A stretch of DNA of 64,000 nucleotides from Aminomonas paucivorans DSM 12260 (GCF_000165795.1 NZ_CM001022.1:2327812-2391811), one strand, 5' to 3'; shown: positions 1 through 64,000, counted from the stretch's first letter. Notes: generated by a model from the letters alone, not told the origin. Numbers and translations: made by a program.

Positions 1-633
1 GGCCACCCGCTCCGGGTCGATGCGGTTCACCCGAACCCCCGGAGGCACGGGGACGCCGTTGGTGCCGTAGGTATAGGCAAGGAAGGCGAAGGAGATGCCC
101 CTTCGGACCACCCGAAGGGATGCGGGGGCCTCCGCGGCGGCGAAGGTGCCCGTGTGGGCCAGCCCCAGCCGGTCCAGCGCCTCCAGGGTCCGCAGTGCCC
201 CCGCCTCCCCCCGGTCCAGGCAGTGGTTGTTGGCCGTGAACAGCACGTCGAACCCCGCCCAGGCCAGGGCTTCCCCCAGGGCGTCGGGAGCGTTGAAGGC
301 GGGGTATCCTGTGTAGTCCCCCGCCTCTCCTCCCAGGGGGATCTCCAGGTTCCCCACCGTCAGATCCCCCTCCCGCAGCAGCGCGGCCACCGGGGCGAAG
401 GCAGGCCGGAAGTCCCACGAATCGGGCCCCCGCCGGGCCGCCTCCAGCTGGGGCTCGTGGACCAGCACATCCCCCACCGCCAGGAGGCGGACCCGGGGCA
501 AGGGGGCGGCGGAAGCCGCCTGGAAACCCCCAGCCCCCCACACCCCGAGAAACGCCAGGGCAGCCAGGAAGAGAACCCTTCCCCCGAAACGACGGGATCT
601 GCCCGAGTCCCTGCGCGTGTCCACCTCGCCCAC
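1..633 (-). CDS. CapA-family metallophosphatase-like protein (partial, 3' end off window)
   Basis: The 211 codons present start at a GTG at 633, preceded by GGGAGGCGACAGC as ribosome site; the end lies beyond base 1. An N-terminal signal or anchor helix (about residues 18-43, Arg-rich then Leu/Ala-rich) is followed by LLAVGDVLVHEP, DLTVGNLEIPLGG and FTANNHCLDRGEAG. These are the metal-ligand motifs of the CapA/PgsA (PGA_cap) calcineurin-like family. CapA proteins take part in poly-gamma-glutamate capsule synthesis, but many family members outside capB/capC operons have unknown substrates, and no capB or capC is visible here. It is the last gene of the minus-strand hisC operon, 21 bases after the BTAD regulator. 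An extracytoplasmic location is likely. Confidence 0.85.
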   Translation of the reverse strand, partial: MGEVDTRRDSGRSRRFGGRVLFLAALAFLGVWGAGGFQAASAAPLPRVRLLAVGDVLVHEPQLEAARRGPDSWDFRPAFAPVAALLREGDLTVGNLEIPLGGEAGDYTGYPAFNAPDALGEALAWAGFDVLFTANNHCLDRGEAGALRTLEALDRLGLAHTGTFAAAEAPASLRVVRRGISFAFLAYTYGTNGVPVPPGVRVNRIDPERVA

Positions 634-654
634 GCTGTCGCCTCCCTGGGGACC

Positions 655-3600
655 CTACCGACCAGGGCGGGACAACGCCCGGTGCCGCCCCTCTCGGAGC
701 CGCTCCAGCAGGGCCAGGCGGTGTCCCATCCCCAGATCCCGGCAAAGCCCCTCCGCCCGGGCCAGGGAAGCCTCCGGCGGGTCGGGGAGAAGGGGCTCCA
801 GCTCCCGCATCCGGGGAAGGAGGCCCTTCACCAGCTCCAGCAGGGCTGTCCAGGAGCGCTTGTTCAGGGATTCGCAGAGCCGTGCCGCCCTGCCCAGGTG
901 CTCCACGGCGGAGGCTCCGTCCCCCCGCCCCGCAGCCTCCCAGGCCGCCAGGGCGTAGGTGGGGGCGTCCCCCCGGCTCCAAGGCAACCCCGCCATCTCC
1001 CCCAGGGCTCCGGAGAGGTGGCGTGCCAGGCCTTCCCGGTCCCCCGCGTCGAAGGCCCCCTGGGCCCCCAGGCCGTGGAAGAACCCCAGTCCCCGGAAGA
1101 AGCCCTCCCGGCGGCACTCCTCCAGACAGGCGTCGTAGAGCGCCCGGGCCTCCTCCAGACGGCCCTGGCGGTGACGGCACTCCCCCAGGTACCCCCGGGC
1201 GGCCAGGACGTGGAACCGATAGGGTTCGTCCAGGGCCTCCAGGTCCCGGAACCGGTCCATGGAAAGCAGAAGGAACCGCTCCGCCTCTCCGTGGTCCCGA
1301 AGGAACAGGCGAGCCAGGCCCAGAAAGCGCAGGGCCATGCCCCTCCAAGGGAGGCCCCGGCTTCCCCCGCATAGGGGCAGGAGTCTTCGGGCGATCCCCT
1401 CCAGCTCCGCCCCGTCCTCCCGCTGGATGGCGTCGTACCCCAGGTGTTTGAGACAGTCCGCCTCCACCCTCCGGTCCCCGCCCTCCGAGGCCCGCTCCAG
1501 TGCGGCCTCCACCAGGGCTCGGCCCTGGTCGGACTCCCCCCACCAGAGGTGGAATCCCCCTCGGATGGCCCGATACTCCCGCTCCAGGGATTCCAGGGTC
1601 TTTCGATCCTCCTGGGAGCGCTTCAGATCCCCCAGCAGGGACCGGGTCTCCTCCAACCTCTCCAGGGTGGCGTCCCGCCCCCCGAAGAAGGTGCTGGAGC
1701 TGCGAAGCTCCTCGTCGCTCAACAGGGGGAACAGCTCGTAGTACAGGGCGATGTGCCGGCGGAGGCTGCGGATGCGGTGGGTCAGTTCCTCCCGCCGCAG
1801 GCCGCCCCTGCGACAGTGGTGGATCAGTCGGCCCTCCAGAAGACCGTCCCCGGGGTTCGCGGCGGCCCGCCGTCCCAGGGCCTCCGCGAGGCTTCGGTGC
1901 AACGACCGCCGACGCCCCTCCGGAAGGGTCCGGTAGAGGTGCTCCCGCACCAGAGAGTGCCCGAAGTCCACCGTCGTCTCCCCTCCCGTCCGGTCCTCCG
2001 TCAGGAGAGCCCGCTCGCGAAGGCATTCCAGGCGCCCCTCCAGGTCCTCCGTCTCCGGATCCGCCGTTTCCCGCAGGAGATCCAGGGCGGCGGGGCCTTC
2101 GAAGGCGGCAAGGCACTCCAGCGTCCGGCGATCCACCGGGGCGAGCCCCGCCAGAAATCCCTCCATGACCCCGTCCAGCTCCTCTCCCCCCGGGCACAAG
2201 GGACCCCGGGGGTCCCGAAGCAGCTCCGTCAGGAAGAGGGGGAGCCCCTCGGTGCGGCGGAACAGGGACTCCACCTCCCGAGGATCGAAGGGGCGGCAGG
2301 GCTGGAGAAAGGCGCAGAAATCCCGGGTCTCGGAGAGGGAGAAGGGGCGGAGGGTCAGGGACAGGAGGCGGATCCGGCCTCCCCGTTCCAGTCCCCGGTA
2401 GATGCGCCGGTCCCGCCTGTCCGGGGCGGGGCGGCTGGTGGAGAGGAGACGGATCCCCCCCGGGCCGTGGGCCAGCACGCTCTCCAGCACGTCCAGGGAA
2501 GGGCCGTCGAAACCGTGTAGGTCCTCCAGGAAGAGCGCCACGGGACGACGGGAGGAGAGGCGGTCGAACAGGGCCGCCAGCACCGCCCCCAGACGCCCCG
2601 GGTCGGCGGGCTGGAAGGAGGTGGACCGAACCCCCAGGGAGGGGAAGGTCTCCCCCAGGAGGGACCAGAGGGATTCGGGGAAGCCCAGGTCCCGGAAGTC
2701 CGTTCCCCCTCCCGGGCGGGCCAGCCCTCGGAGAAGGTCGTTCCAGGGCAGGAGGGGGAAACGCTCTCCCCCCTGCACCGCGTTCCCTCGAAGCACCAGG
2801 GTCTCCGGGGCCAGGGTTTCCAGGCAGGCCCGGGCAAGGCAGGTCTTCCCCACCCCCGCCTCCCCGTCCACGCACAGCACCCGGGGCAGGTCCCCGGGCT
2901 CCTCCAGAAACCGGACCGCTCGGACCCGCTCCTCCGTTCTGCCGAAGAAGCCCCGTTCCGGAGAGGAGGAAGGAGAGGGCTCCCCTCCCACCTCAAGGCC
3001 CCTTCGGCATCGGCCCAGTGCCTCCCGATAGGTCGCCTCCGTGGCCTCCTCCGGAGGGACTCCCAGGTCCTCCCGGAGCCGGCGCACCAGGGCCCGGTGC
3101 ACCCCCTCCACCCCCCGGAGCTGTCCCAGGCGTCCCAGGCAGTCCATCAGGATCCGGGCAGCCTCCTCGTCTCCCCCGTCCGCCTCCAAAAGACGCCGGA
3201 GCGGCCCCAGGGCTCCCGGGGGGGAGAGGGCCGCCCTCCGACGGGCCAGGTCCAGCAGGGCCCTCCTTCCCCGGCTTTCCCACCGGCTCCGTACGGTCCG
3301 GAGCCACTCGTCGAACTCCGGGCTGTCGGGGAGGGAGAAGCCCTCCAGGACCGGGCGGACGCACCGGGCAGCCAGGTCTTCGTCCTCCCCCAGCCGGTCC
3401 AGCCCCTCCAGGTCCAGGTCCGTAGGATAGTCTCCCCGGACCACCCACACCCGGTCGGCCAGCACCACCCCCTCCGGCAGAACGAGACGAAGCTGGTACA
3501 GGGCGTTGCGCAGGTTCCGCGCCGCCAGGACCTCGTCCCGCCCCCCCCAGAAGAGGGACGCCAAGGACTCCCGAGAGGCCTTCCCCTCCAGAAGCACGTA

Positions 3601-3705
3601 GACCAACAGGGCCTCCACCTTCCGGAAGGGAAAGCTCAGCTCCCGTTCCCCCAGCAGGAACCGGGGCGGGCCGAGGAGGCGTCCCCTTAGGACCTCCGGC
3701 TCCAA
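655..3705 (-). CDS. BTAD/AAA ATPase transcriptional regulator (large ATP-dependent activator)
   Basis: About 1,016 residues from a TTG at 3705, just after the ureohydrolase stop; the reading frame is open further upstream but that part overlaps the previous gene. Residues 10-95 look like an OmpR-type winged helix. Residues 100-235 are a helical bacterial transcriptional activation domain. A Walker A GEAGVGKT lies at 281-288 and a Walker B LFLEDLHGFD at 391-400. The remaining 600 residues are helical, TPR-like repeats. This is the SARP/MalT-like layout of a STAND ATPase activator that oligomerises on ligand and ATP. Its target is unknown; it may sense a product of the adjacent amino-acid genes. 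No C-terminal LuxR helix-turn-helix is seen, so DNA binding must come from the N-terminus. Confidence 0.85.
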   Translation of the reverse strand: MEPEVLRGRLLGPPRFLLGERELSFPFRKVEALLVYVLLEGKASRESLASLFWGGRDEVLAARNLRNALYQLRLVLPEGVVLADRVWVVRGDYPTDLDLEGLDRLGEDEDLAARCVRPVLEGFSLPDSPEFDEWLRTVRSRWESRGRRALLDLARRRAALSPPGALGPLRRLLEADGGDEEAARILMDCLGRLGQLRGVEGVHRALVRRLREDLGVPPEEATEATYREALGRCRRGLEVGGEPSPSSSPERGFFGRTEERVRAVRFLEEPGDLPRVLCVDGEAGVGKTCLARACLETLAPETLVLRGNAVQGGERFPLLPWNDLLRGLARPGGGTDFRDLGFPESLWSLLGETFPSLGVRSTSFQPADPGRLGAVLAALFDRLSSRRPVALFLEDLHGFDGPSLDVLESVLAHGPGGIRLLSTSRPAPDRRDRRIYRGLERGGRIRLLSLTLRPFSLSETRDFCAFLQPCRPFDPREVESLFRRTEGLPLFLTELLRDPRGPLCPGGEELDGVMEGFLAGLAPVDRRTLECLAAFEGPAALDLLRETADPETEDLEGRLECLRERALLTEDRTGGETTVDFGHSLVREHLYRTLPEGRRRSLHRSLAEALGRRAAANPGDGLLEGRLIHHCRRGGLRREELTHRIRSLRRHIALYYELFPLLSDEELRSSSTFFGGRDATLERLEETRSLLGDLKRSQEDRKTLESLEREYRAIRGGFHLWWGESDQGRALVEAALERASEGGDRRVEADCLKHLGYDAIQREDGAELEGIARRLLPLCGGSRGLPWRGMALRFLGLARLFLRDHGEAERFLLLSMDRFRDLEALDEPYRFHVLAARGYLGECRHRQGRLEEARALYDACLEECRREGFFRGLGFFHGLGAQGAFDAGDREGLARHLSGALGEMAGLPWSRGDAPTYALAAWEAAGRGDGASAVEHLGRAARLCESLNKRSWTALLELVKGLLPRMRELEPLLPDPPEASLARAEGLCRDLGMGHRLALLERLREGRHRALSRPGR

Positions 3706-3709
3706 GGGA

Positions 3710-4699
3710 TCACCGCCGCTCGCACATGCCCTTGAGAAACCAGAAGAGGATGTCCGCCCCCAGGGAGGCGGTGCGGCCGTCCTGGTCCAGGGGAGGGCAC
3801 GTCTCCAGGATGTCCAGGAGGCGCACCCGCTCGGTGCGTCCCGCCAGGTGGGCAATCTTGGCCACGTCCTGGGCGGACAGGCCGTTGGGGCTCCCTGCGG
3901 AAGCCCCGGGGGCGTCGGTGCTGCGCACCGCGTCGATGTCCACGGACACCGTCAGGACCCGGGGGCCCCGCCCCGCCAGCTGGAGGGACTTGAGGAAGGT
4001 CTCGATGGGACGTCCCTGCACCTCCCCCAGGGTCAGGATGGTGGCCCGACGCTCCATCAGCCAGTTGTAGTAGTAGGGGGAGTTGTGGGACTCCTGGACC
4101 CCGTACTCCACGAAGTTCTCCCCCCGCAGGGGTCGGCCGGGCAGCTCCTCCAGGGCGCGGTAGAAGGGGGTCCCGCTGGTGATGCCCCCGAAGGAGAGGT
4201 CCCGCACGTCCAGGTGCTGGTCCACGTTGATGACCCCCAGCTGCCCCTCCCCCAGCTTCAGACCGGTGCAGAGCCCCAGGAGGTCCGGGTAGGCCAGGTC
4301 GTGCCCGCCCCCCAGCACCAGGGGCACCACCCCCAGGGCGGCCACCTCCCCCACCACCGAGGCCAGGTCCTCGTGCACCTCCTCCAGGGTGCGCCCCTGG
4401 GTGCGGATGTCCCCCAGGTCCACCAGCTTCAGGTCGCTCAGGAACGGATTGAACCCCGGGGTCAGGCGGTAGAAGGCCTTTCGGATGGCCCGAGGACCCA
4501 GACGGGCCCCCTCCCGCCCCTTGTTGGCCAGGATGCCCCGATCCTCCGGCACCCCCAGGAGGGCCGCGTCCGCCCCCTCCAGGAGCGGGGCGTCCTGGGG
4601 CCCCCCCAGGCGGCGCACCACCTCCCCCAGCCGAGGGTCGTGGGGGTCCCCCTTGCTGAAGAACAGCCCCGGATCCGCCGGGATCAGGCGTTCCCACAC
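3710..4699 (-). CDS. hutG: Ureohydrolase family protein, probably formimidoylglutamase
   Basis: 329 residues from a GTG at 4699 that overlaps the upstream gene by 16 bases. The manganese ligands of the arginase/agmatinase fold are complete: GGGHD (H133), NVDQHLDVRD (D160, H162, D164) and SVDID (D254, D256). The stretch with SGTPFYRAL and ENFVEYGVQ resembles HutG formimidoylglutamases more than agmatinases, which fits a neighbour of histidine genes; HutG releases formamide from N-formimino-glutamate in histidine breakdown. The DAH of most family members is DQH here, which leaves the ligands unchanged. Agmatinase or guanidinobutyrase activity remains possible. No hutU, hutI or hutH lies in the window. 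The gene is translationally coupled within the hisC operon. Confidence 0.8.
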   Translation of the reverse strand: MWERLIPADPGLFFSKGDPHDPRLGEVVRRLGGPQDAPLLEGADAALLGVPEDRGILANKGREGARLGPRAIRKAFYRLTPGFNPFLSDLKLVDLGDIRTQGRTLEEVHEDLASVVGEVAALGVVPLVLGGGHDLAYPDLLGLCTGLKLGEGQLGVINVDQHLDVRDLSFGGITSGTPFYRALEELPGRPLRGENFVEYGVQESHNSPYYYNWLMERRATILTLGEVQGRPIETFLKSLQLAGRGPRVLTVSVDIDAVRSTDAPGASAGSPNGLSAQDVAKIAHLAGRTERVRLLDILETCPPLDQDGRTASLGADILFWFLKGMCERR

Positions 4700-5892
4700 G
4701 GGGACGTCCCCTCCTCCAGGGCCAGCTGCAGGGCCTCCAGGTCGATCCTTCCCCGCCAGAACCGGGGACGTTCCGTCTTCCCCTCCCGGTTGGCCGTCAC
4801 CAGGGGCTTCTCCGGAGAGCGTCCCGGGTCGAAGAGTTCGAAGGCCCCCAGAACCCGAAGGGTTCCCTCCTCCAGGAGGGCGCCGCAGTCCGGGCAGGGG
4901 TCCCCGGCCTTCCAGGCCCCCAGGTCGGCCAGGGGAGGGGTCAGGTCCCGCCCCAGACAGACCCCCATCACATGGGTGTCCCGCCGGTTGGCCCCCGCCA
5001 CCAGGTTCCGGGCCCCCTCCAGGTCCCGGTCCGCCAGGAGGCGGACCTCCGGAGGCAGCCCCAGGGGGCCGCAGTACCCCGCCACGTCCCCGAAGAACCG
5101 CACCAGGGCGTCGTGGGCCGCCCGCTCCGTGGGCTCCCCCAGGGCCCGCTCCAGCTTGGGGCAGGACAGTTCCCGGTCCCCCCGAAGCAGCGCCGCCGCC
5201 ACCCCCGAGGGGGTCGAGTACACCAGGGTCTTGAGGGTGCGTCCCGCCTCGATGCCCAGCTGACGGCACAGCTCCGGGATGGTGGTGGCCCCGGGGGTGG
5301 TCACCTCCGCCAGGGTTCCGGGCTCCTCCCCCTCCTCCAGACGCACCGCCCCCTCCCGGGGGGAGTCCGCCCCCAGCAGGGTGCCGCAGGAAGGGCAGCG
5401 CAGCCCCGGCCGCCCCGCCCCGGCTCCCTCCGAGGAGGGGGCCGCCCAGAGGATGCGGATGCCCTGGGGGGTGGTCTCCGGGAAGGTCCGGAAGGCCCCG
5501 TTTCCCTTCTCCTCCTCCGTCAGAGCCACCAGCACCCGCTCCAGGCCGGAGGCGTCCTCCCCCTCCCGGCACCAGGCGGCAAGGCGGATCTCCCCCTGTC
5601 CCACGGAGGCCCAGGCGTTCCGGTCCGGGTGGTCCCGCAGGTACCGCTCCGCCAGGGAACGCAGGTGTCCTTCCTCCGTTGCTCCCTCCACGGGAACCGC
5701 CCCCGCCGACTCCAGGGCGAAGCACAGCTTCTCCCGCAGCACCGTCCGCTCCGCCCGGCCCTGGGGCAGGAGGAACAGGGCCCCGTCCTTGGCGTTGTAG
5801 GCCCCCCGCCCCCGCTCCACCAGGGCCGCCAGCCCCCGATCCCGCACCTTCCCCGGAGCGGCCTGCTCGGGGAGGAAACGACTGCTCTCCAT
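4684..5892 (-). CDS. Prolyl-tRNA synthetase-like protein with YbaK editing domain, degenerate catalytic domain
   Basis: 402 residues. ATG 5892 is preferred because AGGAGG sits 7 bases upstream; an ATG at 5898 makes an ATGA overlap with hisC. Residues 1-70 (SRFLPEQ... YNAKDGALFLLPQGRAERTVLR) are a recognisable but eroded version of the ProRS N-terminus. Residues 165-345 follow the ProRS insertion: LRCPSCGTLLGAD, EVTTPGATTI, TLKTLVY (K221, editing lysine region), GANRRDTH and AGDPCPDCG. Class II motifs 2 and 3 and the anticodon-binding domain are missing (a full ProRS has about 570 residues), so it cannot charge tRNA. Likely role: hydrolysis of mischarged aminoacyl-tRNA(Pro) in trans, or a recruited regulatory function like HisZ. 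The family match is seen; the function is inferred. Confidence 0.8.
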   Translation of the reverse strand: MESSRFLPEQAAPGKVRDRGLAALVERGRGAYNAKDGALFLLPQGRAERTVLREKLCFALESAGAVPVEGATEEGHLRSLAERYLRDHPDRNAWASVGQGEIRLAAWCREGEDASGLERVLVALTEEEKGNGAFRTFPETTPQGIRILWAAPSSEGAGAGRPGLRCPSCGTLLGADSPREGAVRLEEGEEPGTLAEVTTPGATTIPELCRQLGIEAGRTLKTLVYSTPSGVAAALLRGDRELSCPKLERALGEPTERAAHDALVRFFGDVAGYCGPLGLPPEVRLLADRDLEGARNLVAGANRRDTHVMGVCLGRDLTPPLADLGAWKAGDPCPDCGALLEEGTLRVLGAFELFDPGRSPEKPLVTANREGKTERPRFWRGRIDLEALQLALEEGTSPCGNA

Positions 5893-5894
5893 GG

Positions 5895-7007
5895 TCATCC
5901 CTCCTTACGACCCAGGATCTCCAACAGGGCCCCGAAGGCTCGGTCGTTCTCCTGCGGGGTCCCCAGGGTGATGCGCAGGCCCCGGGGCTCTCCCTGGTGG
6001 GAGAGGGAGCGCACCAGCACCCCCCGCGCCATCAGGGCTTCGGCCACCCCGTCCGCCTCCCGGTCCGGCAGCACCAGGAGGAAGTTGGACTGGGAGGGGA
6101 CGAAGCGCACCCCCCGGGAGGCCAGCAGGTCCCCCATCCGGCGGCGCTCCGCCGCCACGGTGCGCTTCGACCGCTCCAGGAACTCCCGGTCGTCCAGGGC
6201 CGCCAGGGCCCCCGCCAGGGCCAGGGCGTTGGAGGCGTAGGGCTCCCGGACCCGCAGGGCCAGGGCCACCAGGTCCGGGTGGGCGGCGGCGTAGCCGATG
6301 CGCAGCCCCGCCAGCCCCAGGATCTTGGAGAAGGTGCGCAGCACCACCAGGTTGGGGTGCCGGGCCACCAGGGGGACCGTGTCGGGGAACTCCGGGTCGT
6401 CGGCGAACTCCATGTAGGCCTCGTCGGACACCAGGAGCACCTCCTCCGGGACGCCCTCCAGGAGGCGCAGGAAGTCCCTCCGCCCCACCGCCGTGCCCGT
6501 GGGGTTGTTGGGGTTGCAGAGGAAGACCATCTTCGTCCGGGGGGTCAGGGCGGCCAGCATCCCGTCCACGTCGAACCCGTAGCCCTCCGTCATGGGCACG
6601 GGCACGGAGACCCCGTCCATGCGCCCGGCGATGCCCTCGTAGATGGGGAAGGTGAGGGCCCCGTGGACCACCTCGTCCCCGGGGTTGAGGAAGGTCATCC
6701 CCAGGACGGTGATCACCCCGTCCAGGCCGTTGTCCACCAGGAAGTGGTCCGGCGTGAGGCCCCAATCCGAGGCCAGGCGGCGGCGCAGCGCCCCGGCGGT
6801 GCTGTCGGGGTAGCGGTTCGCTCCTCCCTGGAGGGCGCGGATCATGGCGTCCAGGGCCCGGGGGGAGGTGCCCAGGCCGTTCTCGTTGGCCGAAAGGACC
6901 GTCAGGGGGTTGTCCCCGGCGATGCGGCGCACCTCCTCCAGGGGTTTGCCGGGGTAGTAGGCCTCCCTTCGGAGGATGCAGGGTCGGGCGATGCGGGAAA
7001 AGTCCAT
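5895..7007 (-). CDS. hisC: Histidinol-phosphate aminotransferase
   Basis: 370 residues, ATG at 7007 with AAGGAG eight bases upstream. A fold-type I PLP enzyme that converts imidazole-acetol phosphate and glutamate to histidinol phosphate. Motifs seen: SANENGLGTSPRAL near the N-terminus, CNPNNPTGTAV, SDEAYMEF and the PLP-lysine site TFSKILGLAGLRIGY. Length is normal for HisC. It follows the HAD phosphatase by 4 bases and overlaps the next gene, so these are one transcript. It lies back to back with the hisZGBHAFI operon, which supports a role in histidine synthesis; some HisC-like enzymes also act on aromatic amino acids. Confidence 0.93.
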   Translation of the reverse strand: MDFSRIARPCILRREAYYPGKPLEEVRRIAGDNPLTVLSANENGLGTSPRALDAMIRALQGGANRYPDSTAGALRRRLASDWGLTPDHFLVDNGLDGVITVLGMTFLNPGDEVVHGALTFPIYEGIAGRMDGVSVPVPMTEGYGFDVDGMLAALTPRTKMVFLCNPNNPTGTAVGRRDFLRLLEGVPEEVLLVSDEAYMEFADDPEFPDTVPLVARHPNLVVLRTFSKILGLAGLRIGYAAAHPDLVALALRVREPYASNALALAGALAALDDREFLERSKRTVAAERRRMGDLLASRGVRFVPSQSNFLLVLPDREADGVAEALMARGVLVRSLSHQGEPRGLRITLGTPQENDRAFGALLEILGRKEG

Positions 7008-7011
7008 GGGA

Positions 7012-7848
7012 TCACTCCTTCGTTCGGAATCGTCCCGGAGGCAGCAGGGCCTCCAGGGCCTGTTCGGTGGTGTCGAAGCGCCGAGGCGCCCGAGCCAGGG
7101 TGGGCCCCACGGCCACGAAGCTCCCCTGGCCGAAGGCCCGGTGGGTGGCGGCGTCGCTTTCCGCGTCGCCGAAGTAGAGGGGGCGTCGGATCCCCAGGCG
7201 GCGGCACAGCTCCCCGAGACCCTCCGGGGAGGGCTTGAGGATGCCGTCGTCGGGGGTCACCGCGTGGTCCGGGGGGAAGTCCTCCCACCCCAGGAGGGAC
7301 AGGGCCAGGCGCAGCTCCCGCCAGGGGCGGCCCGTGTAGATCCCCACGGGGTACCCCAGGTCCCTCCAGGAGACCCGAAGCAGGGGACGCTCCAGACGAT
7401 AGAGCCCCCACCCCCCGAAGCCCTCCACGTAGAGTCTATCGCAGAAAGACCGCACCGCGTCCCGGAAGGGGGTCCCGTCCCCTCCCGGGGGGAGGTCGCC
7501 GAAGCGCTCCCGCACCCAGGGCACCGGGTCGTCCCCGGCGAACCGGGACAGCTCCTCCTCCCACCTCCGGGGGGAGGGGAAGGCCCGGGAGAGGCGCCGC
7601 TCCCCCCCCGAGGCCGCCGCCGCCAGGAGGGCCCAGGCGATGTCGTAGTCGTCGTTGAAGGCCCGGTGGTTCTTGGTGACCCGCTCGTGCTCCCGGGTGT
7701 AGGCGGTGCGGTCCGCCACCCGCCCCAGAAGGCGCGCCCAGCCCCACTGCACCGCCGCCCGGATCACCGAGGGGTAGGAACGGGTCACGTCCACCAGGAC
7801 CCCGTCCACGTCGAAGAGCAATCCGTCGAACTGTTCCGTCTCTTTCAT
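7012..7848 (-). CDS. HAD-superfamily IA hydrolase, candidate histidinol-phosphatase
   Basis: 278 residues from ATG 7848 (GGAGGT seven bases upstream); an in-frame ATG at 7872 lacks a ribosome site. HAD motif I is FDVDGVLVD, motif II is IYTGRPW, the motif III lysine region is ILKPSPEGL and motif IV is YFGDAESDA; a helical cap lies between motifs I and II. It is the first gene of the operon and directly precedes hisC. No separate histidinol-phosphatase is visible in the window, and HisB is the monofunctional dehydratase, so this protein plausibly dephosphorylates histidinol phosphate. HAD enzymes of this type are known near his genes in other lineages. The substrate is inferred from context only. 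Confidence 0.8.
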   Translation of the reverse strand: MKETEQFDGLLFDVDGVLVDVTRSYPSVIRAAVQWGWARLLGRVADRTAYTREHERVTKNHRAFNDDYDIAWALLAAAASGGERRLSRAFPSPRRWEEELSRFAGDDPVPWVRERFGDLPPGGDGTPFRDAVRSFCDRLYVEGFGGWGLYRLERPLLRVSWRDLGYPVGIYTGRPWRELRLALSLLGWEDFPPDHAVTPDDGILKPSPEGLGELCRRLGIRRPLYFGDAESDAATHRAFGQGSFVAVGPTLARAPRRFDTTEQALEALLPPGRFRTKE

Positions 7849-7862
7849 GTCCCCCACCTCCG

Positions 7863-7891
7863 TTGCTGTCAAACGGTTTGGATGATATCAT
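7863..7891 (+). promoter_or_regulatory. Promoter of the hisZ operon with palindromic -10 region
   Basis: TTGCTG (7863-7868) and TATCAT (7886-7891) are 17 bases apart, a good housekeeping-sigma match pointing toward hisZ. The -10 is inside a 10-bp perfect palindrome, ATGATATCAT (7882-7891), in the gap between the two divergent histidine transcripts. On the other strand a TTGACA box is centred near 7900 but its spacing to a -10 is poor. Confidence 0.55.
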
Positions 7892-7950
7892 GCGGACCAT
7901 GTCAAGGGATGACCCTTTATCCCGATAGCATGATGAACGGAGGGACCGCC

Positions 7951-8040
7951 ATGACCGTCGCACCGCAGCGCCCCGCCTCCCCGTCCTCCCGCCGCGAAAG
8001 CGCGGAACCGGAGGTGGGGGGCCATGCTCCGAACCCCTAA
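7951..8040 (+). CDS. Possible 29-residue leader peptide overlapping hisZ
   Basis: ATG 7951 has a strong ribosome site (GGAGGGACCGCC) and the frame ends at TAA 8038-8040, 17 bases inside hisZ. The peptide is rich in Pro, Arg and Ser with one His, so it is not a classical histidine attenuator peptide. It could couple translation into hisZ, whose own GGAGGT lies within it. There are no homologues to judge by; it may be a chance frame. Confidence 0.3.
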   Translation: MTVAPQRPASPSSRRESAEPEVGGHAPNP

Positions 8041-9223
8041 GGGCTGCGCCACCCGGGGAGGCTCCCTGGCCTCCCGGATCGAACGGTGCCGCACCGAGGC
8101 CCTGGATCTCTTCTCCCGCCACGGCTACCGCCCCTTCTGCGCCTCCTCCCTCCAGCGCCTGGAGGACCTGCAGGGACGCCTCTCCCCCACACGGATGCGC
8201 CAGGTCCTGGCGCTGACCTCTCCCCACGGGGAACCCTGCGCCCTGCGGGCGGACCTGACCCTGGCGGCGGTGGCCTACCTGGCGGCGCACCACCTCCCCC
8301 AGGAGCGCCCCCTTCGGCTGTGCTACGCCGACCGGGTGTTCCTCACCCCCTCGCCCCCGGAGGAGACCTTTGAATCCTACCAGGTGGGGCTGGAGCTGTT
8401 GGGCTGGGAGGGGGAGGGAGCGGACGCGGAGGTGGCCCACCTGCTGCTGCGCCTCCTGGACCGGCTGGACCTGCCCGAAAGCGTCCTGGTGCTGGGGGAC
8501 GCCTCCCTGGTGGCCCGCACCTTCCGGGGACTGCCGCCCCCCCGCGCCCGGGGGCTGGTGGAGGCCCTGCAGGAGGGCTCCCTCACCCGGTACGACCGGC
8601 TCCTGGAGGGGCTGGAGGAGGACCGGGCGGAGGCCCTGAGGCGCCTTCCCCGCCTGAAGGGGGGCCCGGAGGTGCTGGACCGGGCGGCCGGGCTCATGGA
8701 CGACCCGGAAGGACTGGAGCCCCTTCGGCGCCTGGGGAGCACCCTGACGGAGCTGGGCTACGGACACCGGCTGCGCTACGACCTGGGCTTCATCCGGGAC
8801 CTGGGCTACTACAGCGGCCCCCTCTTCCAGGCCTACGGGACCCCCGGAGGGACCCCCCTGGGAGGCGGGGGACGCTACGACCGCCTCCTGGCGGACCTGG
8901 GGCTGGTGGGCCAGGCGGTGGGCTTCGCCCTGGAGCTGGAGGCCCTGGGCCGGGCGGTGCCCCGAGGGCCCGCCCCCTGCGACGCCCTGGTGTGGTGCGG
9001 CACCGCCTCCCCCGCCTCGGGGCTGGCCTTCTCCCGGGAGCTGGAGGCCCGGGGGATCCGGGCGGAGCTGAGCTGGCATCCCCGACGCTCCGCCTCCCTG
9101 GAACTGGCCAGGCTTCGGGGGGTCCCCTGGTGGGTGGACCCCTCCGAGGGCTCGGCGCTGCGCCTGGGGGACGAGACGTCCCAGTCCCTGGAGACCTTCT
9201 ACGGGGAGGTGGGATCGTGCTGA
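8024..9223 (+). CDS. hisZ: ATP phosphoribosyltransferase regulatory subunit HisZ
   Basis: 399 residues, ATG 8024 after GGAGGTGGGGGGCC. A histidyl-tRNA-synthetase paralog without the anticodon domain; it binds short-form HisG and is needed for its activity and for feedback by histidine. Seen: FCASSLQRLEDLQG, ALRADLTLAAV in the motif 2 region, LGYYSGPLFQAYG and LGGGGRYDRLL, all typical of HisZ. It is first in the his operon, and its stop overlaps the start of hisG, consistent with a stoichiometric complex. Length is within the HisZ range. Confidence 0.92.
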   Translation: MLRTPKGCATRGGSLASRIERCRTEALDLFSRHGYRPFCASSLQRLEDLQGRLSPTRMRQVLALTSPHGEPCALRADLTLAAVAYLAAHHLPQERPLRLCYADRVFLTPSPPEETFESYQVGLELLGWEGEGADAEVAHLLLRLLDRLDLPESVLVLGDASLVARTFRGLPPPRARGLVEALQEGSLTRYDRLLEGLEEDRAEALRRLPRLKGGPEVLDRAAGLMDDPEGLEPLRRLGSTLTELGYGHRLRYDLGFIRDLGYYSGPLFQAYGTPGGTPLGGGGRYDRLLADLGLVGQAVGFALELEALGRAVPRGPAPCDALVWCGTASPASGLAFSRELEARGIRAELSWHPRRSASLELARLRGVPWWVDPSEGSALRLGDETSQSLETFYGEVGSC

Positions 9224-9864
9224 CCCTGGCCCTGCCCACGGGACGCTCCCTGGAGGCCTGCACCGCCCTGCTCCTGGAGGGGGGGCTCCCCGCGGAGCCC
9301 CTGCTCCGGCCGGGACGGAACCTGGAGTTCCGCTGCGGGGACTTCCGCTACCTTCTGGCCAAGCCCACGGACGTGCCCACCCTGGTGCACTACGGGGCGG
9401 CGGACCTGGGCTTCGGGGGCACCGACGTGATCGTGGAGTCCGGGGCGGAGCTGCTGGAGCTGCTGGACACGGGGGAGGGCCGCTGCCGCATGGCCGTGGC
9501 GGGGCCCCCCGCCCTGGCGGAGCGGTTCTGCGGCCACGAGAGCGAGCGCATGGGCCTGCGGGTGGCCACCAAGTACCCCCGCACGGCGGAGCGGGAGTTC
9601 GCCCTCCGGGGCATCCAGGTGCGCACCGTGCCCCTCCACGGCTCCGTGGAGATCGCCCCCGCTCTGGGGATCGCGGACTGCATCCTGGACATCGTCCAGA
9701 CGGGCACCACCCTCAAGGCCAACGGCCTGGTGGTGCTGGAGGAGTTCTTCCCCGTGTCCCTGCGCCTGGTGTCCAGCCTCGCCGCCTCCCAACTGGCCTG
9801 GGAGGCCCTGGAGGACGTGACGGAACGCATCGCCCGCGCCTGCGAGAGGAGGAGACGTCCGTGA
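9217..9864 (+). CDS. hisG: ATP phosphoribosyltransferase, short form
   Basis: 215 residues from a GTG at 9217 overlapping the hisZ stop. Catalyses the first step of histidine synthesis, ATP plus PRPP to phosphoribosyl-ATP. Seen: LALPTGRSLEACTALL at the N-terminus, DLGFGGTDVIVE, ATKYPR and the PRPP-binding stretch ADCILDIVQTGTTLKANGL. The C-terminal regulatory domain of long HisG is absent, as expected with HisZ present. The stop overlaps the hisB start. Confidence 0.94.
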   Translation: MLTLALPTGRSLEACTALLLEGGLPAEPLLRPGRNLEFRCGDFRYLLAKPTDVPTLVHYGAADLGFGGTDVIVESGAELLELLDTGEGRCRMAVAGPPALAERFCGHESERMGLRVATKYPRTAEREFALRGIQVRTVPLHGSVEIAPALGIADCILDIVQTGTTLKANGLVVLEEFFPVSLRLVSSLAASQLAWEALEDVTERIARACERRRRP

Positions 9865-10433
9865 GGATCCAACGCCGCCGGACCACTCGGGAAACCGACG
9901 TGGCCCTGGCCCTGACCCACCCCGGCGGGGGCACCTGCCGCCTGGACCTGCCCTGCGGTTTCCTGGCCCACATGCTGGAGCTTCTGGCCTTCCACGGCCG
10001 GTTCGACCTGGAGGTCCAGGCCCGGGGGGACGTGCAGGTGGACGCCCACCACCTCACGGAGGACCTGGGCATCGTCCTGGGGGAGGCCCTGGGAGAGCTG
10101 GCCCGCTCCGAGCCCCGGGAGCGGTACGGCTGGTGCCTGCTCCCCATGGATGGCTCCCTGGCCCGGGTGGCCCTGGACCTCTCCGGTCGGGGAGGGCTGT
10201 CCTGGGAGGGGACCTTCCCGGTTCCCTCCTGTGGGGACTTCGATCTGGAGCTGGTGCCGGAGTTCCTGACCGCCCTCGCCCGGGAGGGACGCATCACCCT
10301 CCACGCGGCCCTCCTGGCGGCGGACAACGGGCACCACGCCGCCGAGGCGGTCTTCAAGGGGCTGGGCCGGGCGCTGCGTCAGGCCCTGACCCCCTCCGAG
10401 GGCCCCGTCAGCAGCAAGGACGTGACCCCGTGA
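9861..10433 (+). CDS. hisB: Imidazoleglycerol-phosphate dehydratase
   Basis: 190 residues from GTG 9861 in a GTGA overlap with hisG. A monofunctional dehydratase without the N-terminal phosphatase domain of enteric HisB. The manganese-binding repeats are seen as DAHHLTEDLGI and DNGHHAAEAVFK, with a C-terminal SSKDV. It converts imidazole-glycerol phosphate to imidazole-acetol phosphate. The TGA overlaps the hisH GTG. Confidence 0.94.
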   Translation: MRIQRRRTTRETDVALALTHPGGGTCRLDLPCGFLAHMLELLAFHGRFDLEVQARGDVQVDAHHLTEDLGIVLGEALGELARSEPRERYGWCLLPMDGSLARVALDLSGRGGLSWEGTFPVPSCGDFDLELVPEFLTALAREGRITLHAALLAADNGHHAAEAVFKGLGRALRQALTPSEGPVSSKDVTP

Positions 10434-11042
10434 TCGCCCTGGTGGACTACGGGGCGGGAAACCTGGAGAACGTCCGCCGGGGGCTGCGGCGTCTGGGGCG
10501 ACCCTGCGAGGTGTTCTCCCGCCCCGAGGGGCTGGAGGGGGCGGACCTGATCCTCCTCCCCGGGGTGGGGGCCTTCGGCCCCGCCGTCGCGTCCCTGCGG
10601 GAGACGGGGTGGTTCGACGCCCTGGCCGCCTGGGCGGGGGCGGGGCGCCCCCTCCTGGGCATCTGCCTGGGGATGCAGCTTCTCTGCCAGGGAAGCCGGG
10701 AGGACGGGGACCACCGGGGCCTGGGGCTTCTGGAGGGCACCGTGGAGCCCCTGGGTACGGCCCGGTGCCCCCACATGGGGTGGAACCGCGTCCGCTGGAC
10801 CCGGGACCTTCCCCCCCCTGGGGCGGACGGGGGAGGAGGCGGGGTGCTTCTACTTCGTCCACGGCTACGCCCTGCCCCCGGGACCGGACACCCTGGGGGA
10901 GTGCACCGAGGAGGACCGGACCTTCACCGCCCTGGCGGGGCGGGGACGGGTGCTGGGGTGCCAGTTCCACCCGGAGCGCAGCGGCCCCGAGGGGGCCCGG
11001 CTCCTGGGGGGCCTCCTGGACCTGCTGGAGGGACGGCCATGA
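10430..11042 (+). pseudogene. hisH: Imidazole glycerol phosphate synthase glutaminase subunit, interrupted by a frameshift
   Basis: Starts at GTG 10430, overlapping hisB. The N-terminal two thirds (ALVDYGAGNLENV, GVGAFGPA, nucleophile loop LGICLGMQLLCQ, PHMGWNRVRW) are intact. After a run of eight C at 10811-10818 the frame changes. The C-terminal third resumes one frame over with GCFYFVHGYALP and QFHPE and stops at 11042, overlapping hisA. Removing one C restores a continuous HisH of normal length. All other his genes are intact, so a sequencing or assembly indel is likelier than true loss; slippage at the C run is the alternative. The working enzyme supplies ammonia to HisF. Confidence 0.9.
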
Positions 11043-11758
11043 TCCTCTTCCCCGCCATCGACCTGGACGGAGGACGGGTGGTGCGCCTGGAGGGGGGGGA
11101 CTTCGACCGCCCCACGGACTACGGGGGGGACCCGCTGGAGACGGCGCGACGCTTCCGGGACTGCGGGGCCACCCACCTCCACGTGGTGGACCTCCAGGGG
11201 GCCCGGGAGGGGGCTCCCCGGCACCTGAAGGTCCTGGAGCGCCTGGGGGGCCTGGGGTTCTTCCTCCAGTTCGGCGGGGGGCTGCGCACCCCCGAGGCGA
11301 TCCGGGCCGCCCTGGACGCGGGGGCAGACCGGGTCCTGGTGGGCAGCCTGCTCTTCCGGGACCCGGACCAGCCCGCCCGGCTCCGGGAAACCTTCGGGGA
11401 GGCCCTGGTGCCGGCGGTGGACGTGAAGGGAGGCCGGGTGGCGGTGTCGGGCTGGCGGGAGACCACGGGCCGTACCCCCGAGGAGACCCTGGTGGACCTG
11501 GCTCTGGCAGGGTACGGCCGGTTCTTCGTCACCGCCGTGGACCGGGACGGCCTCCTGGGGGGACCGGACCTGGACCTGTACCGGACCCTGGCGAAGCGGC
11601 ACCGCATCGTGGCCGCGGGGGGAGTCTCGGGGCTGGGGGACCTGCTGGCCCTCCGAGACCTGGGTGCCGAGGCCGCCGTGGCGGGTCGGGCCCTCTACGA
11701 GGGACGGCTGGATCTGCCGCGGGCCCTGGAGGCCCTGGAAGGGAGCGATGTCTGGTGA
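11039..11758 (+). CDS. hisA: Phosphoribosylformimino-5-aminoimidazole carboxamide ribotide isomerase
   Basis: 239 residues from ATG 11039 (ATGA overlap with hisH). A half-barrel-repeat TIM barrel: FPAIDLDGGRVVRL carries the catalytic Asp of the first half, and FVTAVDRDGLLGGPD the second. Phosphate loops are FGGGLRT and AAGGVSGLGDL. Amadori isomerisation of ProFAR to PRFAR. Length and motifs are standard. Confidence 0.95.
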   Translation: MILFPAIDLDGGRVVRLEGGDFDRPTDYGGDPLETARRFRDCGATHLHVVDLQGAREGAPRHLKVLERLGGLGFFLQFGGGLRTPEAIRAALDAGADRVLVGSLLFRDPDQPARLRETFGEALVPAVDVKGGRVAVSGWRETTGRTPEETLVDLALAGYGRFFVTAVDRDGLLGGPDLDLYRTLAKRHRIVAAGGVSGLGDLLALRDLGAEAAVAGRALYEGRLDLPRALEALEGSDVW

Positions 11759-12531
11759 GCCTGGTGCGTATCCTCCCCTGCCTGGACGTGCAGGGGGGTC
11801 GGGTGGTCAAGGGGGTCCAGTTCCGAAACCTGATCGACGCGGGGGACCCGGCGGCCCTGGGCCGGGCCTACCGGGACGAGGGGGCGGACGAGCTGGTGTT
11901 CCTGGACATCTCCGCCAGCGCGGACCGGCGGCGCACCCGCACCGAGTGGGTGGCCCGGGTGGCGGAGGAGCTGGACATCCCCTTCACCGTGGGGGGGGGC
12001 ATCTCGGACCCCGTCCAGGCCCGGGAGCTGGTGGCCCTGGGGGCGGACAAGGTGAGCCTGAACACCGCGGCGGTGCGGGATCCGGACCTGCTGGGGGGCT
12101 GCGCCCGCCTGCTGGGCCGTCAGGCGGTGGTGCTGGCGGTGGACGTGAAACAGACCCGACCGGGGGCCTGGGAGGTGGTGGTGGAGGGGGGCCGGACCCC
12201 CACGGGGCTGGACGCCCTGGACTGGATCCGCCGGGGGGTGGCCGCCGGGGCCGGAGAGGTGCTTCTCACCTCCATGGACCGGGACGGCACCACGGAAGGC
12301 TACGACCTGCCCCTCCTCCGGGCGGTGCGGGAGGCCGTTTCCGTACCCCTGATCGCCTCCGGGGGGGCGGGGAAGGCGGAGCACTTCCTGGAGGGGGCCC
12401 GGGCGGGGGCGGACGGCCTGCTGGCCGCATCGGTGTTCCACTACCGCCGCATCCCCCTGGGGGACCTGAAGGACTATCTGGCGGCGCAGGGCGTGGCGGT
12501 GCGCCCCGTCGGGAAAGGGGAGAGGGCATGA
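11755..12531 (+). CDS. hisF: Imidazole glycerol phosphate synthase cyclase subunit
   Basis: 258 residues from GTG 11755, overlapping hisA by 4 bases. Seen: ILPCLDVQGGRVVKGVQF (catalytic Asp11 region), VGGGISD, LAVDVKQ, LTSMDRDGTTEGYD (second catalytic Asp) and ASGGAGKAEHF. It uses PRFAR and ammonia from HisH to make imidazole-glycerol phosphate and AICAR. The TGA overlaps the hisIE ATG. Confidence 0.95.
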   Translation: MSLVRILPCLDVQGGRVVKGVQFRNLIDAGDPAALGRAYRDEGADELVFLDISASADRRRTRTEWVARVAEELDIPFTVGGGISDPVQARELVALGADKVSLNTAAVRDPDLLGGCARLLGRQAVVLAVDVKQTRPGAWEVVVEGGRTPTGLDALDWIRRGVAAGAGEVLLTSMDRDGTTEGYDLPLLRAVREAVSVPLIASGGAGKAEHFLEGARAGADGLLAASVFHYRRIPLGDLKDYLAAQGVAVRPVGKGERA

Positions 12532-13181
12532 GCCGGTGGGAGGGACTGATCTTCGACGAACGGGGGCTCATCCCCGTGGTGGCCCAGGACGCCCGAACGG
12601 GGCGGGTCCTCATGGTGGCCTGGGCGAACCGGGAGGCCCTGGACGCCACCCTGGAGACGGGGCAGCTCACCTTCTACAGCCGCTCCCGGGGGCAACTGTG
12701 GCGCAAGGGGGAGACCAGCGGGAACACCCTGACCCTGGTGGAGCTGAAGGGGGACTGCGACGGGGACACCCTGCTGGCCCTGGTGGAGCCCGCGGGCCCC
12801 GCCTGCCACACCGGGGAGGAGACCTGCTTCTTCCGATCCCTCGCCGGAGAGGGGGGGGAGACGGGGCTCTTCCTGGGGCGGCTGGAGCGCATCCTGGCCG
12901 ACCGGGCCGCCTCGGGAGACCCGGGAAGCTACACCGCCCGGCTTTTGGCCGCCGGGACCGCCCGGGTGGCCCAGAAGGTGGGGGAAGAGGGGGTGGAGAC
13001 CGCCCTGGCCACGGCCCTGGAGGACCGGGAGCGGTTCCGGGAGGAGGCGGCGGACCTGCTCTACCACCTGCTGGTGGCCGCCCGCTCCCTGGAGGTGCCC
13101 CTGCGGGACGTGCTGTCCGTCCTGGAGGACCGGCACCGCAGGTCTCCCCGCCCCCAGATCCGGGAAGGGGCCCCGGCCTAG
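12528..13181 (+). CDS. hisI: Bifunctional phosphoribosyl-AMP cyclohydrolase / phosphoribosyl-ATP pyrophosphatase
   Basis: 217 residues from ATG 12528 (ATGA overlap). The N-terminal cyclohydrolase (1-110) has the metal-site motifs GDCDGDTLLA and CHTGEETCFF. The C-terminal HisE-type all-alpha pyrophosphatase (120-205) has KVGEEGVETALA and EAADLLYHLLV. A HisIE fusion, steps two and three of the pathway. It closes the plus-strand operon. Its TAG shares the CTAG with the stop of the convergent C26 peptidase. No hisD follows, so histidinol dehydrogenase must be elsewhere. Confidence 0.94.
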   Translation: MSRWEGLIFDERGLIPVVAQDARTGRVLMVAWANREALDATLETGQLTFYSRSRGQLWRKGETSGNTLTLVELKGDCDGDTLLALVEPAGPACHTGEETCFFRSLAGEGGETGLFLGRLERILADRAASGDPGSYTARLLAAGTARVAQKVGEEGVETALATALEDRERFREEAADLLYHLLVAARSLEVPLRDVLSVLEDRHRRSPRPQIREGAPA

Positions 13182-13930
13182 GAGCAGGCCCGGACGAAGG
13201 CGTCGAAGAGGCCCTGCTGGGCGGGGTCCTCCGCCGCCAGGCTTTCGGGGTGCCACTGCACCCCCAGGAGGAAGGAGGACCCCGTGCTCTCCAGGGCCTC
13301 CACCACCCCGTCGGGGGCCCGCCCGGTCACCCGGAGGCCCCGGCCGATGCGGTCCGCCCCCTGGTGGTGCAGACTGTTGGCCTCGAAGGAAGGCCCCAGG
13401 AGGGAGGCGGCCAGGCTTCCCGGCTCCAGGTCCACCCGGTGGACCCGTTTGTCCGAAGGGAAATCGCAGATCGGGTGGACGGCTGCGGGCCCCCCCACCG
13501 AGGCCAGGTCCTGGATCAGGGTGCCCCCCAGGACGGCGTTGACCAGCTGGAGCCCCCGGCAGATGGCGAAGACGGGCTTGCGCCGCTTCAGGGCCGCCTC
13601 CAGCAGGGCCGCCTCGAAGGCGTCCCGCCGGGGGCTGATGTTCCGGCTTCCCCCCATGGCCTGGCCATACCGTGCCGGGTCCAGGTCCGCCCCGCCGCTG
13701 AGGAGGAACCCGTCGAACCGGTCCGCCGCAAGGAGCGCGTCCTCGGTTCCGTGGGTGCAGGAGAGGCTGACGGGCACGCCCCCCGCCCGGGCCACCCCGT
13801 CGAAGATCCCCGCGTAAAGCTCCCACAGCAGCATAAACGTGGCCCCCCGATCCCCCTGGAGGGCCTCCATCCCCCGGGCCAGCTCCGGGGCGTCCAGTTC
13901 GTGACACGAGACGGCAATGAGAGGTTTCAC
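13178..13930 (-). CDS. Gamma-glutamyl-gamma-aminobutyrate hydrolase family (peptidase C26)
   Basis: 250 residues from GTG 13930, after GAGGAG. A class I glutamine-amidotransferase-like hydrolase with nucleophile elbow FAICRGLQLVN, LLSGGADLDPARYGQ and the His-Glu pair in GVQWHPES. Family members such as PuuD cleave gamma-glutamyl amides, in putrescine breakdown for example; the substrate here is not evident. The start overlaps the end of the hepT-like gene by 4 bases, and the 3' end meets hisIE head-on. Confidence 0.88.
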   Translation of the reverse strand: MKPLIAVSCHELDAPELARGMEALQGDRGATFMLLWELYAGIFDGVARAGGVPVSLSCTHGTEDALLAADRFDGFLLSGGADLDPARYGQAMGGSRNISPRRDAFEAALLEAALKRRKPVFAICRGLQLVNAVLGGTLIQDLASVGGPAAVHPICDFPSDKRVHRVDLEPGSLAASLLGPSFEANSLHHQGADRIGRGLRVTGRAPDGVVEALESTGSSFLLGVQWHPESLAAEDPAQQGLFDAFVRACS

Positions 13931-14370
13931 GGGGTCTCCTCCTCTTTCTCCTTCCGGTCCTCTAACCGCAGGATCCAATCGGTGAACTCCAGCAGGTCCT
14001 CCAGCCGGTGCTCCACCACCTCGGTCAGGACCGCCAGGTCCAGCTCCTGGTACTGGTGCACCAGGACGTTGCGAAACCCCACCATCCCTGCCATCAGGGA
14101 GGCCAGGCGGGAGGGGATAAGCCCCTCCCGGGCCAGGAGGAAAAACCCCTCCCGGCTGTCCTTGGGGATGCCCAGGCGGCGCACCCGCACGGCGTGGTTC
14201 GCCAGGTCGATGCACTGTTCCGCCGCCCTCTGGAGGTTCAGGGCGATGGCGTCCTGCCGGAGATGGTCCCTCTCGAAGGGGACCTCAGAGGGCAGGGACC
14301 AGTAGTTCCGGATCTGGCGCACGCAGCGCTCCACGCTCTCCTTCTTGTTCAGCACCACGTCGTCGGTCAT
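13927..14370 (-). CDS. hepT: HepT-like ribonuclease toxin
   Basis: 147 residues, ATG 14370, overlapping the antitoxin stop. A helical HEPN-fold protein with the nuclease motif RX4HXY complete as RNVLVHQY (R100, H105, Y107). In known HepT/MntA pairs, MntA adds AMP residues to the Tyr of this motif and silences the RNase. It is encoded directly after its nucleotidyltransferase partner, the usual order. Confidence 0.9.
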   Translation of the reverse strand: MTDDVVLNKKESVERCVRQIRNYWSLPSEVPFERDHLRQDAIALNLQRAAEQCIDLANHAVRVRRLGIPKDSREGFFLLAREGLIPSRLASLMAGMVGFRNVLVHQYQELDLAVLTEVVEHRLEDLLEFTDWILRLEDRKEKEEETP

Positions 14371-14792
14371 GGATGGAGCACCCTCCCGGTGCGGCGGATC
14401 TCCTCCAGGATCTCCCGCCGTTCCTCGTTGAGCTTCTGGTAGAAGGACAGGGTGAGCATCTCGAACTCCGCCGCCGCCCTCGGATCCCGGACCAGGAGGA
14501 GCCGCCCCGTGGAGACCACCTGGTGCCGGAACACCGTGTCCGCCCTCCGCAGGTCCACCAGATCCACGGGTCGTCCCAGGATCCCCTCCAGGCGGGCTCC
14601 GGTCTCCCCGAGTTTCCAGGGATCCGGGGGGAGACCTCCCGGGGGCAGGAGCAGCCCCAGGTCCACATCGCTGTCCTCCCTCGGGGCTCCCGAGGCGGCG
14701 GAGCCGAAGAGATAGACCCCCTGGAGGTCCGGAAAGGCCGCAAGCAACGTTTCCTCCAGGCGGGACCGAGCCTCCTTCAGCAAAGGGGTCAC
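14367..14792 (-). CDS. mntA: MntA-like nucleotidyltransferase antitoxin
   Basis: 141 residues, ATG 14792, ATGA-overlapping the helicase gene upstream. A minimal nucleotidyltransferase with GSX10DXD complete (G30-S31, D42, D44) and the helix LSFYQKLNEERREIL at the C-terminal side. Pairs with the downstream HEPN toxin and is expected to AMPylate it. The uninterrupted overlap of helicase, mntA and hepT means all three share one message. Confidence 0.9.
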   Translation of the reverse strand: MTPLLKEARSRLEETLLAAFPDLQGVYLFGSAASGAPREDSDVDLGLLLPPGGLPPDPWKLGETGARLEGILGRPVDLVDLRRADTVFRHQVVSTGRLLLVRDPRAAAEFEMLTLSFYQKLNEERREILEEIRRTGRVLHP

Positions 14793-16495
14793 AGGCTGCC
14801 CGCCTCGTCGTCCTCGAAGGCCCAGGAGTCCTCGGTGACCTGAAGCCGCCGGAGCTTGTCCTCGAAGCCGAACACCGTGGCGTCCAGAGCGTCCACGGCC
14901 TCGTCGATGGCCTCCAGTCCCGTGAGGCGGTACTCCTCGGGCATGCGGTTGGCGTAGCGCTTCACCTTCAGGAGGGCCTGGAGGTAGTTGCGCTCCTCCC
15001 GGCGGAGGATCTGGGCCACGTCCAGGGCCTCAGGGGACTCTTCCCGCAGGAACAGGTGGGCCACGGCGATGTTGGCGGCCACGCTCATCTCGTCGAACCA
15101 CAGGTCCGCCAGGGCCTTGCGGAGGCGGCGGCGGGTCTTGGGGTCCTTCACCAGGTTGATGGTGCGGTTCAGGAGCTGGATCAGGTCGTCCACCTCCTGG
15201 AGCACCTCCGGGTAGGGACGGGGGGGCAGGGAGCAGGTGGAGACCATCCGGGCCTCCTGCTCCGGGGTGCGCTCCTTGCGCAGCAGCATCCCCACGGAGG
15301 GACGCAGGCGGATGCGGGCGGGCTCCGGGGAGGCGGTGAGGATCTCCCGGTAGAGGGTCTCCGTGTCGAAGTCGAAGTGCTCGCAGCGGCTCTTGGGGAC
15401 GAAGGTGACGTACCCCGTGTCGAAGAAACCCTTGCGCCCCGCCCGGCCGGACATCTGGAGGAACTCGTTGCGGGTGAGGGGGCCGTCCACGAACTTGGCC
15501 ATCTGGCCGAACACCACCGTCTCCGCCGGGAGGTTCACCCCCAGGGAGAGGGCGTCGGTGCCCACCACCACGTCCAGGATGCGCTCCCGGAAGGCCATCT
15601 CCACCAGCAGCTTCTCCTTGGGCAGGAGGCTGCCGTAGTAGACCCCCACTCCCCGGAGGAGCACCTCGGGAACGCGGCGCACCTCCAGGATCTCCGCCAT
15701 CTCCCGAAGCCGGGCCCGGTCCTCCCGGGAGATCTTCTTGCGGCTCTTGGCGATCTCCTGGGCCAGGAAGTCCACGCCCTTCTTGGAGAACACGAACACC
15801 AGGGCGTCGTGGATGTGGGCGTAGCGCACCCCCTTGCGGCGGAACACCAGCTTCGTGACCCGTTCCTTGGTCTCGTAGAGGACGAAGTCCCGCCGGGCCA
15901 TCTCCTGGAGGTAGTTCTTCACGTTGTCGGGGTTGCCGAAGGTGGCGGACATGACGAGGAGTTCCGTGGAGGGCTGGGTGCCCCGGATGCCGTCGATGTA
16001 GGCCCGGGTGCGTTCGGAGTCGTTGAAGATGTAGTGGAACTCGTCCACCACCACCCGCTGGTGGGGGACGCGGCAGTACTTGAGGGTGTAGATCTCCTGG
16101 GTGCAGCAGAGGACCTCCGCCCCGGCGTTCTTCTTGAAGTCCCCCGTCTCCAGCCCCACGTCGAAGCCCATGCGTTTGAGGTCCAGGTAGCGTTCGTTGG
16201 ATAGGGCCTTGATGGGGGCGGTGAAGATGACCCGTCCGGGGGGCATCTGGGCGTTCCCCTCCCGGTCCATGAGCCCCGCCCAGCGGTAGGCCACCCAGGT
16301 CTTGCCGCTTCCCGTGGGGGCGGAGAGGATGGCGCTCCTGCCCTCCAGGGCCTCCACCGCCCGTTCCTGCCAGGGGTAGAAGAGGGAGGAGCCTTCCGGA
16401 GCCTCGCAGACCGAGTCTCCCGTATGGAGGTCCTCCTCCGTCAGGGGGGGGAGAGAGGGCTCCGTCTCGGCGGGCTTGCGCCTACGCCGGGTCAT
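14789..16495 (-). CDS. Ski2/Mtr4-like DEAD/H-box helicase
   Basis: 568 residues, ATG 16495. A superfamily 2 helicase core: Walker A APTGSGKT, motif Ia FTAPIKALSN, motif II VVVDEFHYIF, motif III MSATF, then the C-terminal RecA lobe with VGTDALSLGVNLPAE and QMSGRAGRKGFFDTGYV. The rest is helical and smaller than in yeast Ski2 or Mtr4. The GRAGR form resembles RNA helicases of exosome cofactors. The start overlaps the GNAT gene end by 14 bases, and it leads into the MntA/HepT pair. Likely an RNA or DNA unwinding enzyme; the substrate is unknown. Confidence 0.88.
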   Translation of the reverse strand: MTRRRRKPAETEPSLPPLTEEDLHTGDSVCEAPEGSSLFYPWQERAVEALEGRSAILSAPTGSGKTWVAYRWAGLMDREGNAQMPPGRVIFTAPIKALSNERYLDLKRMGFDVGLETGDFKKNAGAEVLCCTQEIYTLKYCRVPHQRVVVDEFHYIFNDSERTRAYIDGIRGTQPSTELLVMSATFGNPDNVKNYLQEMARRDFVLYETKERVTKLVFRRKGVRYAHIHDALVFVFSKKGVDFLAQEIAKSRKKISREDRARLREMAEILEVRRVPEVLLRGVGVYYGSLLPKEKLLVEMAFRERILDVVVGTDALSLGVNLPAETVVFGQMAKFVDGPLTRNEFLQMSGRAGRKGFFDTGYVTFVPKSRCEHFDFDTETLYREILTASPEPARIRLRPSVGMLLRKERTPEQEARMVSTCSLPPRPYPEVLQEVDDLIQLLNRTINLVKDPKTRRRLRKALADLWFDEMSVAANIAVAHLFLREESPEALDVAQILRREERNYLQALLKVKRYANRMPEEYRLTGLEAIDEAVDALDATVFGFEDKLRRLQVTEDSWAFEDDEAGSL

Positions 16496-17012
16496 GGGGA
16501 ACGGGGTCCTCGGGACCCTCCGTGGTCAGCCGGAGGGAGAGGATGGGAAGGATGCGTTCGGTGCCGTCCACCACCGTGGTCTGCTGGTCGATGCGCACCG
16601 CCCCCATGTGCTTGTAGAAGCCCTCGGCGCTGGGGTCCGAGAGGATCCACAGGGAAGACGCCCCCAGAAGCTCCGCCTCCTCGCAGGCCCGGAGGAAGAG
16701 CCGGGCGCCGATGCCCCTTCCGATGGCCTCGGGGATGACCCACATGTGGTCCAGCTCCCAGCGGCCCTGGTCGCACAGGAGGGCGCAGAAGCCCAGGATG
16801 CGCTCCTCGTCGTCCTCCTCGTAGGCCACGAAGGTGGGGTTGGCCTCCAGGTACTCCTCGGTGACGGTCAGGGGCCCCGCCCATTGGTCCAGGGTCTCGG
16901 GGTTGTAGCCCCAGTAGCCCTTGGAGCGGTAGGCCACGTCGGAGAGGTCCTCCGCCTCCCCCGAGCGGGCTTCCCGTATGTGGATGGGGTCGTCGAGCCA
17001 TTCGCTTGCCAC
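16482..17012 (-). CDS. GNAT-family N-acetyltransferase
   Basis: 176 residues from GTG 17012 (GGGAGG seven bases upstream); a longer frame to 17084 would overlap fapA and lacks a ribosome site. The acetyl-CoA loop is seen as VIPEAIGRGIGARLF, preceded by ELDHMW and followed by SDPSAEGFYKHMGA, a normal GNAT core. Substrate unknown. It lies between fapA and the helicase in a tightly packed minus-strand series. Confidence 0.88.
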   Translation of the reverse strand: MASEWLDDPIHIREARSGEAEDLSDVAYRSKGYWGYNPETLDQWAGPLTVTEEYLEANPTFVAYEEDDEERILGFCALLCDQGRWELDHMWVIPEAIGRGIGARLFLRACEEAELLGASSLWILSDPSAEGFYKHMGAVRIDQQTTVVDGTERILPILSLRLTTEGPEDPVPHDPA

Positions 17013-17040
17013 GGCACAGCCTCCCGTTGTGGTGCGTTCT

Positions 17041-18582
17041 CTACTGGTAGGGACCGAAGGTGAGTTCCTGCTGGTCCTGGTCAAGATAGAAGCTGACGAA
17101 GCGCTGTTTGTCCAGGATCTCCCGCTTCTTGCCCCGGATCTCCACCAGGACGCCGGGGTACACGGTGCCCCGGATCTTGATGATCCCCTTGTTGGAGGTC
17201 TGGGGGCGCAGGAGTCCCTCCAGGGCGTGTCGCCGTCCCTCCAGGGCCCGGGCCTCCTCCACCAGTTTGTTGTAGTGGGCCAGGAGCTTCTCCATCCGAT
17301 CCGCCAACTCCGGAGGCAGGGTAGGGCGACCGTCCCGAGTATACCGCGCCAGGGTGGTCTTGATCACCGAGCCGATCCTGGCGGTCTGAGCCTCCAGGTC
17401 CTCCGACCGCTCCCGGACGCCCCCGAGCTGCTGGCGGACCCGGAAGTGGGACCCCGCCAGGAGGTGGGTCTTGGTGCCCAAGGGGGTCCCGGCGGTGAAG
17501 ACGTCGATGCGGTCGTAGGCCTCCAGGCTCCCCCCGATGACCCCTTTGCGTCCCTGGAAGAGGATGGAACCGCAGGCGAAGAGGGAACCGTGGAGGGCAT
17601 ACTGGGTCACCAGGATGTCCCGGTCCGCATAGACCTTGCCGTGCTCCACGTGGCGGGCCTTCACGTCCCGCCCCGCCTCCACGCTGGCGCCCTGCCCCAG
17701 GAGCCCCCCGTGGATCACCACGTCCCGGGCCGCCTGAAGCCTCGCTCCCTCCACGTTCCCGAAGACCTCCAGATCCACCCCCGCAGTGACCACGAAGCCC
17801 TCCCGCACGTTTCCCCGCACCAGGACGCTGCCCTCGAAGACCACGTTTCCCGTGCCCAGGTCCACGTCCGACGAGACCACGTACACCGGGTCCACCCGCA
17901 GCACCGCCCCGTCCAGCACCGGCTGCCCCGTCTGGGTGGCCACGAAGGTCTTCCCGTCCTCCCCCAGGATCACCCCCTTGCCGGGAAGGAGGCGGACGTC
18001 CTGGGGCGGCTCCACGGGGACGGGGATGCCGAAGACGTCCACCCCCGGAACGCCCGCCTCCGCAGGCTCCAGGATCGCCAGGGGGTCTCCCTCCCGGACC
18101 GCCAGGATGTGCCCCCGGTCCCGGTAGTCCACCTGGGAATCCTCGTCCTCCGGGGGTTCTTCCGTCTCCCGGGGCGCCTCCAGGGAGAAGAGGATCTCCA
18201 GACGAGCCTCCCGGGGGAGCTTGGGGGGGATGCCCTGAGCCACCAGGATGCCCTTCTGGGGTGCGCCCTGGTTGCACCGGTCCACCGCCTGGGACAGGGA
18301 CTCCGCCAGGAGGGCCACGAAGCCCTGGCCGTTCAGTTCGTCCACCAGGGTGATCCAGTCCAGGGGTTTGCCCCCTCCCAGGGGGGGGAAGAGGTCCACG
18401 GTGGCAGAGAAGCGGTCCGGAGCCACCGAAACGCGATAGGTCCCCTCCACTCCCTCCGGAGGGATGAGATCCTTCGCCACCACCGGGGAGGAGGCCTCCA
18501 GGTTCTTCAGAAGCCGGTCGAGGTTTTCCTCCAGGAGCTTCTGTCGCGCCGCGTCGTCGCCCACCAGGGCCATGGGGATCAC
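17041..18582 (-). CDS. fapA: FapA (DUF342) polymer-forming-like protein
   Basis: 513 residues, ATG 18582, overlapping the upstream regulator by 4 bases. After an N-terminal domain of about 150 residues comes a beta-helix core (200-400) of short repeated V-x-G/E strands such as VFEGSVLVRGNVREG, then a coiled coil near 405-460 and a short beta tail. This is the FapA/DUF342 layout, linked in other bacteria to flagellar assembly and to cell-surface differentiation. No flagellar gene is nearby. The overlap with a REC-PAS-GAF protein suggests a joint signalling role. Confidence 0.85.
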   Translation of the reverse strand: MIPMALVGDDAARQKLLEENLDRLLKNLEASSPVVAKDLIPPEGVEGTYRVSVAPDRFSATVDLFPPLGGGKPLDWITLVDELNGQGFVALLAESLSQAVDRCNQGAPQKGILVAQGIPPKLPREARLEILFSLEAPRETEEPPEDEDSQVDYRDRGHILAVREGDPLAILEPAEAGVPGVDVFGIPVPVEPPQDVRLLPGKGVILGEDGKTFVATQTGQPVLDGAVLRVDPVYVVSSDVDLGTGNVVFEGSVLVRGNVREGFVVTAGVDLEVFGNVEGARLQAARDVVIHGGLLGQGASVEAGRDVKARHVEHGKVYADRDILVTQYALHGSLFACGSILFQGRKGVIGGSLEAYDRIDVFTAGTPLGTKTHLLAGSHFRVRQQLGGVRERSEDLEAQTARIGSVIKTTLARYTRDGRPTLPPELADRMEKLLAHYNKLVEEARALEGRRHALEGLLRPQTSNKGIIKIRGTVYPGVLVEIRGKKREILDKQRFVSFYLDQDQQELTFGPYQ

Positions 18583-20069
18583 CTCGTCTCCGGGACACCC
18601 AGGCGCAGGAGGAAGCCCCCGGGTTCTCCCGCCTCGGGACGGCCAAGACGCCTCCAGCGCCCGGGTCGGACCCCCTCCTCCCCCCCCAGGGAGAGGGACA
18701 GGACCCCTTCCGCTTCCGGGGAGGCCTCAGGGAGGGATCCCGCCACTTCCGGGGCCACCTCGTCCAGGCGGCACCCCTGGATGCGCCGCAGCCCCTCGGG
18801 AAGGGCCCGATCCGGGAACTCCGCCTCCAGGACCCGTCCCTGGGGATCCAGGAGCAGGACCCCCGCACAGGGATCCCCCAGGAGAAGCCCCGCAAAGGCC
18901 AGGTCGCGCACCTGCTCGGCCCTCCGGATTTCCCGTTCCCGCTGCACCGTCTGGCCCAAAAGACCCGCCAGGGATCGGAGGAAGTCCAGCTCCTCCCGCA
19001 GGAAGCGCTCCTCCTGGTCCGGCTCCTCCAGGGTCCGGCGACAGACCTCCACCGCCCCCTCCAGAGCGCCTTCCACGAAGATCCCCTGGCTGGTGGACCA
19101 GGGGGTGTTCAGGAAGTGTCGGGTGGCATACTCCCGATCCCCCAGGAGGATCCGGGCCTCCAGGGTCTCGGGGGCCCGGAAGGCCCGGGGAACCAGCTCC
19201 GCCGCCCGGCAGAGCCGTTCGTCCAGGGCTAGAAAGGGTTCCTGCAGGGTCCGGGCGATCTCCAGCAGGGATCGGCACTCCCTCAGCCGCTCCGTCAGGT
19301 CCCGGGCGCTGCGCATGAGGGCCTCGGTCTGCCGTCGGAGGACCGTGACGTCCCGGAAGAGCACCCCCGCCTCCCCCGCCTGGAGGGGAAAGACGGCCCC
19401 CTCCCGCCACTGCACCCCCGTATCCTCTCGAAGGGGCAGGGAGAAGTCCTCCCCCTTCCCGGAGCGGACCACCCGATGAAGCCGCTCCCGCAGCCAGTCC
19501 CCCAGCTCCGGGAGGTACTCCTCGCAGGTCCGGCCCAGCAGGGACTCCCGATCCTCCCCCCTCCGGCGCTCCGCCGCTCGGTTCAGTTCCCGGAGGCGGA
19601 AGGTTCCCTGGGCATCCCGGCGGAACACCGCCACCTCCGTCTTCAGGTTGTCCAGGAAGGCCCGATGCCGGAGTTCCGTTTCCCGAAGCCGGGTCTCCAG
19701 GTCGCGACGATGGAGGGCCATGAGGAGGGCCGCCGCCAGCTCCCGATCCCGGACGGGTTTGCCGAGGTAGCCGAAGGAGTCCACTTCCTCCGGGTCCTCC
19801 TCCCCCCGCTCCCCCGTCCCCAGAAAGACCACCGGCAGGTCGAACCGCTCCCGCACGAGGCGGGCCAGGACCTTGCCCGAGAGGTCCCCTTGAAGGTCCA
19901 GGTCCAGAAGGAACAGGTCCGGCCGAACCCCTTCCTCCAGCTCCGCCAGGGCTTCCCGCACCGTGACGAAGGGCCGCGGAACCGCGTAGCCCAGTTCCCG
20001 AAGCCTTCCGGCCAGGTCGGAAGCGGTGTTTTCCTCCTCGCAGACCAGGAGAATCCGAGGTCCCTGCAT
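18579..20069 (-). CDS. Response regulator receiver protein with PAS and GAF-like domains, no output domain
   Basis: 496 residues from ATG 20069 (GGGGGGAAGAGC upstream). Residues 1-125 are a receiver domain with the phospho-acceptor in FLLDLDLQGD and YLGKPV at its end. A linker helix leads to a PAS-like segment (about 145-250), a GAF-like segment (265-410) and a final PAS (415-490, GVLLLDPQGRVLEAE). There is no kinase, GGDEF, EAL, HD-GYP or DNA-binding domain, so it probably acts by protein contact. The ATGA overlap with fapA points to FapA as a partner. Confidence 0.78.
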   Translation of the reverse strand: MQGPRILLVCEEENTASDLAGRLRELGYAVPRPFVTVREALAELEEGVRPDLFLLDLDLQGDLSGKVLARLVRERFDLPVVFLGTGERGEEDPEEVDSFGYLGKPVRDRELAAALLMALHRRDLETRLRETELRHRAFLDNLKTEVAVFRRDAQGTFRLRELNRAAERRRGEDRESLLGRTCEEYLPELGDWLRERLHRVVRSGKGEDFSLPLREDTGVQWREGAVFPLQAGEAGVLFRDVTVLRRQTEALMRSARDLTERLRECRSLLEIARTLQEPFLALDERLCRAAELVPRAFRAPETLEARILLGDREYATRHFLNTPWSTSQGIFVEGALEGAVEVCRRTLEEPDQEERFLREELDFLRSLAGLLGQTVQREREIRRAEQVRDLAFAGLLLGDPCAGVLLLDPQGRVLEAEFPDRALPEGLRRIQGCRLDEVAPEVAGSLPEASPEAEGVLSLSLGGEEGVRPGRWRRLGRPEAGEPGGFLLRLGVPETR

Positions 20070-20175
20070 GCTCTTCCCCCCTCGCGGCGAGGCGGTCGCA
20101 CCCCGTCGATTCACCGCGTTGTCGAAGCCGCCTGCAACCAGTATAGCCTCCCTTGGAGGAAGGAACAAACCGAAA

Positions 20176-20201
20176 CGGGGGAGGTCGCCCTCCCCCGTTT
20201 T
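20176..20201 (-). terminator. Intrinsic terminator after the class II aldolase gene
   Basis: A perfect 9-bp stem CGGGGGAGG/CCTCCCCCG (20176-20184 with 20189-20197) and a TCGC loop, 10 bases past the aldolase stop. Read on the minus strand it is followed by TTTCGGTTTG; on the plus strand by TTTT, so it may work both ways. Confidence 0.75.
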
Positions 20202-20208
20202 CTCGAAC

Positions 20209-21471
20209 CTAGTCGCTGTAGTCGCCCTCCCCCTTCACCCCGCCCCCCGGGGCCGCCCCGGGGCCGAAGGCATCCCGTCGGTGAAGGATCGTCCGCTCCG
20301 GCGCGGCGTTGTGGTCCGGCCTGCGGGCGACGATCTCCATCACCCGCTCCGCGGTGCCCGCGGCGCCGAAGGCGACCAGGAACCGCTCCGCCCACCAGGC
20401 GATCTCCTCCACGATGGGTTCCTGCACCGAGGGGGGCAGGTCCAGGATGGGGTCGTGGAAGGGCAGGTTGGCCTTCTTGTAGTCCCCGCTCTTGCGGCCG
20501 TAGCCCTTGGCGTCGCACCAGGCCACGATCTGGTTCCACAGGTCCGTGGGGATGCCCCGGCCCGGCTCCTTCACGTAGGACCCGTCCTGGATCACCGCGT
20601 TGCCCGTGGCGGGGTCCATCTTCAGGCCGAAGATCACGTTCTGGAAGAGGGTGGCCACGTTGCCCTTGCGGATGCCATAGTTCCGGAAGGTGCCCACCTT
20701 GTCCAGGGGGGTGCCGGAGATGCCGTGCTGGGCGATGGACACCCCGTAGGGGGCGATGGCGGCGGCGATCTCCACGGTCCGGGCCAGGTCGATGCCCTCC
20801 ACCTGCCCCGCCGCGGGGTCGTAGGTGCCGTGGAGGCTGCCGTTGGAGATGGCCAGGTAGTCCGGGAAGACCCCCCAGGCGTTGAGTCCCCCGATGAAGT
20901 ACAGCGCCTCCTCCACCGTGGAAAGCTCTCCCGCCCCCTTGATCTCTCCCACCTCCACCTCCAGGCCGAGGCCCGAGGGGATCCAGTCCGCCAGGTCCCG
21001 GGTGGCCCGCAGGTTCTCGTAGTCCGGCAGGTGGGAGGCATCCAGGGCCACGGAGGTGAAGCCCCGGGCCAGCACGTGCCCCAGGTGGGCGGCCCCCTTG
21101 AGGACGTCGTCGGGCCCCTTGATGCCGTAGTGGTCCACGTGGAGCCCGAAGACCACCCCGTGGCCCAGCTCGGCGGAATACTGCAGGGCGTAGTCCGGGA
21201 TGTTCTCGTAGGTGGCGCCGCAGTAGGTGGATTCCGACTTGGCCAGTTCCAGCAGCACCGCCGCGTCGAGCTTCTTCGCCGCCTTGAGGACTCCCTTGAT
21301 GACCAGGGCGTTGCGGGCGTTGGCCGCCAGCGCGATGGCTCCCGCCTCGTTCATGGCGGAGGCGATGTCCCGACCGCTCACCAGCCCCAGGGGCTCGTTG
21401 CCGAACCGGGCCCGGACGTTGAGGGGACGGCGCTTCAACAGGTTCTGGTATGCCTTGCTTGCCACATCCAC
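20209..21471 (-). CDS. Class II fructose-bisphosphate aldolase family protein
   Basis: About 420 residues from GTG 21471, chosen for AAGGGAGAG upstream; a TTG at 21504 is possible. A TIM-barrel aldolase: ALLLELAKSEST-like strand, GLHVDHYGIKG (metal His), VALDASHLPDYEN, LEVEVGEIKG, ISNGSLHG and SIAQHGISGTP. It is longer than E. coli FbaA and belongs to the long bacterial/archaeal type. Expected reaction: reversible cleavage of fructose-1,6-bisphosphate in glycolysis or gluconeogenesis; a tagatose or other ketose substrate is not excluded. Monocistronic, with its own terminator. Confidence 0.85.
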   Translation of the reverse strand: MDVASKAYQNLLKRRPLNVRARFGNEPLGLVSGRDIASAMNEAGAIALAANARNALVIKGVLKAAKKLDAAVLLELAKSESTYCGATYENIPDYALQYSAELGHGVVFGLHVDHYGIKGPDDVLKGAAHLGHVLARGFTSVALDASHLPDYENLRATRDLADWIPSGLGLEVEVGEIKGAGELSTVEEALYFIGGLNAWGVFPDYLAISNGSLHGTYDPAAGQVEGIDLARTVEIAAAIAPYGVSIAQHGISGTPLDKVGTFRNYGIRKGNVATLFQNVIFGLKMDPATGNAVIQDGSYVKEPGRGIPTDLWNQIVAWCDAKGYGRKSGDYKKANLPFHDPILDLPPSVQEPIVEEIAWWAERFLVAFGAAGTAERVMEIVARRPDHNAAPERTILHRRDAFGPGAAPGGGVKGEGDYSD

Positions 21472-21550
21472 GACGGGTCTCTCCCTTCTCTCGGGTGCTT
21501 CCAACCGGGCGCCCCGAAGGTCGGCGCCGCCCCCATGATACCCCGGAAGG

Positions 21551-23395
21551 TCAGAGGGGCAACCCCAGGTCCCGCCGGGTGGCCTCCGTGGGCAGCCCCG
21601 TCTCGTCCCATCCCTGAAGGGCGTAGAGAAGGCGCTTGGCCTCGTGGAAGGCCTCGGGGGAGATGGGCCGGTCCGCGAAGGGCCCCGAAGGCAGGGGCTG
21701 GAAGATCCGGTCCGGCAGGGTGTCGTCCCCTTCCGTCACCCCCAGCCTCCGGTTGAGGATCCGCGCCGCCCCGTGCCCCCGGGCTCCGAGGCGCACCAGC
21801 TCGTGGAGGGAGGTCTTCCAGCCCGTCCCCGCCTCCACCAGCTCCGGAAGCTTGTGCAGGGGGAAATAGCTCCGGGGGGCGAAGACGAAGTAGCACCCCC
21901 CCAGGTGGTTCAGGGCTCCCCAGAGGTTCCAGAGGGTGGCCAGGGCGGAGATCTTGGAGGGGGCGAAGCCCGTGAGGTCCATGGGGTCCAGGATGCCCAG
22001 GCACTTCACCGCCTCGCAGCCGAAGGAGTCCGGGTTGGTGAAGAGGGTGTCGTAGGGGACCTGCATGTGGTCCGCCCCTCCCGCCGCCAGGGCGTACCCC
22101 AGCCCCACCCCCACCTTGCCCCGGGGGTCGTGCATGGCCAGCTCCTGCCCCTTGATGGTCAGGACGAAGCGTTCGCTGCCCCGGCCCACCCGGGCGGCGG
22201 CCCGTTCCGTGCCCTCCGCCAGCAGGTCCCCCACCCCTTCCCGGGCGGCGATGCGGCCGATCAGGTCCAGCATCCCCGCCTCGTCCCCGAAACCCCGAAC
22301 CCCCGCCTCGTCGGGAGAGAGGATCCCCTCCTCCACGCACTCCATGAGCCAGGCCACCGCCATGCCCGTGGAGATGGTGTCCAGCCCCAGGCGGTTGCAG
22401 AGTTCGTGGGCCTTGAGGATGGGGTCGAAGCGCCCCACCCCGCAGAGGGACCCGAAGGCGGCGATGGTCTCGTACTCCGGCCCCCCGTAGAGGGGGTCCG
22501 CTCCGTAGTCTCCCCCCGAGGCCACCCGCTTGCACCGCACCGCGCAGGCGAAGCACCCTCCCCGGTCCACCAGGAAGCGGGACTTGAAGGTCTCGTGGTC
22601 GATGTTCCCCGCCCCCTCGAAGACCCCCTCCCGGAAGTTCCGGGTGGGGAGCATCCCCAGGGCGTTGAGCCCCGCCAGGGTGGCGGAGGTGCCGTTCTCC
22701 CTCAGGCCCCAGGCTCCGGGGTGGTCCTTCCAGCCCGAGAAGAGCTTCTGAAGCTCCCCCAGCAGCGGGGCGTCCGCCGGGGGAAGGGCCTTGGGGGCGG
22801 GGCAGGCCACCGCCTTGAGGTTCTTGGAGCCCATCACCGCCCCCAGGCCGCAGCGCCCCCCCGCATGATGCAGGTCGTGAACCAGACAGGCGAACCGCAC
22901 CCGCCGCTCCCCCGCCGGACCGATCATCACCGCCGTGGGGTTTTCGTGCCGGCCCTTCAGGGCCTCCAGAACCGGACCGGTCTCCTGTCCCCACAGGTCC
23001 GAGGCGTCCCGGATCTGGGCGGTCCCGTCCTCCACCCACAGGTACGCGGGTCGCTCGGCGCGCCCCAGCACCACCAGGGCGTCCACCCCCTGCCGCCTCA
23101 GGCCCGGGCCGAAGAAGCCCCCCATCTCCGTCTCCCCGATGCCCTTCCCCAGGGGGCTTCGGGCGTAGGCCCCGGTGCGGCAGGTGCCGTGGAAGGCCAG
23201 GCCGTTCAGCAGCCCCGCCGCCAGGACGAAGGGGTTCTCCGCCCCCAGGGGGTCCGTGTCCCCCCTCAAACGGTCCAGCAGCACCGGCAGGGCCAGGCCC
23301 TTTTCGCCCCCCCACAGCCGGGTGGTGCGCTCGTCCACCCGCTCGGTCCACACGCGACGCTCCGTCAGGTCCACCCATACCCGCACCGTCTCCAT
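21551..23395 (-). CDS. aor: Aldehyde:ferredoxin oxidoreductase
   Basis: 614 residues, ATG 23395. A tungsten/molybdenum bis-pterin enzyme oxidising aldehydes to acids with ferredoxin as acceptor. Seen: the N-terminal pterin region GTCRTGAYARSPLG, GRCGLGAVMGSKNLKA, the 4Fe-4S ligands CFACAVRC with a further cysteine in DSFGCEAVKC, and LCNRLGLDTISTGM. In amino-acid fermenters AOR disposes of aldehydes from 2-oxo acids and yields reduced ferredoxin. Length is typical. It follows tag by 57 bases on the same strand. Confidence 0.92.
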   Translation of the reverse strand: METVRVWVDLTERRVWTERVDERTTRLWGGEKGLALPVLLDRLRGDTDPLGAENPFVLAAGLLNGLAFHGTCRTGAYARSPLGKGIGETEMGGFFGPGLRRQGVDALVVLGRAERPAYLWVEDGTAQIRDASDLWGQETGPVLEALKGRHENPTAVMIGPAGERRVRFACLVHDLHHAGGRCGLGAVMGSKNLKAVACPAPKALPPADAPLLGELQKLFSGWKDHPGAWGLRENGTSATLAGLNALGMLPTRNFREGVFEGAGNIDHETFKSRFLVDRGGCFACAVRCKRVASGGDYGADPLYGGPEYETIAAFGSLCGVGRFDPILKAHELCNRLGLDTISTGMAVAWLMECVEEGILSPDEAGVRGFGDEAGMLDLIGRIAAREGVGDLLAEGTERAAARVGRGSERFVLTIKGQELAMHDPRGKVGVGLGYALAAGGADHMQVPYDTLFTNPDSFGCEAVKCLGILDPMDLTGFAPSKISALATLWNLWGALNHLGGCYFVFAPRSYFPLHKLPELVEAGTGWKTSLHELVRLGARGHGAARILNRRLGVTEGDDTLPDRIFQPLPSGPFADRPISPEAFHEAKRLLYALQGWDETGLPTEATRRDLGLPL

Positions 23396-23452
23396 GCCCC
23401 TCCCCTTCCCTCGTCCCGCCCCGCCGGGCCCCCACCCGGTCGTTCGGGGCGG

Positions 23453-24039
23453 CTATCCCTGCCTGCGTCCGGTGTGGCGGAAGCACTCCACCGCGTGGTC
23501 GTCCACCACCCCCAGGGCCTGCATGGCGGAGTAACACCCCGTGGGCCCCACGAAACGAAAGCCCCGGCGCTTCAGTTCCCGGCTCAGGGACCGGGAGGCC
23601 TCCGTGTGGGGGGGCAGGGGCTCCCCCAGTCGGTAGGCGTGCACCTCCGGCACCCCTCCCACGGGGTCCCAGAAGAGCCCCGACAGGGACTCCCCCCGGT
23701 CCCAGAGGGCGAGAAGCGCCCGGGCGTTGTCCCGTACCGCCGCCACCTTGAGGCGGTTTCGGATCATCCCCGGAGCCTGGAGGGCCCGGGCCAGATCCTC
23801 CTCCCCCCAGGAGGCCAGGCGCACCGGGTCGAACCCCTCCAGGGCCGCCCGCAGGGCCTCCCGGCGCCGCAGCACCAGGATCCAGGAGAGCCCCGCCTGG
23901 AAGCCCTCCAGGATCAGGTGTTCGAACACCCCCCCTCGTCCCGCCGGGGCACCCCCCATTCCTCGTCGTGGTAGGCCCGGTAGAGGGGGTCCTCCCCGGG
24001 CCAGGGGCAGCGCACCGGATCCTCCGTCTTTCCCGTCAA
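23453..24039 (-). pseudogene. tag: DNA-3-methyladenine glycosylase I, interrupted by a frameshift
   Basis: Probable start TTG 24039 with GGAGGT six bases upstream. The N-terminal part (RCPWPGEDPLYRAYHDEEWGVP) and the remainder (VFEHLILEGFQAGLSW ... RGFRFVGPTGCYSAMQALG) are in different frames. The break is at seven C (plus strand) at 23929-23935; one more base restores an alignment to E. coli Tag without gaps, 195 residues in all. Zinc-site residues (Cys near the N-terminus, the C-terminal His/Cys) are kept. A single-base assembly error or slippage is likelier than decay. It excises 3-methyladenine from alkylated DNA. Confidence 0.9.
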
Positions 24040-24164
24040 GCCCTCACCTCCGGTTCTCGGAATAACAAAAGAAACAAAACAGAGCCGTTCCCCCTGACTC
24101 GCCCCCCATGGAAAGAACAAAGGGGCACCCAACCTTATGAAGGAAGACGGCCCTCGCGTTTTCC

Positions 24165-24193
24165 TTGCGATCCGTCACCACGGATTCTATACT
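24165..24193 (+). promoter_or_regulatory. Promoter of the C69 dipeptidase gene
   Basis: TTGCGA (24165-24170) and TATACT (24188-24193) with a 17-base spacer. The predicted start point is near 24200, 74 bases before the ATG. Confidence 0.6.
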
Positions 24194-24197
24194 CGCT

Positions 24198-24220
24198 CCG
24201 GGGAAGGTTCCCTTCCCCGG
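24198..24220 (+). promoter_or_regulatory. 5'-end hairpin in the dipeptidase mRNA leader
   Basis: A perfect 10-bp stem CCGGGGAAGG/CCTTCCCCGG with a 3-base loop, lying exactly where the transcript should begin. No T run follows, so it is not a terminator. It may protect the 5' end of the message. Confidence 0.45.
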
Positions 24221-24273
24221 AGGGTGGGATCACCCGGTCCCCCTCCCCATCCCGGAAAGGAGGAGTTCGCATC

Positions 24274-25965
24274 ATGAGCCACCGACCCTCTCCCATCTCC
24301 TGTCCCCGCCTTGCAGGAGCGGCCCTTTGCCTTCTGGTATGGGCCTTCCCCGCCTGGGCCTGCACCTCCGTCTTCGTGGGCAAGGACGCCTCCGCCACGG
24401 GGCACGTCCTGATCGCCCGCAACGAGGACTACCGGGCGGGCTGGGCGAAGCACTTCCTCGTGGTCCCGTCCCGTTCCGTGGCCTCCGGGGAGAAGCAGTC
24501 CTTCTGGAGCGGCATGGAGCTGGGCTACCCCCAGGACATGACCCGGACCTACCGCTACTTCTCCGTCCCCGACTGGATCTATGATCCCAAGGTAGCCCCC
24601 GGAGACCCCAGCCAGGAATACACCCCCATGGACGAGGTGGGGATCAACGAAAAGGGCGTGGCGGTCTCCGCCACGGAGACCCAGGGGCTCTCCGCCGCCG
24701 CCAAGGTCGCCATTCCCCTGGACGGGCTCATCGAGGAGGCCCAGATCCCCTCCATCATTCTCCCCCGGGCCGCCACGGCCCGCCAGGGGGTGGAACTCTT
24801 CGGCGCCGCCATCGAGGCCTTCGGATCCGGGGAGGCGGGGGGCTTCGCCGTCGCCGACCGGGACGAGGTGTGGTACGTGGAGTACCAGGGCCGGACCTGG
24901 GCAGCCGCCCGGGTTCCCGACGACCGGTACATCGTGGTGCCCAACCAGAAGGTGCTCTCCAACTTCAACCCCTACGACTCCGCGAACTTCCTGGGGACCG
25001 CCTCCCTGGTGGCCCTGGCCCGGGACCACCACCTCCTCCCGGAGGAGGAAACCACGGAAGCCTACGTCCGCGCCCACGGCCTGAACGTGGCCAAGGCCTT
25101 CGGCACCCAGACCTGGAAGACCAACGGCGTCCGGGTCTGGTGGGGACACCGCCACTTCTCCCCCTCCCAGGCCCAGGCCCCGGAGCAGGCCTTTTACCCC
25201 TTCTTCATGGCCCCGGACCGGAAGATCACCAAGAAGGACATCATGGCCTTCCTGAAGTCGGACAACTACACCGGGACCCCCTACGAGAACCCCAAGCCCG
25301 GGGTCACCTCCACGGCCCGGCCCATCGCGGTGCGCACCAATCTGGAGTCCCACATCGTGGAACTGGGCCAGAGCCCTCGGATCCCCGGGGAGATCGGCAA
25401 CGTCCTCTGGCTGAACCTGGGCAACGGGGTCGACGGGGTCTACCTGCCCTTCTGCCAGGGACTCACCGCCCTGCCCGCCTCCTTCGCCCTGGGGACGGAC
25501 CAGCCCGAGGCTCAGTCCCCCTACTGGTCCTTCTACGGCTCCTCCAGGAAGGCCCAGGAGCATGACGACACCCACGGCACCCACCTGGAGGCGGGGCTGC
25601 GGGGCTACTGGGATCCCTTCCAGGACGAGCTGACCCGGTCCTTCGAGCGCTTCCAGGACTCCGCCCTGAGGAAGAACGCCACGGGAGACGCCCTGGCTTC
25701 GTACCTCAACGACCAGGCCGCCCTCTTCTCCTCCCGGACCATCGCCCAGGCCCAGAAGCTCCAGGGCGATCTGGACGCGGCGCTTCCCGCAGGGGCCGCG
25801 GCGACCTTCGCTCCCACCTTCCATACCGGGGAGGCCCCCCGGGCGGAGGACGTGCCGGGCTACGTGGCCCCGGACAGCGGCAGCAGCGGCTGCTCCGTGA
25901 CGGGGCTGGCGCCCTTCCTCCTCCTGCTGCTGATCCCCGCTCTGGGCCTCCGCAGGAAGCGCTAG
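24274..25965 (+). CDS. Exported C69-family dipeptidase with SYNERG-CTERM tail
   Basis: 563 residues, ATG 24274 after AAGGAGG. A signal peptide (about 1-29) ends just before CTSVFVGKDAS. In Ntn-hydrolases of this family the Cys becomes the N-terminal nucleophile after cleavage. TGHVLIARNEDY, GINEKGVAVSATET and FAVADRDEVWYVEY are C69 (PepD-like) signatures. The last 30 residues are a GSSGC motif, the helix VTGLAPFLLLLLIPALGL and RRKR, matching the SYNERG-CTERM sorting signal. Predicted to digest dipeptides outside the cytoplasm for an amino-acid fermenter, anchored or processed at the tail. Confidence 0.88.
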   Translation: MSHRPSPISCPRLAGAALCLLVWAFPAWACTSVFVGKDASATGHVLIARNEDYRAGWAKHFLVVPSRSVASGEKQSFWSGMELGYPQDMTRTYRYFSVPDWIYDPKVAPGDPSQEYTPMDEVGINEKGVAVSATETQGLSAAAKVAIPLDGLIEEAQIPSIILPRAATARQGVELFGAAIEAFGSGEAGGFAVADRDEVWYVEYQGRTWAAARVPDDRYIVVPNQKVLSNFNPYDSANFLGTASLVALARDHHLLPEEETTEAYVRAHGLNVAKAFGTQTWKTNGVRVWWGHRHFSPSQAQAPEQAFYPFFMAPDRKITKKDIMAFLKSDNYTGTPYENPKPGVTSTARPIAVRTNLESHIVELGQSPRIPGEIGNVLWLNLGNGVDGVYLPFCQGLTALPASFALGTDQPEAQSPYWSFYGSSRKAQEHDDTHGTHLEAGLRGYWDPFQDELTRSFERFQDSALRKNATGDALASYLNDQAALFSSRTIAQAQKLQGDLDAALPAGAAATFAPTFHTGEAPRAEDVPGYVAPDSGSSGCSVTGLAPFLLLLLIPALGLRRKR

Positions 25966-25994
25966 GGCGGCGGGGGAAGGACCGCAACGGACGA

Positions 25995-26030
25995 GAAGGG
26001 GCGGGGCCTCCTGGGAGGCCCCGCCCCTTC
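25995..26030. terminator. Bidirectional terminator hairpin between convergent genes
   Basis: A 16-bp perfect stem GAAGGGGCGGGGCCTC/GAGGCCCCGCCCCTTC with a CTGG loop between the dipeptidase and malic enzyme stops. There is no long T run on either strand, but the position and strength fit a shared terminator. Confidence 0.7.
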
Positions 26031-26050
26031 TGCATCCTCGAAAACCGTTC

Positions 26051-27235
<1,185 letters not shown>

Positions 27236-27305
27236 GCTGGTCCCTCCCACAAGGTAAAGTCTCCCGTACCCTACCCCCCCGGGGAGGGAACCGCAACGTC
27301 GGGGC

Positions 27306-27605
27306 CTACAGCTTCGCCTTCCGGAGCAGGTCCTTCAGCTTCCCCTCGGTCATCCGGGAATACACCTGGCCCCGAAACTCCAGCACCGGAGCCCCCGCGC
27401 AGTCCCCCAGGCAGGAGGTCTTGGCCACCTGGACCTTCCCCGAAAGCCCCAGGTCCGCCACGGCCTTCTCCGCCACGGGGAGGAAGGATCGGGAGCAGGG
27501 CCCGCAGACCAGGAGCTTCTCCGCCCCGAGTGCCGCCCCTGCCAGGAAGATCCCCAGGGCCAGCGCCGCCAGCACCGCAACCCATCTTGTTTTTCGAGCA
27601 TCCAT
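27306..27605 (-). CDS. Exported thioredoxin-fold [2Fe-2S] ferredoxin-like protein
   Basis: 99 residues from ATG 27605 (AGGAGG upstream). Residues 1-28 are a clear signal peptide (basic start, ALALGIFLAGAALGA). The mature part has four cysteines, VCGPCSRSF and SCLGDCAGAPV, spaced like the thioredoxin-like [2Fe-2S] domain of NuoE and related ferredoxins. Such domains are normally cytoplasmic, so a secreted one is odd; Sec export of a preformed cluster is not expected, so it may load outside or act as a disulfide protein. Role unknown. Confidence 0.7.
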   Translation of the reverse strand: MDARKTRWVAVLAALALGIFLAGAALGAEKLLVCGPCSRSFLPVAEKAVADLGLSGKVQVAKTSCLGDCAGAPVLEFRGQVYSRMTEGKLKDLLRKAKL

Positions 27606-27789
27606 GCCCTCCGCCTCCTTTTTTGAAAAGGTTCTTTGTGTTATCCTACGCCCCCCGAACCTCCCCCGCCTCGGTGGTTTTCCCGACCCCCGGGACCGGG
27701 AGTTCCCCCTCTGTGGCCCTGCGGGACCGATCCTGGTAGGATGGGACGTCGCCGGGAACCCACCGGCGCTTCCGAAGGAGAGGACATCC

Positions 27790-28218
27790 ATGGCTCAGGC
27801 AAAGGCGGGAGACAAGGTGCGGGTGCACTACCGGGGAACCCTGGACGACGGGACCCAGTTCGACTGCTCCGAGGGGCGGGACCCCCTGGAGTTCGTGGTG
27901 GCCTCGGGACAGGTGATCCCGGGGTTCGACGAGGCGGTGACGGGGCTGGAGCCGGGACAGAGCCGGAGCGTGCACATCCCCTGCGAGAAGGCCTACGGGG
28001 CGGTGCAGGAGGACCTGCTGTTCCGGGTGGAGAAGGGGGCCTTCCCCTTCGAGCCGGAGGTGGGGATGCAGGTGCGCATGGGCCTGCCCACGGGACAGGG
28101 CATGGTGGTCACCGTGTCGGGCTTCGAGGAGGACCAGGTGGTACTGGACGGCAACCATCGCCTGGCAGGACAGGACCTGAACTTCCACGTCACCCTGGTG
28201 GAGATCCTCCAGGCCTGA
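27790..28218 (+). CDS. slyD: FKBP-type peptidyl-prolyl isomerase, SlyD-like
   Basis: 142 residues, ATG 27790. VRVHYRGTLDDGTQFD, VIPGFDEAVTGLEPGQ and AYGAVQEDLLFRV are the FKBP core with the inserted IF chaperone flap (about 70-125) of SlyD. The His-rich metal tail of E. coli SlyD is missing. A cytosolic folding helper. A strong terminator follows at once. Confidence 0.9.
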   Translation: MAQAKAGDKVRVHYRGTLDDGTQFDCSEGRDPLEFVVASGQVIPGFDEAVTGLEPGQSRSVHIPCEKAYGAVQEDLLFRVEKGAFPFEPEVGMQVRMGLPTGQGMVVTVSGFEEDQVVLDGNHRLAGQDLNFHVTLVEILQA

Positions 28219-28227
28219 GACCCCGAT

Positions 28228-28258
28228 CCCCCGGACCCCTCCGGGGGTCTTTTTTTTT
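28228..28258 (+). terminator. Intrinsic terminator after slyD
   Basis: An 8-bp GC stem CCCCCGGA/TCCGGGGG with a four-C loop followed by a run of nine T. Confidence 0.92.
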
Positions 28259-28275
28259 CGCTCCCCCCTCTGCCG

Positions 28276-28284
28276 TGGTATCCT
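28276..28284 (+). promoter_or_regulatory. Extended -10 promoter for ilvA
   Basis: TGG-TATCCT fits an extended -10; no good -35 precedes it because the T run of the slyD terminator is there. It predicts a leader of about 120 bases before ilvA. Confidence 0.4.
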
Positions 28285-28411
28285 GTTGGGTCAGTGGGTC
28301 CGCATCGCAAGGGAACCTCGAGCCCCTCACCGTCGATCCTCCCCCATGATCCCGGTCTCCCCCTGCATCATCTCCGCCCCGGATCCCCCGGGGCCAGAAG
28401 GAAGGGTTCCC

Positions 28412-29923
28412 ATGCACGACGACTATCTGGAACGCATCCTCACCTCCCGGGTCTACGACGTGGCCCAGGAGACCCCCCTGGAGGAGGCCTCGTCCCTCTC
28501 CGCCCGGGTGGGCAGCCGCATCCTGCTGAAGAGGGAGGACCTGCAGCCCGTGTTCTCCTTCAAGCTCCGGGGAGCCTACAACAAGATGAGCCGCCTGTCC
28601 CCGGAGGAGCGGTCCCGGGGGGTGGTGGCCGCCTCGGCGGGCAACCACGCCCAGGGGGTGGCCCTGGCGGCCCAGGTCCTGGGCTGCGCCGCCACCATCG
28701 TCATGCCCGTCACCACGCCCCAGATCAAGATCGACGCGGTGACGAGGCGGGGGGGCCGGGTGGTGCTCCACGGGGACTCCTACAGCGACGCGGGGGCCCA
28801 CGCCAAGACGGTGGTGGAGCAGACCGGGGGGGTTTACGTGCACCCCTACGACGACCCGGACGTCATCGCCGGCCAGGGCACCATCGCCATGGAGATCCTG
28901 CGACAGCACCCCGGCCCCCTGGAGGGGATCTTCGTCCCCGTCGGAGGGGGCGGCCTGGCGGCGGGGGTGGCGGCCTACGTGAAACGCCTCCGCCCGGAGA
29001 TCCGGATCATCGGGGTGGAGCCCGAGGATTCCTGCGCCATGGCCCTGTCCCTGGAGAAGGGGGAGCGGGTGGCCCTGAAGGACGTGGGGCTCTTCGCCGA
29101 CGGGGTGGCGGTGAAGCAGGTGGGGGAGGAGACCTTCCGGCTCTGCCGGGAGTACCTGGACGAGATCGTCCTGGTGGACACCGACGCCATCTGCGCCGCC
29201 ATCAAGGACGTGTTCGAGGACACCCGATCCATCACCGAACCCGCGGGGGCCCTCTCCGTGGCGGGGGCCAAGGCCTACCTGGAGCGGGAAGGCCTGCGGG
29301 GGGGCACCTACGTGGCCATCCTGAGCGGGGCGAACATGAACTTCGACCGGCTGCGGTACGTCTCCGAACGCTCCGAGCTGGGGGAGCGGCGGGAGGCGGT
29401 GCTGGCCGCCCTGATCCCCGAGCGCCCCGGGAGCTTCCGCACCTTCTGCTCCCACCTGGGGGACCGCAGCGTCACGGAGTTCAACTACCGCTACGGGGAT
29501 CCCGACACCGCCAACATCTTCGTGGGCCTCCAGATCCAGCGCCGGGAGGAACCGGCAGAGCTGGTGCGCCTCCTGAAGGAGAAGGGCATCGCCGCCCTGG
29601 ACCTGTCGGACAACGAGACGGCGAAGCTCCACATCCGCCACCTGGTGGGGGGACACGCCCCGGCGGCGGACCACGAGCGCCTCTTCCGGTTCGAGTTCCC
29701 CGAGCGGCCGGGAGCCCTCATGCGCTTCCTGGAGCACCTGCGGAGCGACTGGAACATCAGCCTGTTCCACTACCGCAACCACGGGGCGGACTACGGCCGG
29801 GTGCTGGCGGGCATCCAGGTGCCCGAGGAGGACGGGGAGGCCTTCCAGGAGTTCCTGGAGCACCTGGGCTACCCCTACGTGGAGGAGACGGACAACCCCG
29901 CCTGCCGACTCTTCCTGGGATGA
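28412..29923 (+). CDS. ilvA: Threonine ammonia-lyase with C-terminal ACT-like regulatory domains
   Basis: 503 residues from ATG 28412 (AAGGAAGG upstream); an in-frame ATG at 28346 lacks a ribosome site. The PLP lysine is in FSFKLRGA (K51); other core motifs are SAGNHAQGVAL, the phosphate loop VGGGGLAAGV and ITEPAGALSVAGA. Residues 330-503 hold two ACT-like modules as in biosynthetic IlvA, allosterically inhibited by isoleucine. It makes 2-oxobutyrate and ammonia from threonine, either for isoleucine or for fermentation to propionate; the regulatory part favours the biosynthetic form. Confidence 0.93.
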   Translation: MHDDYLERILTSRVYDVAQETPLEEASSLSARVGSRILLKREDLQPVFSFKLRGAYNKMSRLSPEERSRGVVAASAGNHAQGVALAAQVLGCAATIVMPVTTPQIKIDAVTRRGGRVVLHGDSYSDAGAHAKTVVEQTGGVYVHPYDDPDVIAGQGTIAMEILRQHPGPLEGIFVPVGGGGLAAGVAAYVKRLRPEIRIIGVEPEDSCAMALSLEKGERVALKDVGLFADGVAVKQVGEETFRLCREYLDEIVLVDTDAICAAIKDVFEDTRSITEPAGALSVAGAKAYLEREGLRGGTYVAILSGANMNFDRLRYVSERSELGERREAVLAALIPERPGSFRTFCSHLGDRSVTEFNYRYGDPDTANIFVGLQIQRREEPAELVRLLKEKGIAALDLSDNETAKLHIRHLVGGHAPAADHERLFRFEFPERPGALMRFLEHLRSDWNISLFHYRNHGADYGRVLAGIQVPEEDGEAFQEFLEHLGYPYVEETDNPACRLFLG

Positions 29924-29928
29924 GGGGA

Positions 29929-29973
29929 CCTGCCGGGGCCGAGGGACCGAGCCGCCCCACCGGCCTCGGCAGG
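29929..29973 (+). terminator. Possible terminator hairpin after ilvA
   Basis: A 13-bp stem (29929-29941 with 29961-29973, one G-T pair) with a 19-base loop, five bases past the stop. No T run follows. Confidence 0.4.
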
Positions 29974-29992
29974 CATCTCCCCGATCATCACT

Positions 29993-30020
29993 TTTCTGCG
30001 GCACCGAAATAACCTATACT
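29993..30020 (+). promoter_or_regulatory. Promoter of the hybrid kinase gene
   Basis: TATACT at 30015-30020 is a good -10; TTTCTG at 29993 is a weak -35 at 16 bases. It leaves a leader of about 40 bases before the small ORF at 30065. Confidence 0.4.
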
Positions 30021-30064
30021 TCTGAAAAGCCCGGCGCAGCTTCCCATCCGGAGGAGGGACCCCC

Positions 30065-30151
30065 ATGGCGGTGATGGTCTCGATCCGTTCTTCCCTGTCG
30101 TTCCCCCGTCGTTTCCCCGGTCCGTCTTCCCGGGGAGGTCTGGGCTCGTGA
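30065..30151 (+). CDS. Possible 28-residue leader ORF coupled to the histidine kinase
   Basis: ATG 30065 has one of the best ribosome sites of the area (GGAGGAGGG, CCCCC spacer). The frame ends at a TGA that overlaps the GTG start of the kinase, the arrangement used for translational coupling. The peptide (MAVMVSIRSSLSFPRRF...) is basic and Ser-rich with no membrane segment. It may serve only to deliver ribosomes to the weak GTG. Confidence 0.4.
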   Translation: MAVMVSIRSSLSFPRRFPGPSSRGGLGS

Positions 30152-32670
30152 CGCGGCGATCCCGCAGGACCCTCGGCCTGTCGGTCCTCCTGGCCGCTCT
30201 CTGTGCCCTGGGCCTCTGGTTCTACCGCTCCCAGGAAGCCTCCTATTCCCGGCGAGTGGAGGACGAACTCCTCGCCGTGGCGAAGCTCAAGGTGGAGCAG
30301 ATCGCCGCCTGGCGGGCGGAGCGTCTGGGGGACGGCGCCGTCCTGGGGAACAACCCGTTGTTTCGGAGGGATCTCTCCCGCTGGCTGGCTTCCGCCGCCC
30401 CCGAACCCCCCGAGGCGATCCGGATTGTCCTGGAAAACCTGCGGCGTGCCTACCGCTACGACAACATCCTGGTGGTGTCCCCTTCGGGTCGGGTCCTCTG
30501 GAGCCTGGAGCCGGAAAATCCCTCCCTGGACGCCACCTCGCTCCTCCTCCTGGAGCGGGCCTTCCGGGAACGCCGGGCCCAGCTCTCGGACCTCCACGAG
30601 GGCCCGCAGGGGGTCCCCCACCTGGGGCTGGTGGTTCCCTTCCTCGACCGGACCGGGACCGCCTCTCGCCCCGTCGCGGGGCTCGTGCTGGTCCAGCAGG
30701 CTCAAACCCACCTCTACCCCCTCCTGCGGACCTGGCCCGTGCCCAGCGCCACGGCGGAGGCCCTGCTGGTCCGGCGGGAGGGAGACCGGGCGGTCTACCT
30801 CAACCCGCTGCGCCACACCCCCCAAGGCCCCCTGAAGCTTCGCCTTCCCCTGCTCCGGCAGGATCTGCCCGCCGTCCAGGCGGTCCGCGGAACCACCGGC
30901 GTGGTTCGGGGGGTGGACTACCGGGGAGAAAAGGTCCTGGCGGCCCTTCTGCCCGTTCCCGATTCCCCCTGGTTCCTGGAGACCAAGGTGGACGTCCAGG
31001 AGGCCTTCGGGAACTGGCGTCAGGAGGCCCGGCTGATCCTGGCCCTCTTCGGAGCCCTCCTGGCCCTCCTGTGCAGCGCGGGGATCCTTCTCTGGCGGCG
31101 GGACCTCCAGGACCAGGCGTCCCTGCGGACCCAGGCGGAGGCGCAGCGGGAGAGCAGCGAGGAGCGCTACCGGAGCCTCTTCGAGGACCACCGGGCCATG
31201 ATGTGGGTGGTGGACCCGGAGGACGGCTCCATCGTGGATGCCAACCCCGCAGCCGCGGCCTTCTACGGCTGGAGCCGGGAGGAGCTGTCCCACATGAAGG
31301 TGGGGCGGATCAACACGAGCCCCCCCGGAGCGATCCGGAAGGCCATGGCCGACGGCCTGGCGGGGTCCCCCATGCCCTTCCTCTTCCAGCACCGCCTGGC
31401 GGACGGGGAGCTTCGGGACGTGGAAACCTACACCAGCCCCATCTCCTGGGGGCACCGGAAGCTGCTCTTCTCCATCATCCACGACGTGACGGACCGGCTT
31501 CGCCTGGAGCGGGAGCACCGGGTCCTCCAGGACCGGCTGGTGCAGGCCCAGAAGATGGAGTCCGTGGGGCGCCTGGCGGGCGGGGTGGCCCACGACTTCA
31601 ACAACATGCTCCAGGTGATCCTGGGGACCTGCAACCTGATCCTGGACCAGCTCCCCCAGGAGGACCCCCTGCGGGAGGATCTGCTGGAGATCCACAAAGC
31701 GGCGCTGCGCTCGGCGGAACTCACCCGGCAGCTTCTGGCCTTCGGGCGCCGCCAGCCCGCGGTGCTCCAGGTGCTGGACCTCAACGAGACGATCACGGAT
31801 CTGGTCCCCTCGTTGCGCCGCCTGGCAGGGTCTTCGGTGGACCTTTCCTGGATCCCCGGGGAGGATCTGTGGTCCGTGAGGATGGATCCCTTCCAGGTGG
31901 AGCAGGTCCTGACGAACCTGACCACCAACGCCCGGGACGCCATCTCGGGCTTCGGCCGGGTCCGCGTGGAGACGCGCAACGTGACCCTGAACGAGGATTC
32001 CGCCCGCATGCTGGACAACCGGCCGGGGGACTACGTCCTCCTGTCCCTCTCCGACGACGGGCTGGGGATGTCCCCGGAGGTCCGGGAACACGCCTTCGAA
32101 CCCTTCTTCTCCACCAAGGACGACCTGGGGACGGGGCTGGGGCTCTCCACCGTGGAAGGGATCGTGGTGCAGAACGGGGGATTCCTCCACCTGGACAGCG
32201 AACTGGGGGAGGGCACCACCTTCCGCATCTACCTCCCCCGTTGGGGAAGCTCGGCGTCCCCCCTCCGGGAGACCCCCCTGGATCCGAACCTGCCCCGGGG
32301 GCAGGGGGAGACCATCCTCCTGGTGGAGGACGAGGTCCCCATCCTGAGCCTGGAGAACCGGACGCTGGAGGCCCTGGGATACCGGGTCCTGGCGGCGGAG
32401 ACCCCGGAGAAAGCCCTGACCCTGGCGGCGGAGCACGACGGTTCCATCCACCTGCTGGTCACGGACGTGGTGATGCCCGGGATGAACGGCCGGGAACTGG
32501 CGGAAAACCTCTGGGCCCTGGAACCGGGGATGAAGTGCCTCTTCATGTCGGGCTACACCGCAGACATCATCGCCCGGCAGGGCATCCTGGACGAGGAGGT
32601 GCAGTTCCTCCCCAAGCCCTTCTCCATGAACGACCTGGCCGTGAAGGTCCGGGAGATCCTTCGCTTCTGA
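30148..32670 (+). CDS. Membrane hybrid histidine kinase (sensor-PAS-HisKA-HATPase-REC)
   Basis: 840 residues, GTG 30148. TM1 about 8-25, an extracytoplasmic sensor 30-290, TM2 295-316, PAS about 340-450, HisKA with H482 in GGVAHDFNNML, HATPase with NLTTNARDAI, DDGLGM and GTGLGLSTV, and a C-terminal receiver (722-838) with D773 in VTDVVMPGM and LPKPFS. The GVAHDFNN/hybrid-REC form belongs to a family often signalling without a linked regulator. No response regulator gene is adjacent. The ligand is unknown. Confidence 0.9.
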   Translation: MTRRSRRTLGLSVLLAALCALGLWFYRSQEASYSRRVEDELLAVAKLKVEQIAAWRAERLGDGAVLGNNPLFRRDLSRWLASAAPEPPEAIRIVLENLRRAYRYDNILVVSPSGRVLWSLEPENPSLDATSLLLLERAFRERRAQLSDLHEGPQGVPHLGLVVPFLDRTGTASRPVAGLVLVQQAQTHLYPLLRTWPVPSATAEALLVRREGDRAVYLNPLRHTPQGPLKLRLPLLRQDLPAVQAVRGTTGVVRGVDYRGEKVLAALLPVPDSPWFLETKVDVQEAFGNWRQEARLILALFGALLALLCSAGILLWRRDLQDQASLRTQAEAQRESSEERYRSLFEDHRAMMWVVDPEDGSIVDANPAAAAFYGWSREELSHMKVGRINTSPPGAIRKAMADGLAGSPMPFLFQHRLADGELRDVETYTSPISWGHRKLLFSIIHDVTDRLRLEREHRVLQDRLVQAQKMESVGRLAGGVAHDFNNMLQVILGTCNLILDQLPQEDPLREDLLEIHKAALRSAELTRQLLAFGRRQPAVLQVLDLNETITDLVPSLRRLAGSSVDLSWIPGEDLWSVRMDPFQVEQVLTNLTTNARDAISGFGRVRVETRNVTLNEDSARMLDNRPGDYVLLSLSDDGLGMSPEVREHAFEPFFSTKDDLGTGLGLSTVEGIVVQNGGFLHLDSELGEGTTFRIYLPRWGSSASPLRETPLDPNLPRGQGETILLVEDEVPILSLENRTLEALGYRVLAAETPEKALTLAAEHDGSIHLLVTDVVMPGMNGRELAENLWALEPGMKCLFMSGYTADIIARQGILDEEVQFLPKPFSMNDLAVKVREILRF

Positions 32671-32731
32671 TCCCCCTCCGGAGGGGAGTTGATGCTACAC
32701 TGCCGGTACTTCGATCTCCGGGAGGACCTTC

Positions 32732-33274
32732 ATGACCTTTCTCGAACTGGCACGCCGCCGCCACAGCCTGCGCCGCTACGACCCCCGACCGGTCCCCCGG
32801 GAGGTGCTGGACCGATGCTGCGAGGCCGCCCGGCTGGCCCCTTCCGCCTGCAACGGCCAACCCTGGCGGTTCGTCCTGGCGGACCGGGACCCGCTGCGGG
32901 CCCGGTTGGGAGAGGCGGCCTTCTCCGGCCCCCACCGCATGAACCGCTTCGCCCTGGACGCCCCGGTTCTGGTGGTCCTCGCCGGGGCTCCCCTGCCCTG
33001 GACCGCCCGTCTGGGGGCCTTCTTCCAGGGGGTGCCCTTCTCCCTCTCCGACGCGGCCATCGCGGGGGAGCACTTCGTCCTCCAGGCGGAGGAGGAGGGG
33101 CTGGGGACCTGCTGGCTCGGGTGGTTCGACGCCTCCGGGGTGGCCCGGGTCCTGAACCTGCCCCGGTCGGAGCGCCCCCTCTTCCTCCTGGCGGCGGGCT
33201 ACCCTCCGGAGGAGCACCGCCCGAAACCGCCCCACCGGATCCCCCTGGAGGAAATGCGCCGCTATGGGGACTGA
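32732..33274 (+). CDS. Nitroreductase-family flavoprotein
   Basis: 180 residues, ATG 32732 after GGGAGGACCTTC. The FMN-binding motifs RRRHSLRRYDPRPVP, AARLAPSACNGQPWRF and GLGTCWLGWF are present; the C-terminus has LLAAGYPPEE. Reduces nitro or quinone compounds with NAD(P)H; the physiological substrate is unclear. It overlaps the downstream DMT transporter by 11 bases, so export of a related compound is possible. Confidence 0.9.
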   Translation: MTFLELARRRHSLRRYDPRPVPREVLDRCCEAARLAPSACNGQPWRFVLADRDPLRARLGEAAFSGPHRMNRFALDAPVLVVLAGAPLPWTARLGAFFQGVPFSLSDAAIAGEHFVLQAEEEGLGTCWLGWFDASGVARVLNLPRSERPLFLLAAGYPPEEHRPKPPHRIPLEEMRRYGD

Positions 33275-34175
33275 AACCCGCCCGTCCCGGCTCCTGCTGC
33301 TTGCGGCCTACGGGGCCATCTACGGGGTCTGGGGCTCCACCTACCTGGCCATCCGCTTCACCGTCCGAACCCTTCCCCCCTTCCTCACCGGGGGGATCCG
33401 CTTCTTCCTGGCGGGGCTCCTTCTCTACGCCCTGGTGCGCCCCCGTACGGAGGCCCCCACCCCCCGAGGCTGGCTCCAGGCCCACAGGATCGGCTTCCTG
33501 GCGTTTTTCCTGAGCTACGGGGCCATCACCTGGACGATGGTTCGCGTCCCCTCGGGGGTGGTGGCCCTCATCGTCGCCCTGGAACCCCTCTGCTTCCTCC
33601 TCACCGACTGGTTCTGCTTCCAGGGCCCCCGGCCCGTGCGCATGGAGCTGTGGGGGCTGGCCCTGGGCTTCGGGGGGACCGTCCTGCTCCTGGCGGGGGA
33701 CCCGAACGTGTCCTTCCACGGGACAGGGGGGGTCTACCTCCTCGGGGCACTGGCGGTCCTGGCGACCAGCTTCGCCTGGGTCTACGGAAGCCTCCTGACC
33801 CGCACCGCCCCCGTCCACCCCGACGGGGTGCTTGCGGCGGCCATGCAGATGATCGCCGGAGGGTCGCAGCTGCTCCTCCTGGGAACCCTGTGGGGGGACT
33901 GGAAACACCTGGGGGAGGCAAGCCTTCTTTCGGTTCTGTCTCTGGCCTATCTGGTGGTCTTCGGCTCCCTGGTGGCCTATACGGCCTTCACCTGGCTCCT
34001 GAAGGTGGAGCCCGTCTCCCGGGTGGCCACCCACGCCTTCGTGAACCCCGTGGTGGCGGTGTTTCTGGGTTGGCTCTTCGGGGGCGAGCGGGTGGGACCC
34101 GAGACCCTGGTGGCGGGGGGGCTCATCGTGGGGGCGGTGGTGCTCACCCTCTGGGCCCGCAAGCCGGAGCTGTAG
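33264..34175 (+). CDS. DMT-superfamily (EamA) transporter
   Basis: 303 residues, ATG 33264 inside the end of the nitroreductase gene. About ten hydrophobic helices in two EamA repeats; YGVWGSTYLAIRFTV at the start and VNPVVAVFLGWLFGGE in the second repeat are typical of the RhaT/YedA-like exporters. Probably exports an amino acid or metabolite. Confidence 0.88.
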   Translation: MGTETRPSRLLLLAAYGAIYGVWGSTYLAIRFTVRTLPPFLTGGIRFFLAGLLLYALVRPRTEAPTPRGWLQAHRIGFLAFFLSYGAITWTMVRVPSGVVALIVALEPLCFLLTDWFCFQGPRPVRMELWGLALGFGGTVLLLAGDPNVSFHGTGGVYLLGALAVLATSFAWVYGSLLTRTAPVHPDGVLAAAMQMIAGGSQLLLLGTLWGDWKHLGEASLLSVLSLAYLVVFGSLVAYTAFTWLLKVEPVSRVATHAFVNPVVAVFLGWLFGGERVGPETLVAGGLIVGAVVLTLWARKPEL

Positions 34176-34191
34176 GGAACAGAGGGAAAAG

Positions 34192-35931
34192 CTACCCCTT
34201 CTTCCTCATCCGTTTCTCCGCCTCCCTGGCGGCCCGCAGCACGTCGTAGAGCCGGTCCTCCCCCGGGACGAACCCGTCGATGCCCAACTCCCGCAGGGCG
34301 CCTCCCGCCGACGGGTCCGTCGGGGTCAGGTCCAGGAGGGCCTGCCGAAGGAGTTCGGCGGCCTCCGGGGGCGTCTCGCGCCGCACCGCCAGGGCGTCCT
34401 TGGGGATCTCCTCCGTCTGCGCCAGGATCTGCAGGGGGGACAGGTCCAGCACCTTCGCCGCCCCGTCCCACGCATCGGTGTAGGAGGCCCCTCCGTCCAC
34501 CTCCCCCGCCAGGACCGCCCGGATCACCCGGTCATGGCTGCCCAGGAAGCGCACCTCTCCGAAGAAGGTCTCCGGGTCGAAGCCCCGCTGCTGGAGAAGC
34601 ACCCGAGGGTAGAGGTAGCCCGAACCGCTGGTGGGGTCCACGAAGGCGAAGACCTTGCCCTTCAGGTCCCCCAGATTCCTGATGCCCCGATCCTTTCGGG
34701 CGAGGAGAAGCCCCCGGTAGGAGGGATGCCCCTTCACCCGAGGGATGGCCAGGACCTGCATGGGCACCCTCTCCGCCGCCACCACGTAGGCCAGGGGAGA
34801 GAACCAGGCCAGGTCCAGCACCCCTTCCCGGACCCAGTCCCCCAGGGCATGGTAATCCGAGGAGACGAAGACCCGGACCTTCCGGCCCAGGCGCCTTGCC
34901 AGGGCCTCCGCCGCAACGCCGTAGGTCTTTCGGATGTGCTCCGGCGCGGCAAAGGGGGTGAAGCCTACCCAGAACTCCTCCGGGGGGCGGCAACGCCCCA
35001 CCCGGGTCTGGAGGGAGAAGACCTCCCCGCCCATGTCCCCCAGGGAGACGTTGAGAATCCCGGCGCTCTCCGCTTCCCGGGCCAGGGCTCCGTCCAGCTC
35101 TCCCACCTCCGAGGAGGCGGCCTTCGCCTCCTCCCCCAGGTTGCGGGCCTCTCCGGCGAGGCTCTGCGCCGCCTCCGCCTGGGCCACCACCCGCCGGGAA
35201 ACCTCCTGGAGCCCTTCCCCCATGCGCAGGGCCAGCCCCCCCGCCCGGTCCACCGTCCGGGCGGTGTCCTGCACCGCCCCGGCGCCCCGGCGGAGCCCTT
35301 CCTGGGCCTGAGAGAGCCCTTCCACCATCCCTCCCAGACGCCCCCGAAGGTCCCCCATGGCGTGGTCGATGCGCACCGCGATGTCCTGGGTGGACACCGC
35401 CAGGTTCCCCACCTCCCGGGCCACCACGGAGAAGCCCCTCCCCGCATCCCCCGCCCGGGCCGCCTCGATGGCGGCGTTCAGGGCCAGCATCTGGGTCTGC
35501 CGGGTCACCTTGCCGATCTGCGCCAGGAGTCCCGACACGGTCTCCGCCGCCTCCAGCAGTCCCTGGGTCAGGGCTTCGTTGCTCGCCGCGGCCCGCTCCA
35601 GTTCCCCCAAGGTCCGTTCCAGGGCCCGGATCTCCTCCTGGGCGCCTCGGATCTCCCCCCGGGCCCTTTCCTCCTCCTCCGCCAAGGAGCGGGCCCGCTC
35701 CCCTAGGGCGACGCTTTCCTCCGCCAGACCCGCCACTCCCCGGGCCACACCGCCGATTCGAGGGACCTGGGAGGACAGGCGCTCCCGCACCTCCAGCACC
35801 TTCCCCCGCAGGGCCTCCGCCGCCCGGGCCTGCTCCTTTCCCACCCACAGGGTCTGCTGGAGCTTCATGCCCAACCGTTCCGCCGCATCCAGAAACACCC
35901 CGGACAGACCTGCCGCGTCCTTCGCCTCCAC
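34192..35931 (-). CDS. Soluble chemoreceptor: MCP signalling domain fused to PhnD-like binding domain
   Basis: 579 residues from GTG 35931 (GGAGGAGG seven bases upstream). The chain has no signal peptide and no membrane helix. Residues 20-300 are long heptad helices with the CheA/CheW-contact hairpin of methyl-accepting proteins (143-173, [20 protein letters not shown] then VVAREV). Residues 319-565 follow the phosphate/phosphite/phosphonate binding-protein family: [45 protein letters not shown] and [10 protein letters not shown]. The PhnD part is normally periplasmic and monofunctional; here it sits at the C-terminal end of a cytosolic receptor. It may sense an internal phosphonate- or phosphate-like solute, or a repurposed ligand. 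No chemotaxis genes are nearby. Confidence 0.88.
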
Positions 35932-36075
35932 GGGTCAACCTCCTCCTTCGCCCCCTGCGGGGCCGGGTGAAGTCCCCTCTCTGGACTCTGGCGGGGATAG
36001 GGATTTTTCCGTATTGTAATCCATCTTCTCGGTTCATTGATGACAATCCCGTTCCATGGGGAAGGGAACCGGGGG

Positions 36076-36104
36076 TTGACGAACCGCCGGAGGACGAGTA
36101 ATCT
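36076..36104 (+). promoter_or_regulatory. Promoter of the isc operon with adjacent IscR-like site
   Basis: TTGACG (36076-36081) and TAATCT (36099-36104), 17 bases apart. The -10 runs into CTACTAAAACGATAGGG (36105-36121), which resembles the ACTAAAA...AGTCGGG half-pattern of IscR type 1 sites, so the Rrf2 protein may repress its own promoter. Confidence 0.5.
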
Positions 36105-36134
36105 CTACTAAAACGATAGGGTTGGTGGGAAATC

Positions 36135-36629
36135 ATGGCGATCACGCAGAAATGCCAGTACGCCCTTCGGGCCCTCTTCGAGCTGGCCTGCAGGGAAGGG
36201 GAAGGCCCGGTGCGCATCGGGACCGTGGCGGAAGCCCAGAACATCCCCCCCCGCTTCTTGGAGGGCATCCTGAACACCCTGAAGGCGGGGGGGTTCGTGG
36301 AGTCCACCCGGGGCAAGGAGGGAGGGTATCGGCTTCTGCGCCCTGCGCGGGACATCTCCGTGGGGGACGTGATCCGGTACCTCCAAGGTTCCCTCTCCCA
36401 GGTGGACTGCGATCCCGGATCCAGCCGGGAGCCCTGCGGCCTCTACGGGGACTGCGTGTTCCGCCCCCTGTGGGAACGGGCCCAGAAGGCCCTGGAAAGC
36501 GTGTACGACTCCACCACCATCCAGGATTTCGTGGACCGGCAGGCGGAGAGGGAACGGTGTGGATCCCCCCGGCGCTCCTGCGGCGGGAGGGACCCCGAGA
36601 CGCCAGTCGAACGAGGTGAAAGGACATGA
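36135..36629 (+). CDS. iscR: Rrf2-family Fe-S cluster regulator
   Basis: 164 residues, ATG 36135 with a weak GGTGGGAAATC site. The winged helix (ITQKCQYALRALFELA; IPPRFLEGILNTLKAGGFV; GGYRLLRPARDI) is typical. Cysteines 92, 101 and 107 in the C-terminal loop match the cluster ligands of IscR. The tail of about 25 residues is hydrophilic with two more Cys. It is first in the operon and overlaps iscS by 4 bases, so it probably represses the operon when cluster supply is enough. Confidence 0.9.
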   Translation: MAITQKCQYALRALFELACREGEGPVRIGTVAEAQNIPPRFLEGILNTLKAGGFVESTRGKEGGYRLLRPARDISVGDVIRYLQGSLSQVDCDPGSSREPCGLYGDCVFRPLWERAQKALESVYDSTTIQDFVDRQAERERCGSPRRSCGGRDPETPVERGERT

Positions 36630-37795
36630 ACCCACGCAAGGTGTATCTGGACCACTCCGCCACCACGGCGGTGGACGAATCGGTGCTCGCGGCCATGCTC
36701 CCCTTCTTCCGGAGTTCCTTCGGAAACCCCAACAGCCTCCATGCCTGGGGGCGGGAGGTGCGCAAGGCGGTGGACGAGGCCCGGGAAAAGGTGGCGGCCC
36801 TCATCGGAGCCCAACCCCAGGAGGTGCTCTTCACGGGAGGGGGCAGCGAGGCGGACAACCTGGCCGTCAAGGGGACCGCCTGGGCACGGCGGGACAGGGG
36901 GCGACACCTGATCACCTCCGCGGTGGAACACCACGCGGTGCTGGACACGATGAAGTGGCTGGGGAAGAACGGCTTCGAGGTGACGGTGCTCCCGGTGGAC
37001 CGGGAGGGGTTCGTGTCCCCCGAGGCCCTGGACGCGGCCATCCGCCCGGACACCACCCTGGTCTCGATCCTCTTCGCCAACAACGAGATCGGCACGGTGC
37101 AGCCCGTGGCAAAGCTGGGGGAGGTCTGCCGGAAGCACGGGGTGCTCTTCCACACAGACGCGGTGCAGGCGGCGGGGCACCTGCCCATGGACCTCTCCAC
37201 CCTGCCGGTGGACCTGATGACCCTGGCGGCCCACAAGATGTACGGCCCCAAGGGGATCGGGGCGCTGTACGTCCGCAAGGGCATCCGCCTCACCCCCCTG
37301 ATCCACGGGGGAGGGCAGGAGTACGGCCTTCGGTCCGGCACGGAGAACACCCCCTACATCGCCGGATTCGGGGAGGCGGCGGCCCTGGCGGCAAAACGCC
37401 TGGGGAACGGGGACGTGGACCGGGAGCGGGCCCTGCGGGACCGGCTCATCGACGGGGTGCTCTCCCGCATCGAGGATTCCTTCCTCACCGGGAGCCGGAC
37501 GGAGCGGCTGCCCTACCACGCCAGCTTCTGCATCCCCCGGGTGGAGGGGGAGGCCATGCTCCTCCGGCTGGACTTCGCAGGCATCGGAGCCTCCAGCGGA
37601 TCCGCCTGCACCTCCGGCAGCCTCGAACCGAGCCACGTGCTCCTGGCCCTGGGGCTGCCCCACGAGATCGCCCACGGCTCGGTGCGCCTGACCCTGGGGA
37701 AGGACACGGCGGAGGAGGACATCGACTACGTCCTGGAGACCTTCCCCCCCATCGTCCAGACCCTGAGGGGCCTGTCGCCCTTCAAGAAAGCCTGA
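36626..37795 (+). CDS. iscS: Cysteine desulfurase
   Basis: 389 residues, ATG 36626 overlapping iscR. A NifS/IscS PLP enzyme: YLDHSATTAVDE, EHHAVLDTMKWL, SILFANNEIGTVQPV, PLP lysine K204 in AAHKMYGPKGIG and the persulfide cysteine C328 in SSGSACTSGS. It mobilises sulfur from cysteine for cluster assembly on the next gene product. NifS-like forms are common in anaerobes. Confidence 0.95.
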   Translation: MNPRKVYLDHSATTAVDESVLAAMLPFFRSSFGNPNSLHAWGREVRKAVDEAREKVAALIGAQPQEVLFTGGGSEADNLAVKGTAWARRDRGRHLITSAVEHHAVLDTMKWLGKNGFEVTVLPVDREGFVSPEALDAAIRPDTTLVSILFANNEIGTVQPVAKLGEVCRKHGVLFHTDAVQAAGHLPMDLSTLPVDLMTLAAHKMYGPKGIGALYVRKGIRLTPLIHGGGQEYGLRSGTENTPYIAGFGEAAALAAKRLGNGDVDRERALRDRLIDGVLSRIEDSFLTGSRTERLPYHASFCIPRVEGEAMLLRLDFAGIGASSGSACTSGSLEPSHVLLALGLPHEIAHGSVRLTLGKDTAEEDIDYVLETFPPIVQTLRGLSPFKKA

Positions 37796-37823
37796 AAGCC
37801 CGGTTCAGGGAGGAGGAACGGAC

Positions 37824-38273
37824 ATGTCCCAGTACACGGAAAAGGTGATCCAGTACTTCATGCAACCCCGCAACGTGGGGAGCCTGGAGGACCCCGACGG
37901 GGTGGGAGAGGTGGGCAACCCCCGGTGCGGGGACGTGATGAAGATCTATCTTCGCGTCCGGGACGAACGCATCGAGGACGTGAAGTTCCAGACCTTCGGC
38001 TGCGCCGCCGCCATCGCCACCAGCTCCATGGCCACGGAGATGGTGAAGGGCAAGACCCTGGAGGAGGCCCTGAAAGTGACCAATAAGGACGTGGCGGAGG
38101 CCCTGGGGGGACTCCCCCCGGAGAAGCTCCACTGTTCCCTCCTGGCGGAGCAGGGCATCCGGGCGGCGGTGGAGGACTACCGGCGGCGGCAGAGGGGCGA
38201 AGCGATCCCCGTGGGGGCTCCGGCCTGCGAGGACCACGACCACGGGGAGGGGTCGGACCGTGTGGCCGACTGA
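37824..38273 (+). CDS. iscU: Fe-S cluster scaffold protein
   Basis: 149 residues, ATG 37824 after GGAGGAACGGAC. IscU fold with the three ligand cysteines C35 (GNPRCGD), C60 (TFGCAAA) and C104 (KLHCSL) and D37. A 25-residue acidic/His-rich tail (ACEDHDHGEG) is extra and may bind metal. It overlaps the MOSC gene by 14 bases. There is no hscA, hscB or fdx in this operon, as in many anaerobes. Confidence 0.94.
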   Translation: MSQYTEKVIQYFMQPRNVGSLEDPDGVGEVGNPRCGDVMKIYLRVRDERIEDVKFQTFGCAAAIATSSMATEMVKGKTLEEALKVTNKDVAEALGGLPPEKLHCSLLAEQGIRAAVEDYRRRQRGEAIPVGAPACEDHDHGEGSDRVAD

Positions 38274-38718
38274 GGGAACCGTGGTGGCGGTGTGCACCTC
38301 CGAGCACAAGGGCACGGTGAAGCGCGACGTGGGTTCCGGAACCCTGGTGGAGGAGCTGGGGCTGGAGGGGGATGCCCACGCGGGGTTCGCCCACCGGCAG
38401 GTGAGCCTCCTGGCCCAGGAGGACATCGACACCATGAAGGAGAAGCTGCCCGATCTGATCCCCGGGAGCTTCGCGGAGAACCTCACCGTCCGGGGGGTGG
38501 ACCTGGGCTCCCTGTCCGTGGGGGACCGCATCGAGGCGGGACCCACCCTGCTGGAGGTCTCCCAGATCGGCAAGGAGTGCCACACGCGATGCCAGGTGTA
38601 CCACGCCACGGGGGACTGCATCATGCCCAAAAAGGGCATCTTCTGCCGGGTGCTCCGGGGAGGCCCGGTACGGACCGGCGACCCGGTGCGGATCCTGGCG
38701 CGTGAACGAGGGCTCTAG
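38260..38718 (+). CDS. Small MOSC-domain protein
   Basis: 152 residues, GTG 38260 inside the end of iscU. A stand-alone MOSC beta-barrel: GLEGDAHAGFAHRQVSLL, FAENLTVRGVDL and GKECHTRCQVYHATGDC with several Cys. MOSC domains carry sulfur from a persulfide cysteine to metal cofactors. Tight coupling to iscS/iscU suggests it takes sulfur from IscS, for instance for a molybdenum or tungsten cofactor such as that of the aldehyde oxidoreductase. That link is inferred. Confidence 0.88.
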   Translation: MWPTEGTVVAVCTSEHKGTVKRDVGSGTLVEELGLEGDAHAGFAHRQVSLLAQEDIDTMKEKLPDLIPGSFAENLTVRGVDLGSLSVGDRIEAGPTLLEVSQIGKECHTRCQVYHATGDCIMPKKGIFCRVLRGGPVRTGDPVRILARERGL

Positions 38719-38731
38719 CCCTCAGGCAACG

Positions 38732-38760
38732 GGACGGGGGAGGACATCCCTTCCCCGTCC
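38732..38760 (+). terminator. Probable terminator of the isc-MOSC operon
   Basis: An 8-bp stem GGACGGGG/CCCCGTCC 13 bases past the stop; only TT follows before the next promoter. Confidence 0.5.
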
Positions 38761-38789
38761 TTGACGGGCCAAAGGCATGTCTCTATCAT
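38761..38789 (+). promoter_or_regulatory. Promoter of the dinJ-yoeB module
   Basis: TTGACG (38761-38766) and TATCAT (38784-38789) at 17-base spacing. Downstream, ATGGA...TCCAT (38802-38820) forms a short inverted repeat before the start codon, a plausible site for the antitoxin-toxin repressor. Confidence 0.6.
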
Positions 38790-38839
38790 TCCATCAAATA
38801 CATGGAGATGCTCTATCCATACGAAAGGGGGAGACAACG

Positions 38840-39103
38840 ATGGCTCTCGTGCAAGCCCGAATCCCCGAGGAAGTCAAGGAAGAAGCGGAGCGGATCCTGA
38901 AGACCCTGGGACTGGATATGGCCAGCGCCATCCGCGTCTTCGTGTCCAGCGTGGTCCTGAACAAGGGATTGCCCTTCGAGGTGGCCATCAAGGACCCCTT
39001 CTTCGCCCCTCCCAACATGCGACGTCTGGAGCGATCCATCGCCTCCCTGGATGCGGGGAAGGGAAGCGCCCACGACCTCCAGGAAGACCATGACATCGCC
39101 TAA
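38840..39103 (+). CDS. dinJ: RelB/DinJ-family antitoxin
   Basis: 87 residues from ATG 38840 (AAAGGGGGAG upstream). The N-terminal ribbon-helix-helix (ALVQARIPEEVKEEAERILKTLG, DMASAIRVFVSSVV) is typical, followed by NKGLPFEVAIK. The disordered C-terminal half should wrap the toxin. It overlaps the toxin gene by 14 bases. Confidence 0.9.
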   Translation: MALVQARIPEEVKEEAERILKTLGLDMASAIRVFVSSVVLNKGLPFEVAIKDPFFAPPNMRRLERSIASLDAGKGSAHDLQEDHDIA

Positions 39104-39362
39104 CCTGCTCTGGTCGCCGGAAGCATGGGAAGAGTATCTGGACTGGCAGAAGCAGGACAAAAGGACCATGAGGCAGATCAACAGGCTGATCCGAGACATC
39201 CAAAGGAGCCCCTTCAAGGGAATCGGCAAACCGGAACCCTTGAAAGGGAACCTCTCGGGCTGGTGGAGTCGGCACATCGATCCCCAAAACCGCCTCGTCT
39301 ACCGACTCTCGGAAAACCGAATCGAGATCGCCCAGTGCAAAACCCACTACGGGGACAGGTGA
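39090..39362 (+). CDS. yoeB: YoeB-family mRNA interferase toxin
   Basis: 90 residues from ATG 39090. A RelE-fold ribosome-dependent RNase: LLWSPEAWEEYLDW, PFKGIGKPEPLKG (E49), RLVYR (R68) and the C-terminal CKTHYGDR (H86, Y87), so all catalytic positions of E. coli YoeB are kept. It is paired with a DinJ/RelB-type antitoxin rather than YefM. Confidence 0.92.
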   Translation: MTSPNLLWSPEAWEEYLDWQKQDKRTMRQINRLIRDIQRSPFKGIGKPEPLKGNLSGWWSRHIDPQNRLVYRLSENRIEIAQCKTHYGDR

Positions 39363-39411
39363 TCCCGCCGCTCCGGGAAGAACGCCTTTCTTTCCCCCCA
39401 GGCGCAGGTCG

Positions 39412-39987
39412 TCACCCCTCCCAGGGGTACTGAAGGGCTTCGGCGCAGCGGAGCGCCGTCTCCCGACCCGCCAGCTCCGCCACCAGGGCGAGGCTCAGGT
39501 CCACGCCGCAGGTGACCCCTCCGGCGGTGGCCACGTTGCCGTCCCGCACCCAGCGCCGCTTGACCAGGCGGATCCCCGGGAAGGTCCCGAGGAGTTCGTC
39601 GTAGAAGTGGTGGTGGGTGGTGGCCTCCTTCCCCTCCAGAAGCCCCGCAGCGGCCAGGACGAAGGCGCCGGTGCACACCGACGCCACCAGGGCCCCGGAC
39701 CGGGCGGTGCGGCGGAGGAAATCCAGGACGACCGGGTCCCGGGAGGCCTCCTTGCGTCCGTCCCCCCCGGGCACCAGCAGCAGGTCCAGCTTCGGGGCCT
39801 CCTCCAGGGAGGTTTCCGGAAGGATCCTCAGGCCGTGGTAGGCCCGCAGGGGGGAAAGGTCCGCCCCCAGCACCCGGGGACGGAACGATCCGGGACACAC
39901 CTCCTCGGCCATGCCGAAGACCTCGTAGGGCCCCACGAAGTCCAGCTCCTCCATGCGGGGAAACGCCAGAAAACCCACGGTGGTCAT
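39412..39987 (-). CDS. DJ-1/PfpI-family protein
   Basis: 191 residues from ATG 39987 (GGGAGG upstream). A class I amidotransferase-like fold with LAFPRMEELDFVGPYEVF at the start, LLLVPGGDG and the nucleophile elbow ASVCTGAFVLAAAGLL. Without an AraC domain it is close to the ThiJ/isonitrile-hydratase-like group. The substrate is unknown; stress or glyoxal roles occur in the family. Confidence 0.88.
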   Translation of the reverse strand: MTTVGFLAFPRMEELDFVGPYEVFGMAEEVCPGSFRPRVLGADLSPLRAYHGLRILPETSLEEAPKLDLLLVPGGDGRKEASRDPVVLDFLRRTARSGALVASVCTGAFVLAAAGLLEGKEATTHHHFYDELLGTFPGIRLVKRRWVRDGNVATAGGVTCGVDLSLALVAELAGRETALRCAEALQYPWEG

Positions 39988-40037
39988 GGTCCTGCCTCCC
40001 TTCTTTCCGAACAGACCTGACTCCCCGAGAAGGGAGA

Positions 40038-40358
40038 TCACGCAAACCCCAGAAAGACCGCCAGAGCCCGGGTCACCTCAAGCAGCGTTCCCTCGTCCAG
40101 GCGACCTATCCTCGGACCGATGCGCTCCCGAGGAACGGTCATCGCCTTGTCGACCATCACCTGAGATGGCTTGCCGAGGCCGTTTTCGGGCGAAGGGACC
40201 ACGGAGATGCGGAAGATCGGGGTGGGGCGCAGCGTCCCGGTGACGGGGAGAAGGGTCACGGAAGGATGCTGGTCGAACAGATCCGACTGGATCACGAGGG
40301 CAGGACGGGGCTTCCCGTAGTCGCCCTGCAGGGCCACCGTCACCAGATCCCCCCGCAT
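40038..40358 (-). CDS. mazF: MazF/PemK-like endoribonuclease toxin
   Basis: 106 residues from ATG 40358, one base of overlap with the antitoxin stop. RGDLVTVALQGDYGKPRPALVIQSD is the MazF N-terminal strand set, followed by VTLLPVTGTLRPTPIFRISVVP and SQVMVDKAMTVPRERIG. Predicted to cut mRNA at short sites. Confidence 0.9.
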   Translation of the reverse strand: MRGDLVTVALQGDYGKPRPALVIQSDLFDQHPSVTLLPVTGTLRPTPIFRISVVPSPENGLGKPSQVMVDKAMTVPRERIGPRIGRLDEGTLLEVTRALAVFLGFA

Positions 40359-40570
40359 CAATCCCAATCCTCCCTGTTCGCCGCCTCCTCCAGAAAGGCC
40401 AGGATCTCCCTCTCCAGCGGATCCTCCCGCAGCAGGGTGGACTGTCGACGGCACTCCTGAGCAAAGCCGGGACGCCTCGTGTCGGGGACCCAGATCTGCA
40501 AGGGCCTCATCCCCGCCGCCAAAAGCCGCTTCCTGTGTCGCGCAACCCGTTCTCTCGCCGTCGCACCCAT
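40358..40570 (-). CDS. mazE: MazE-like antitoxin
   Basis: 70 residues, ATG 40570. The basic N-terminus (RERVARHRKRLLAAG) and LQIWVPDTRRPGFAQECRRQ are typical of the antitoxins paired with MazF in this family; the acidic C-terminus should bind the toxin. The order antitoxin then toxin with overlap is standard. Confidence 0.85.
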   Translation of the reverse strand: MGATARERVARHRKRLLAAGMRPLQIWVPDTRRPGFAQECRRQSTLLREDPLEREILAFLEEAANREDWD

Positions 40571-40618
40571 GGACTCACCCCCAGTTACATGTAACGATAG
40601 GCTCCCCTACGCCCCTCG

Positions 40619-41962
40619 TCAACGGTCCTCCCCCGACCCCAGGGCGTCCAGGTCCTGATCCAGGGCGTCGGAGGGGAGGGCCTCCACCCCCCGGAGCCGG
40701 CGTTCGATGGCCCGGGTGCGCACCGCCGCCCCGTCCAGGGCGTTGCCCGCCTCCTCGATCTTCTTGCGGGTCTTGTCCAACACGTCGCCGAACTTGCCGA
40801 ACTCCGTCTTCACCTGTCCCAGGAGATTCCACACCTCCCCGGAGCGCTTCTCGATGGCCAGGGTGCGGAAGCCCATCTGGAGGCTGTTGAGGAGCGCCGC
40901 CACGGTGGTGGGTCCCGCCACCACAACCCGGTGCTCCCGCATGAGGCGTTCGCAGAGCCCGTCGATGCGCAGGGCCTCGGCGTAGAGCCCCTCCACGGGA
41001 AGGTACAGCACCCCGAAATCCGTGGTGTAGGGGGGCTCCAGGTACTTCTCCCGGATGGTCCGCCCCTCCCCCAGGAGGCGCTGTTCCAGCTGGCGGCGGG
41101 CGGTCTGTACCGCCCCCCCGTCCCCCGCCTCGGAGGCGGCCACGAGACGCAGGTAGTCCTCCTGGGGGAACTTGGAGTCCAGGGGCAGCCAGACGGGGCC
41201 GATGCGGTCGTCGGACCCGGGGAGGCGGATGGCGAACTCCACCCGCTCGGCGCACCCAGGGCGGGTGGCCACGTTGAGGGCGTACTGCTCCGGCGCCAGG
41301 ATCTGCTCCAGCAGGTTCCCCAGCTGGATCTCCCCCCAGGTCCCCCGGGTCTTCACGTTGGAGAGGACCTTCTTCAGGTCCCCCACGTCGGTGGCCAGGG
41401 CCTTCATCTCCCCCAGTCCCTGGTGCACCTTCTCCAGCCGCTGGGAGACGCTGGCGAAGGCCTCCCCCAGACGCTGCTCCAGGGTGGCGTGGAGCTTCTC
41501 GTCCACCACCTGGCGCATCTTCTCCAGCCGGGCGTCGTTGCCCTCCTGGAGGGCCGCCAGGCGTCCCTCCACGGTCTCCCGCACCGCGTCCAGCTTGGCG
41601 GCGTTCATCCGGGTCAGCTCCCCCAGGTGGGAGGAGAAGGTGTCCAGCTGGTCCTTCTGCAGCGTCCCGATCTCCCCCAGCCTCCGAGCCTGGGTCTCTC
41701 CGAAAGCCGTGAGGCCCTGCTGGAGTTCCGCCCGGGCCTCCCTCTGGGCGCTTCGGGTCTCCTCCCGGAAGGCCGAAAGGCCTTCCCCGAGGGTGCGCTC
41801 CGTCTTCTCCACGCTGGCCTCCAGGGCCTGGAGGCGCACCAGAAGTTCCCGGGCGCACTGTTCCAGGGCGGCGCTGCTGTGACGCATGCGTCCCAGGGCG
41901 GCGAAGACCGCCGCCAGCATCAGGCCCGCCGCCAGGACTCCTCCGATGAGCAGAACCCCCAT
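40619..41962 (-). CDS. rmuC: RmuC-family DNA recombination protein
   Basis: 447 residues, ATG 41962 after AAGGAGGAGAGGAC. One N-terminal membrane helix (2-24), a coiled coil (25-200), then the RmuC nuclease-like domain: GTWGEIQLGNLLEQIL, LPLDSKFPQEDYLRL and YTTDFGVLYLPVEGLYAE. RmuC limits inversions and duplications in E. coli. Confidence 0.92.
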   Translation of the reverse strand: MGVLLIGGVLAAGLMLAAVFAALGRMRHSSAALEQCARELLVRLQALEASVEKTERTLGEGLSAFREETRSAQREARAELQQGLTAFGETQARRLGEIGTLQKDQLDTFSSHLGELTRMNAAKLDAVRETVEGRLAALQEGNDARLEKMRQVVDEKLHATLEQRLGEAFASVSQRLEKVHQGLGEMKALATDVGDLKKVLSNVKTRGTWGEIQLGNLLEQILAPEQYALNVATRPGCAERVEFAIRLPGSDDRIGPVWLPLDSKFPQEDYLRLVAASEAGDGGAVQTARRQLEQRLLGEGRTIREKYLEPPYTTDFGVLYLPVEGLYAEALRIDGLCERLMREHRVVVAGPTTVAALLNSLQMGFRTLAIEKRSGEVWNLLGQVKTEFGKFGDVLDKTRKKIEEAGNALDGAAVRTRAIERRLRGVEALPSDALDQDLDALGSGEDR

Positions 41963-42075
41963 GTCCTCTCCTCCTTATTCGATCGTCTTGCTCCCCCCGG
42001 GAGTGGTGGATCTAAACTAGCCCCTGAGTGGAGTTCTCGTTTCGTCGGCCTCCGCCGTCTCGATCTCCGAAGGGG

Positions 42076-43401
42076 CTAGGCCCCTTCGGGCAGCAGGTAT
42101 TCCGGTTCCGGGGCCCCCGGGTCGTACGCCGGCCCCTCCGGGTGCGGGGAGGGCTTCGGTCTGGGGGTGGGTTTCGGCTGCGGCTTCGGCGTAGGTTGGG
42201 GCTTCGGCTGCGCCGAGGGAGTGGGCTTCAGGTCCGGGCTCGCCTTGGCCGCCCCCGGGGAGGGGTGCGCCCCGGGAGAAGGTTTCGCCGCAGGGGAGGG
42301 CTTCGTCCCGAGGGTGGGCACCGGGGTGGGGGACGGATCCGGGGTCAGGGGCACCAGGGGGAAGGGGAAGTTCACCCGCAGGTGGGTCACCCGCTTCAGG
42401 GGCGAGTCCGGTCCGTTTTTCGTCACCGACGGCAGGGGCTGCCACTCCCCTCCCTCCAGGCGCACGTCCACCGAGGGGGTGCGGACGATACGGTCGAAGA
42501 TCTGCCCCGCCTCGTCCCGCTCCTGAGGCCCCGGCACCAGGAAGCCCGAGAAGAGGGGCTCCCGGCCCGGCTCGCTGTACTCCGGCGCCACCGGGGCGAT
42601 GATGAGCCACTCCGGCTCGTACCAGGCGGCCTTCATCTCCGGGGACTTGGCGTGGCGCTCCGGAAGGATCTGGAATCCCCCCCGCTCCCCCGGAGGGGCG
42701 GTGGAGATGCACACCACCCCGGGGTGGTTGGCCCGGATGCGCCCCACCCCCTGGAACTGGCTGCCCTCGAAGAAGCCGATGCCCGAAAAGGGGTGCACCA
42801 CCTTGGCCACCTGGAGGGACCGGCCGGGCCAGTGCACCGTCACCGCCCCCTCCAGGCGGTTCTCGAACTCCACGGAGAGGGGGCAGTCCGCCCGGGGGTG
42901 GACGGTATATTCCAGGGCCACCGCCTGCTTCAGGGACTCCTCGGAGAGGGGCTGCCGGGCCCCGGACTTGTCGATGGCCGTCACCGGGGTCCCCACGGTG
43001 GGAGCCCAGGCCCCCCAGAGGCTCTGCCCTCCCACGCTGTCCACCACCACGGCGCTGGCGGGACGGGAGGCGGGGGCGATGGTGAAGGTGGGGATCAGGC
43101 TGATGATCCGCCCCCTCCCCCGCTCCACCGCCAGGAGCAGGTGGATGGCGTTGGCCCCCGTGGCGGCCACGCAGCCCGGCCGGGCCCACTTGGAGGCGTC
43201 GAACCCCGGCCAGAGGGAGCGGTAGGGGACGCTGCGCACCTCCCCCACCTGACGCACCGTGCCGTCGGGCAGGTAGACCCGCACCTGGCGTCCCGGCTCC
43301 AGGGGGATGACCACGGTGAACAGGGACTGGGCCGACGCGGGAACGGCACAACAGAGAACGGCAAGGCACAGGATCGCCCGCCGGAAAAACCATGGGAGCA
43401 T
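42076..43401 (-). CDS. Secreted protein of unknown function with Pro-rich C-terminal tail
   Basis: 441 residues from ATG 43401 (GAGGAGG upstream). A signal peptide (1-25, ILCLAVLCCAVPASA) leads into a mainly beta-strand part of about 310 residues, with VYLPDGTVRQVGEVRS, RPGCVAATGANAIHLLLA and VHWPGRSLQVAKVVHPF, then about 100 residues built of P-x-P repeats with Lys and Ser. No domain is recognised. The tail could span or bind the cell envelope. No membrane anchor is seen at the C-terminus. Confidence 0.75.
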   Translation of the reverse strand: MLPWFFRRAILCLAVLCCAVPASAQSLFTVVIPLEPGRQVRVYLPDGTVRQVGEVRSVPYRSLWPGFDASKWARPGCVAATGANAIHLLLAVERGRGRIISLIPTFTIAPASRPASAVVVDSVGGQSLWGAWAPTVGTPVTAIDKSGARQPLSEESLKQAVALEYTVHPRADCPLSVEFENRLEGAVTVHWPGRSLQVAKVVHPFSGIGFFEGSQFQGVGRIRANHPGVVCISTAPPGERGGFQILPERHAKSPEMKAAWYEPEWLIIAPVAPEYSEPGREPLFSGFLVPGPQERDEAGQIFDRIVRTPSVDVRLEGGEWQPLPSVTKNGPDSPLKRVTHLRVNFPFPLVPLTPDPSPTPVPTLGTKPSPAAKPSPGAHPSPGAAKASPDLKPTPSAQPKPQPTPKPQPKPTPRPKPSPHPEGPAYDPGAPEPEYLLPEGA

Positions 43402-43461
43402 GGGACCGACCTCCTCGCGAACACCCGGAGGGGACGATCGTGACCCGCTCCGCGAAACGCC

Positions 43462-43470
43462 ATGATACCA
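43462..43470 (-). promoter_or_regulatory. Extended -10 promoter of the secreted Pro-rich protein gene
   Basis: On the minus strand TGG-TATCAT, an extended -10, about 60 bases before the ATG at 43401. Confidence 0.4.
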
Positions 43471-43510
43471 CTTCCCCACCGAGGGTCCCGGGGATCGCGC
43501 GGGACCCCGG

Positions 43511-43519
43511 TGGTATCCT
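43511..43519 (+). promoter_or_regulatory. Extended -10 promoter of the AEC transporter gene
   Basis: TGG-TATCCT, an extended -10 identical to the one before ilvA, about 40 bases before ATG 43558. It is back to back with the minus-strand promoter near 43465. Confidence 0.4.
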
Positions 43520-43557
43520 AAGGACCGATCCACGCTGCGGAAGGGAAGGTCGTCTCC

Positions 43558-44490
43558 ATGAAGGGAATCGCCATCCTGCTGCCCCTGGGGCTCGTGGTCG
43601 CCCTGGGGGCCCTGCTTCGCCGACGAGGGCTCCTGCCCCGGGAGGTGGTGCCCTGCCTCACGGGGCTGCTCTACTGGGTGGCCCTCCCGGCGCTTCTGCT
43701 GCGCACCGCCGCCTCCGCGGGGGCGGAGGCCCTGGGACACCCCGCCTTCTTCCTGGGGGTGAACCTGCCCTTCCTGGCGGTGCCCCTCCTGGCCTGGGGG
43801 ATCGCCCGGTGGGCACACCGGGGAAACCGGCCCCGGCAGGCCTTCTCCGCCTTCGCCTCCATCCGGGCCAACAACGTCTACCTGGGGCTGCCCGCGGTGA
43901 CCCTGGCCATGGGAGAGCCGGGGGTACAGGCTCTGTCCGCCTATCTGGCGGCGGGGCTGGTGGGGTACAACGTGGCCTCCCTGGCCTGGGCGGAGCTGGT
44001 GCGCACGGGAAGGCTGGACCTTCCCACCCTGGGCAGGGCCCTGGGACGTCTGGCCCGCAACCCCCTGATCCTCTCCACCCTGGGGGGACTGGCCTGCGCC
44101 GCCGCGGGACTGGAACGCTTCCCCGCCCCCCTGGACCTGCCCCTGAAGATCCTGGGGGACACCGCCTCGGGGCTGGCACTGCTCTCCCTGGGGGCCTCCC
44201 TGGAGTTCCGCGCCCTGGGCAGGGCGGTGCGCTCCACCCTGCCGGACAGCCTGGTGAAGCTCCTGCTCCACCCCGCCCTGGCCTGGCTCTGCCTTCTGCC
44301 CTTCGGTCTGCCCCGGGAGCTGGTGTCCGCCTCGGTGCTGGTGTCCGCCATGCCCCACGCGGTGAACTGCTTCATCGTGGCCCAGGAGATGGACCTGGAC
44401 GCCCCCTACGCCGCCGACGCGGTGCTGGGCTCCACCCTGCTCTCCGCCCTCAGCTTCCCCCTCTGGCTGGCGGTCCTGGGTCTGGGCTGA
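43558..44490 (+). CDS. AEC-family (auxin efflux carrier-like) transporter
   Basis: 310 residues, ATG 43558. About ten hydrophobic helices; SIRANNVYLGLPAVTLAMGE is the conserved region of the family, with ARNPLILSTLGG in the middle. Bacterial AEC proteins export malate, malonate or amino acids. The 3' end overlaps the convergent EPS membrane gene by 41 bases. Confidence 0.88.
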   Translation: MKGIAILLPLGLVVALGALLRRRGLLPREVVPCLTGLLYWVALPALLLRTAASAGAEALGHPAFFLGVNLPFLAVPLLAWGIARWAHRGNRPRQAFSAFASIRANNVYLGLPAVTLAMGEPGVQALSAYLAAGLVGYNVASLAWAELVRTGRLDLPTLGRALGRLARNPLILSTLGGLACAAAGLERFPAPLDLPLKILGDTASGLALLSLGASLEFRALGRAVRSTLPDSLVKLLLHPALAWLCLLPFGLPRELVSASVLVSAMPHAVNCFIVAQEMDLDAPYAADAVLGSTLLSALSFPLWLAVLGLG

Positions 44491-45550
44491 CCGAGACCGC
44501 CTCCCGGACGACCTCCACCCACCGTCTCGCCACGGGGGAGTGGGTCGTCATGTCGTGCCATCCCCAGAGGACGGAGAGGAGCAGGACCCCCAGGATCAGG
44601 GCGCTGCCGCCTTTCCCGTGTCCCCTCCAATGAAACGCCGGCAGGAGGAAGAGGGCCACCCCCAGGGCTCCCAGGAGCATCCGGTCCAGGCTGCACCCCC
44701 CCGGAACCAGAAACCACAGGCCCACCCAGACGACCCCGCAGACCGCCCAGAACCGGCTGGCCCGCCCCTCGGTTCCCCAGAGGAACACCGTCCCCGCCGC
44801 CAGGATCCCCACGGTGGGGGGGAGCACCTCGGCACAGAGGGTCAGGAGCTGGGGGGCCGGAGGGAAGACCCCGCCCCCCGCTCCGAAGAGGCGCCGGAGA
44901 AACCCGACCCCGAAGGCGAACAGCCCCAGGGGGGTGAAGATCACGGTGTACAGGGCCAGGGTCTTGTGCCGATCCCCCTCGAAGGCCCCCCAGAGCCCCA
45001 GGGCCAGCCCCAGGGCCAGCCAGGCCCCCAGGGGGTGGCAGAAGGGGGCGACCCCCAGGGTCAGGGCCCCCAGAAACAGGTAGAGGCTCTTGTCCGTCTT
45101 CCCGTAGTGATGCAGACAGTGGAGGCTCATGGCCAGAAACAGCAGCCCCAGGGTGCCCGAGGGGCTGGTGGTGACCAGCAGGATCACCGCAGGGTGCACG
45201 AAGGCCAGGAGCGAGGCGGCGGTCTTGGTCCCCGGCCCCAGGGGGGCGTCCGCCAGCACCACCAGGAAGCCCAGCACCAGGAGGGCCGCGGCGAAACCGC
45301 AGAGCAGCCCCCAGAGCCGGGCAGGGTCCATCCCCCCCAGGGAGTGGGCCATGAGGGAGGGGATCAGGGGGGTGTCCAGCACCATCTGCGGGGGATTCGC
45401 CAGGGACCTCGCCGCCTTGCCCGTCAGGTCCAGGGCCTCCGGGGTCACCAGCCCCGCGCGGAAGAGACGGGTCGCCGTCTCCCCCACCAGCCCCCCCGTC
45501 GTCAGGGATGCCAGGACCGCCGCGGCGAGAGGCCGATCAGCCCAGTCCAT
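44450..45550 (-). CDS. Multi-pass membrane protein of the exopolysaccharide operon
   Basis: 366 residues, ATG 45550, overlapping the glycosyltransferase gene by 14 bases. Eight to ten predicted membrane helices with a charged first loop; a long segment around 30-75 between helices could be outside. No confident family; it recalls membrane glycosyltransferases or acyltransferases in general shape only. The coupling to the synthase suggests a part in polymer export or modification. Confidence 0.75.
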   Translation of the reverse strand: MDWADRPLAAAVLASLTTGGLVGETATRLFRAGLVTPEALDLTGKAARSLANPPQMVLDTPLIPSLMAHSLGGMDPARLWGLLCGFAAALLVLGFLVVLADAPLGPGTKTAASLLAFVHPAVILLVTTSPSGTLGLLFLAMSLHCLHHYGKTDKSLYLFLGALTLGVAPFCHPLGAWLALGLALGLWGAFEGDRHKTLALYTVIFTPLGLFAFGVGFLRRLFGAGGGVFPPAPQLLTLCAEVLPPTVGILAAGTVFLWGTEGRASRFWAVCGVVWVGLWFLVPGGCSLDRMLLGALGVALFLLPAFHWRGHGKGGSALILGVLLLSVLWGWHDMTTHSPVARRWVEVVREAVSVSPDPGPPARGGS

Positions 45551-47363
45551 GGGTGGTCTTCTCCCAGTAGAAGGGTTTGGTGAAGAGCTGCCACAGGGCC
45601 TTGTAGGCCGCCAGGGAGTGCAGCAGCCAGTAGATCGGGTTCAGGAGGGCGTAGGGGGTGAGGCGGAAGAGCTTCCGCCGGAACACCGCCAGCATGTTGA
45701 GGTGGATCGCCAGGGCGTTGCCCACCACCAGGCAGAAGGTGGACATGGCGAAGACCCCCGGGGGGAAGAGCAGGGACAGGGCTTCGGGGCGCAGGGTCAG
45801 CCAGAGGAGGAACAGCCCCCACAGGAGAGGGTTCACCAGGAAGGTGACGCAGGTGCCTCCGATGAGCAGCTGGAACCCCCAGAAGGCCCGGCCCCCGATG
45901 CGCCGGTAGAGCCGCAGGGGGTGGCGCATGTGCACCAGGTAGGTCTGCATGTACCCCTTGATCCACCGGGAGCGCTGCCGCAGCCAGTTGCCCAGGCGGC
46001 TGTTGGCCTCCTCGTAGGTGGTGGAGTTGAGGGTGGCCACCCGGTAGCGGTGGGCCCCCGCCCGCACCCCCAGGTCCGCGTCCTCCGTCACGTTGAAGGG
46101 ATCCCACCCCCCCAGCTCCCGGAGCACCCGGGTGCGGAAGTGGTTCGACGTGCCCCCCAGGGGGATGGGCAGCCTCAGGGCTTCGATGCCCGGGAGCATG
46201 TAGTCGAACCAGTAGGAGTACTCCAGGGTGAACATGCGGGTCAGGAAGTTCTGTTCGCTGTTGTAGTAGTTCAGGGCCGCCTGGATGCACACCAGCTCCG
46301 GCGGCCCCTTGCGGAACGCCGCCACGGCCTTCTTCAGCTGGTCCCGCTCCGGCACGTCCTCCGCATCGTAGATGGTGAGGTACTCCCCCTTGGCGAAGAG
46401 GAGGCCGTAGTTGCAGGCCTTGGGCTTGGTGGTGGGCACCGAACGGGGGACCCGGACGATCTGAAAGTTCGCCGGAGGCCGCGCCTCCCGGAAGGCCTGG
46501 AGGGTCTGGGGGTCGTCCTCCTCCAGGAGCACCTTCACGTCCAGGCGGCTGGCGGGGTAGTCCAGATTCCGGATGCCCTCCACGAGCTTGGGCACCACCC
46601 CGGGTTCCCGGTACAGGGGCAACAGAAGGGTGTAGACCGGCAGATCCTCCTCCCGAAGCGCCGCCACCTCCTCGTCGGACACCTGTTCCTGGATCTCGTA
46701 CCGCGCCCCCTGGAGGGAGGCGGCCAGCTTGAACAGGATGGACACCAGATAGAAGGCGTTCACCGCCACGAAAAGCGCCGTCCCCGTCCGGGTCGGGTCC
46801 CGCCAGAACGCCGCCGCGAGCAGGGAGACCAGGGCCCCCAGGAAGAGGATCTGCCCCCCCGAAAAGGTCACCAGGGCGGACTCCTCGGGAGTCCGGAAGA
46901 AGAGCCCCATGACGCTCTCGTCCACGTAGCGCTTTCGGAAGCTCCGGTCCAGGGCGAAGTACAGATCCCGGTCGCTGGTGACGAAGGGCTCCACCGGACA
47001 GCCCAGGCGACGGGCCAGTTCCTCCAGTCCCTCCCGATCCTCCGGGTTCACCAGGGCCACCCCCAGGACGCCCCCCTCCCCCACCTCGCAGGGCACCATC
47101 TGGCGACGGCGGAGGAAGTCCTCCCCCACCCCCCGGACCCCCAGGCTCACCGCCTCCGGGTCCGGGGGTTCCTCCACCAGGTTCCGGTAGGGCAGGCCGG
47201 ACTGCTCCGAGAGAACCCGGGCCAGCTGCTGCCCGTTGATGATCCCCTGGGCCATGAGGATGGTGCCGATGGGGGACCCCCAGATCTTCTGGATTCCCAG
47301 GGCCCGGTCCAGATCCTCCTGCCCGATGTCCCCGCTTTTCAGCAGGGCCTCGCCCACCCGCAT
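45537..47363 (-). CDS. MshEN-domain glycosyltransferase 2, BcsA/NfrB-like polysaccharide synthase
   Basis: 608 residues from ATG 47363. Residues 1-145 are an MshEN-type domain (RVGEALLKSGDIGQEDLDRA and PIGTILMAQGIINGQQLA, the two Leu/Gly repeats that bind c-di-GMP in MshE-like proteins). Two membrane helices (168-217) come next, then a family-2 transferase (243-470) with DAED 333-336, TED 426-428 and QRSRW 463-467, and four or five C-terminal helices. BcsA carries a PilZ domain for c-di-GMP; none is present. NfrB also joins GT2 and MshEN, in the opposite order. It lies 7 bases after a BcsB-like gene. Predicted product: a beta-linked exopolysaccharide. Confidence 0.88.
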   Translation of the reverse strand: MRVGEALLKSGDIGQEDLDRALGIQKIWGSPIGTILMAQGIINGQQLARVLSEQSGLPYRNLVEEPPDPEAVSLGVRGVGEDFLRRRQMVPCEVGEGGVLGVALVNPEDREGLEELARRLGCPVEPFVTSDRDLYFALDRSFRKRYVDESVMGLFFRTPEESALVTFSGGQILFLGALVSLLAAAFWRDPTRTGTALFVAVNAFYLVSILFKLAASLQGARYEIQEQVSDEEVAALREEDLPVYTLLLPLYREPGVVPKLVEGIRNLDYPASRLDVKVLLEEDDPQTLQAFREARPPANFQIVRVPRSVPTTKPKACNYGLLFAKGEYLTIYDAEDVPERDQLKKAVAAFRKGPPELVCIQAALNYYNSEQNFLTRMFTLEYSYWFDYMLPGIEALRLPIPLGGTSNHFRTRVLRELGGWDPFNVTEDADLGVRAGAHRYRVATLNSTTYEEANSRLGNWLRQRSRWIKGYMQTYLVHMRHPLRLYRRIGGRAFWGFQLLIGGTCVTFLVNPLLWGLFLLWLTLRPEALSLLFPPGVFAMSTFCLVVGNALAIHLNMLAVFRRKLFRLTPYALLNPIYWLLHSLAAYKALWQLFTKPFYWEKTTHGLG

Positions 47364-47370
47364 GGCGTCC

Positions 47371-49350
47371 TCACTCCTGATCCCGCGACTCCGAGTCGGA
47401 GAACCGGCGCTTCTTCTCCTCCTGGGCCCCCCGGCGCCGGGAGTTCTGGCCGAAGTACAGCCGCGCCAGCAGCGCCGCCAGGAGCACCCAGGCGCCGAAG
47501 AACACGTAGGGGCGGAACCGCTCGTACCCGTACCAGGGGAACGCGGGCTTGCCCTCCTCCTCCACCCGGAGGAGCTGCTCCCGGGTATCCAGCACCGTGG
47601 CCCGCCCGGGGTCCTGGAAGAGGAAGACGTTCCCCGAAAGCCGCCCCAGATGGGCCGGATCCTCCATCCACGCCCCCGCCCTCTGGAGCACCTCCGGACG
47701 GACCACCGCCTGCAGCGCCAGGGAGGGCACCCCGGCAAGGCTTCCCACCTGCCCCACCGCCAGGGGAACCTCCGGGCGTCCCCTGAAGAGGACCTTCCGG
47801 TCCGGCAGGCGGACCAGGGTGGAGGCGTCGGTGAGGGTGAGGGGAAAGTCCGGCTTCAGCCCCTCCGGGAGGGCCTTCCCTGAAACGGCCACCGCGTACC
47901 CCACCCCCTTCAGGTCCCCGGGCTCCTGGAGGAAGCGGACCTCCGGGAAGGGGAACCGGTCCGGGGGAAGGGTGGCGCAGAGAGCACCCCAAAGGTGCGC
48001 CGCCGCGGCCAGGCCCATCCCCTTCAGGTCCCGATCCACCAGCAGGACGCCCCGCCCCGTCATGGCCAGGGGGAACCCGACAACTCCCAGACGCGCCGCC
48101 GATCCGGAGCCGGTCACCCGGGCACCGCTGCCCGGGTAGAGCTCCGCCCGGCGCAGGGCGGGCTGCACCCGACAGGGGCTGCCCGCCTTCCCGTAGCGGA
48201 AGAGCAGCCGCAGATCGTTGCGGGGACCGATCCCCAGCTCCGGGGGAACCGGGACCTTCAGGTCGAACCGCCCCCCGGGAAGGGCCGCGCTGGCCGCCAG
48301 GGCTCCGTTCCACAACACGTCCACCTGCACGGGGACCCGGGGGTCCTCCGGGACGGAGCAGGCCCCCCGAAGGGTCAGCTCCACCGCCCCCGGGACGGAG
48401 GCGTCCGAAGCGGCGTAGACCGTCCCCTCCAGCTCCGCCGTCAGGACCCCCTCGCCCCGCAGGGTCCCCCGGAGGGGCAGGAAGGAGGGAATCCCTTCGG
48501 GCTTGCGGGAATCCGACTCCTCCACCCCCAGGACCGCCGAGGCGGCGGCTCCCATCAGGGACAGGTCCGCCACCTGCCGGGCCACCGCCGTCAGGGCGGT
48601 CCCGTCGGCCCCGGAAATCAGGAGATCCCGCCCTCCCTCCACCCGAAGCCCCGAAGCGGACTGGGGATCCGTCTGCACCCGTACCCGGGGGAGGACCCCC
48701 GCCCCGGCCTCCTCGGATCCCCGGAGGAAGAAGACCCGTCCGGGAAAGCGCCGGGAGAACCGGGCGAAGAGGCCCACCGCCGAGGCGACCTCCTCCGGGG
48801 TGGGCTCGTCGGGGAGGACCACCGCCACCCCGTTCTGGAGCGCCGCCACCCAGTCCGCGGCGGTCTTCACCGGCAGGGGGGCGTACCGGAGCACCAGGGC
48901 CGTCTGGGGCCGGAGGGTCACGTTCAGGTTCCCCCCGAAGGCGTCCCGACACAGGTCGTCGGTCCGGTGGATTCGGGTGCGCACCCGCAGGGACACCCCG
49001 GACTCCCCATCCCGAGCGGGATCCAGAGGCAGGCTCAGGCGAACCTCCCCGGAGACGCCTCCCAGGGTTCGGGACACCGGGGGACGCCCCTCCAGGTCCG
49101 CCAGGACCACGCTGTCCCCCGCAAGCCCCGGAGGCGCGGAGAGGGCCAGATCCACCCGGCTCCCGGGAAGGACCTTGCCTCGGGGGAGGGGAAAGTAGAA
49201 GGTCCGCTCCCCCCGGGGACCCTCCAGGGAGACTCCCTCCCGATAGCCCAGGTCCGCGAGGGTCACCGCCCGTTCCTCCGCCGAGGCGACCCCCAGCAGG
49301 GAGGTCCCCAGCAACAACGCCGCGATCCACCCTTTCCAGCCCGTCTTCAT
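47371..49350 (-). CDS. BcsB-like membrane-anchored periplasmic subunit of the polysaccharide synthase
   Basis: 659 residues, ATG 49350 after AAAGGAG. A signal peptide (1-24), long beta-rich carbohydrate-binding-like domains and one C-terminal membrane helix (about 617-637) followed by a basic cytoplasmic tail. SLEGPRGERTFYFPLPRG and HRTDDLCRDAFGGNLNVTL match the BcsB pattern. BcsB guides cellulose across the periplasm and is essential for BcsA activity. Sequence conservation is modest, so the polymer may differ from cellulose. Confidence 0.82.
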   Translation of the reverse strand: MKTGWKGWIAALLLGTSLLGVASAEERAVTLADLGYREGVSLEGPRGERTFYFPLPRGKVLPGSRVDLALSAPPGLAGDSVVLADLEGRPPVSRTLGGVSGEVRLSLPLDPARDGESGVSLRVRTRIHRTDDLCRDAFGGNLNVTLRPQTALVLRYAPLPVKTAADWVAALQNGVAVVLPDEPTPEEVASAVGLFARFSRRFPGRVFFLRGSEEAGAGVLPRVRVQTDPQSASGLRVEGGRDLLISGADGTALTAVARQVADLSLMGAAASAVLGVEESDSRKPEGIPSFLPLRGTLRGEGVLTAELEGTVYAASDASVPGAVELTLRGACSVPEDPRVPVQVDVLWNGALAASAALPGGRFDLKVPVPPELGIGPRNDLRLLFRYGKAGSPCRVQPALRRAELYPGSGARVTGSGSAARLGVVGFPLAMTGRGVLLVDRDLKGMGLAAAAHLWGALCATLPPDRFPFPEVRFLQEPGDLKGVGYAVAVSGKALPEGLKPDFPLTLTDASTLVRLPDRKVLFRGRPEVPLAVGQVGSLAGVPSLALQAVVRPEVLQRAGAWMEDPAHLGRLSGNVFLFQDPGRATVLDTREQLLRVEEEGKPAFPWYGYERFRPYVFFGAWVLLAALLARLYFGQNSRRRGAQEEKKRRFSDSESRDQE

Positions 49351-49383
49351 GCCCCGTCGTCTCCTTTCTTCCCCCTGGCGCCC

Positions 49384-50445
49384 TCAGGTCCAGTCCGCTC
49401 GACCCGATTCCTTCAGGTGATCCACCAGGCGGCGCAGTTCCCCCACCCGATCCCGAGGGCACACCAGCACCCCCTCGGGGCACGCCGCCACCACCAGATC
49501 CCGCACTCCGAAGAGGGCCACCCTCTGGGAGCCCTCGTCCACGATGCAGTCCCGGCACTCCAGCAACGCCGCCCTTCCGGCGGAGACGTTGCCGTCCCGA
49601 TCCCGGGGCCGGATCCGCTCCAGGGAGCGCCAATCTCCCAGGTCGTCCCAGCCGAAGTCCCCGGGGAGCACAAAGAAGGACGAGAGCCTCGAAAGCAGGG
49701 CGTATTCCAGGGAGATCGCCGGGAGGGACCGGTGCACCCGCTTCCGCTCCTCCCCGTCCCGATCCCTCCAGGCCCGAAGGAACCCCTCGTACCCCTCCCG
49801 GAGCCGGGGATCGATCCGCCCCGCCAGCTCCGCCAGCCGCCGCACCTGGAAGACGTAGATCCCCGTGTTCCACAGGACCTCCCCACCCCGGATCAGGTCC
49901 CGGGCCTCTTCCTCCGAGGGCTTCTCCACGAATCCCACCCCCTGGAAGATGCCTCGGACCGGAAGGGGACGAATCCGCAGGTACCCGAACCCCGTCTCGG
50001 GACGGGTGGGAGGCACCCCAAAGAAGAGCATCCGCCCGGAGTTTCCCCAGGTCAGGGCCACCTCCAGAAGGGACCGGAAGCGCCGTTCGTCGGCGATGCG
50101 GTGGTCCGAGGGAAGCACCGCCACCACCTCTCCCTCCCCGCGGAGGGAGGCGATGCGGGCGCATCCCAGCAGCACCGCTGCGGCGGTGCTGCGTCCTTCC
50201 GGCTCCAGGAGGATCTGGGGCTCCGGGACCTCGGGAAGGAACTGCCGGACGAGGGGCTCGTGACGCTCCCCCGTCACCAGGAAAACCCGTTCCTCTCCCA
50301 CCAGGGCTACCGCCCGGTCCCAGGTTCGGGCCGCCATGACCCGATCCCCTCCCGCCAGGGGAAGGAACTGTTTGGGACGGGACCGGGTGCTGCGAGGCCA
50401 GAAACGCACCCCCTCTCCTCCCGCCAGGATCAGGATCGAAGGCAT
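49384..50445 (-). CDS. manC: Mannose-1-phosphate guanylyltransferase
   Basis: 353 residues, ATG 50445 after GGGAGG. Nucleotidyltransferase signature LAGGEGVRFWPRSTRSRPKQFLPL, then GEERVFLVTGERH, VAVLPSDHRI, FVEKPS and WNTGIYVF; the C-terminal isomerase domain of ManC/AlgA is absent. It makes GDP-mannose from GTP and mannose-1-phosphate. It is in the exopolysaccharide operon, so GDP-mannose is a likely donor for the synthase, unlike cellulose (UDP-glucose). Confidence 0.92.
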   Translation of the reverse strand: MPSILILAGGEGVRFWPRSTRSRPKQFLPLAGGDRVMAARTWDRAVALVGEERVFLVTGERHEPLVRQFLPEVPEPQILLEPEGRSTAAAVLLGCARIASLRGEGEVVAVLPSDHRIADERRFRSLLEVALTWGNSGRMLFFGVPPTRPETGFGYLRIRPLPVRGIFQGVGFVEKPSEEEARDLIRGGEVLWNTGIYVFQVRRLAELAGRIDPRLREGYEGFLRAWRDRDGEERKRVHRSLPAISLEYALLSRLSSFFVLPGDFGWDDLGDWRSLERIRPRDRDGNVSAGRAALLECRDCIVDEGSQRVALFGVRDLVVAACPEGVLVCPRDRVGELRRLVDHLKESGRADWT

Positions 50446-50483
50446 GGATGTTCCCTCCCTCCCGGTTCCTGTTCAGTATAGGG

Positions 50484-51572
50484 CTATCGCGTTCCACCGG
50501 TAAACCCGCGAAGGGAAACCCCCAGGGCTCGGCGAAGCCTCTCCGCTTCCCGAGGGCGATCCAGGACGCCGAAGGTCCCCCGCCCCTCCCAGACGCACCA
50601 GGGCACCCCCAGGGATTCCAGGGCCCTGCGAACCTCCCCGAGCCACCGGGCCCGGTCCGCAGGGGGGGAGGAGGCGGTGGCACCGAACTCGGCGCACCAG
50701 ACCGGAATGCCCGTTCTGTCGCTCCACTTCCGGGCCGCATCCAGGGCGGCTCGATGCGGACCCTCCCCCCAGGAACGGGAGGCATAATCCCGCAGGAGCC
50801 CCCGAACTTCCGGGGAAAGAGCCTCCTTCGGCGTTCCCCTCGGGGGATAGGGAACGTCCCGCAGCTCCCTCCAGGCCCCGGGCCCCCAGTCGGCCCCCTG
50901 GTGGGTGAAGGGGTGGGGATCGTAGTAGTGGAACCCCGCCACCAGCCTGTCCTCCTTGGGGGGATCCAGCTCCAGCAGACCCTCCAGGCTCCCCCAACGG
51001 GCCCCGGAAAGCCCCACCCAGAGACGGGGCGCTTCGGCCCGCACCGCCCGGAGGTACCCCTCCTGGAGCCGGGACCACCGTTTCGCGGGAACGTCGAAGG
51101 GTTCGTTCAGGGGTTCCAGCACCACCCGGTCCTCCCGAAGGGTCCCCAGCCGCCTCGCCAGGGAAGAGAGAAGCCGGCGGTGCCGCGCCGCGGCGTCGCC
51201 CCCCCGAAGGATCTCCCGGACCATATGGGGATAGGGATGAAGGTCCACCACCACCACGAGCCCTCCCCGGACCCAACGCTCCACCGCCTCCGTCACCGCG
51301 GCGACCCGATCCGTCAGAAGACGTCCCTCCCCGTCCCAGAGGGCCTCGGGATCCACGGGCAGGCGCACCACCCGAAACCCCGCCCGAAGGATCCGTTCCG
51401 TCGGCAGGGAGACCAGCCGCTCCCCCCAGACCCGGGGATCTCGGGGGGACTGGGCGAAGATCCCCGAGAGGTTCACCCCCGGTCCCGCTTCCATGGGAAA
51501 GCGGGGAGCCCCCCCCGCAATCCCGGCCCACCCCAGCCACAGGACGCAGCACACCGCCGCCAGCCGTCTCAC
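50484..51572 (-). CDS. Exported glycoside hydrolase family 5-like protein
   Basis: 362 residues from GTG 51572 (GGAAGGGTGCCC upstream); a longer start at 51617 is possible. A signal peptide (1-22), then a TIM barrel with VDLHPYPH, the acid/base Glu in LEPLNEPFD, FHYYDPHPF and the nucleophile Glu in PVWCAEFGA. Cellulase family A members cut beta-1,4-glucans or mannans. As first gene of the synthase operon it takes the place of BcsZ, trimming the polymer during secretion. A mannanase specificity would suit the GDP-mannose enzyme next to it. Confidence 0.88.
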   Translation of the reverse strand: MRRLAAVCCVLWLGWAGIAGGAPRFPMEAGPGVNLSGIFAQSPRDPRVWGERLVSLPTERILRAGFRVVRLPVDPEALWDGEGRLLTDRVAAVTEAVERWVRGGLVVVVDLHPYPHMVREILRGGDAAARHRRLLSSLARRLGTLREDRVVLEPLNEPFDVPAKRWSRLQEGYLRAVRAEAPRLWVGLSGARWGSLEGLLELDPPKEDRLVAGFHYYDPHPFTHQGADWGPGAWRELRDVPYPPRGTPKEALSPEVRGLLRDYASRSWGEGPHRAALDAARKWSDRTGIPVWCAEFGATASSPPADRARWLGEVRRALESLGVPWCVWEGRGTFGVLDRPREAERLRRALGVSLRGFTGGTR

Positions 51573-51646
51573 GGGCACCCTTCCTTCCTTGCGGGGATCC
51601 TGACAGCAGGGTAGCATAAGACATCGTTCTCCCCGGAGGTGATCCC

Positions 51647-52324
51647 ATGAACCCCCTCCTCCCCGACCCTGCCTTGCCCCGGGACCTGTCCGCCCTGGCG
51701 GCGCTCCAGAGGGAACTGGCCTCCCGGGTGATCCGGGAGGATCGCTTTCCCGACCCCCTCCGCCTGCTGGGGGGGCTGGACTGCGCCGCCCCCCGAAGGG
51801 ACGGGAAGACCTTTCTGGTGGCGGCGGCGGTGGTCCTCCGAGCGGAGGACCTGACGCCGGTGGAGCAGGTCACCGCCACCCTGCCCGCTCCGTTTCCCTA
51901 CATTCCCGGGTTTCTCTCCTTCCGGGAGCTTCCGGCGCTGCTGGAGGCGGCAGGGAGGCTGCGGCACGTGCCGGACCTGTGGCTGGTGGACGGGGCGGGG
52001 ATTGCCCACCCCCGGAGACTGGGGCTGGCGGCGCACTTCGGGGCGGCCCTGGACGTGCCCTCCATCGGCGTGGCCAAGAGCCGCCTGATGGGGACCTATC
52101 AGGAACCGGGGTGGGAACGAGGAAGCGCCTCCCCCCTCTGGGACCGGGGAGAGGCGCTGGGTTGGGTGCTGCGAAGCCGGAGGGGCGTCAAACCCCTCTT
52201 CGTGAGCCCGGGACACCGGGTTTCCCTCACCGGGAGCCTCCTGTGGACCCTGCGGGCCTGCGGGCGCTGTCGCCTGCCCGAGCCGACCCGGCTGGCGGAC
52301 CGGCTCTCCAAGACACCAGGCTAA
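51647..52324 (+). CDS. nfi: Endonuclease V
   Basis: 225 residues, ATG 51647 after GGAGGTGATCCC. The RNase H-like fold motifs YIPGFLSFRELPALLEA and LVDGAGIAHPRRLGLAAHFG, followed by IGVAKSRLMG, fit EndoV, which nicks near deaminated purines. The first acidic site reads GLDCAA. Length normal. It converges with the next gene with a 4-base overlap of ends. Confidence 0.92.
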   Translation: MNPLLPDPALPRDLSALAALQRELASRVIREDRFPDPLRLLGGLDCAAPRRDGKTFLVAAAVVLRAEDLTPVEQVTATLPAPFPYIPGFLSFRELPALLEAAGRLRHVPDLWLVDGAGIAHPRRLGLAAHFGAALDVPSIGVAKSRLMGTYQEPGWERGSASPLWDRGEALGWVLRSRRGVKPLFVSPGHRVSLTGSLLWTLRACGRCRLPEPTRLADRLSKTPG

Positions 52325-53229
52325 CGATACAGGAGGAGATACAGCGCCGCCCCCAGGAGGGCCACACCCAGCCCCACCAGTCCCAGGAGAAAGGGGGGGA
52401 ACCTTTGGGGGGAACTCCCTTCTTCCGGGAGGGGTTCCTTCTGGGGCACCCGCACCCGCACGTTCCCGGAAAGGCACAGGGCCCCCAGGATCCCCTCGGA
52501 GAGGTACAGGTCCACCTGGGCGCTTCCCGTCTCAGTGGTCTTGATGCCCGTCACCTTCGCCGCCACCACCCCGTCGAAGGTCGGATTCTGGTTGCGGAAC
52601 AGGCCGAAGAAGAACGAGTCCTCCGGCAGGGCCGCCAACACCTCGTCCCCCACCTTGAGATCGTGCAGGGGCACCCCCCGCACCGGGTCCATGAGGGGCT
52701 GGCACCGGAGCACCACCAGGTGGGGCGCCGCAGGGGCCGCCAGGGCCGGAGCCTCTCCTTCCTCCCCCTGCTCCTCCTGCCGGAACTGGGCCTCCTCCCG
52801 GGCCTTCTTTTCCTCTAAAACCGCCTGCACGTCCTCCGGAGACGGGTCCTCCGCCTTCACCATCCCCACCGCCTTGAGGGCCAGGCGCTCCCCCAGGAAA
52901 CGGGTGAGGGCGTGCTCCAGGGTCTTCACGTTCCCGTGCTTCTGCGTCTGGGGCAGCAGGTTCTGGTCCAGCAGGAACGTCTCCATCTGGGAGGCGGCGA
53001 AGGAGAAGAAGGAGGGCACGTCCCCCTCCCTGCGATCCCGGAGGACGTCCAGAAACCGCTTCCAGGGAAGGGAGGGATCCAGGGGCTCCACCGAGCCGGT
53101 GGTCTCCAGGAAGAGCACGTCCTTGGATCCCACCAGGGCGCAGAAAAGAAGGTACACCGCCTGCCCCTGTTCGTTCTTCCCGTCCAGCATCCCCTTGAGG
53201 ACACCGTAGGTCTGCACGCCTAGCGTCAT
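52321..53229 (-). CDS. Tail-anchored protein of unknown function
   Basis: 302 residues from ATG 53229 (GAAGGGGCG upstream). A soluble part of about 270 residues, with an acidic coiled segment (EEKKAREEAQFRQEEQGEEG, about 150-170) between two folded parts, ends in a single membrane helix (FLLGLVGLGVALLGAALYLLLYR). No signal peptide, so the bulk is cytosolic. No family is recognised. The second half has a beta-rich run near VRVRVPQKEPL. It is monocistronic with its own promoter. Confidence 0.75.
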   Translation of the reverse strand: MTLGVQTYGVLKGMLDGKNEQGQAVYLLFCALVGSKDVLFLETTGSVEPLDPSLPWKRFLDVLRDRREGDVPSFFSFAASQMETFLLDQNLLPQTQKHGNVKTLEHALTRFLGERLALKAVGMVKAEDPSPEDVQAVLEEKKAREEAQFRQEEQGEEGEAPALAAPAAPHLVVLRCQPLMDPVRGVPLHDLKVGDEVLAALPEDSFFFGLFRNQNPTFDGVVAAKVTGIKTTETGSAQVDLYLSEGILGALCLSGNVRVRVPQKEPLPEEGSSPQRFPPFLLGLVGLGVALLGAALYLLLYR

Positions 53230-53270
53230 GGCCCGTCGCCCCTTCGCGAACAAATGATACCTATTCTCTT

Positions 53271-53298
53271 ATTGTAGCCATAAAGACCCTTCCCGCAA
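53271..53298 (-). promoter_or_regulatory. Promoter of the tail-anchored protein gene
   Basis: On the minus strand TTGCGG and TACAAT are 16 bases apart; the start point is about 35 bases before the ATG. The rest of the gap 53299-53467 shows no gene. Confidence 0.5.
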
Positions 53299-53467
53299 AA
53301 CCCCCCCCGTTTCCCCAAGCCCGATCCCTCCCGGACCGAGGTCTTGAACGGGCCGGGACCAGTACGCCCCGGGAGAAATAGCCCGGGAGAGGGGACGCCC
53401 GGGGTCGAAGGGCGAAAGCCTCCCCGATCCGGACGGGAAACCTCAAATCCCGAAGAGGCCTTAAGAG

Positions 53468-53501
53468 AAGGCGGGGAAGCCCCGAAGGGCCTCCCCGCCT
53501 T
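53468..53501 (-). terminator. Terminator after the SYNERG-CTERM surface protein gene
   Basis: A 15-bp stem with one mismatch (53468-53482 with 53487-53501). On the minus strand the loop reads TTCG, a very stable tetraloop, followed by CTCTTAAG. About 40 bases after the stop codon. Confidence 0.7.
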
Positions 53502-53541
53502 GCGGGCAGGTTCGCGAAAACCTCAGGAAGGAGCCGAGAGC

Positions 53542-54966
53542 CTAGCGACGCCGCTTCAGCAGGGACAGGGGCGCCAGGAGCAGCAGGGCCAGGGGGCCGT
53601 AGCCGAAGGCGCTGCAGCCGCTGCTGCGATAACGCTCCGTGGGGGTCGCCGACACGAGCTGCCCCGGGTTCGCCGCCACCCGGACGACGTAGTACTCCGC
53701 CTCCACCTTCCCCGTCACCCCGTTGCGATCCCGCACGGCGTTGTCCACCACGTCGAAGTGGAAGGTCCGCTCCGTGGCGGAGGCCGTGCTGTGGGGGGTC
53801 AGGAGGACGAAGCCCGTCATGGTGCGGGTTCCCGAGGCCCCGGCCTCATAGGTGGGCAGGACCAGGAAGATCTCCGACCGAGCCGCAGCATCCGCTGCGG
53901 AACGGCGGAAGGTGAGGTCCGCGTACAGGGTAGACCCGTCCCCCTGGAGCAGGTTCACGGGGGTCACGGCGATGTTCGCCGTGTACCGGTTCACCGGAAC
54001 CCCCATGAAGCGCTGGATGAGGTCCCGGGCCTGGTAGCCGAAGGAGGACGCCCGGACCTGGGAGGCCCGGGTCCCGGAGGTGGTGCCGGTGCCCAGGATC
54101 AGGTTGCGGAACTCCGCGGCCCGCTGGGAGGCCAGGGGATCGCTCCCCAGGCTGTACACCGCTCCGTTGGTGATCCCCGAGAGGGTTTCCCCGATGAGGC
54201 CCACCGTGGGGATCAGGCTCGTCCCGGGGGTAGGCTGGAGGGTCCCCGTGGGGGAAGCCACGGGAGTCTCCGTGGGCAGGGGGGTCTCCGTGGCCCTCGG
54301 CGCCACCGTGGGTGCCGGGGTCAGGGTGGGGGCCAGCGTGGGGACGGGGGACACTACCGGCGTGGGCGTTCCCGTGGGGGTGGACGTGGGAGTGGGCGTG
54401 GCTGCCACTGCCTTGAAGATGGCGATGCGGGCGTCGAGGCTATTTCCTGGCGTATCCGTCGAAACGTTGATGTACGTATTATCGCCAAGGTTGACCATAC
54501 CAGTGGTAGCATAGTTATTTGTCCCCGTATCGGTACTCAGGGCAACCCAGGTATTGGCGCCATCTTTAGCACGAACCACTACCCCATCATAGGCACCCGT
54601 AAGAGTCACACCAACAATAGAAATGGATAACGCGGTGGTCGTTGCCGGAGCAGCCCCGATATTCCCTGAAACCTGGTACGGATAGTAGGTCACCGTGGTG
54701 AAGATCGCGTCGGAGGCCCGCCTTTGAAGTTCCGTGCTGACGGCCGTCCGAATCGCTGCCCCGGCTTCGGTTTCCAGTTCCGCCACGGCGTTCGGCCCTG
54801 CCAGGAGGGCACCATCTGCAGAAATGGCAAAATTATCCGCCGTCAGGATGGTCGTGGGAACCCACGTCCCTACCGTCACGGCCCCCACGATGGCAGGCAG
54901 AGCCACCAACAGGGCCCCCACGAAGAGAATCAAGACCACGCTGAAACGCCTTCCCTTGGTTCGCAT
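53542..54966 (-). CDS. Surface protein with Thr/Pro linker and SYNERG-CTERM tail
   Basis: 474 residues from ATG 54966 (GGGGGAGGGAAG upstream). A signal or anchor helix (about 8-28), a Thr/Ser-rich N-terminal domain (30-190), a linker of about 60 residues made of TP repeats (TPTPTSTPTGTPTP...), a second domain, then the tail SGCSAFGYGP, helix LALLLLAPLSLL and KRRR. The tail is the same type as in the C69 dipeptidase. The DNA for the first domain (about 54430-54850) is near half GC, far below its surroundings, a sign of recombination. No function is recognised; possibly a pilin-like or adhesive envelope protein. Confidence 0.8.
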   Translation of the reverse strand: MRTKGRRFSVVLILFVGALLVALPAIVGAVTVGTWVPTTILTADNFAISADGALLAGPNAVAELETEAGAAIRTAVSTELQRRASDAIFTTVTYYPYQVSGNIGAAPATTTALSISIVGVTLTGAYDGVVVRAKDGANTWVALSTDTGTNNYATTGMVNLGDNTYINVSTDTPGNSLDARIAIFKAVAATPTPTSTPTGTPTPVVSPVPTLAPTLTPAPTVAPRATETPLPTETPVASPTGTLQPTPGTSLIPTVGLIGETLSGITNGAVYSLGSDPLASQRAAEFRNLILGTGTTSGTRASQVRASSFGYQARDLIQRFMGVPVNRYTANIAVTPVNLLQGDGSTLYADLTFRRSAADAAARSEIFLVLPTYEAGASGTRTMTGFVLLTPHSTASATERTFHFDVVDNAVRDRNGVTGKVEAEYYVVRVAANPGQLVSATPTERYRSSGCSAFGYGPLALLLLAPLSLLKRRR

Positions 54967-55198
54967 CTTCCCTCTCCCCCTCTCGACGTCTCTTCGAAAA
55001 AGCCCTCCGCGCGCCGATCCTGCGCGCATCCCACCATCCGCCGATCACCGGATCTACGCGCCTCATTTCACCACGTTCCCCAGACCTCGTCAAGAAACGG
55101 CGCCTCTCTAGCGCGACATAGCAGAAGAAGGAGCCACGGATACCGCCCCCTGGGACGGTCTCCGTAGCTCCCCGACTCCTCGATTCCGCCGAAGGCCC

Positions 55199-55531
55199 TC
55201 AGTCCACGATGAACAGGGTCGCCCCGGTTTCGGTGCGGGAGCGATGGGGGTTCTCCGGGTCGTCCTCCGCCTGGTAGCTCATACCGGGAGTGAGGGTGAA
55301 GACCCGCCCGTCCTTCAGCTCCGTCACCAGGGTGCCGGAGAGGACGTAGAGCACGTGCCCCCGGGCGCACCAGTGATCCGCCCGGTACCCCGGGCTGTAC
55401 TCCACCACCCGAACCCGCAGGTTGCCTCCCTCGAAGGTGCGCCAGAGGGCCACCCCTTCCTCGCCCCGATGCTCCGTGGGTTCCACATCCTCCCATCGGG
55501 TGACCCCGAAGGGCACGTCCTGGATCTTCAC
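55199..55531 (-). CDS. Small cupin-fold protein, DHCW type
   Basis: 110 residues, ATG 55531. A single cupin with ADHWCARGHVLYVLSGTL and PGMSYQAEDD, the pattern of small DHCW-motif cupins. The His residues probably bind a metal. Role unknown. It stands 40 bases upstream of nothing obvious on the same strand; the gap 55029-55198 holds no gene. Confidence 0.82.
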   Translation of the reverse strand: MKIQDVPFGVTRWEDVEPTEHRGEEGVALWRTFEGGNLRVRVVEYSPGYRADHWCARGHVLYVLSGTLVTELKDGRVFTLTPGMSYQAEDDPENPHRSRTETGATLFIVD

Positions 55532-55571
55532 ACCCCATCCCTCCTTCGGATTCGTCGAAATGCGCCAGGCC

Positions 55572-57023
55572 CTACAGGCCGAAATGGACCTTCAGGTCCT
55601 CCTCCACCCCGTCGTGGAAGGCCGCCGCCCCCGGATCGGGACGGGTCAGGAGGCTGACCCCCACGTACAGCCCCGTCGCCACAGCGAGGCCCCAGATGCC
55701 CGGCCAGTGTCCCAGGGGTTTCCATCCTGCGGCCGAGAGGGCTCCCACGACCGCCGCGCCCCCCAGGAGGCTCGCCAGGGCCCCCGCCCTCGTGCCCCGG
55801 CGCCAGAAAAAGGCCCCGGTCACCGCGGGAAGCTGCACCAGGAGCCCCCCGGAAGCCATGGCGGAGAGCACCGCGATGAGCCCCGGTCGGGCCAGGGCGA
55901 AGGCGATGCAGGCCAGGGTGATGACCGGGATGGCCCCCTTGCCCCAGGCCAGCTCCCGGGCGTCCCCCATGGAGGGGCTCAGTGCCCGGGCCAGGTCCCG
56001 CCCCACCTGGGAGCTCAGGGTCAGGACGATGGAGTTGAGGGTGGACACCGCCGCCGCCATGATGCTCAGGGCCACCACCAGGGCCAGGGGTCCGGGCACC
56101 CGGGAGAGGAGCTCCGGCATGGCCCCGTCGGGATTCGCCAGCCCCGGGAGGGCCACCCCCGCCGCCAGGCCCAGGTAGCCGCACAGCAGCGTGTAGGCCA
56201 GGCCGAAGGCCGCGAAGAGCAGCACCATGCGCCGAAGGCTGGCGGGGTCCTTGGGGATGTAGAGACGCTGCACCACCTGGGGGTTCGTCACGGCGAAGAA
56301 CGCCCAGGGCAGGGCCAGCCCCAGGAAGAGGGGGAAGGACCAGGTGGCCCGAAGCAGCTCCGGCCTCGCCGTCAGGGCGCCCCCCAGCCCCCCGGGAAGC
56401 ATGCGGGTCTGCAGGAACAGCACCAGCAGCACCGAGGCCACCAGCATGATCCCCGACTGGAGCGCGTCGGTCCAGGCCACGGAGCGCATCCCCGCCCACC
56501 AGGAGTAGGCGAAGGCGATCCCCGCCGCCAGGAGCACCCCCATGGCGAAGGGAAGCCCCCCCCCGGAGAGGGTGTTCAGCAGGTAGCCGATGCCCATGAG
56601 CTGCACTGCCGCGTAGGGAAGCAGCATCACCAGGCACAGGGCCGCCGCCGCCCCCCCCACCCGCTTGTCCCCGTACCGCAGGCTCAGCAGCTCCCCCGGG
56701 GAGACCAGGTCGAACCGCCGCCCCGCCGCCCAGAAGCGCGGCCCGAACACCGAGAGGAGCACCACCGTGCCCAGCAGGTAGGTGAGTTCGAAGCCGATGG
56801 CCGCCGCCCCGGACTTGTAGGTGAGCCCCACCAGCCCCACCATCATGAAGGCGCTGTAGGTGGTGGCGCTGTAGGTGAGGGCGGACACCACACCCCCGAT
56901 GCCCCGGCCCGCCAGGAAGTACTCCACCACCCCGGAACCGGTGCGGCGCCTCGCGTAGGCCGACAGGGCGGACCCCGCGGCGAACCACACCGCGATCCCC
57001 GAGAGCAGCCAGGTCAGTTCCAC
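55572..57023 (-). CDS. Sodium:solute symporter, candidate niacin-related transporter
   Basis: 483 residues from GTG 57023, overlapping the small membrane gene by 10 bases; an ATG at 57035 is an alternative. Thirteen or so helices of the SSS family: FFLAGR-like VEYFLAGRGIGG, LTYSATTYSAFMMVGLVGL, FAVTNPQVVQRLY and AAAVSTLNSIVLTLSS. Its closest recognisable types are PanF-like vitamin or amino-acid carriers. The operon NiaR-small protein-symporter suggests a niacin or related substrate. Confidence 0.9.
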   Translation of the reverse strand: MELTWLLSGIAVWFAAGSALSAYARRRTGSGVVEYFLAGRGIGGVVSALTYSATTYSAFMMVGLVGLTYKSGAAAIGFELTYLLGTVVLLSVFGPRFWAAGRRFDLVSPGELLSLRYGDKRVGGAAAALCLVMLLPYAAVQLMGIGYLLNTLSGGGLPFAMGVLLAAGIAFAYSWWAGMRSVAWTDALQSGIMLVASVLLVLFLQTRMLPGGLGGALTARPELLRATWSFPLFLGLALPWAFFAVTNPQVVQRLYIPKDPASLRRMVLLFAAFGLAYTLLCGYLGLAAGVALPGLANPDGAMPELLSRVPGPLALVVALSIMAAAVSTLNSIVLTLSSQVGRDLARALSPSMGDARELAWGKGAIPVITLACIAFALARPGLIAVLSAMASGGLLVQLPAVTGAFFWRRGTRAGALASLLGGAAVVGALSAAGWKPLGHWPGIWGLAVATGLYVGVSLLTRPDPGAAAFHDGVEEDLKVHFGL

Positions 57024-57205
57024 CTCCGCCCCCCCCATCCCCTCATGTACCAGGCCCCCAGGAGGATGATCCCCCCGGTCAAGCCGATCCATCCCGCCAG
57101 GGCCCCCCCGACGCCGCCTCCGTCGGGCAGCCCCCAGGGCAGAACAAAGCACCCCGCCCCTGCCGCAAAGCCCCCGGCGCACCAGACCCGCTCCCGAGTG
57201 GTCAC
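57014..57205 (-). CDS. Small two-helix membrane protein, symporter partner
   Basis: 63 residues from GTG 57205 (AAAGGAG upstream), overlapping niaR by 4 bases and the symporter by 10. Two hydrophobic segments (about 8-24 and 30-53). Small membrane subunits of the YhdT/DUF997 kind precede PanF-type symporters in other bacteria; the sequence here is too short and diverged for a firm match. Confidence 0.65.
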   Translation of the reverse strand: MTTRERVWCAGGFAAGAGCFVLPWGLPDGGGVGGALAGWIGLTGGIILLGAWYMRGWGGRRWN

Positions 57206-57747
57206 GATCCCTTTCTCCTTTCCCCCTCCCCCGTCACGGCGGGGGACAAAAACCCCTTTTCCTTCAGCGCCCGTTCCACCCGATCCAGGGTGGCCTCGTC
57301 GGGGGCCTCCAGGGTGTGCAGGTGGAACCCGTCGGCCAGGCTGGACAGGGGCCGCTGCCCCGTGCTGGTGAGCAGGTGGACGAACCGCACCACCTCCGCC
57401 CGGGTGGAGCAGCCGATGGTCCCCCGCAGCTCCCCGTACACCGGATGGTCCACCACCACGTCCACCACACGCCCCCCCGCCTCCACCACCGCCACCAGTT
57501 CGTCGAAGATGTCCTCCTGGTCGTGGCGCACCGCCACGATCCGCCGCACCGACCGGCCCGACGTCTCCAGGACGTAGCCGTGGGAGGTGGCGGCCACGGG
57601 CAGCCCCCGGTTGCGCAGGTGCGCCACGTCCTGCACCACCGCCTGGCGGCTCACCCCCAGGCGTTCCGCCAGCTCCGCCCCGCTCAAGGGGCCCCCCGCC
57701 TCCCGCAGAAGCGTTTCCAGCAGTTTCAGCCTTCCAGAGCGATCCAT
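57202..57747 (-). CDS. niaR: NiaR-type niacin-responsive repressor (HTH-3H)
   Basis: 181 residues, ATG 57747 after AAGGAGGTGGGCCC. An HTH_11 domain (1-60, AELAERLGVSRQAVVQDVAHLR) and a 3H domain with the metal ligands H75, E83, H142 and H144 spaced as in Thermotoga NiaR. NiaR binds nicotinic acid and represses NAD-salvage and niacin-uptake genes. It is first in the operon, so it likely represses itself and the downstream transporter. Confidence 0.9.
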   Translation of the reverse strand: MDRSGRLKLLETLLREAGGPLSGAELAERLGVSRQAVVQDVAHLRNRGLPVAATSHGYVLETSGRSVRRIVAVRHDQEDIFDELVAVVEAGGRVVDVVVDHPVYGELRGTIGCSTRAEVVRFVHLLTSTGQRPLSSLADGFHLHTLEAPDEATLDRVERALKEKGFLSPAVTGEGERRKGS

Positions 57748-57759
57748 GGGCCCACCTCC

Positions 57760-57785
57760 TTGCTATAGCTGCTAGTTTACAGCAA
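57760..57785 (-). promoter_or_regulatory. Candidate NiaR operator
   Basis: A 26-bp imperfect inverted repeat with arms TTGCTATAGC and TTTACAGCAA (7 of 10 pairs), directly upstream of the niaR ribosome site. It overlaps a plausible -10 (TAAACT on the minus strand). Confidence 0.45.
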
Positions 57786-57806
57786 AAACCCAGACACGAC
57801 AACAAA

Positions 57807-57833
57807 GGGGCCCCGGCGCGTCGCCGGAGCCCC
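57807..57833 (-). terminator. Terminator after the VanX-like gene
   Basis: A 12-bp GC stem with one mismatch (57807-57818 with 57822-57833), followed on the minus strand by TTTGTTGT. Confidence 0.7.
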
Positions 57834-57852
57834 GGGAGGACGACAGGATCGT

Positions 57853-58917
57853 CTAGAGATCCCCCAAGGGTACGTTCAGGAGGGGGTAGCTCTGCCAGCC
57901 CCGGTAGTCGAAGTGCCACCACTCGTCGGGGAACACCGTGAACCCCTCCGCCTCCATGCGGGCCCGCAGCAGATCCCGCAGGGCTCGCTGTCGGGAGGTT
58001 CCCCCGGGGTAGTCCGGCCGGGCACGGAAGGAGAACTCGTCGAACCCGCTGATCATCTCCAGGGGCCTGCGGGTGGCGAGATCCACCAGGGAGAGGTCCA
58101 CGGCGCAGCCCCGGTTGTGCCGGGAGCCCTTGGCGGGGTTCGCCACGAAATCCCTCTGTCCCGGGGGCGTGGCGTCCCAGAACATCTTCGTCACCCTCCA
58201 GGGCCGGTAGGCGTCGTGGATCACCAGCCCCAGACCCAGGGGAACCAGGGCGCGCTGCACCCTCACCACCGCCTCCGCCGCGGGACGCTGGAGGAAGGCC
58301 CGGGGCTGGTCGTAGAGGGACAGGCCCATGAAGTTGTTCGACGTGGCGTAACGGAGGTCCAGGACCAGAGAGGGATCGAGACGCACCAGCTCCACCAGGT
58401 CCGGGGACAGGAAGTCCCCCGCCTCCCGAGGGGGGACCGCCCGGTCCGCCCGGCGGCGCAGCTCCCCCAGGGGCAGACGGGGGAGGATGCGGAAGGTCTT
58501 CCCCAGCTCCTCCGGAAAGAAGTGGCGCCGGAAGGTCCTGCGTCCCACCCGACAGGCTGTCCCCCGTCCCGACCCGTCCCGGGTCGCCGTCAGGGTCTCC
58601 CCCGCCGCCCCGGTCAACCCGGGGGCGAGGGCGTAGCGGTCCCCTCCCAGGGGACGAAGGCTGCGGGGCTTCGGGACCCCGAAGGTCCTCTCCTTTCCCC
58701 CGCCGGGCTCGTAGAGGACCTCCAGCGCCCCGTCCCGCTCCCGAAGGAGGAGCCGCCCTCCGTCGTCCTCGTAGAACCCCACCAGGCCCCGCAGGGCCGC
58801 GGGGGGTGCGTCGGGCAGGGAAGCCCCCAGCGCGGGGAGCCCTCCCAGGACCCAGATCAGAATCCCCAAACCCACGAACAGACGAGTCGTCCTTTCCCGC
58901 AACCCTTCCCGCACCAT
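57853..58917 (-). CDS. Exported D-Ala-D-Ala dipeptidase, VanX/DdpX-like (M15D)
   Basis: 354 residues, ATG 58917. A signal peptide (about 8-32), an N-terminal region of 130 residues not found in VanX, then the zinc peptidase domain: LDLRYATSNNFMG, VIHDAYRPW, GSRHNRGCAVDLSL (His and Asp zinc ligands) and PDEWWHFDY (Glu, His). VanX cleaves D-Ala-D-Ala dipeptide; here it is probably a nutritional or wall-recycling enzyme, as there is no vanA or vanH nearby. Confidence 0.9.
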   Translation of the reverse strand: MVREGLRERTTRLFVGLGILIWVLGGLPALGASLPDAPPAALRGLVGFYEDDGGRLLLRERDGALEVLYEPGGGKERTFGVPKPRSLRPLGGDRYALAPGLTGAAGETLTATRDGSGRGTACRVGRRTFRRHFFPEELGKTFRILPRLPLGELRRRADRAVPPREAGDFLSPDLVELVRLDPSLVLDLRYATSNNFMGLSLYDQPRAFLQRPAAEAVVRVQRALVPLGLGLVIHDAYRPWRVTKMFWDATPPGQRDFVANPAKGSRHNRGCAVDLSLVDLATRRPLEMISGFDEFSFRARPDYPGGTSRQRALRDLLRARMEAEGFTVFPDEWWHFDYRGWQSYPLLNVPLGDL

Positions 58918-58920
58918 CCG

Positions 58921-59571
58921 CTACCCCTCCCCTCCGGCGGTCTTCCGCCCCCGTTCGTAGTGCCGCCGGGCCTTTGCCCGGTTCCCGCAGGTCTCCATGG
59001 AACACCATCGCCTGGTGCCGTTCCGGGAACGATCCAGGAAGAACCAGTCGCAGTCCGGGGCCTCGCAGCGCCGCAACCGCCCCAGGGGGGAGGCCAGCAG
59101 GGCCAGGATCCGACACAGCACCTCCCGAAGGGGGCGGTCCAGACCCGCCGGGTCCTCCCAGGCCCAGGTCGTCCCCTCCGGCCCGAAGTCCAGGCGCCGT
59201 TGGGCCTCCAGGTCCAGCCGGTCCCGCTGGAACCCCTCCCGATCCCGAAGGTCCGGGGCCTCCCCCGCCACCAGCGCCCCCAGGATCCGGGCCAGTCGCT
59301 CCCGGACCTCCCGGGCCCGGCGCAGCGCCTCCCGGGCTCCTTGGGCATCCCGGCGCGCCGCCTCCTCCAGGGAGGAGATCGCTCCCTCCTCCAGCAGCCC
59401 CGTCCGTCGGGCGAAGCGCAGCAGGTCCCCGTACTCCTCCAGGGCCTCCTGGACCTCCGCCTCCGGAAGCCAGCGCCCGTCCCGGGTGTTCAGGAAGTCC
59501 AGGGCCGGATCTCCTCCCACCAGCCGGAACCGGTCCACCAGGCGGGAACTCCCCCGCTCCGCTTCGGCCAT
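58921..59571 (-). CDS. CGNR zinc-finger protein (ABATE domain)
   Basis: 216 residues, ATG 59571. The N-terminal ABATE domain opens with GGDPALDFLNTRDGR; the C-terminal zinc finger RRCEAPDCDWFFLDRSRNGTRRWCSMETCGNRAKARRHY holds the CGNR motif and four Cys. These proteins are putative transcription regulators of stress or metabolism genes. It is 3 bases before the VanX-like gene, so the two form an operon. Confidence 0.9.
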   Translation of the reverse strand: MAEAERGSSRLVDRFRLVGGDPALDFLNTRDGRWLPEAEVQEALEEYGDLLRFARRTGLLEEGAISSLEEAARRDAQGAREALRRAREVRERLARILGALVAGEAPDLRDREGFQRDRLDLEAQRRLDFGPEGTTWAWEDPAGLDRPLREVLCRILALLASPLGRLRRCEAPDCDWFFLDRSRNGTRRWCSMETCGNRAKARRHYERGRKTAGGEG

Positions 59572-59672
59572 AATATAACCCCCTATTTACGATTGACAGG
59601 TTATTCGAGACCCCCTACAGTGGGGGCACGTTTCATTCTAACCGGCAAAAACCAGGAAGGGAGGGATTCTCC

Positions 59673-60566
59673 ATGGCGACCCTGAGGGGGGCCTTCGAGG
59701 CACGGGGGAGAAGGGCACGGACGGTGGGGGCGGAACGGACGGAGGAGCTGCTGGAGGACCTCTTCCGCGGGCTGGAGCGCCGCCCCCTGGACCCGCACCT
59801 CCAGAAACGCTATATAGAACCCTTCCGGGAGCGGGCAGGGGTCTTCCCCCAAGCCCGATCCCTGGTGGTGGTGGCCTCCCCGGAGCCCCCCACCCCGGTG
59901 CGCTTCCGCCATCGGGGGCGGCGGATCGAAACCCTCCTGCCTCCCCAGTACGCCCATCAAAAGGACCTGGAGGAGGCGACCCGCATCCTGCGGGAACACC
60001 TGCCCCCGGGGGAGCGCTTCGAGGCGGTCCGTCTGCCCCTGAAACTTCTGGCCGCCCGGTCCGGCCTGGGACGCTACGGACGCAACCGGGTGCTTTTCGT
60101 CCCGGGCATGGGAAGCTGCTGCCACCTGGCGGCCTTCGCCCTCTCCCTGCCCCCGGAGGAGGAGACCTGGGGCCCCGCGGAGCCTCTGCCTCGCTGCTCC
60201 TCCTGCGGCCTCTGCGTGGCCAGGTGTCCCTCCGGGGCCCTGGGGAAGGGGTGGCACGACTTCGACTCCTCCCGCTGCCTCACCCGGCACAACGAGGAAA
60301 CGGATCCCCTGCCCGGCTGGATGGACCCGGGGTGGCACCACTCCCTGCTGGGGTGCACCCGCTGCCAGGAACTCTGCCCCGCCAACCGAGGCATCTGGGA
60401 CCATCCCCTGTCCCCGGTGGACTTCGATGAGGAGGAGACGGAAGGGATCCTCCGAGCCTCGGGCTTCGAAGCCCTGCCCGGCCCGGTGCGGGAGCGCCTG
60501 GCCGACCTGGGGCTTGCGGAGGACTTCGCCCCGGCGGCCCGGAACCTGCGGCTCCTGCTGGGCTGA
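59673..60566 (+). CDS. QueG-like double [4Fe-4S] ferredoxin-domain protein
   Basis: 297 residues, ATG 59673 after GGAAGGGAGG. Near the middle GRYGRNRVLFVPG, then two clusters: CSSCGLCVARCP and, after a CLTRHNEE stretch, CTRCQELCP. This ferredoxin part resembles epoxyqueuosine reductase QueG, but the N-terminal cobalamin-binding part is short and the C-terminal HEAT repeat is absent. It may be an uncharacterised cobalamin or iron-sulfur oxidoreductase. Confidence 0.8.
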   Translation: MATLRGAFEARGRRARTVGAERTEELLEDLFRGLERRPLDPHLQKRYIEPFRERAGVFPQARSLVVVASPEPPTPVRFRHRGRRIETLLPPQYAHQKDLEEATRILREHLPPGERFEAVRLPLKLLAARSGLGRYGRNRVLFVPGMGSCCHLAAFALSLPPEEETWGPAEPLPRCSSCGLCVARCPSGALGKGWHDFDSSRCLTRHNEETDPLPGWMDPGWHHSLLGCTRCQELCPANRGIWDHPLSPVDFDEEETEGILRASGFEALPGPVRERLADLGLAEDFAPAARNLRLLLG

Positions 60567-60573
60567 AACGGGA

Positions 60574-60600
60574 CGGGGGACCCACCGAAGGGGTCCCCCG
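60574..60600. terminator. Bidirectional terminator between convergent genes
   Basis: A perfect 10-bp stem CGGGGGACCC/GGGTCCCCCG with a 7-base loop after the ferredoxin gene. The Ord-like gene reads in from the other side. Confidence 0.7.
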
Positions 60601-60633
60601 CCGGAACAGACGTCCCGAAGCCCTGGCGGACGT

Positions 60634-61659
60634 TCAGCGGACGTAGAGGTGCAGAGGATAGGTGCGGTAGGCTGCGGCGGGCATCTTCTCGGTGGTGAAG
60701 AAGCCTGCGGGGGACAGGAGCAGGTCCGGCAGGCGGTTCACCAGGGTGGCGCAGGTCAGCTCCACCGTGGCGGGGCAGGCGATCTGGACGGTGGTGTTCG
60801 GCTCCCCCTTGAGGACCCAGTCGTTCCGGTCCACCTCGCCGGGGGCGTACACCTTGCCGATGCACTGGGTGACGATCACCGGCCCCTGGTAGGTCTCCGT
60901 GGTGACCACCGCGGACATGCCCGTGGCGTGCCCTGCGGGGATGGTGGTCCCCAGGGTCTCGGACTTCAGGGGGACGTCGTGGAACGTGGGCACCAGCTCC
61001 TGTTTCATGCCCTTGATGGTCCAGCCCATCTGGGAGCAGAGCCACTCGTTGGAGTTCCACACATAGGAGGGGAGGGAGTCGTTCTCCGCGATCTCCCTGC
61101 GGAAGTCCTCCTTGCTCAGCCCCGCTCCGTGGACCTTCGCCAGGGCGATGCCGTAGTCCTCCACGTTGTAGCTGGTGACCCCCTCGATGCGGTCGATGCG
61201 GTGGGTGGCCCCCGCCAGCACGGAGATCAGGTTGCCCCAGAACACGTCCTGGTAGCCCGATCCCGCCAGAGTGCACCCCGTCTCCTTGGCCAGCCGGTCC
61301 AGCCGGTTGGTGATGGCGGGGGAGGTGGTCCAAGGGTAGAAGGCCTCCTCGCAGGTGGTGATGGCGTTCACCCCGTAGCGGGCCGCCCGCTCCAGGTGGG
61401 GGAGCATGTCCTCCATGAGGCTGGCCACGGCGATGATGCAGGCGTCGGCGTCGCAGGACTCGAACACCGAGTCCGCGTCGGTGTGCACCGGCACGTTCAG
61501 CTTGAAGCCCAGCCCCGCCACCTCACCGGCGTCCTTGCCCTCCAGCTCGGGGTTGCCGTCGATGGCCCCCACGATCTCCGCGCCCTTCTCGTGCAGGTAC
61601 CGCAGGAAGACCTTGCCCATCTTGCCGCAGCCGTACTGGATCACCCGGATCTTCTCCAT
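60634..61659 (-). CDS. ord: 2,4-diaminopentanoate dehydrogenase-like enzyme
   Basis: 341 residues from ATG 61659 (AAAGGAGG upstream). A dihydrodipicolinate-reductase-like Rossmann enzyme: [66 protein letters not shown] and [13 protein letters not shown]. This matches the Ord dehydrogenases of ornithine fermentation, which release ammonia from 2,4-diaminopentanoate to give 2-amino-4-oxopentanoate. The other or genes are not in the window. A related amino-acid dehydrogenase is possible. Confidence 0.82.
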
Positions 61660-61741
61660 GACCTTCGTGCCTCCTTTGCGCCGCGAGGGCGGCGGGATCG
61701 GACCCATTTTGTTCATGGGTTCACGTTTCACCCTTCCGGAA

Positions 61742-61770
61742 AGCTTACCCCAGGAACGAGGGGACCGCAA
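61742..61770 (-). promoter_or_regulatory. Promoter of the ord-like gene
   Basis: On the minus strand TTGCGG and TAAGCT are 17 bases apart, about 75 bases before the ATG. The gap 61660-61959 holds this promoter and no gene. Confidence 0.5.
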
Positions 61771-61959
61771 GGGAACCCCCTGCGGCAAGTCGCAAGACTA
61801 CCGCAGCCACGAAAGGAACGGCCGGTTCCGATCCGAGGGGGCACGCAACCTCAGGGAAGCCCCCTGCTCCATCCCCCGAAGGCCCCTCTTCTGGTAAGGT
61901 ACGGCGGTGGATCGCACCCTCTGCGGCAACCCCGGCTCCCCCGGGGAGAAAGGAGCCCT

Positions 61960-63111
61960 ATGCCCGCCCCCTGGCGCCTCCTCCTGCACCTCTTCTGCCT
62001 CACCACCGCCGGGGCCTCGGTGGAGATGGCGTTCTATCTCTTCGCCCCCTATCTGCGCGCCACCGGCTCCCCCCACATGGAGGCCCTGGGATGGATCCTG
62101 GGGATCTGCTACGGGTTTTCCGCCTGCCTGCGCCCCCTGGCGGGGCAGCTGGTGGAGCGGGTGGGATCCCGGCGCACCCTCTGCCTGGGCTACGGACTGG
62201 TCCTGGGAGGGGCGGCGACGGTGGCCCTGGGGGCCCGTTTTCTTCCTGCCCTGCTGGCGGGGAGAGCCCTCTTGGGGATGGGCTACAGCCTCACCATCGT
62301 CTCCTCCACCACCTACCAGATCGCCGCGGTGCCCCCGGAGGCGCTGGGCCGCACCCTCTCCCTCACCGCCGTGGGCTATACCGTCCCCACCCTGCTGGTG
62401 CTTCCCGCCCTGGAGGGCCTGCTCCGGGGAGGGCACACGGGGCTGTTCCTCCTCTTTCCCCCCCTCTTCGCCGGAGGGGCCCTCTTCCTGGCCTGGCGCC
62501 TCCCCCCGGGGGAGCCTCCCCGGGCGCGGGACGCCGCCCCCGGGACCCCCTTCCGGGACATCCTGAAGGTCCCCGCCTTCCGGACCCTCTTTCTGGCGGT
62601 GGTGGTCTTCGCCCTGACCGACGCGGCCACCATGCAGATCTCCGCCCTGGCCCTCTCCAAGGATCTGGTGGCCTCGTGGTTCTTCCTCTCCCAGTCCCTG
62701 GTGGCCCTGGGGACGCGGCTCCTCGCCCTGGGCTTCATCGACCGGTTCCCCCGCCGTCGGCTGGTGGTGCTGGCTACGGGGCTCTCCGCGGGAGGGCTGG
62801 TGCTGGGGACCTTCGCGGAGGGGCCCCGGCTCTTCCTCGCCGCCGGGGCGGTGTTCGGCCTGGGCATGGGCTTCGGCTTTCCCGCCCTCATGGCCCTCAT
62901 CGGGGACGTGGCGGAGCCGAAGCTCCGCCCCCGGGTGTCCGCCCTCTTCTGGCTCTTCTACTCCGCCTGCTTCTTCGTGGCCCCCATCCTCATCGCCCGA
63001 GGCGCCTCTCTCCTGGACTACGACGGGGCCCTGCGGCTTCTGGGGGTCCTCCTCTGCGGGTCCCTCCTGCCCCTGCACCGTCTCCTGAAACGCGGGGACC
63101 CCGCCCCATGA
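61960..63111 (+). CDS. Major facilitator superfamily transporter
   Basis: 383 residues from ATG 61960 (AAAGGAG upstream). Twelve predicted helices; the loop 2-3 motif is GQLVERVGSRRTLCLGYGL and that of the second half is LGFIDRFPRRRLVVLATG. Short loops and no large insert suggest a drug or metabolite exporter of the YfcJ/NarK-unrelated type. Substrate unknown. Confidence 0.9.
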   Translation: MPAPWRLLLHLFCLTTAGASVEMAFYLFAPYLRATGSPHMEALGWILGICYGFSACLRPLAGQLVERVGSRRTLCLGYGLVLGGAATVALGARFLPALLAGRALLGMGYSLTIVSSTTYQIAAVPPEALGRTLSLTAVGYTVPTLLVLPALEGLLRGGHTGLFLLFPPLFAGGALFLAWRLPPGEPPRARDAAPGTPFRDILKVPAFRTLFLAVVVFALTDAATMQISALALSKDLVASWFFLSQSLVALGTRLLALGFIDRFPRRRLVVLATGLSAGGLVLGTFAEGPRLFLAAGAVFGLGMGFGFPALMALIGDVAEPKLRPRVSALFWLFYSACFFVAPILIARGASLLDYDGALRLLGVLLCGSLLPLHRLLKRGDPAP

Positions 63112-63409
63112 GCGAAGGGGGGATCCCGTCGACGGCCTCCCCCCCGGAGGAGTCGGACCGCCGCACAGGAAGGGAAGGACGAGCCGTCCCTCCTTGCATC
63201 CCTGGAGCGATACCCCCCATGCACAACGGGCTTTCAGCCTTCCGTAGGATCCGAGAATCCGAATGGATTCACAACCAGGTATCTTTTTGTCCCGTTCTCT
63301 CGAAGAGGGCCCCTCCCCAAATCCCCCGTTTCGTCCAATACGCCCTCCCGGTTTCGGCCTAACCTGAGGTCGGACGCCTCGGGCGTCCCAGGACAAGGAG
63401 GGGATCCAC
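63112..63409. other. Intergenic stretch without a recognisable gene
   Basis: Nothing convincing as coding. A short perfect hairpin GGACGCC-TCG-GGCGTCC lies at about 63373-63389, just before the cupin ribosome site, and could affect its translation. Confidence 0.5.
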
Positions 63410-63763
63410 ATGGAGGAAAGGACGGTTCGGGCGTGGACCCGGGCGGAGACGGAGCGTCGGGAGGGGGACCCCCATCCTCGCTTTCCCGGAGTGACCCTGA
63501 AGGAACGGGCGGACGGGGCGGTGCGGGTTCTGACGGTGCGGGTGGAACCGGACCGGGAAATCGGGACCCACAGGCACGAGAGGGAGTGGGAGATCCACCA
63601 GGTGCTTGAGGGTCGAGGGTGCCTGGAGACGGAGGAGGGCACCTTCCCCTACGAGCCCGGGGCGGGAACCCGGATTCCCCCCCGGGTGTCCCATCGGGTG
63701 GCGGCGGGCCCCGAGGGGCTTCTCCTCCTGGCGGTCTTCGCACCCCAGGACGCGTCGGCCTGA
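63410..63763 (+). CDS. Small cupin-domain protein
   Basis: 117 residues, ATG 63410 (AAGGAGGGGATCCAC upstream). A single cupin: REIGTHRHEREWEIHQVLEG carries the metal His/Glu set (H, H, E), and PGAGTRIPPRVSHRV the last His. Function unknown; such cupins sense or convert small acids. Confidence 0.85.
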   Translation: MEERTVRAWTRAETERREGDPHPRFPGVTLKERADGAVRVLTVRVEPDREIGTHRHEREWEIHQVLEGRGCLETEEGTFPYEPGAGTRIPPRVSHRVAAGPEGLLLLAVFAPQDASA

Positions 63764-63776
63764 AACTGCGGGACGA

Positions 63777-63818
63777 GGACCGAGGCGACCTCCCGGAAGG
63801 GCTCTCTCGCCTCGGTCC
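63777..63818 (+). terminator. Inverted repeat after the cupin gene, possible terminator
   Basis: A perfect 12-bp inverted repeat GGACCGAGGCGA/TCGCCTCGGTCC separated by 18 bases, 13 bases after the stop. There is no T run. Confidence 0.45.
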
Positions 63819-63819
63819 C

Positions 63820-64000
63820 TGACCGGGGTTCCCCGGTGCCCAACCTCACCCGCCCCTCCCGGACGGAGCGTCCCTGCCGCCTCCGGGGCTCCCGCTGCAT
63901 CCCCAGGACGTCTTCGGGGTCTCCTCCTTCGGTGAGGATCTCCTGCCGGGGACGTGCTCCTGATCCCCTGCCAGGGGGCCACCACCTTCCGCCTCGCCCC
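63820..64000 (+). other. Right edge: no confident gene, weak coding trace
   Basis: In one plus frame DVFGVSSFGEDLLPG and in the next LLPGDVLLIPCQGATTF would join into a cupin-like sentence if one G were added near 63950. The upstream part is Pro-rich and starts after a TGA. This may be a fragment of a gene running off the window or chance. Confidence 0.2.

Follow-up and report, generated by a model that had tools for sequence, protein, structure and literature searches.

A putative MshEN-controlled exopolysaccharide synthase operon with a BcsB-like partner in Aminomonas paucivorans

Organization of the operon

We have analysed a window of 64,000 nucleotides from the genome of Aminomonas paucivorans DSM 12260, which comprises 2.63 Mb in a single contig. 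On the minus strand of the window, at 44450–51617, five co-directional ORFs encode a GH5 hydrolase, a ManC-type guanylyltransferase, a BcsB-like subunit, a GT2 synthase with an MshEN domain, and a membrane protein (Table 1). They are separated by 38, 33, and 7 bases, respectively, and the last two overlap by 14 bases; the GT2 ATG is situated within a longer open frame. The ORFs, their spacing, and the domain calls bear out the initial annotation of five minus-strand genes with gaps of 7–38 bases or overlaps. The gene order given there also holds, but its limits (45537–51572) do not: the end at 51572 results from the choice of a different GH5 start codon, while a start at 45537 excludes most of the fifth gene.

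Table 1 Coordinates of the operon features in the window and the evidence for each.
Feature	Position	Strand	Evidence
Exported GH5 family glycoside hydrolase	50484..51617	-	Pfam Cellulase 1.6e-21; alignment
Mannose-1-phosphate guanylyltransferase, ManC type, without isomerase domain	49384..50445	-	PF00483 and PF22640
BcsB-like periplasmic subunit, C-terminally anchored	47371..49350	-	Pfam BcsB 3.6e-10
GT2 polysaccharide synthase, N-terminal MshEN	45537..47363	-	Pfam GT2 1.5e-25, MshEN 1e-11
MshEN coding part, residues 1-145	46929..47363	-	Motif I R2-Q25, motif II P31-Q54
Multi-pass membrane protein, predicted GT-C-like fold	44450..45550	-	AlphaFold2/Foldseek; alignment with relatives

At gathering thresholds, the Rfam scan of the window detected neither a riboswitch nor any other RNA. 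Near the operon, a protein with a Synerg-CTERM sorting domain is encoded at 53542–55029, and the ~2.4 kb downstream of the operon (42000–44400) contain long overlapping frames in which no gene is recognisable.

Conservation of the gene neighbourhood

The gene-neighbourhood survey that had been suggested was carried out on 80 loci with 45–65% identity. As these are the best 80 of 565 hits, the survey samples the nearer part of the family. The loci span ~15 phyla, with representatives of Synergistota, Bacillota, Chloroflexota, Thermomicrobiota, Aquificota, Deinococcota, Aerophobota, Thermodesulfobacteriota, Myxococcota, Nitrospinota, Pseudomonadota, Gemmatimonadota, Cyanobacteriota, Bacteroidota, Ignavibacteriota, and Kryptonia. 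Among these best 80 hits, BcsB lies upstream of the GT2 in 56 of the 58 loci with enough contig (the exceptions are L019 and L025), and the membrane protein lies downstream in 71 of 75, being absent in four cyanobacteria. The linkage is conserved far beyond the host genome, and since the same arrangement recurs across phyla, it is not a matter of chance. At L025, the MshEN-GT2 and the membrane protein come after heme biosynthesis genes, and BcsB is missing from the vicinity. An ORF at L019 (4374–6491) was considered as a BcsB candidate, but it gave no match and looks like a spurious frame. The closest relatives of the window GT2 among the best 80 hits are from Synergistaceae; of 41 sampled genomes from the host family and order, only the host's own and one other contain a full-length relative.

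The exported hydrolases (GH5, GH113, and others) are interchangeable extras. GH5 also occurs at L021 and, on the opposite strand, at the Mucilaginibacter loci, while GH113, a family mostly of mannanases, is encoded at L072, and homologues of it are present at L046, L060, L073, and L084. The operons bearing GH113 come from Nitrospinota and Gammaproteobacteria, and CotH kinase-like and TLC-transporter-like genes accompany them. Separately, an exported protein with a glycoside-hydrolase-like look lies downstream of the core at L028 (12277–13332), L034, L039, L074, and L085, with no Pfam match in those scanned.

The initial annotation had the core content of the operon right but missed a frequent further member, a barrel-like exported protein that is present in 23 of the best 80 loci (e.g., L023:2621–3418, L028:8190–8990, and L072:13290–14231). 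This protein is beta-rich, has ~270–330 residues, often lies between BcsB and GT2, shows no Pfam match in those scanned, and is possibly an outer-membrane barrel. A search of the host genome for an outer-membrane-barrel homologue, which had no positive control, found none.

The synthase and its partner proteins

The window GT2 carries the motifs DAED (residues 333–336), TED (426–428), QRSRW (463–467), and the C-terminal WEKTTHG (600–606). DAED (the reading of the DxD site), TED, and QRxxW do not vary in any of the 55 aligned GT2 sequences, and the same holds for the C-terminal W-x-KT-x-HG segment, which may act as a gating loop. According to the Pfam scan, the GT2 contains no PilZ domain; the protein ends with WEKTTHGLG. 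In the AlphaFold2 model (pLDDT 91), the synthase matches BcsA, hyaluronan synthase, and chitin synthases by Foldseek, and the N-terminal domain, for which a structure prediction had been proposed, matches PilF GSPIIA.

The proposal of a BcsB-like partner for the GT2 is borne out by the Pfam match and by the BcsB family profile, which recovers the solved BcsB at 2.5e-17 and also aligns weakly in a second stretch, over the C-terminal anchor. This is the only BcsB match in the host genome. For the hydrolase, the alignment shows conservation of the catalytic residues E172 (NEP) and E310 (EFG), and the suggestion of a glycoside hydrolase in a BcsZ-like slot is supported.

The fifth protein matched no Pfam or NCBIfam family, and a PDB sequence search with its profile gave no usable match, so a fold search was used instead. 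The top Foldseek matches of its AlphaFold2 model (pLDDT 81) are Pmt4, ALG9, ALG3, and PimE (probability 0.98–1.00), followed by ArnT (0.91–0.94). For these GT-C matches, TMq is mostly 0.4–0.5 and the E values are modest (2e-3 to 0.3), while folds other than GT-C reach far lower probabilities. The protein is thus predicted to have a GT-C-like fold, a feature that the initial description as a multi-pass membrane protein, correct in itself, did not capture. An E-K-R-E/K pattern in the first loop, common to the relatives, is mostly gone in the window clade; the window copy retains E38, but the consensus residues E44, E54, and D225 of the relatives are missing. It is also ~100 C-terminal residues shorter than most relatives. 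A frameshift was considered as the cause and rejected, as tblastn revealed no convincing downstream piece in another frame.

GDP-mannose supply and the product sugar

The guanylyltransferase matches NTP_transferase (PF00483, 8.7e-28) and the ManC beta-helix (PF22640, 1.8e-10), both above cut-off; its best NCBIfam model, TIGR01479 (4.9e-67), stays below the full-length cut-off and covers the guanylyltransferase part only. Since this enzyme would make GDP-mannose, mannose is probably in the backbone or a side chain of the product. On the other hand, a GDP-mannose gene is not near most of the best 80 loci. The guanylyltransferase is in the operon at five loci, namely the window, L019, L020, and the Aquificaceae loci L028 and L034, and its gene order at L028 and L034 differs from that of the other three. 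In addition, a PF01050 isomerase lies close to L085, L074 has the same cluster, and a Pfam scan of 80 co-directional neighbour genes found no other nucleotide-sugar enzyme among the 25 commonest families. The host genome contains two ManC-like genes, the operon copy included, and the second one counts against the model proposed below.

Alternatively, the product could be cellulose or a mixed-linkage glucan made from UDP-glucose, with the guanylyltransferase as a passenger for another pathway. This is the most serious competing explanation, though we regard it as rather unlikely. The scarcity of GDP-mannose genes across the loci agrees with it, and the best catalytic-domain model for the GT2 is indeed cellulose synthase CelA, but the score of 65.8 is far from the equivalog cut-off of 699.1, and the identity to E. 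coli BcsA is only 24% over 244 residues. The nearest solved relatives of the GH5 enzyme (endoglucanase H, TmCel5A-type enzymes, and CcsZ, 6uje) are mostly endoglucanases, which would also suit a glucan. However, TmCel5A cleaves both mannan and glucan (PMC7710045), so the GH5 cannot decide the product sugar. A passenger role is further disfavoured by the guanylyltransferase having joined the operons of two lineages with differing gene orders, and a glucan by the presence of GH113 in other loci. We retain the mannose-containing product, for which the enzyme in the operon speaks, although it is seen in few lineages. The gene content favours mannose in those lineages and leaves it unproved for the family; a mannan is plausible but unproved.

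The c-di-GMP motif and its erosion

The two MshEN motifs of the window protein are RVGEALLKSGDIGQEDLDRALGIQ (motif I) and PIGTILMAQGIINGQQLARVLSEQ (motif II). Scored against the published motif (Wang 2016, PMC5013675), 13 of the 14 key c-di-GMP residues agree; the sole mismatch is Pro for Arg at the opening of motif II, which is also seen in several relatives with an otherwise complete motif. The NCBIfam model NF053729, a 53-residue tandem of the MshE type, is matched over positions 1–53 of 53 at 48.5 bits (cut-off 38). The predicted N-terminal MshEN with its c-di-GMP motif is thus confirmed at the sequence level, and the feared absence of nucleotide-binding residues is not the case. In the host genome, GGDEF is matched 20 times and MshEN three times.

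Among the GT2s scored, motif integrity is bimodal: 37 GT2s have 11–14 of the 14 residues, and the others no more than 8. The MshEN region is kept with an eroded motif in three separate clades (L048–L098 in Bacteroidota; L053, L061, L074, and L085; L068 and L097). On the tree this split requires three changes, and the simplest reading is that the motif was lost in Bacteroidota/Ignavibacteriota/Kryptonia, in cyanobacteria, and in Acetobacterales. A GGDEF scan of 50 relatives' genomes found none in 11, i.e., ten Bacteroidota with an eroded motif and one Chloroflexota MAG with an intact one. The link between GGDEF absence and motif erosion is suggestive only, because the Bacteroidota represent one event and the other two clades keep GGDEF. 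Still, with the motif eroded in three clades, including GGDEF-less Bacteroidota, not all members of the family are under c-di-GMP control, and since these clades retain the operon, binding of c-di-GMP to MshEN is evidently dispensable for a working synthase.

These eroded relatives raise the idea that the window MshEN is likewise a structural relic that senses no c-di-GMP. We consider this improbable, as the window domain scores above the cut-off of the curated motif model, retains 13 of 14 key residues, and belongs to a genome rich in GGDEF; the preferred reading remains a sensor of c-di-GMP. At other loci, a response-regulator GGDEF protein (L029) or an HD-GYP-like response regulator (L036) adjoins BcsB. 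A histidine kinase gene lies directly upstream of BcsB at L048 (5453–6811), L098 (4593–5972), and many other Bacteroidota loci, and may provide another means of control in the absence of c-di-GMP.

An NfrB-like synthase of a ManNAc polymer is very improbable: NfrB is a known MshEN-controlled GT2 and shares the WxKTxH motif, but its model scores 25.2 against a cut-off of 1170, with the alignment confined to the MshEN part, the five genes include neither an nfrA-like nor a wecB-like one, and ManC-type enzymes make GDP-mannose rather than UDP-ManNAc. Moreover, the MshEN sits at the opposite end. E. coli NfrB carries WDKTTH shortly ahead of its MshEN, and therefore the sensor is placed on opposite sides of the polymerase in the two architectures.

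Proposed model

Taken together, the operon probably encodes a c-di-GMP-controlled, synthase-dependent exopolysaccharide machine with a BcsB partner, a GT-C third subunit, and probably mannose in the product. The GT2 would polymerise a nucleotide sugar, with GDP-mannose presumably supplied by the operon guanylyltransferase, into a beta-linked glycan, which would move through the membrane channel of the GT2 itself to the BcsB-like subunit. Binding of c-di-GMP to MshEN is expected to activate the synthase, and the exported GH5 may trim or release the polymer. The GT-C-fold protein would be the third core subunit; ancestrally it was perhaps a periplasmic side-chain glycosyltransferase, and in the window clade it is probably non-catalytic. 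More tentatively, and with somewhat less than an even chance, the locus may represent a separate, ancient and widespread BcsB-coupled class, combining an N-terminal MshEN-GT2 with a GT-C subunit, that makes a mannose-containing beta-glycan and has lost c-di-GMP control at least three times.

If the model is true, a BcsB-coupled secretion module has been joined to a second type of c-di-GMP switch, at the other polymerase end from PilZ and from the MshEN of NfrB. This would enable comparative study of c-di-GMP gating in such synthases, with the eroded-motif clades as a set of natural variants with a decayed sensor, and it provides a polysaccharide system open to testing in phyla such as Chloroflexota, Aquificota, Synergistota, Deinococcota, Nitrospinota, and Bacteroidota (Mucilaginibacter).

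Comparison with known systems

The combination had been noted as one not known from a described system. We have searched open papers, with subscription journals and preprints outside the coverage, for MshEN with BcsB, GspE_N with cellulose synthase, BcsB with GT-C, and bacterial mannan synthase with c-di-GMP, and the system was not described there. The full architecture thus appears undescribed in the open papers searched, but its parts have precedents: MshEN-glycosyltransferase fusions have been reported (Wang 2016, PMC5013675), the c-di-GMP receptor that accompanies BcsB in Listeria Pss is not of the PilZ type (PMC4125290), and GH5 occurs in a synthase operon.

The operon resembles BcsA-BcsB-BcsZ in its GT2 with acidic, TED, and QxxRW motifs, its BcsB partner, its exported endoglycanase, and its predicted c-di-GMP control. 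It differs in the N-terminal MshEN in place of PilZ, the third subunit with its GT-C fold, a hydrolase of GH5 or GH113 rather than GH8, the low (~24%) identity, and the lack of a detected BcsC-like protein at the window locus. With NfrB/NfrA/YbcH of the E. coli NGR polysaccharide it shares an MshEN-controlled GT2 exopolysaccharide synthase, while there the order of MshEN and glycosyltransferase is reversed, UDP-ManNAc is the supply, and the E. coli operon has no BcsB; a BcsB homologue does adjoin the Achromobacter nfr cluster (PMC8669472). The clostridial Ccs system likewise has a hydrolase (GH5_25) in its synthase operon, and its CcsZ is among the PDB matches of the hydrolase in the window, but CcsA has PilZ and CcsB is not homologous to BcsB (PMC7710045). 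Listeria PssA-E shares a BcsB orthologue, a GT2 polymerase, and c-di-GMP control without PilZ, but there c-di-GMP is received by a protein of its own, the degenerate GGDEF protein PssE.
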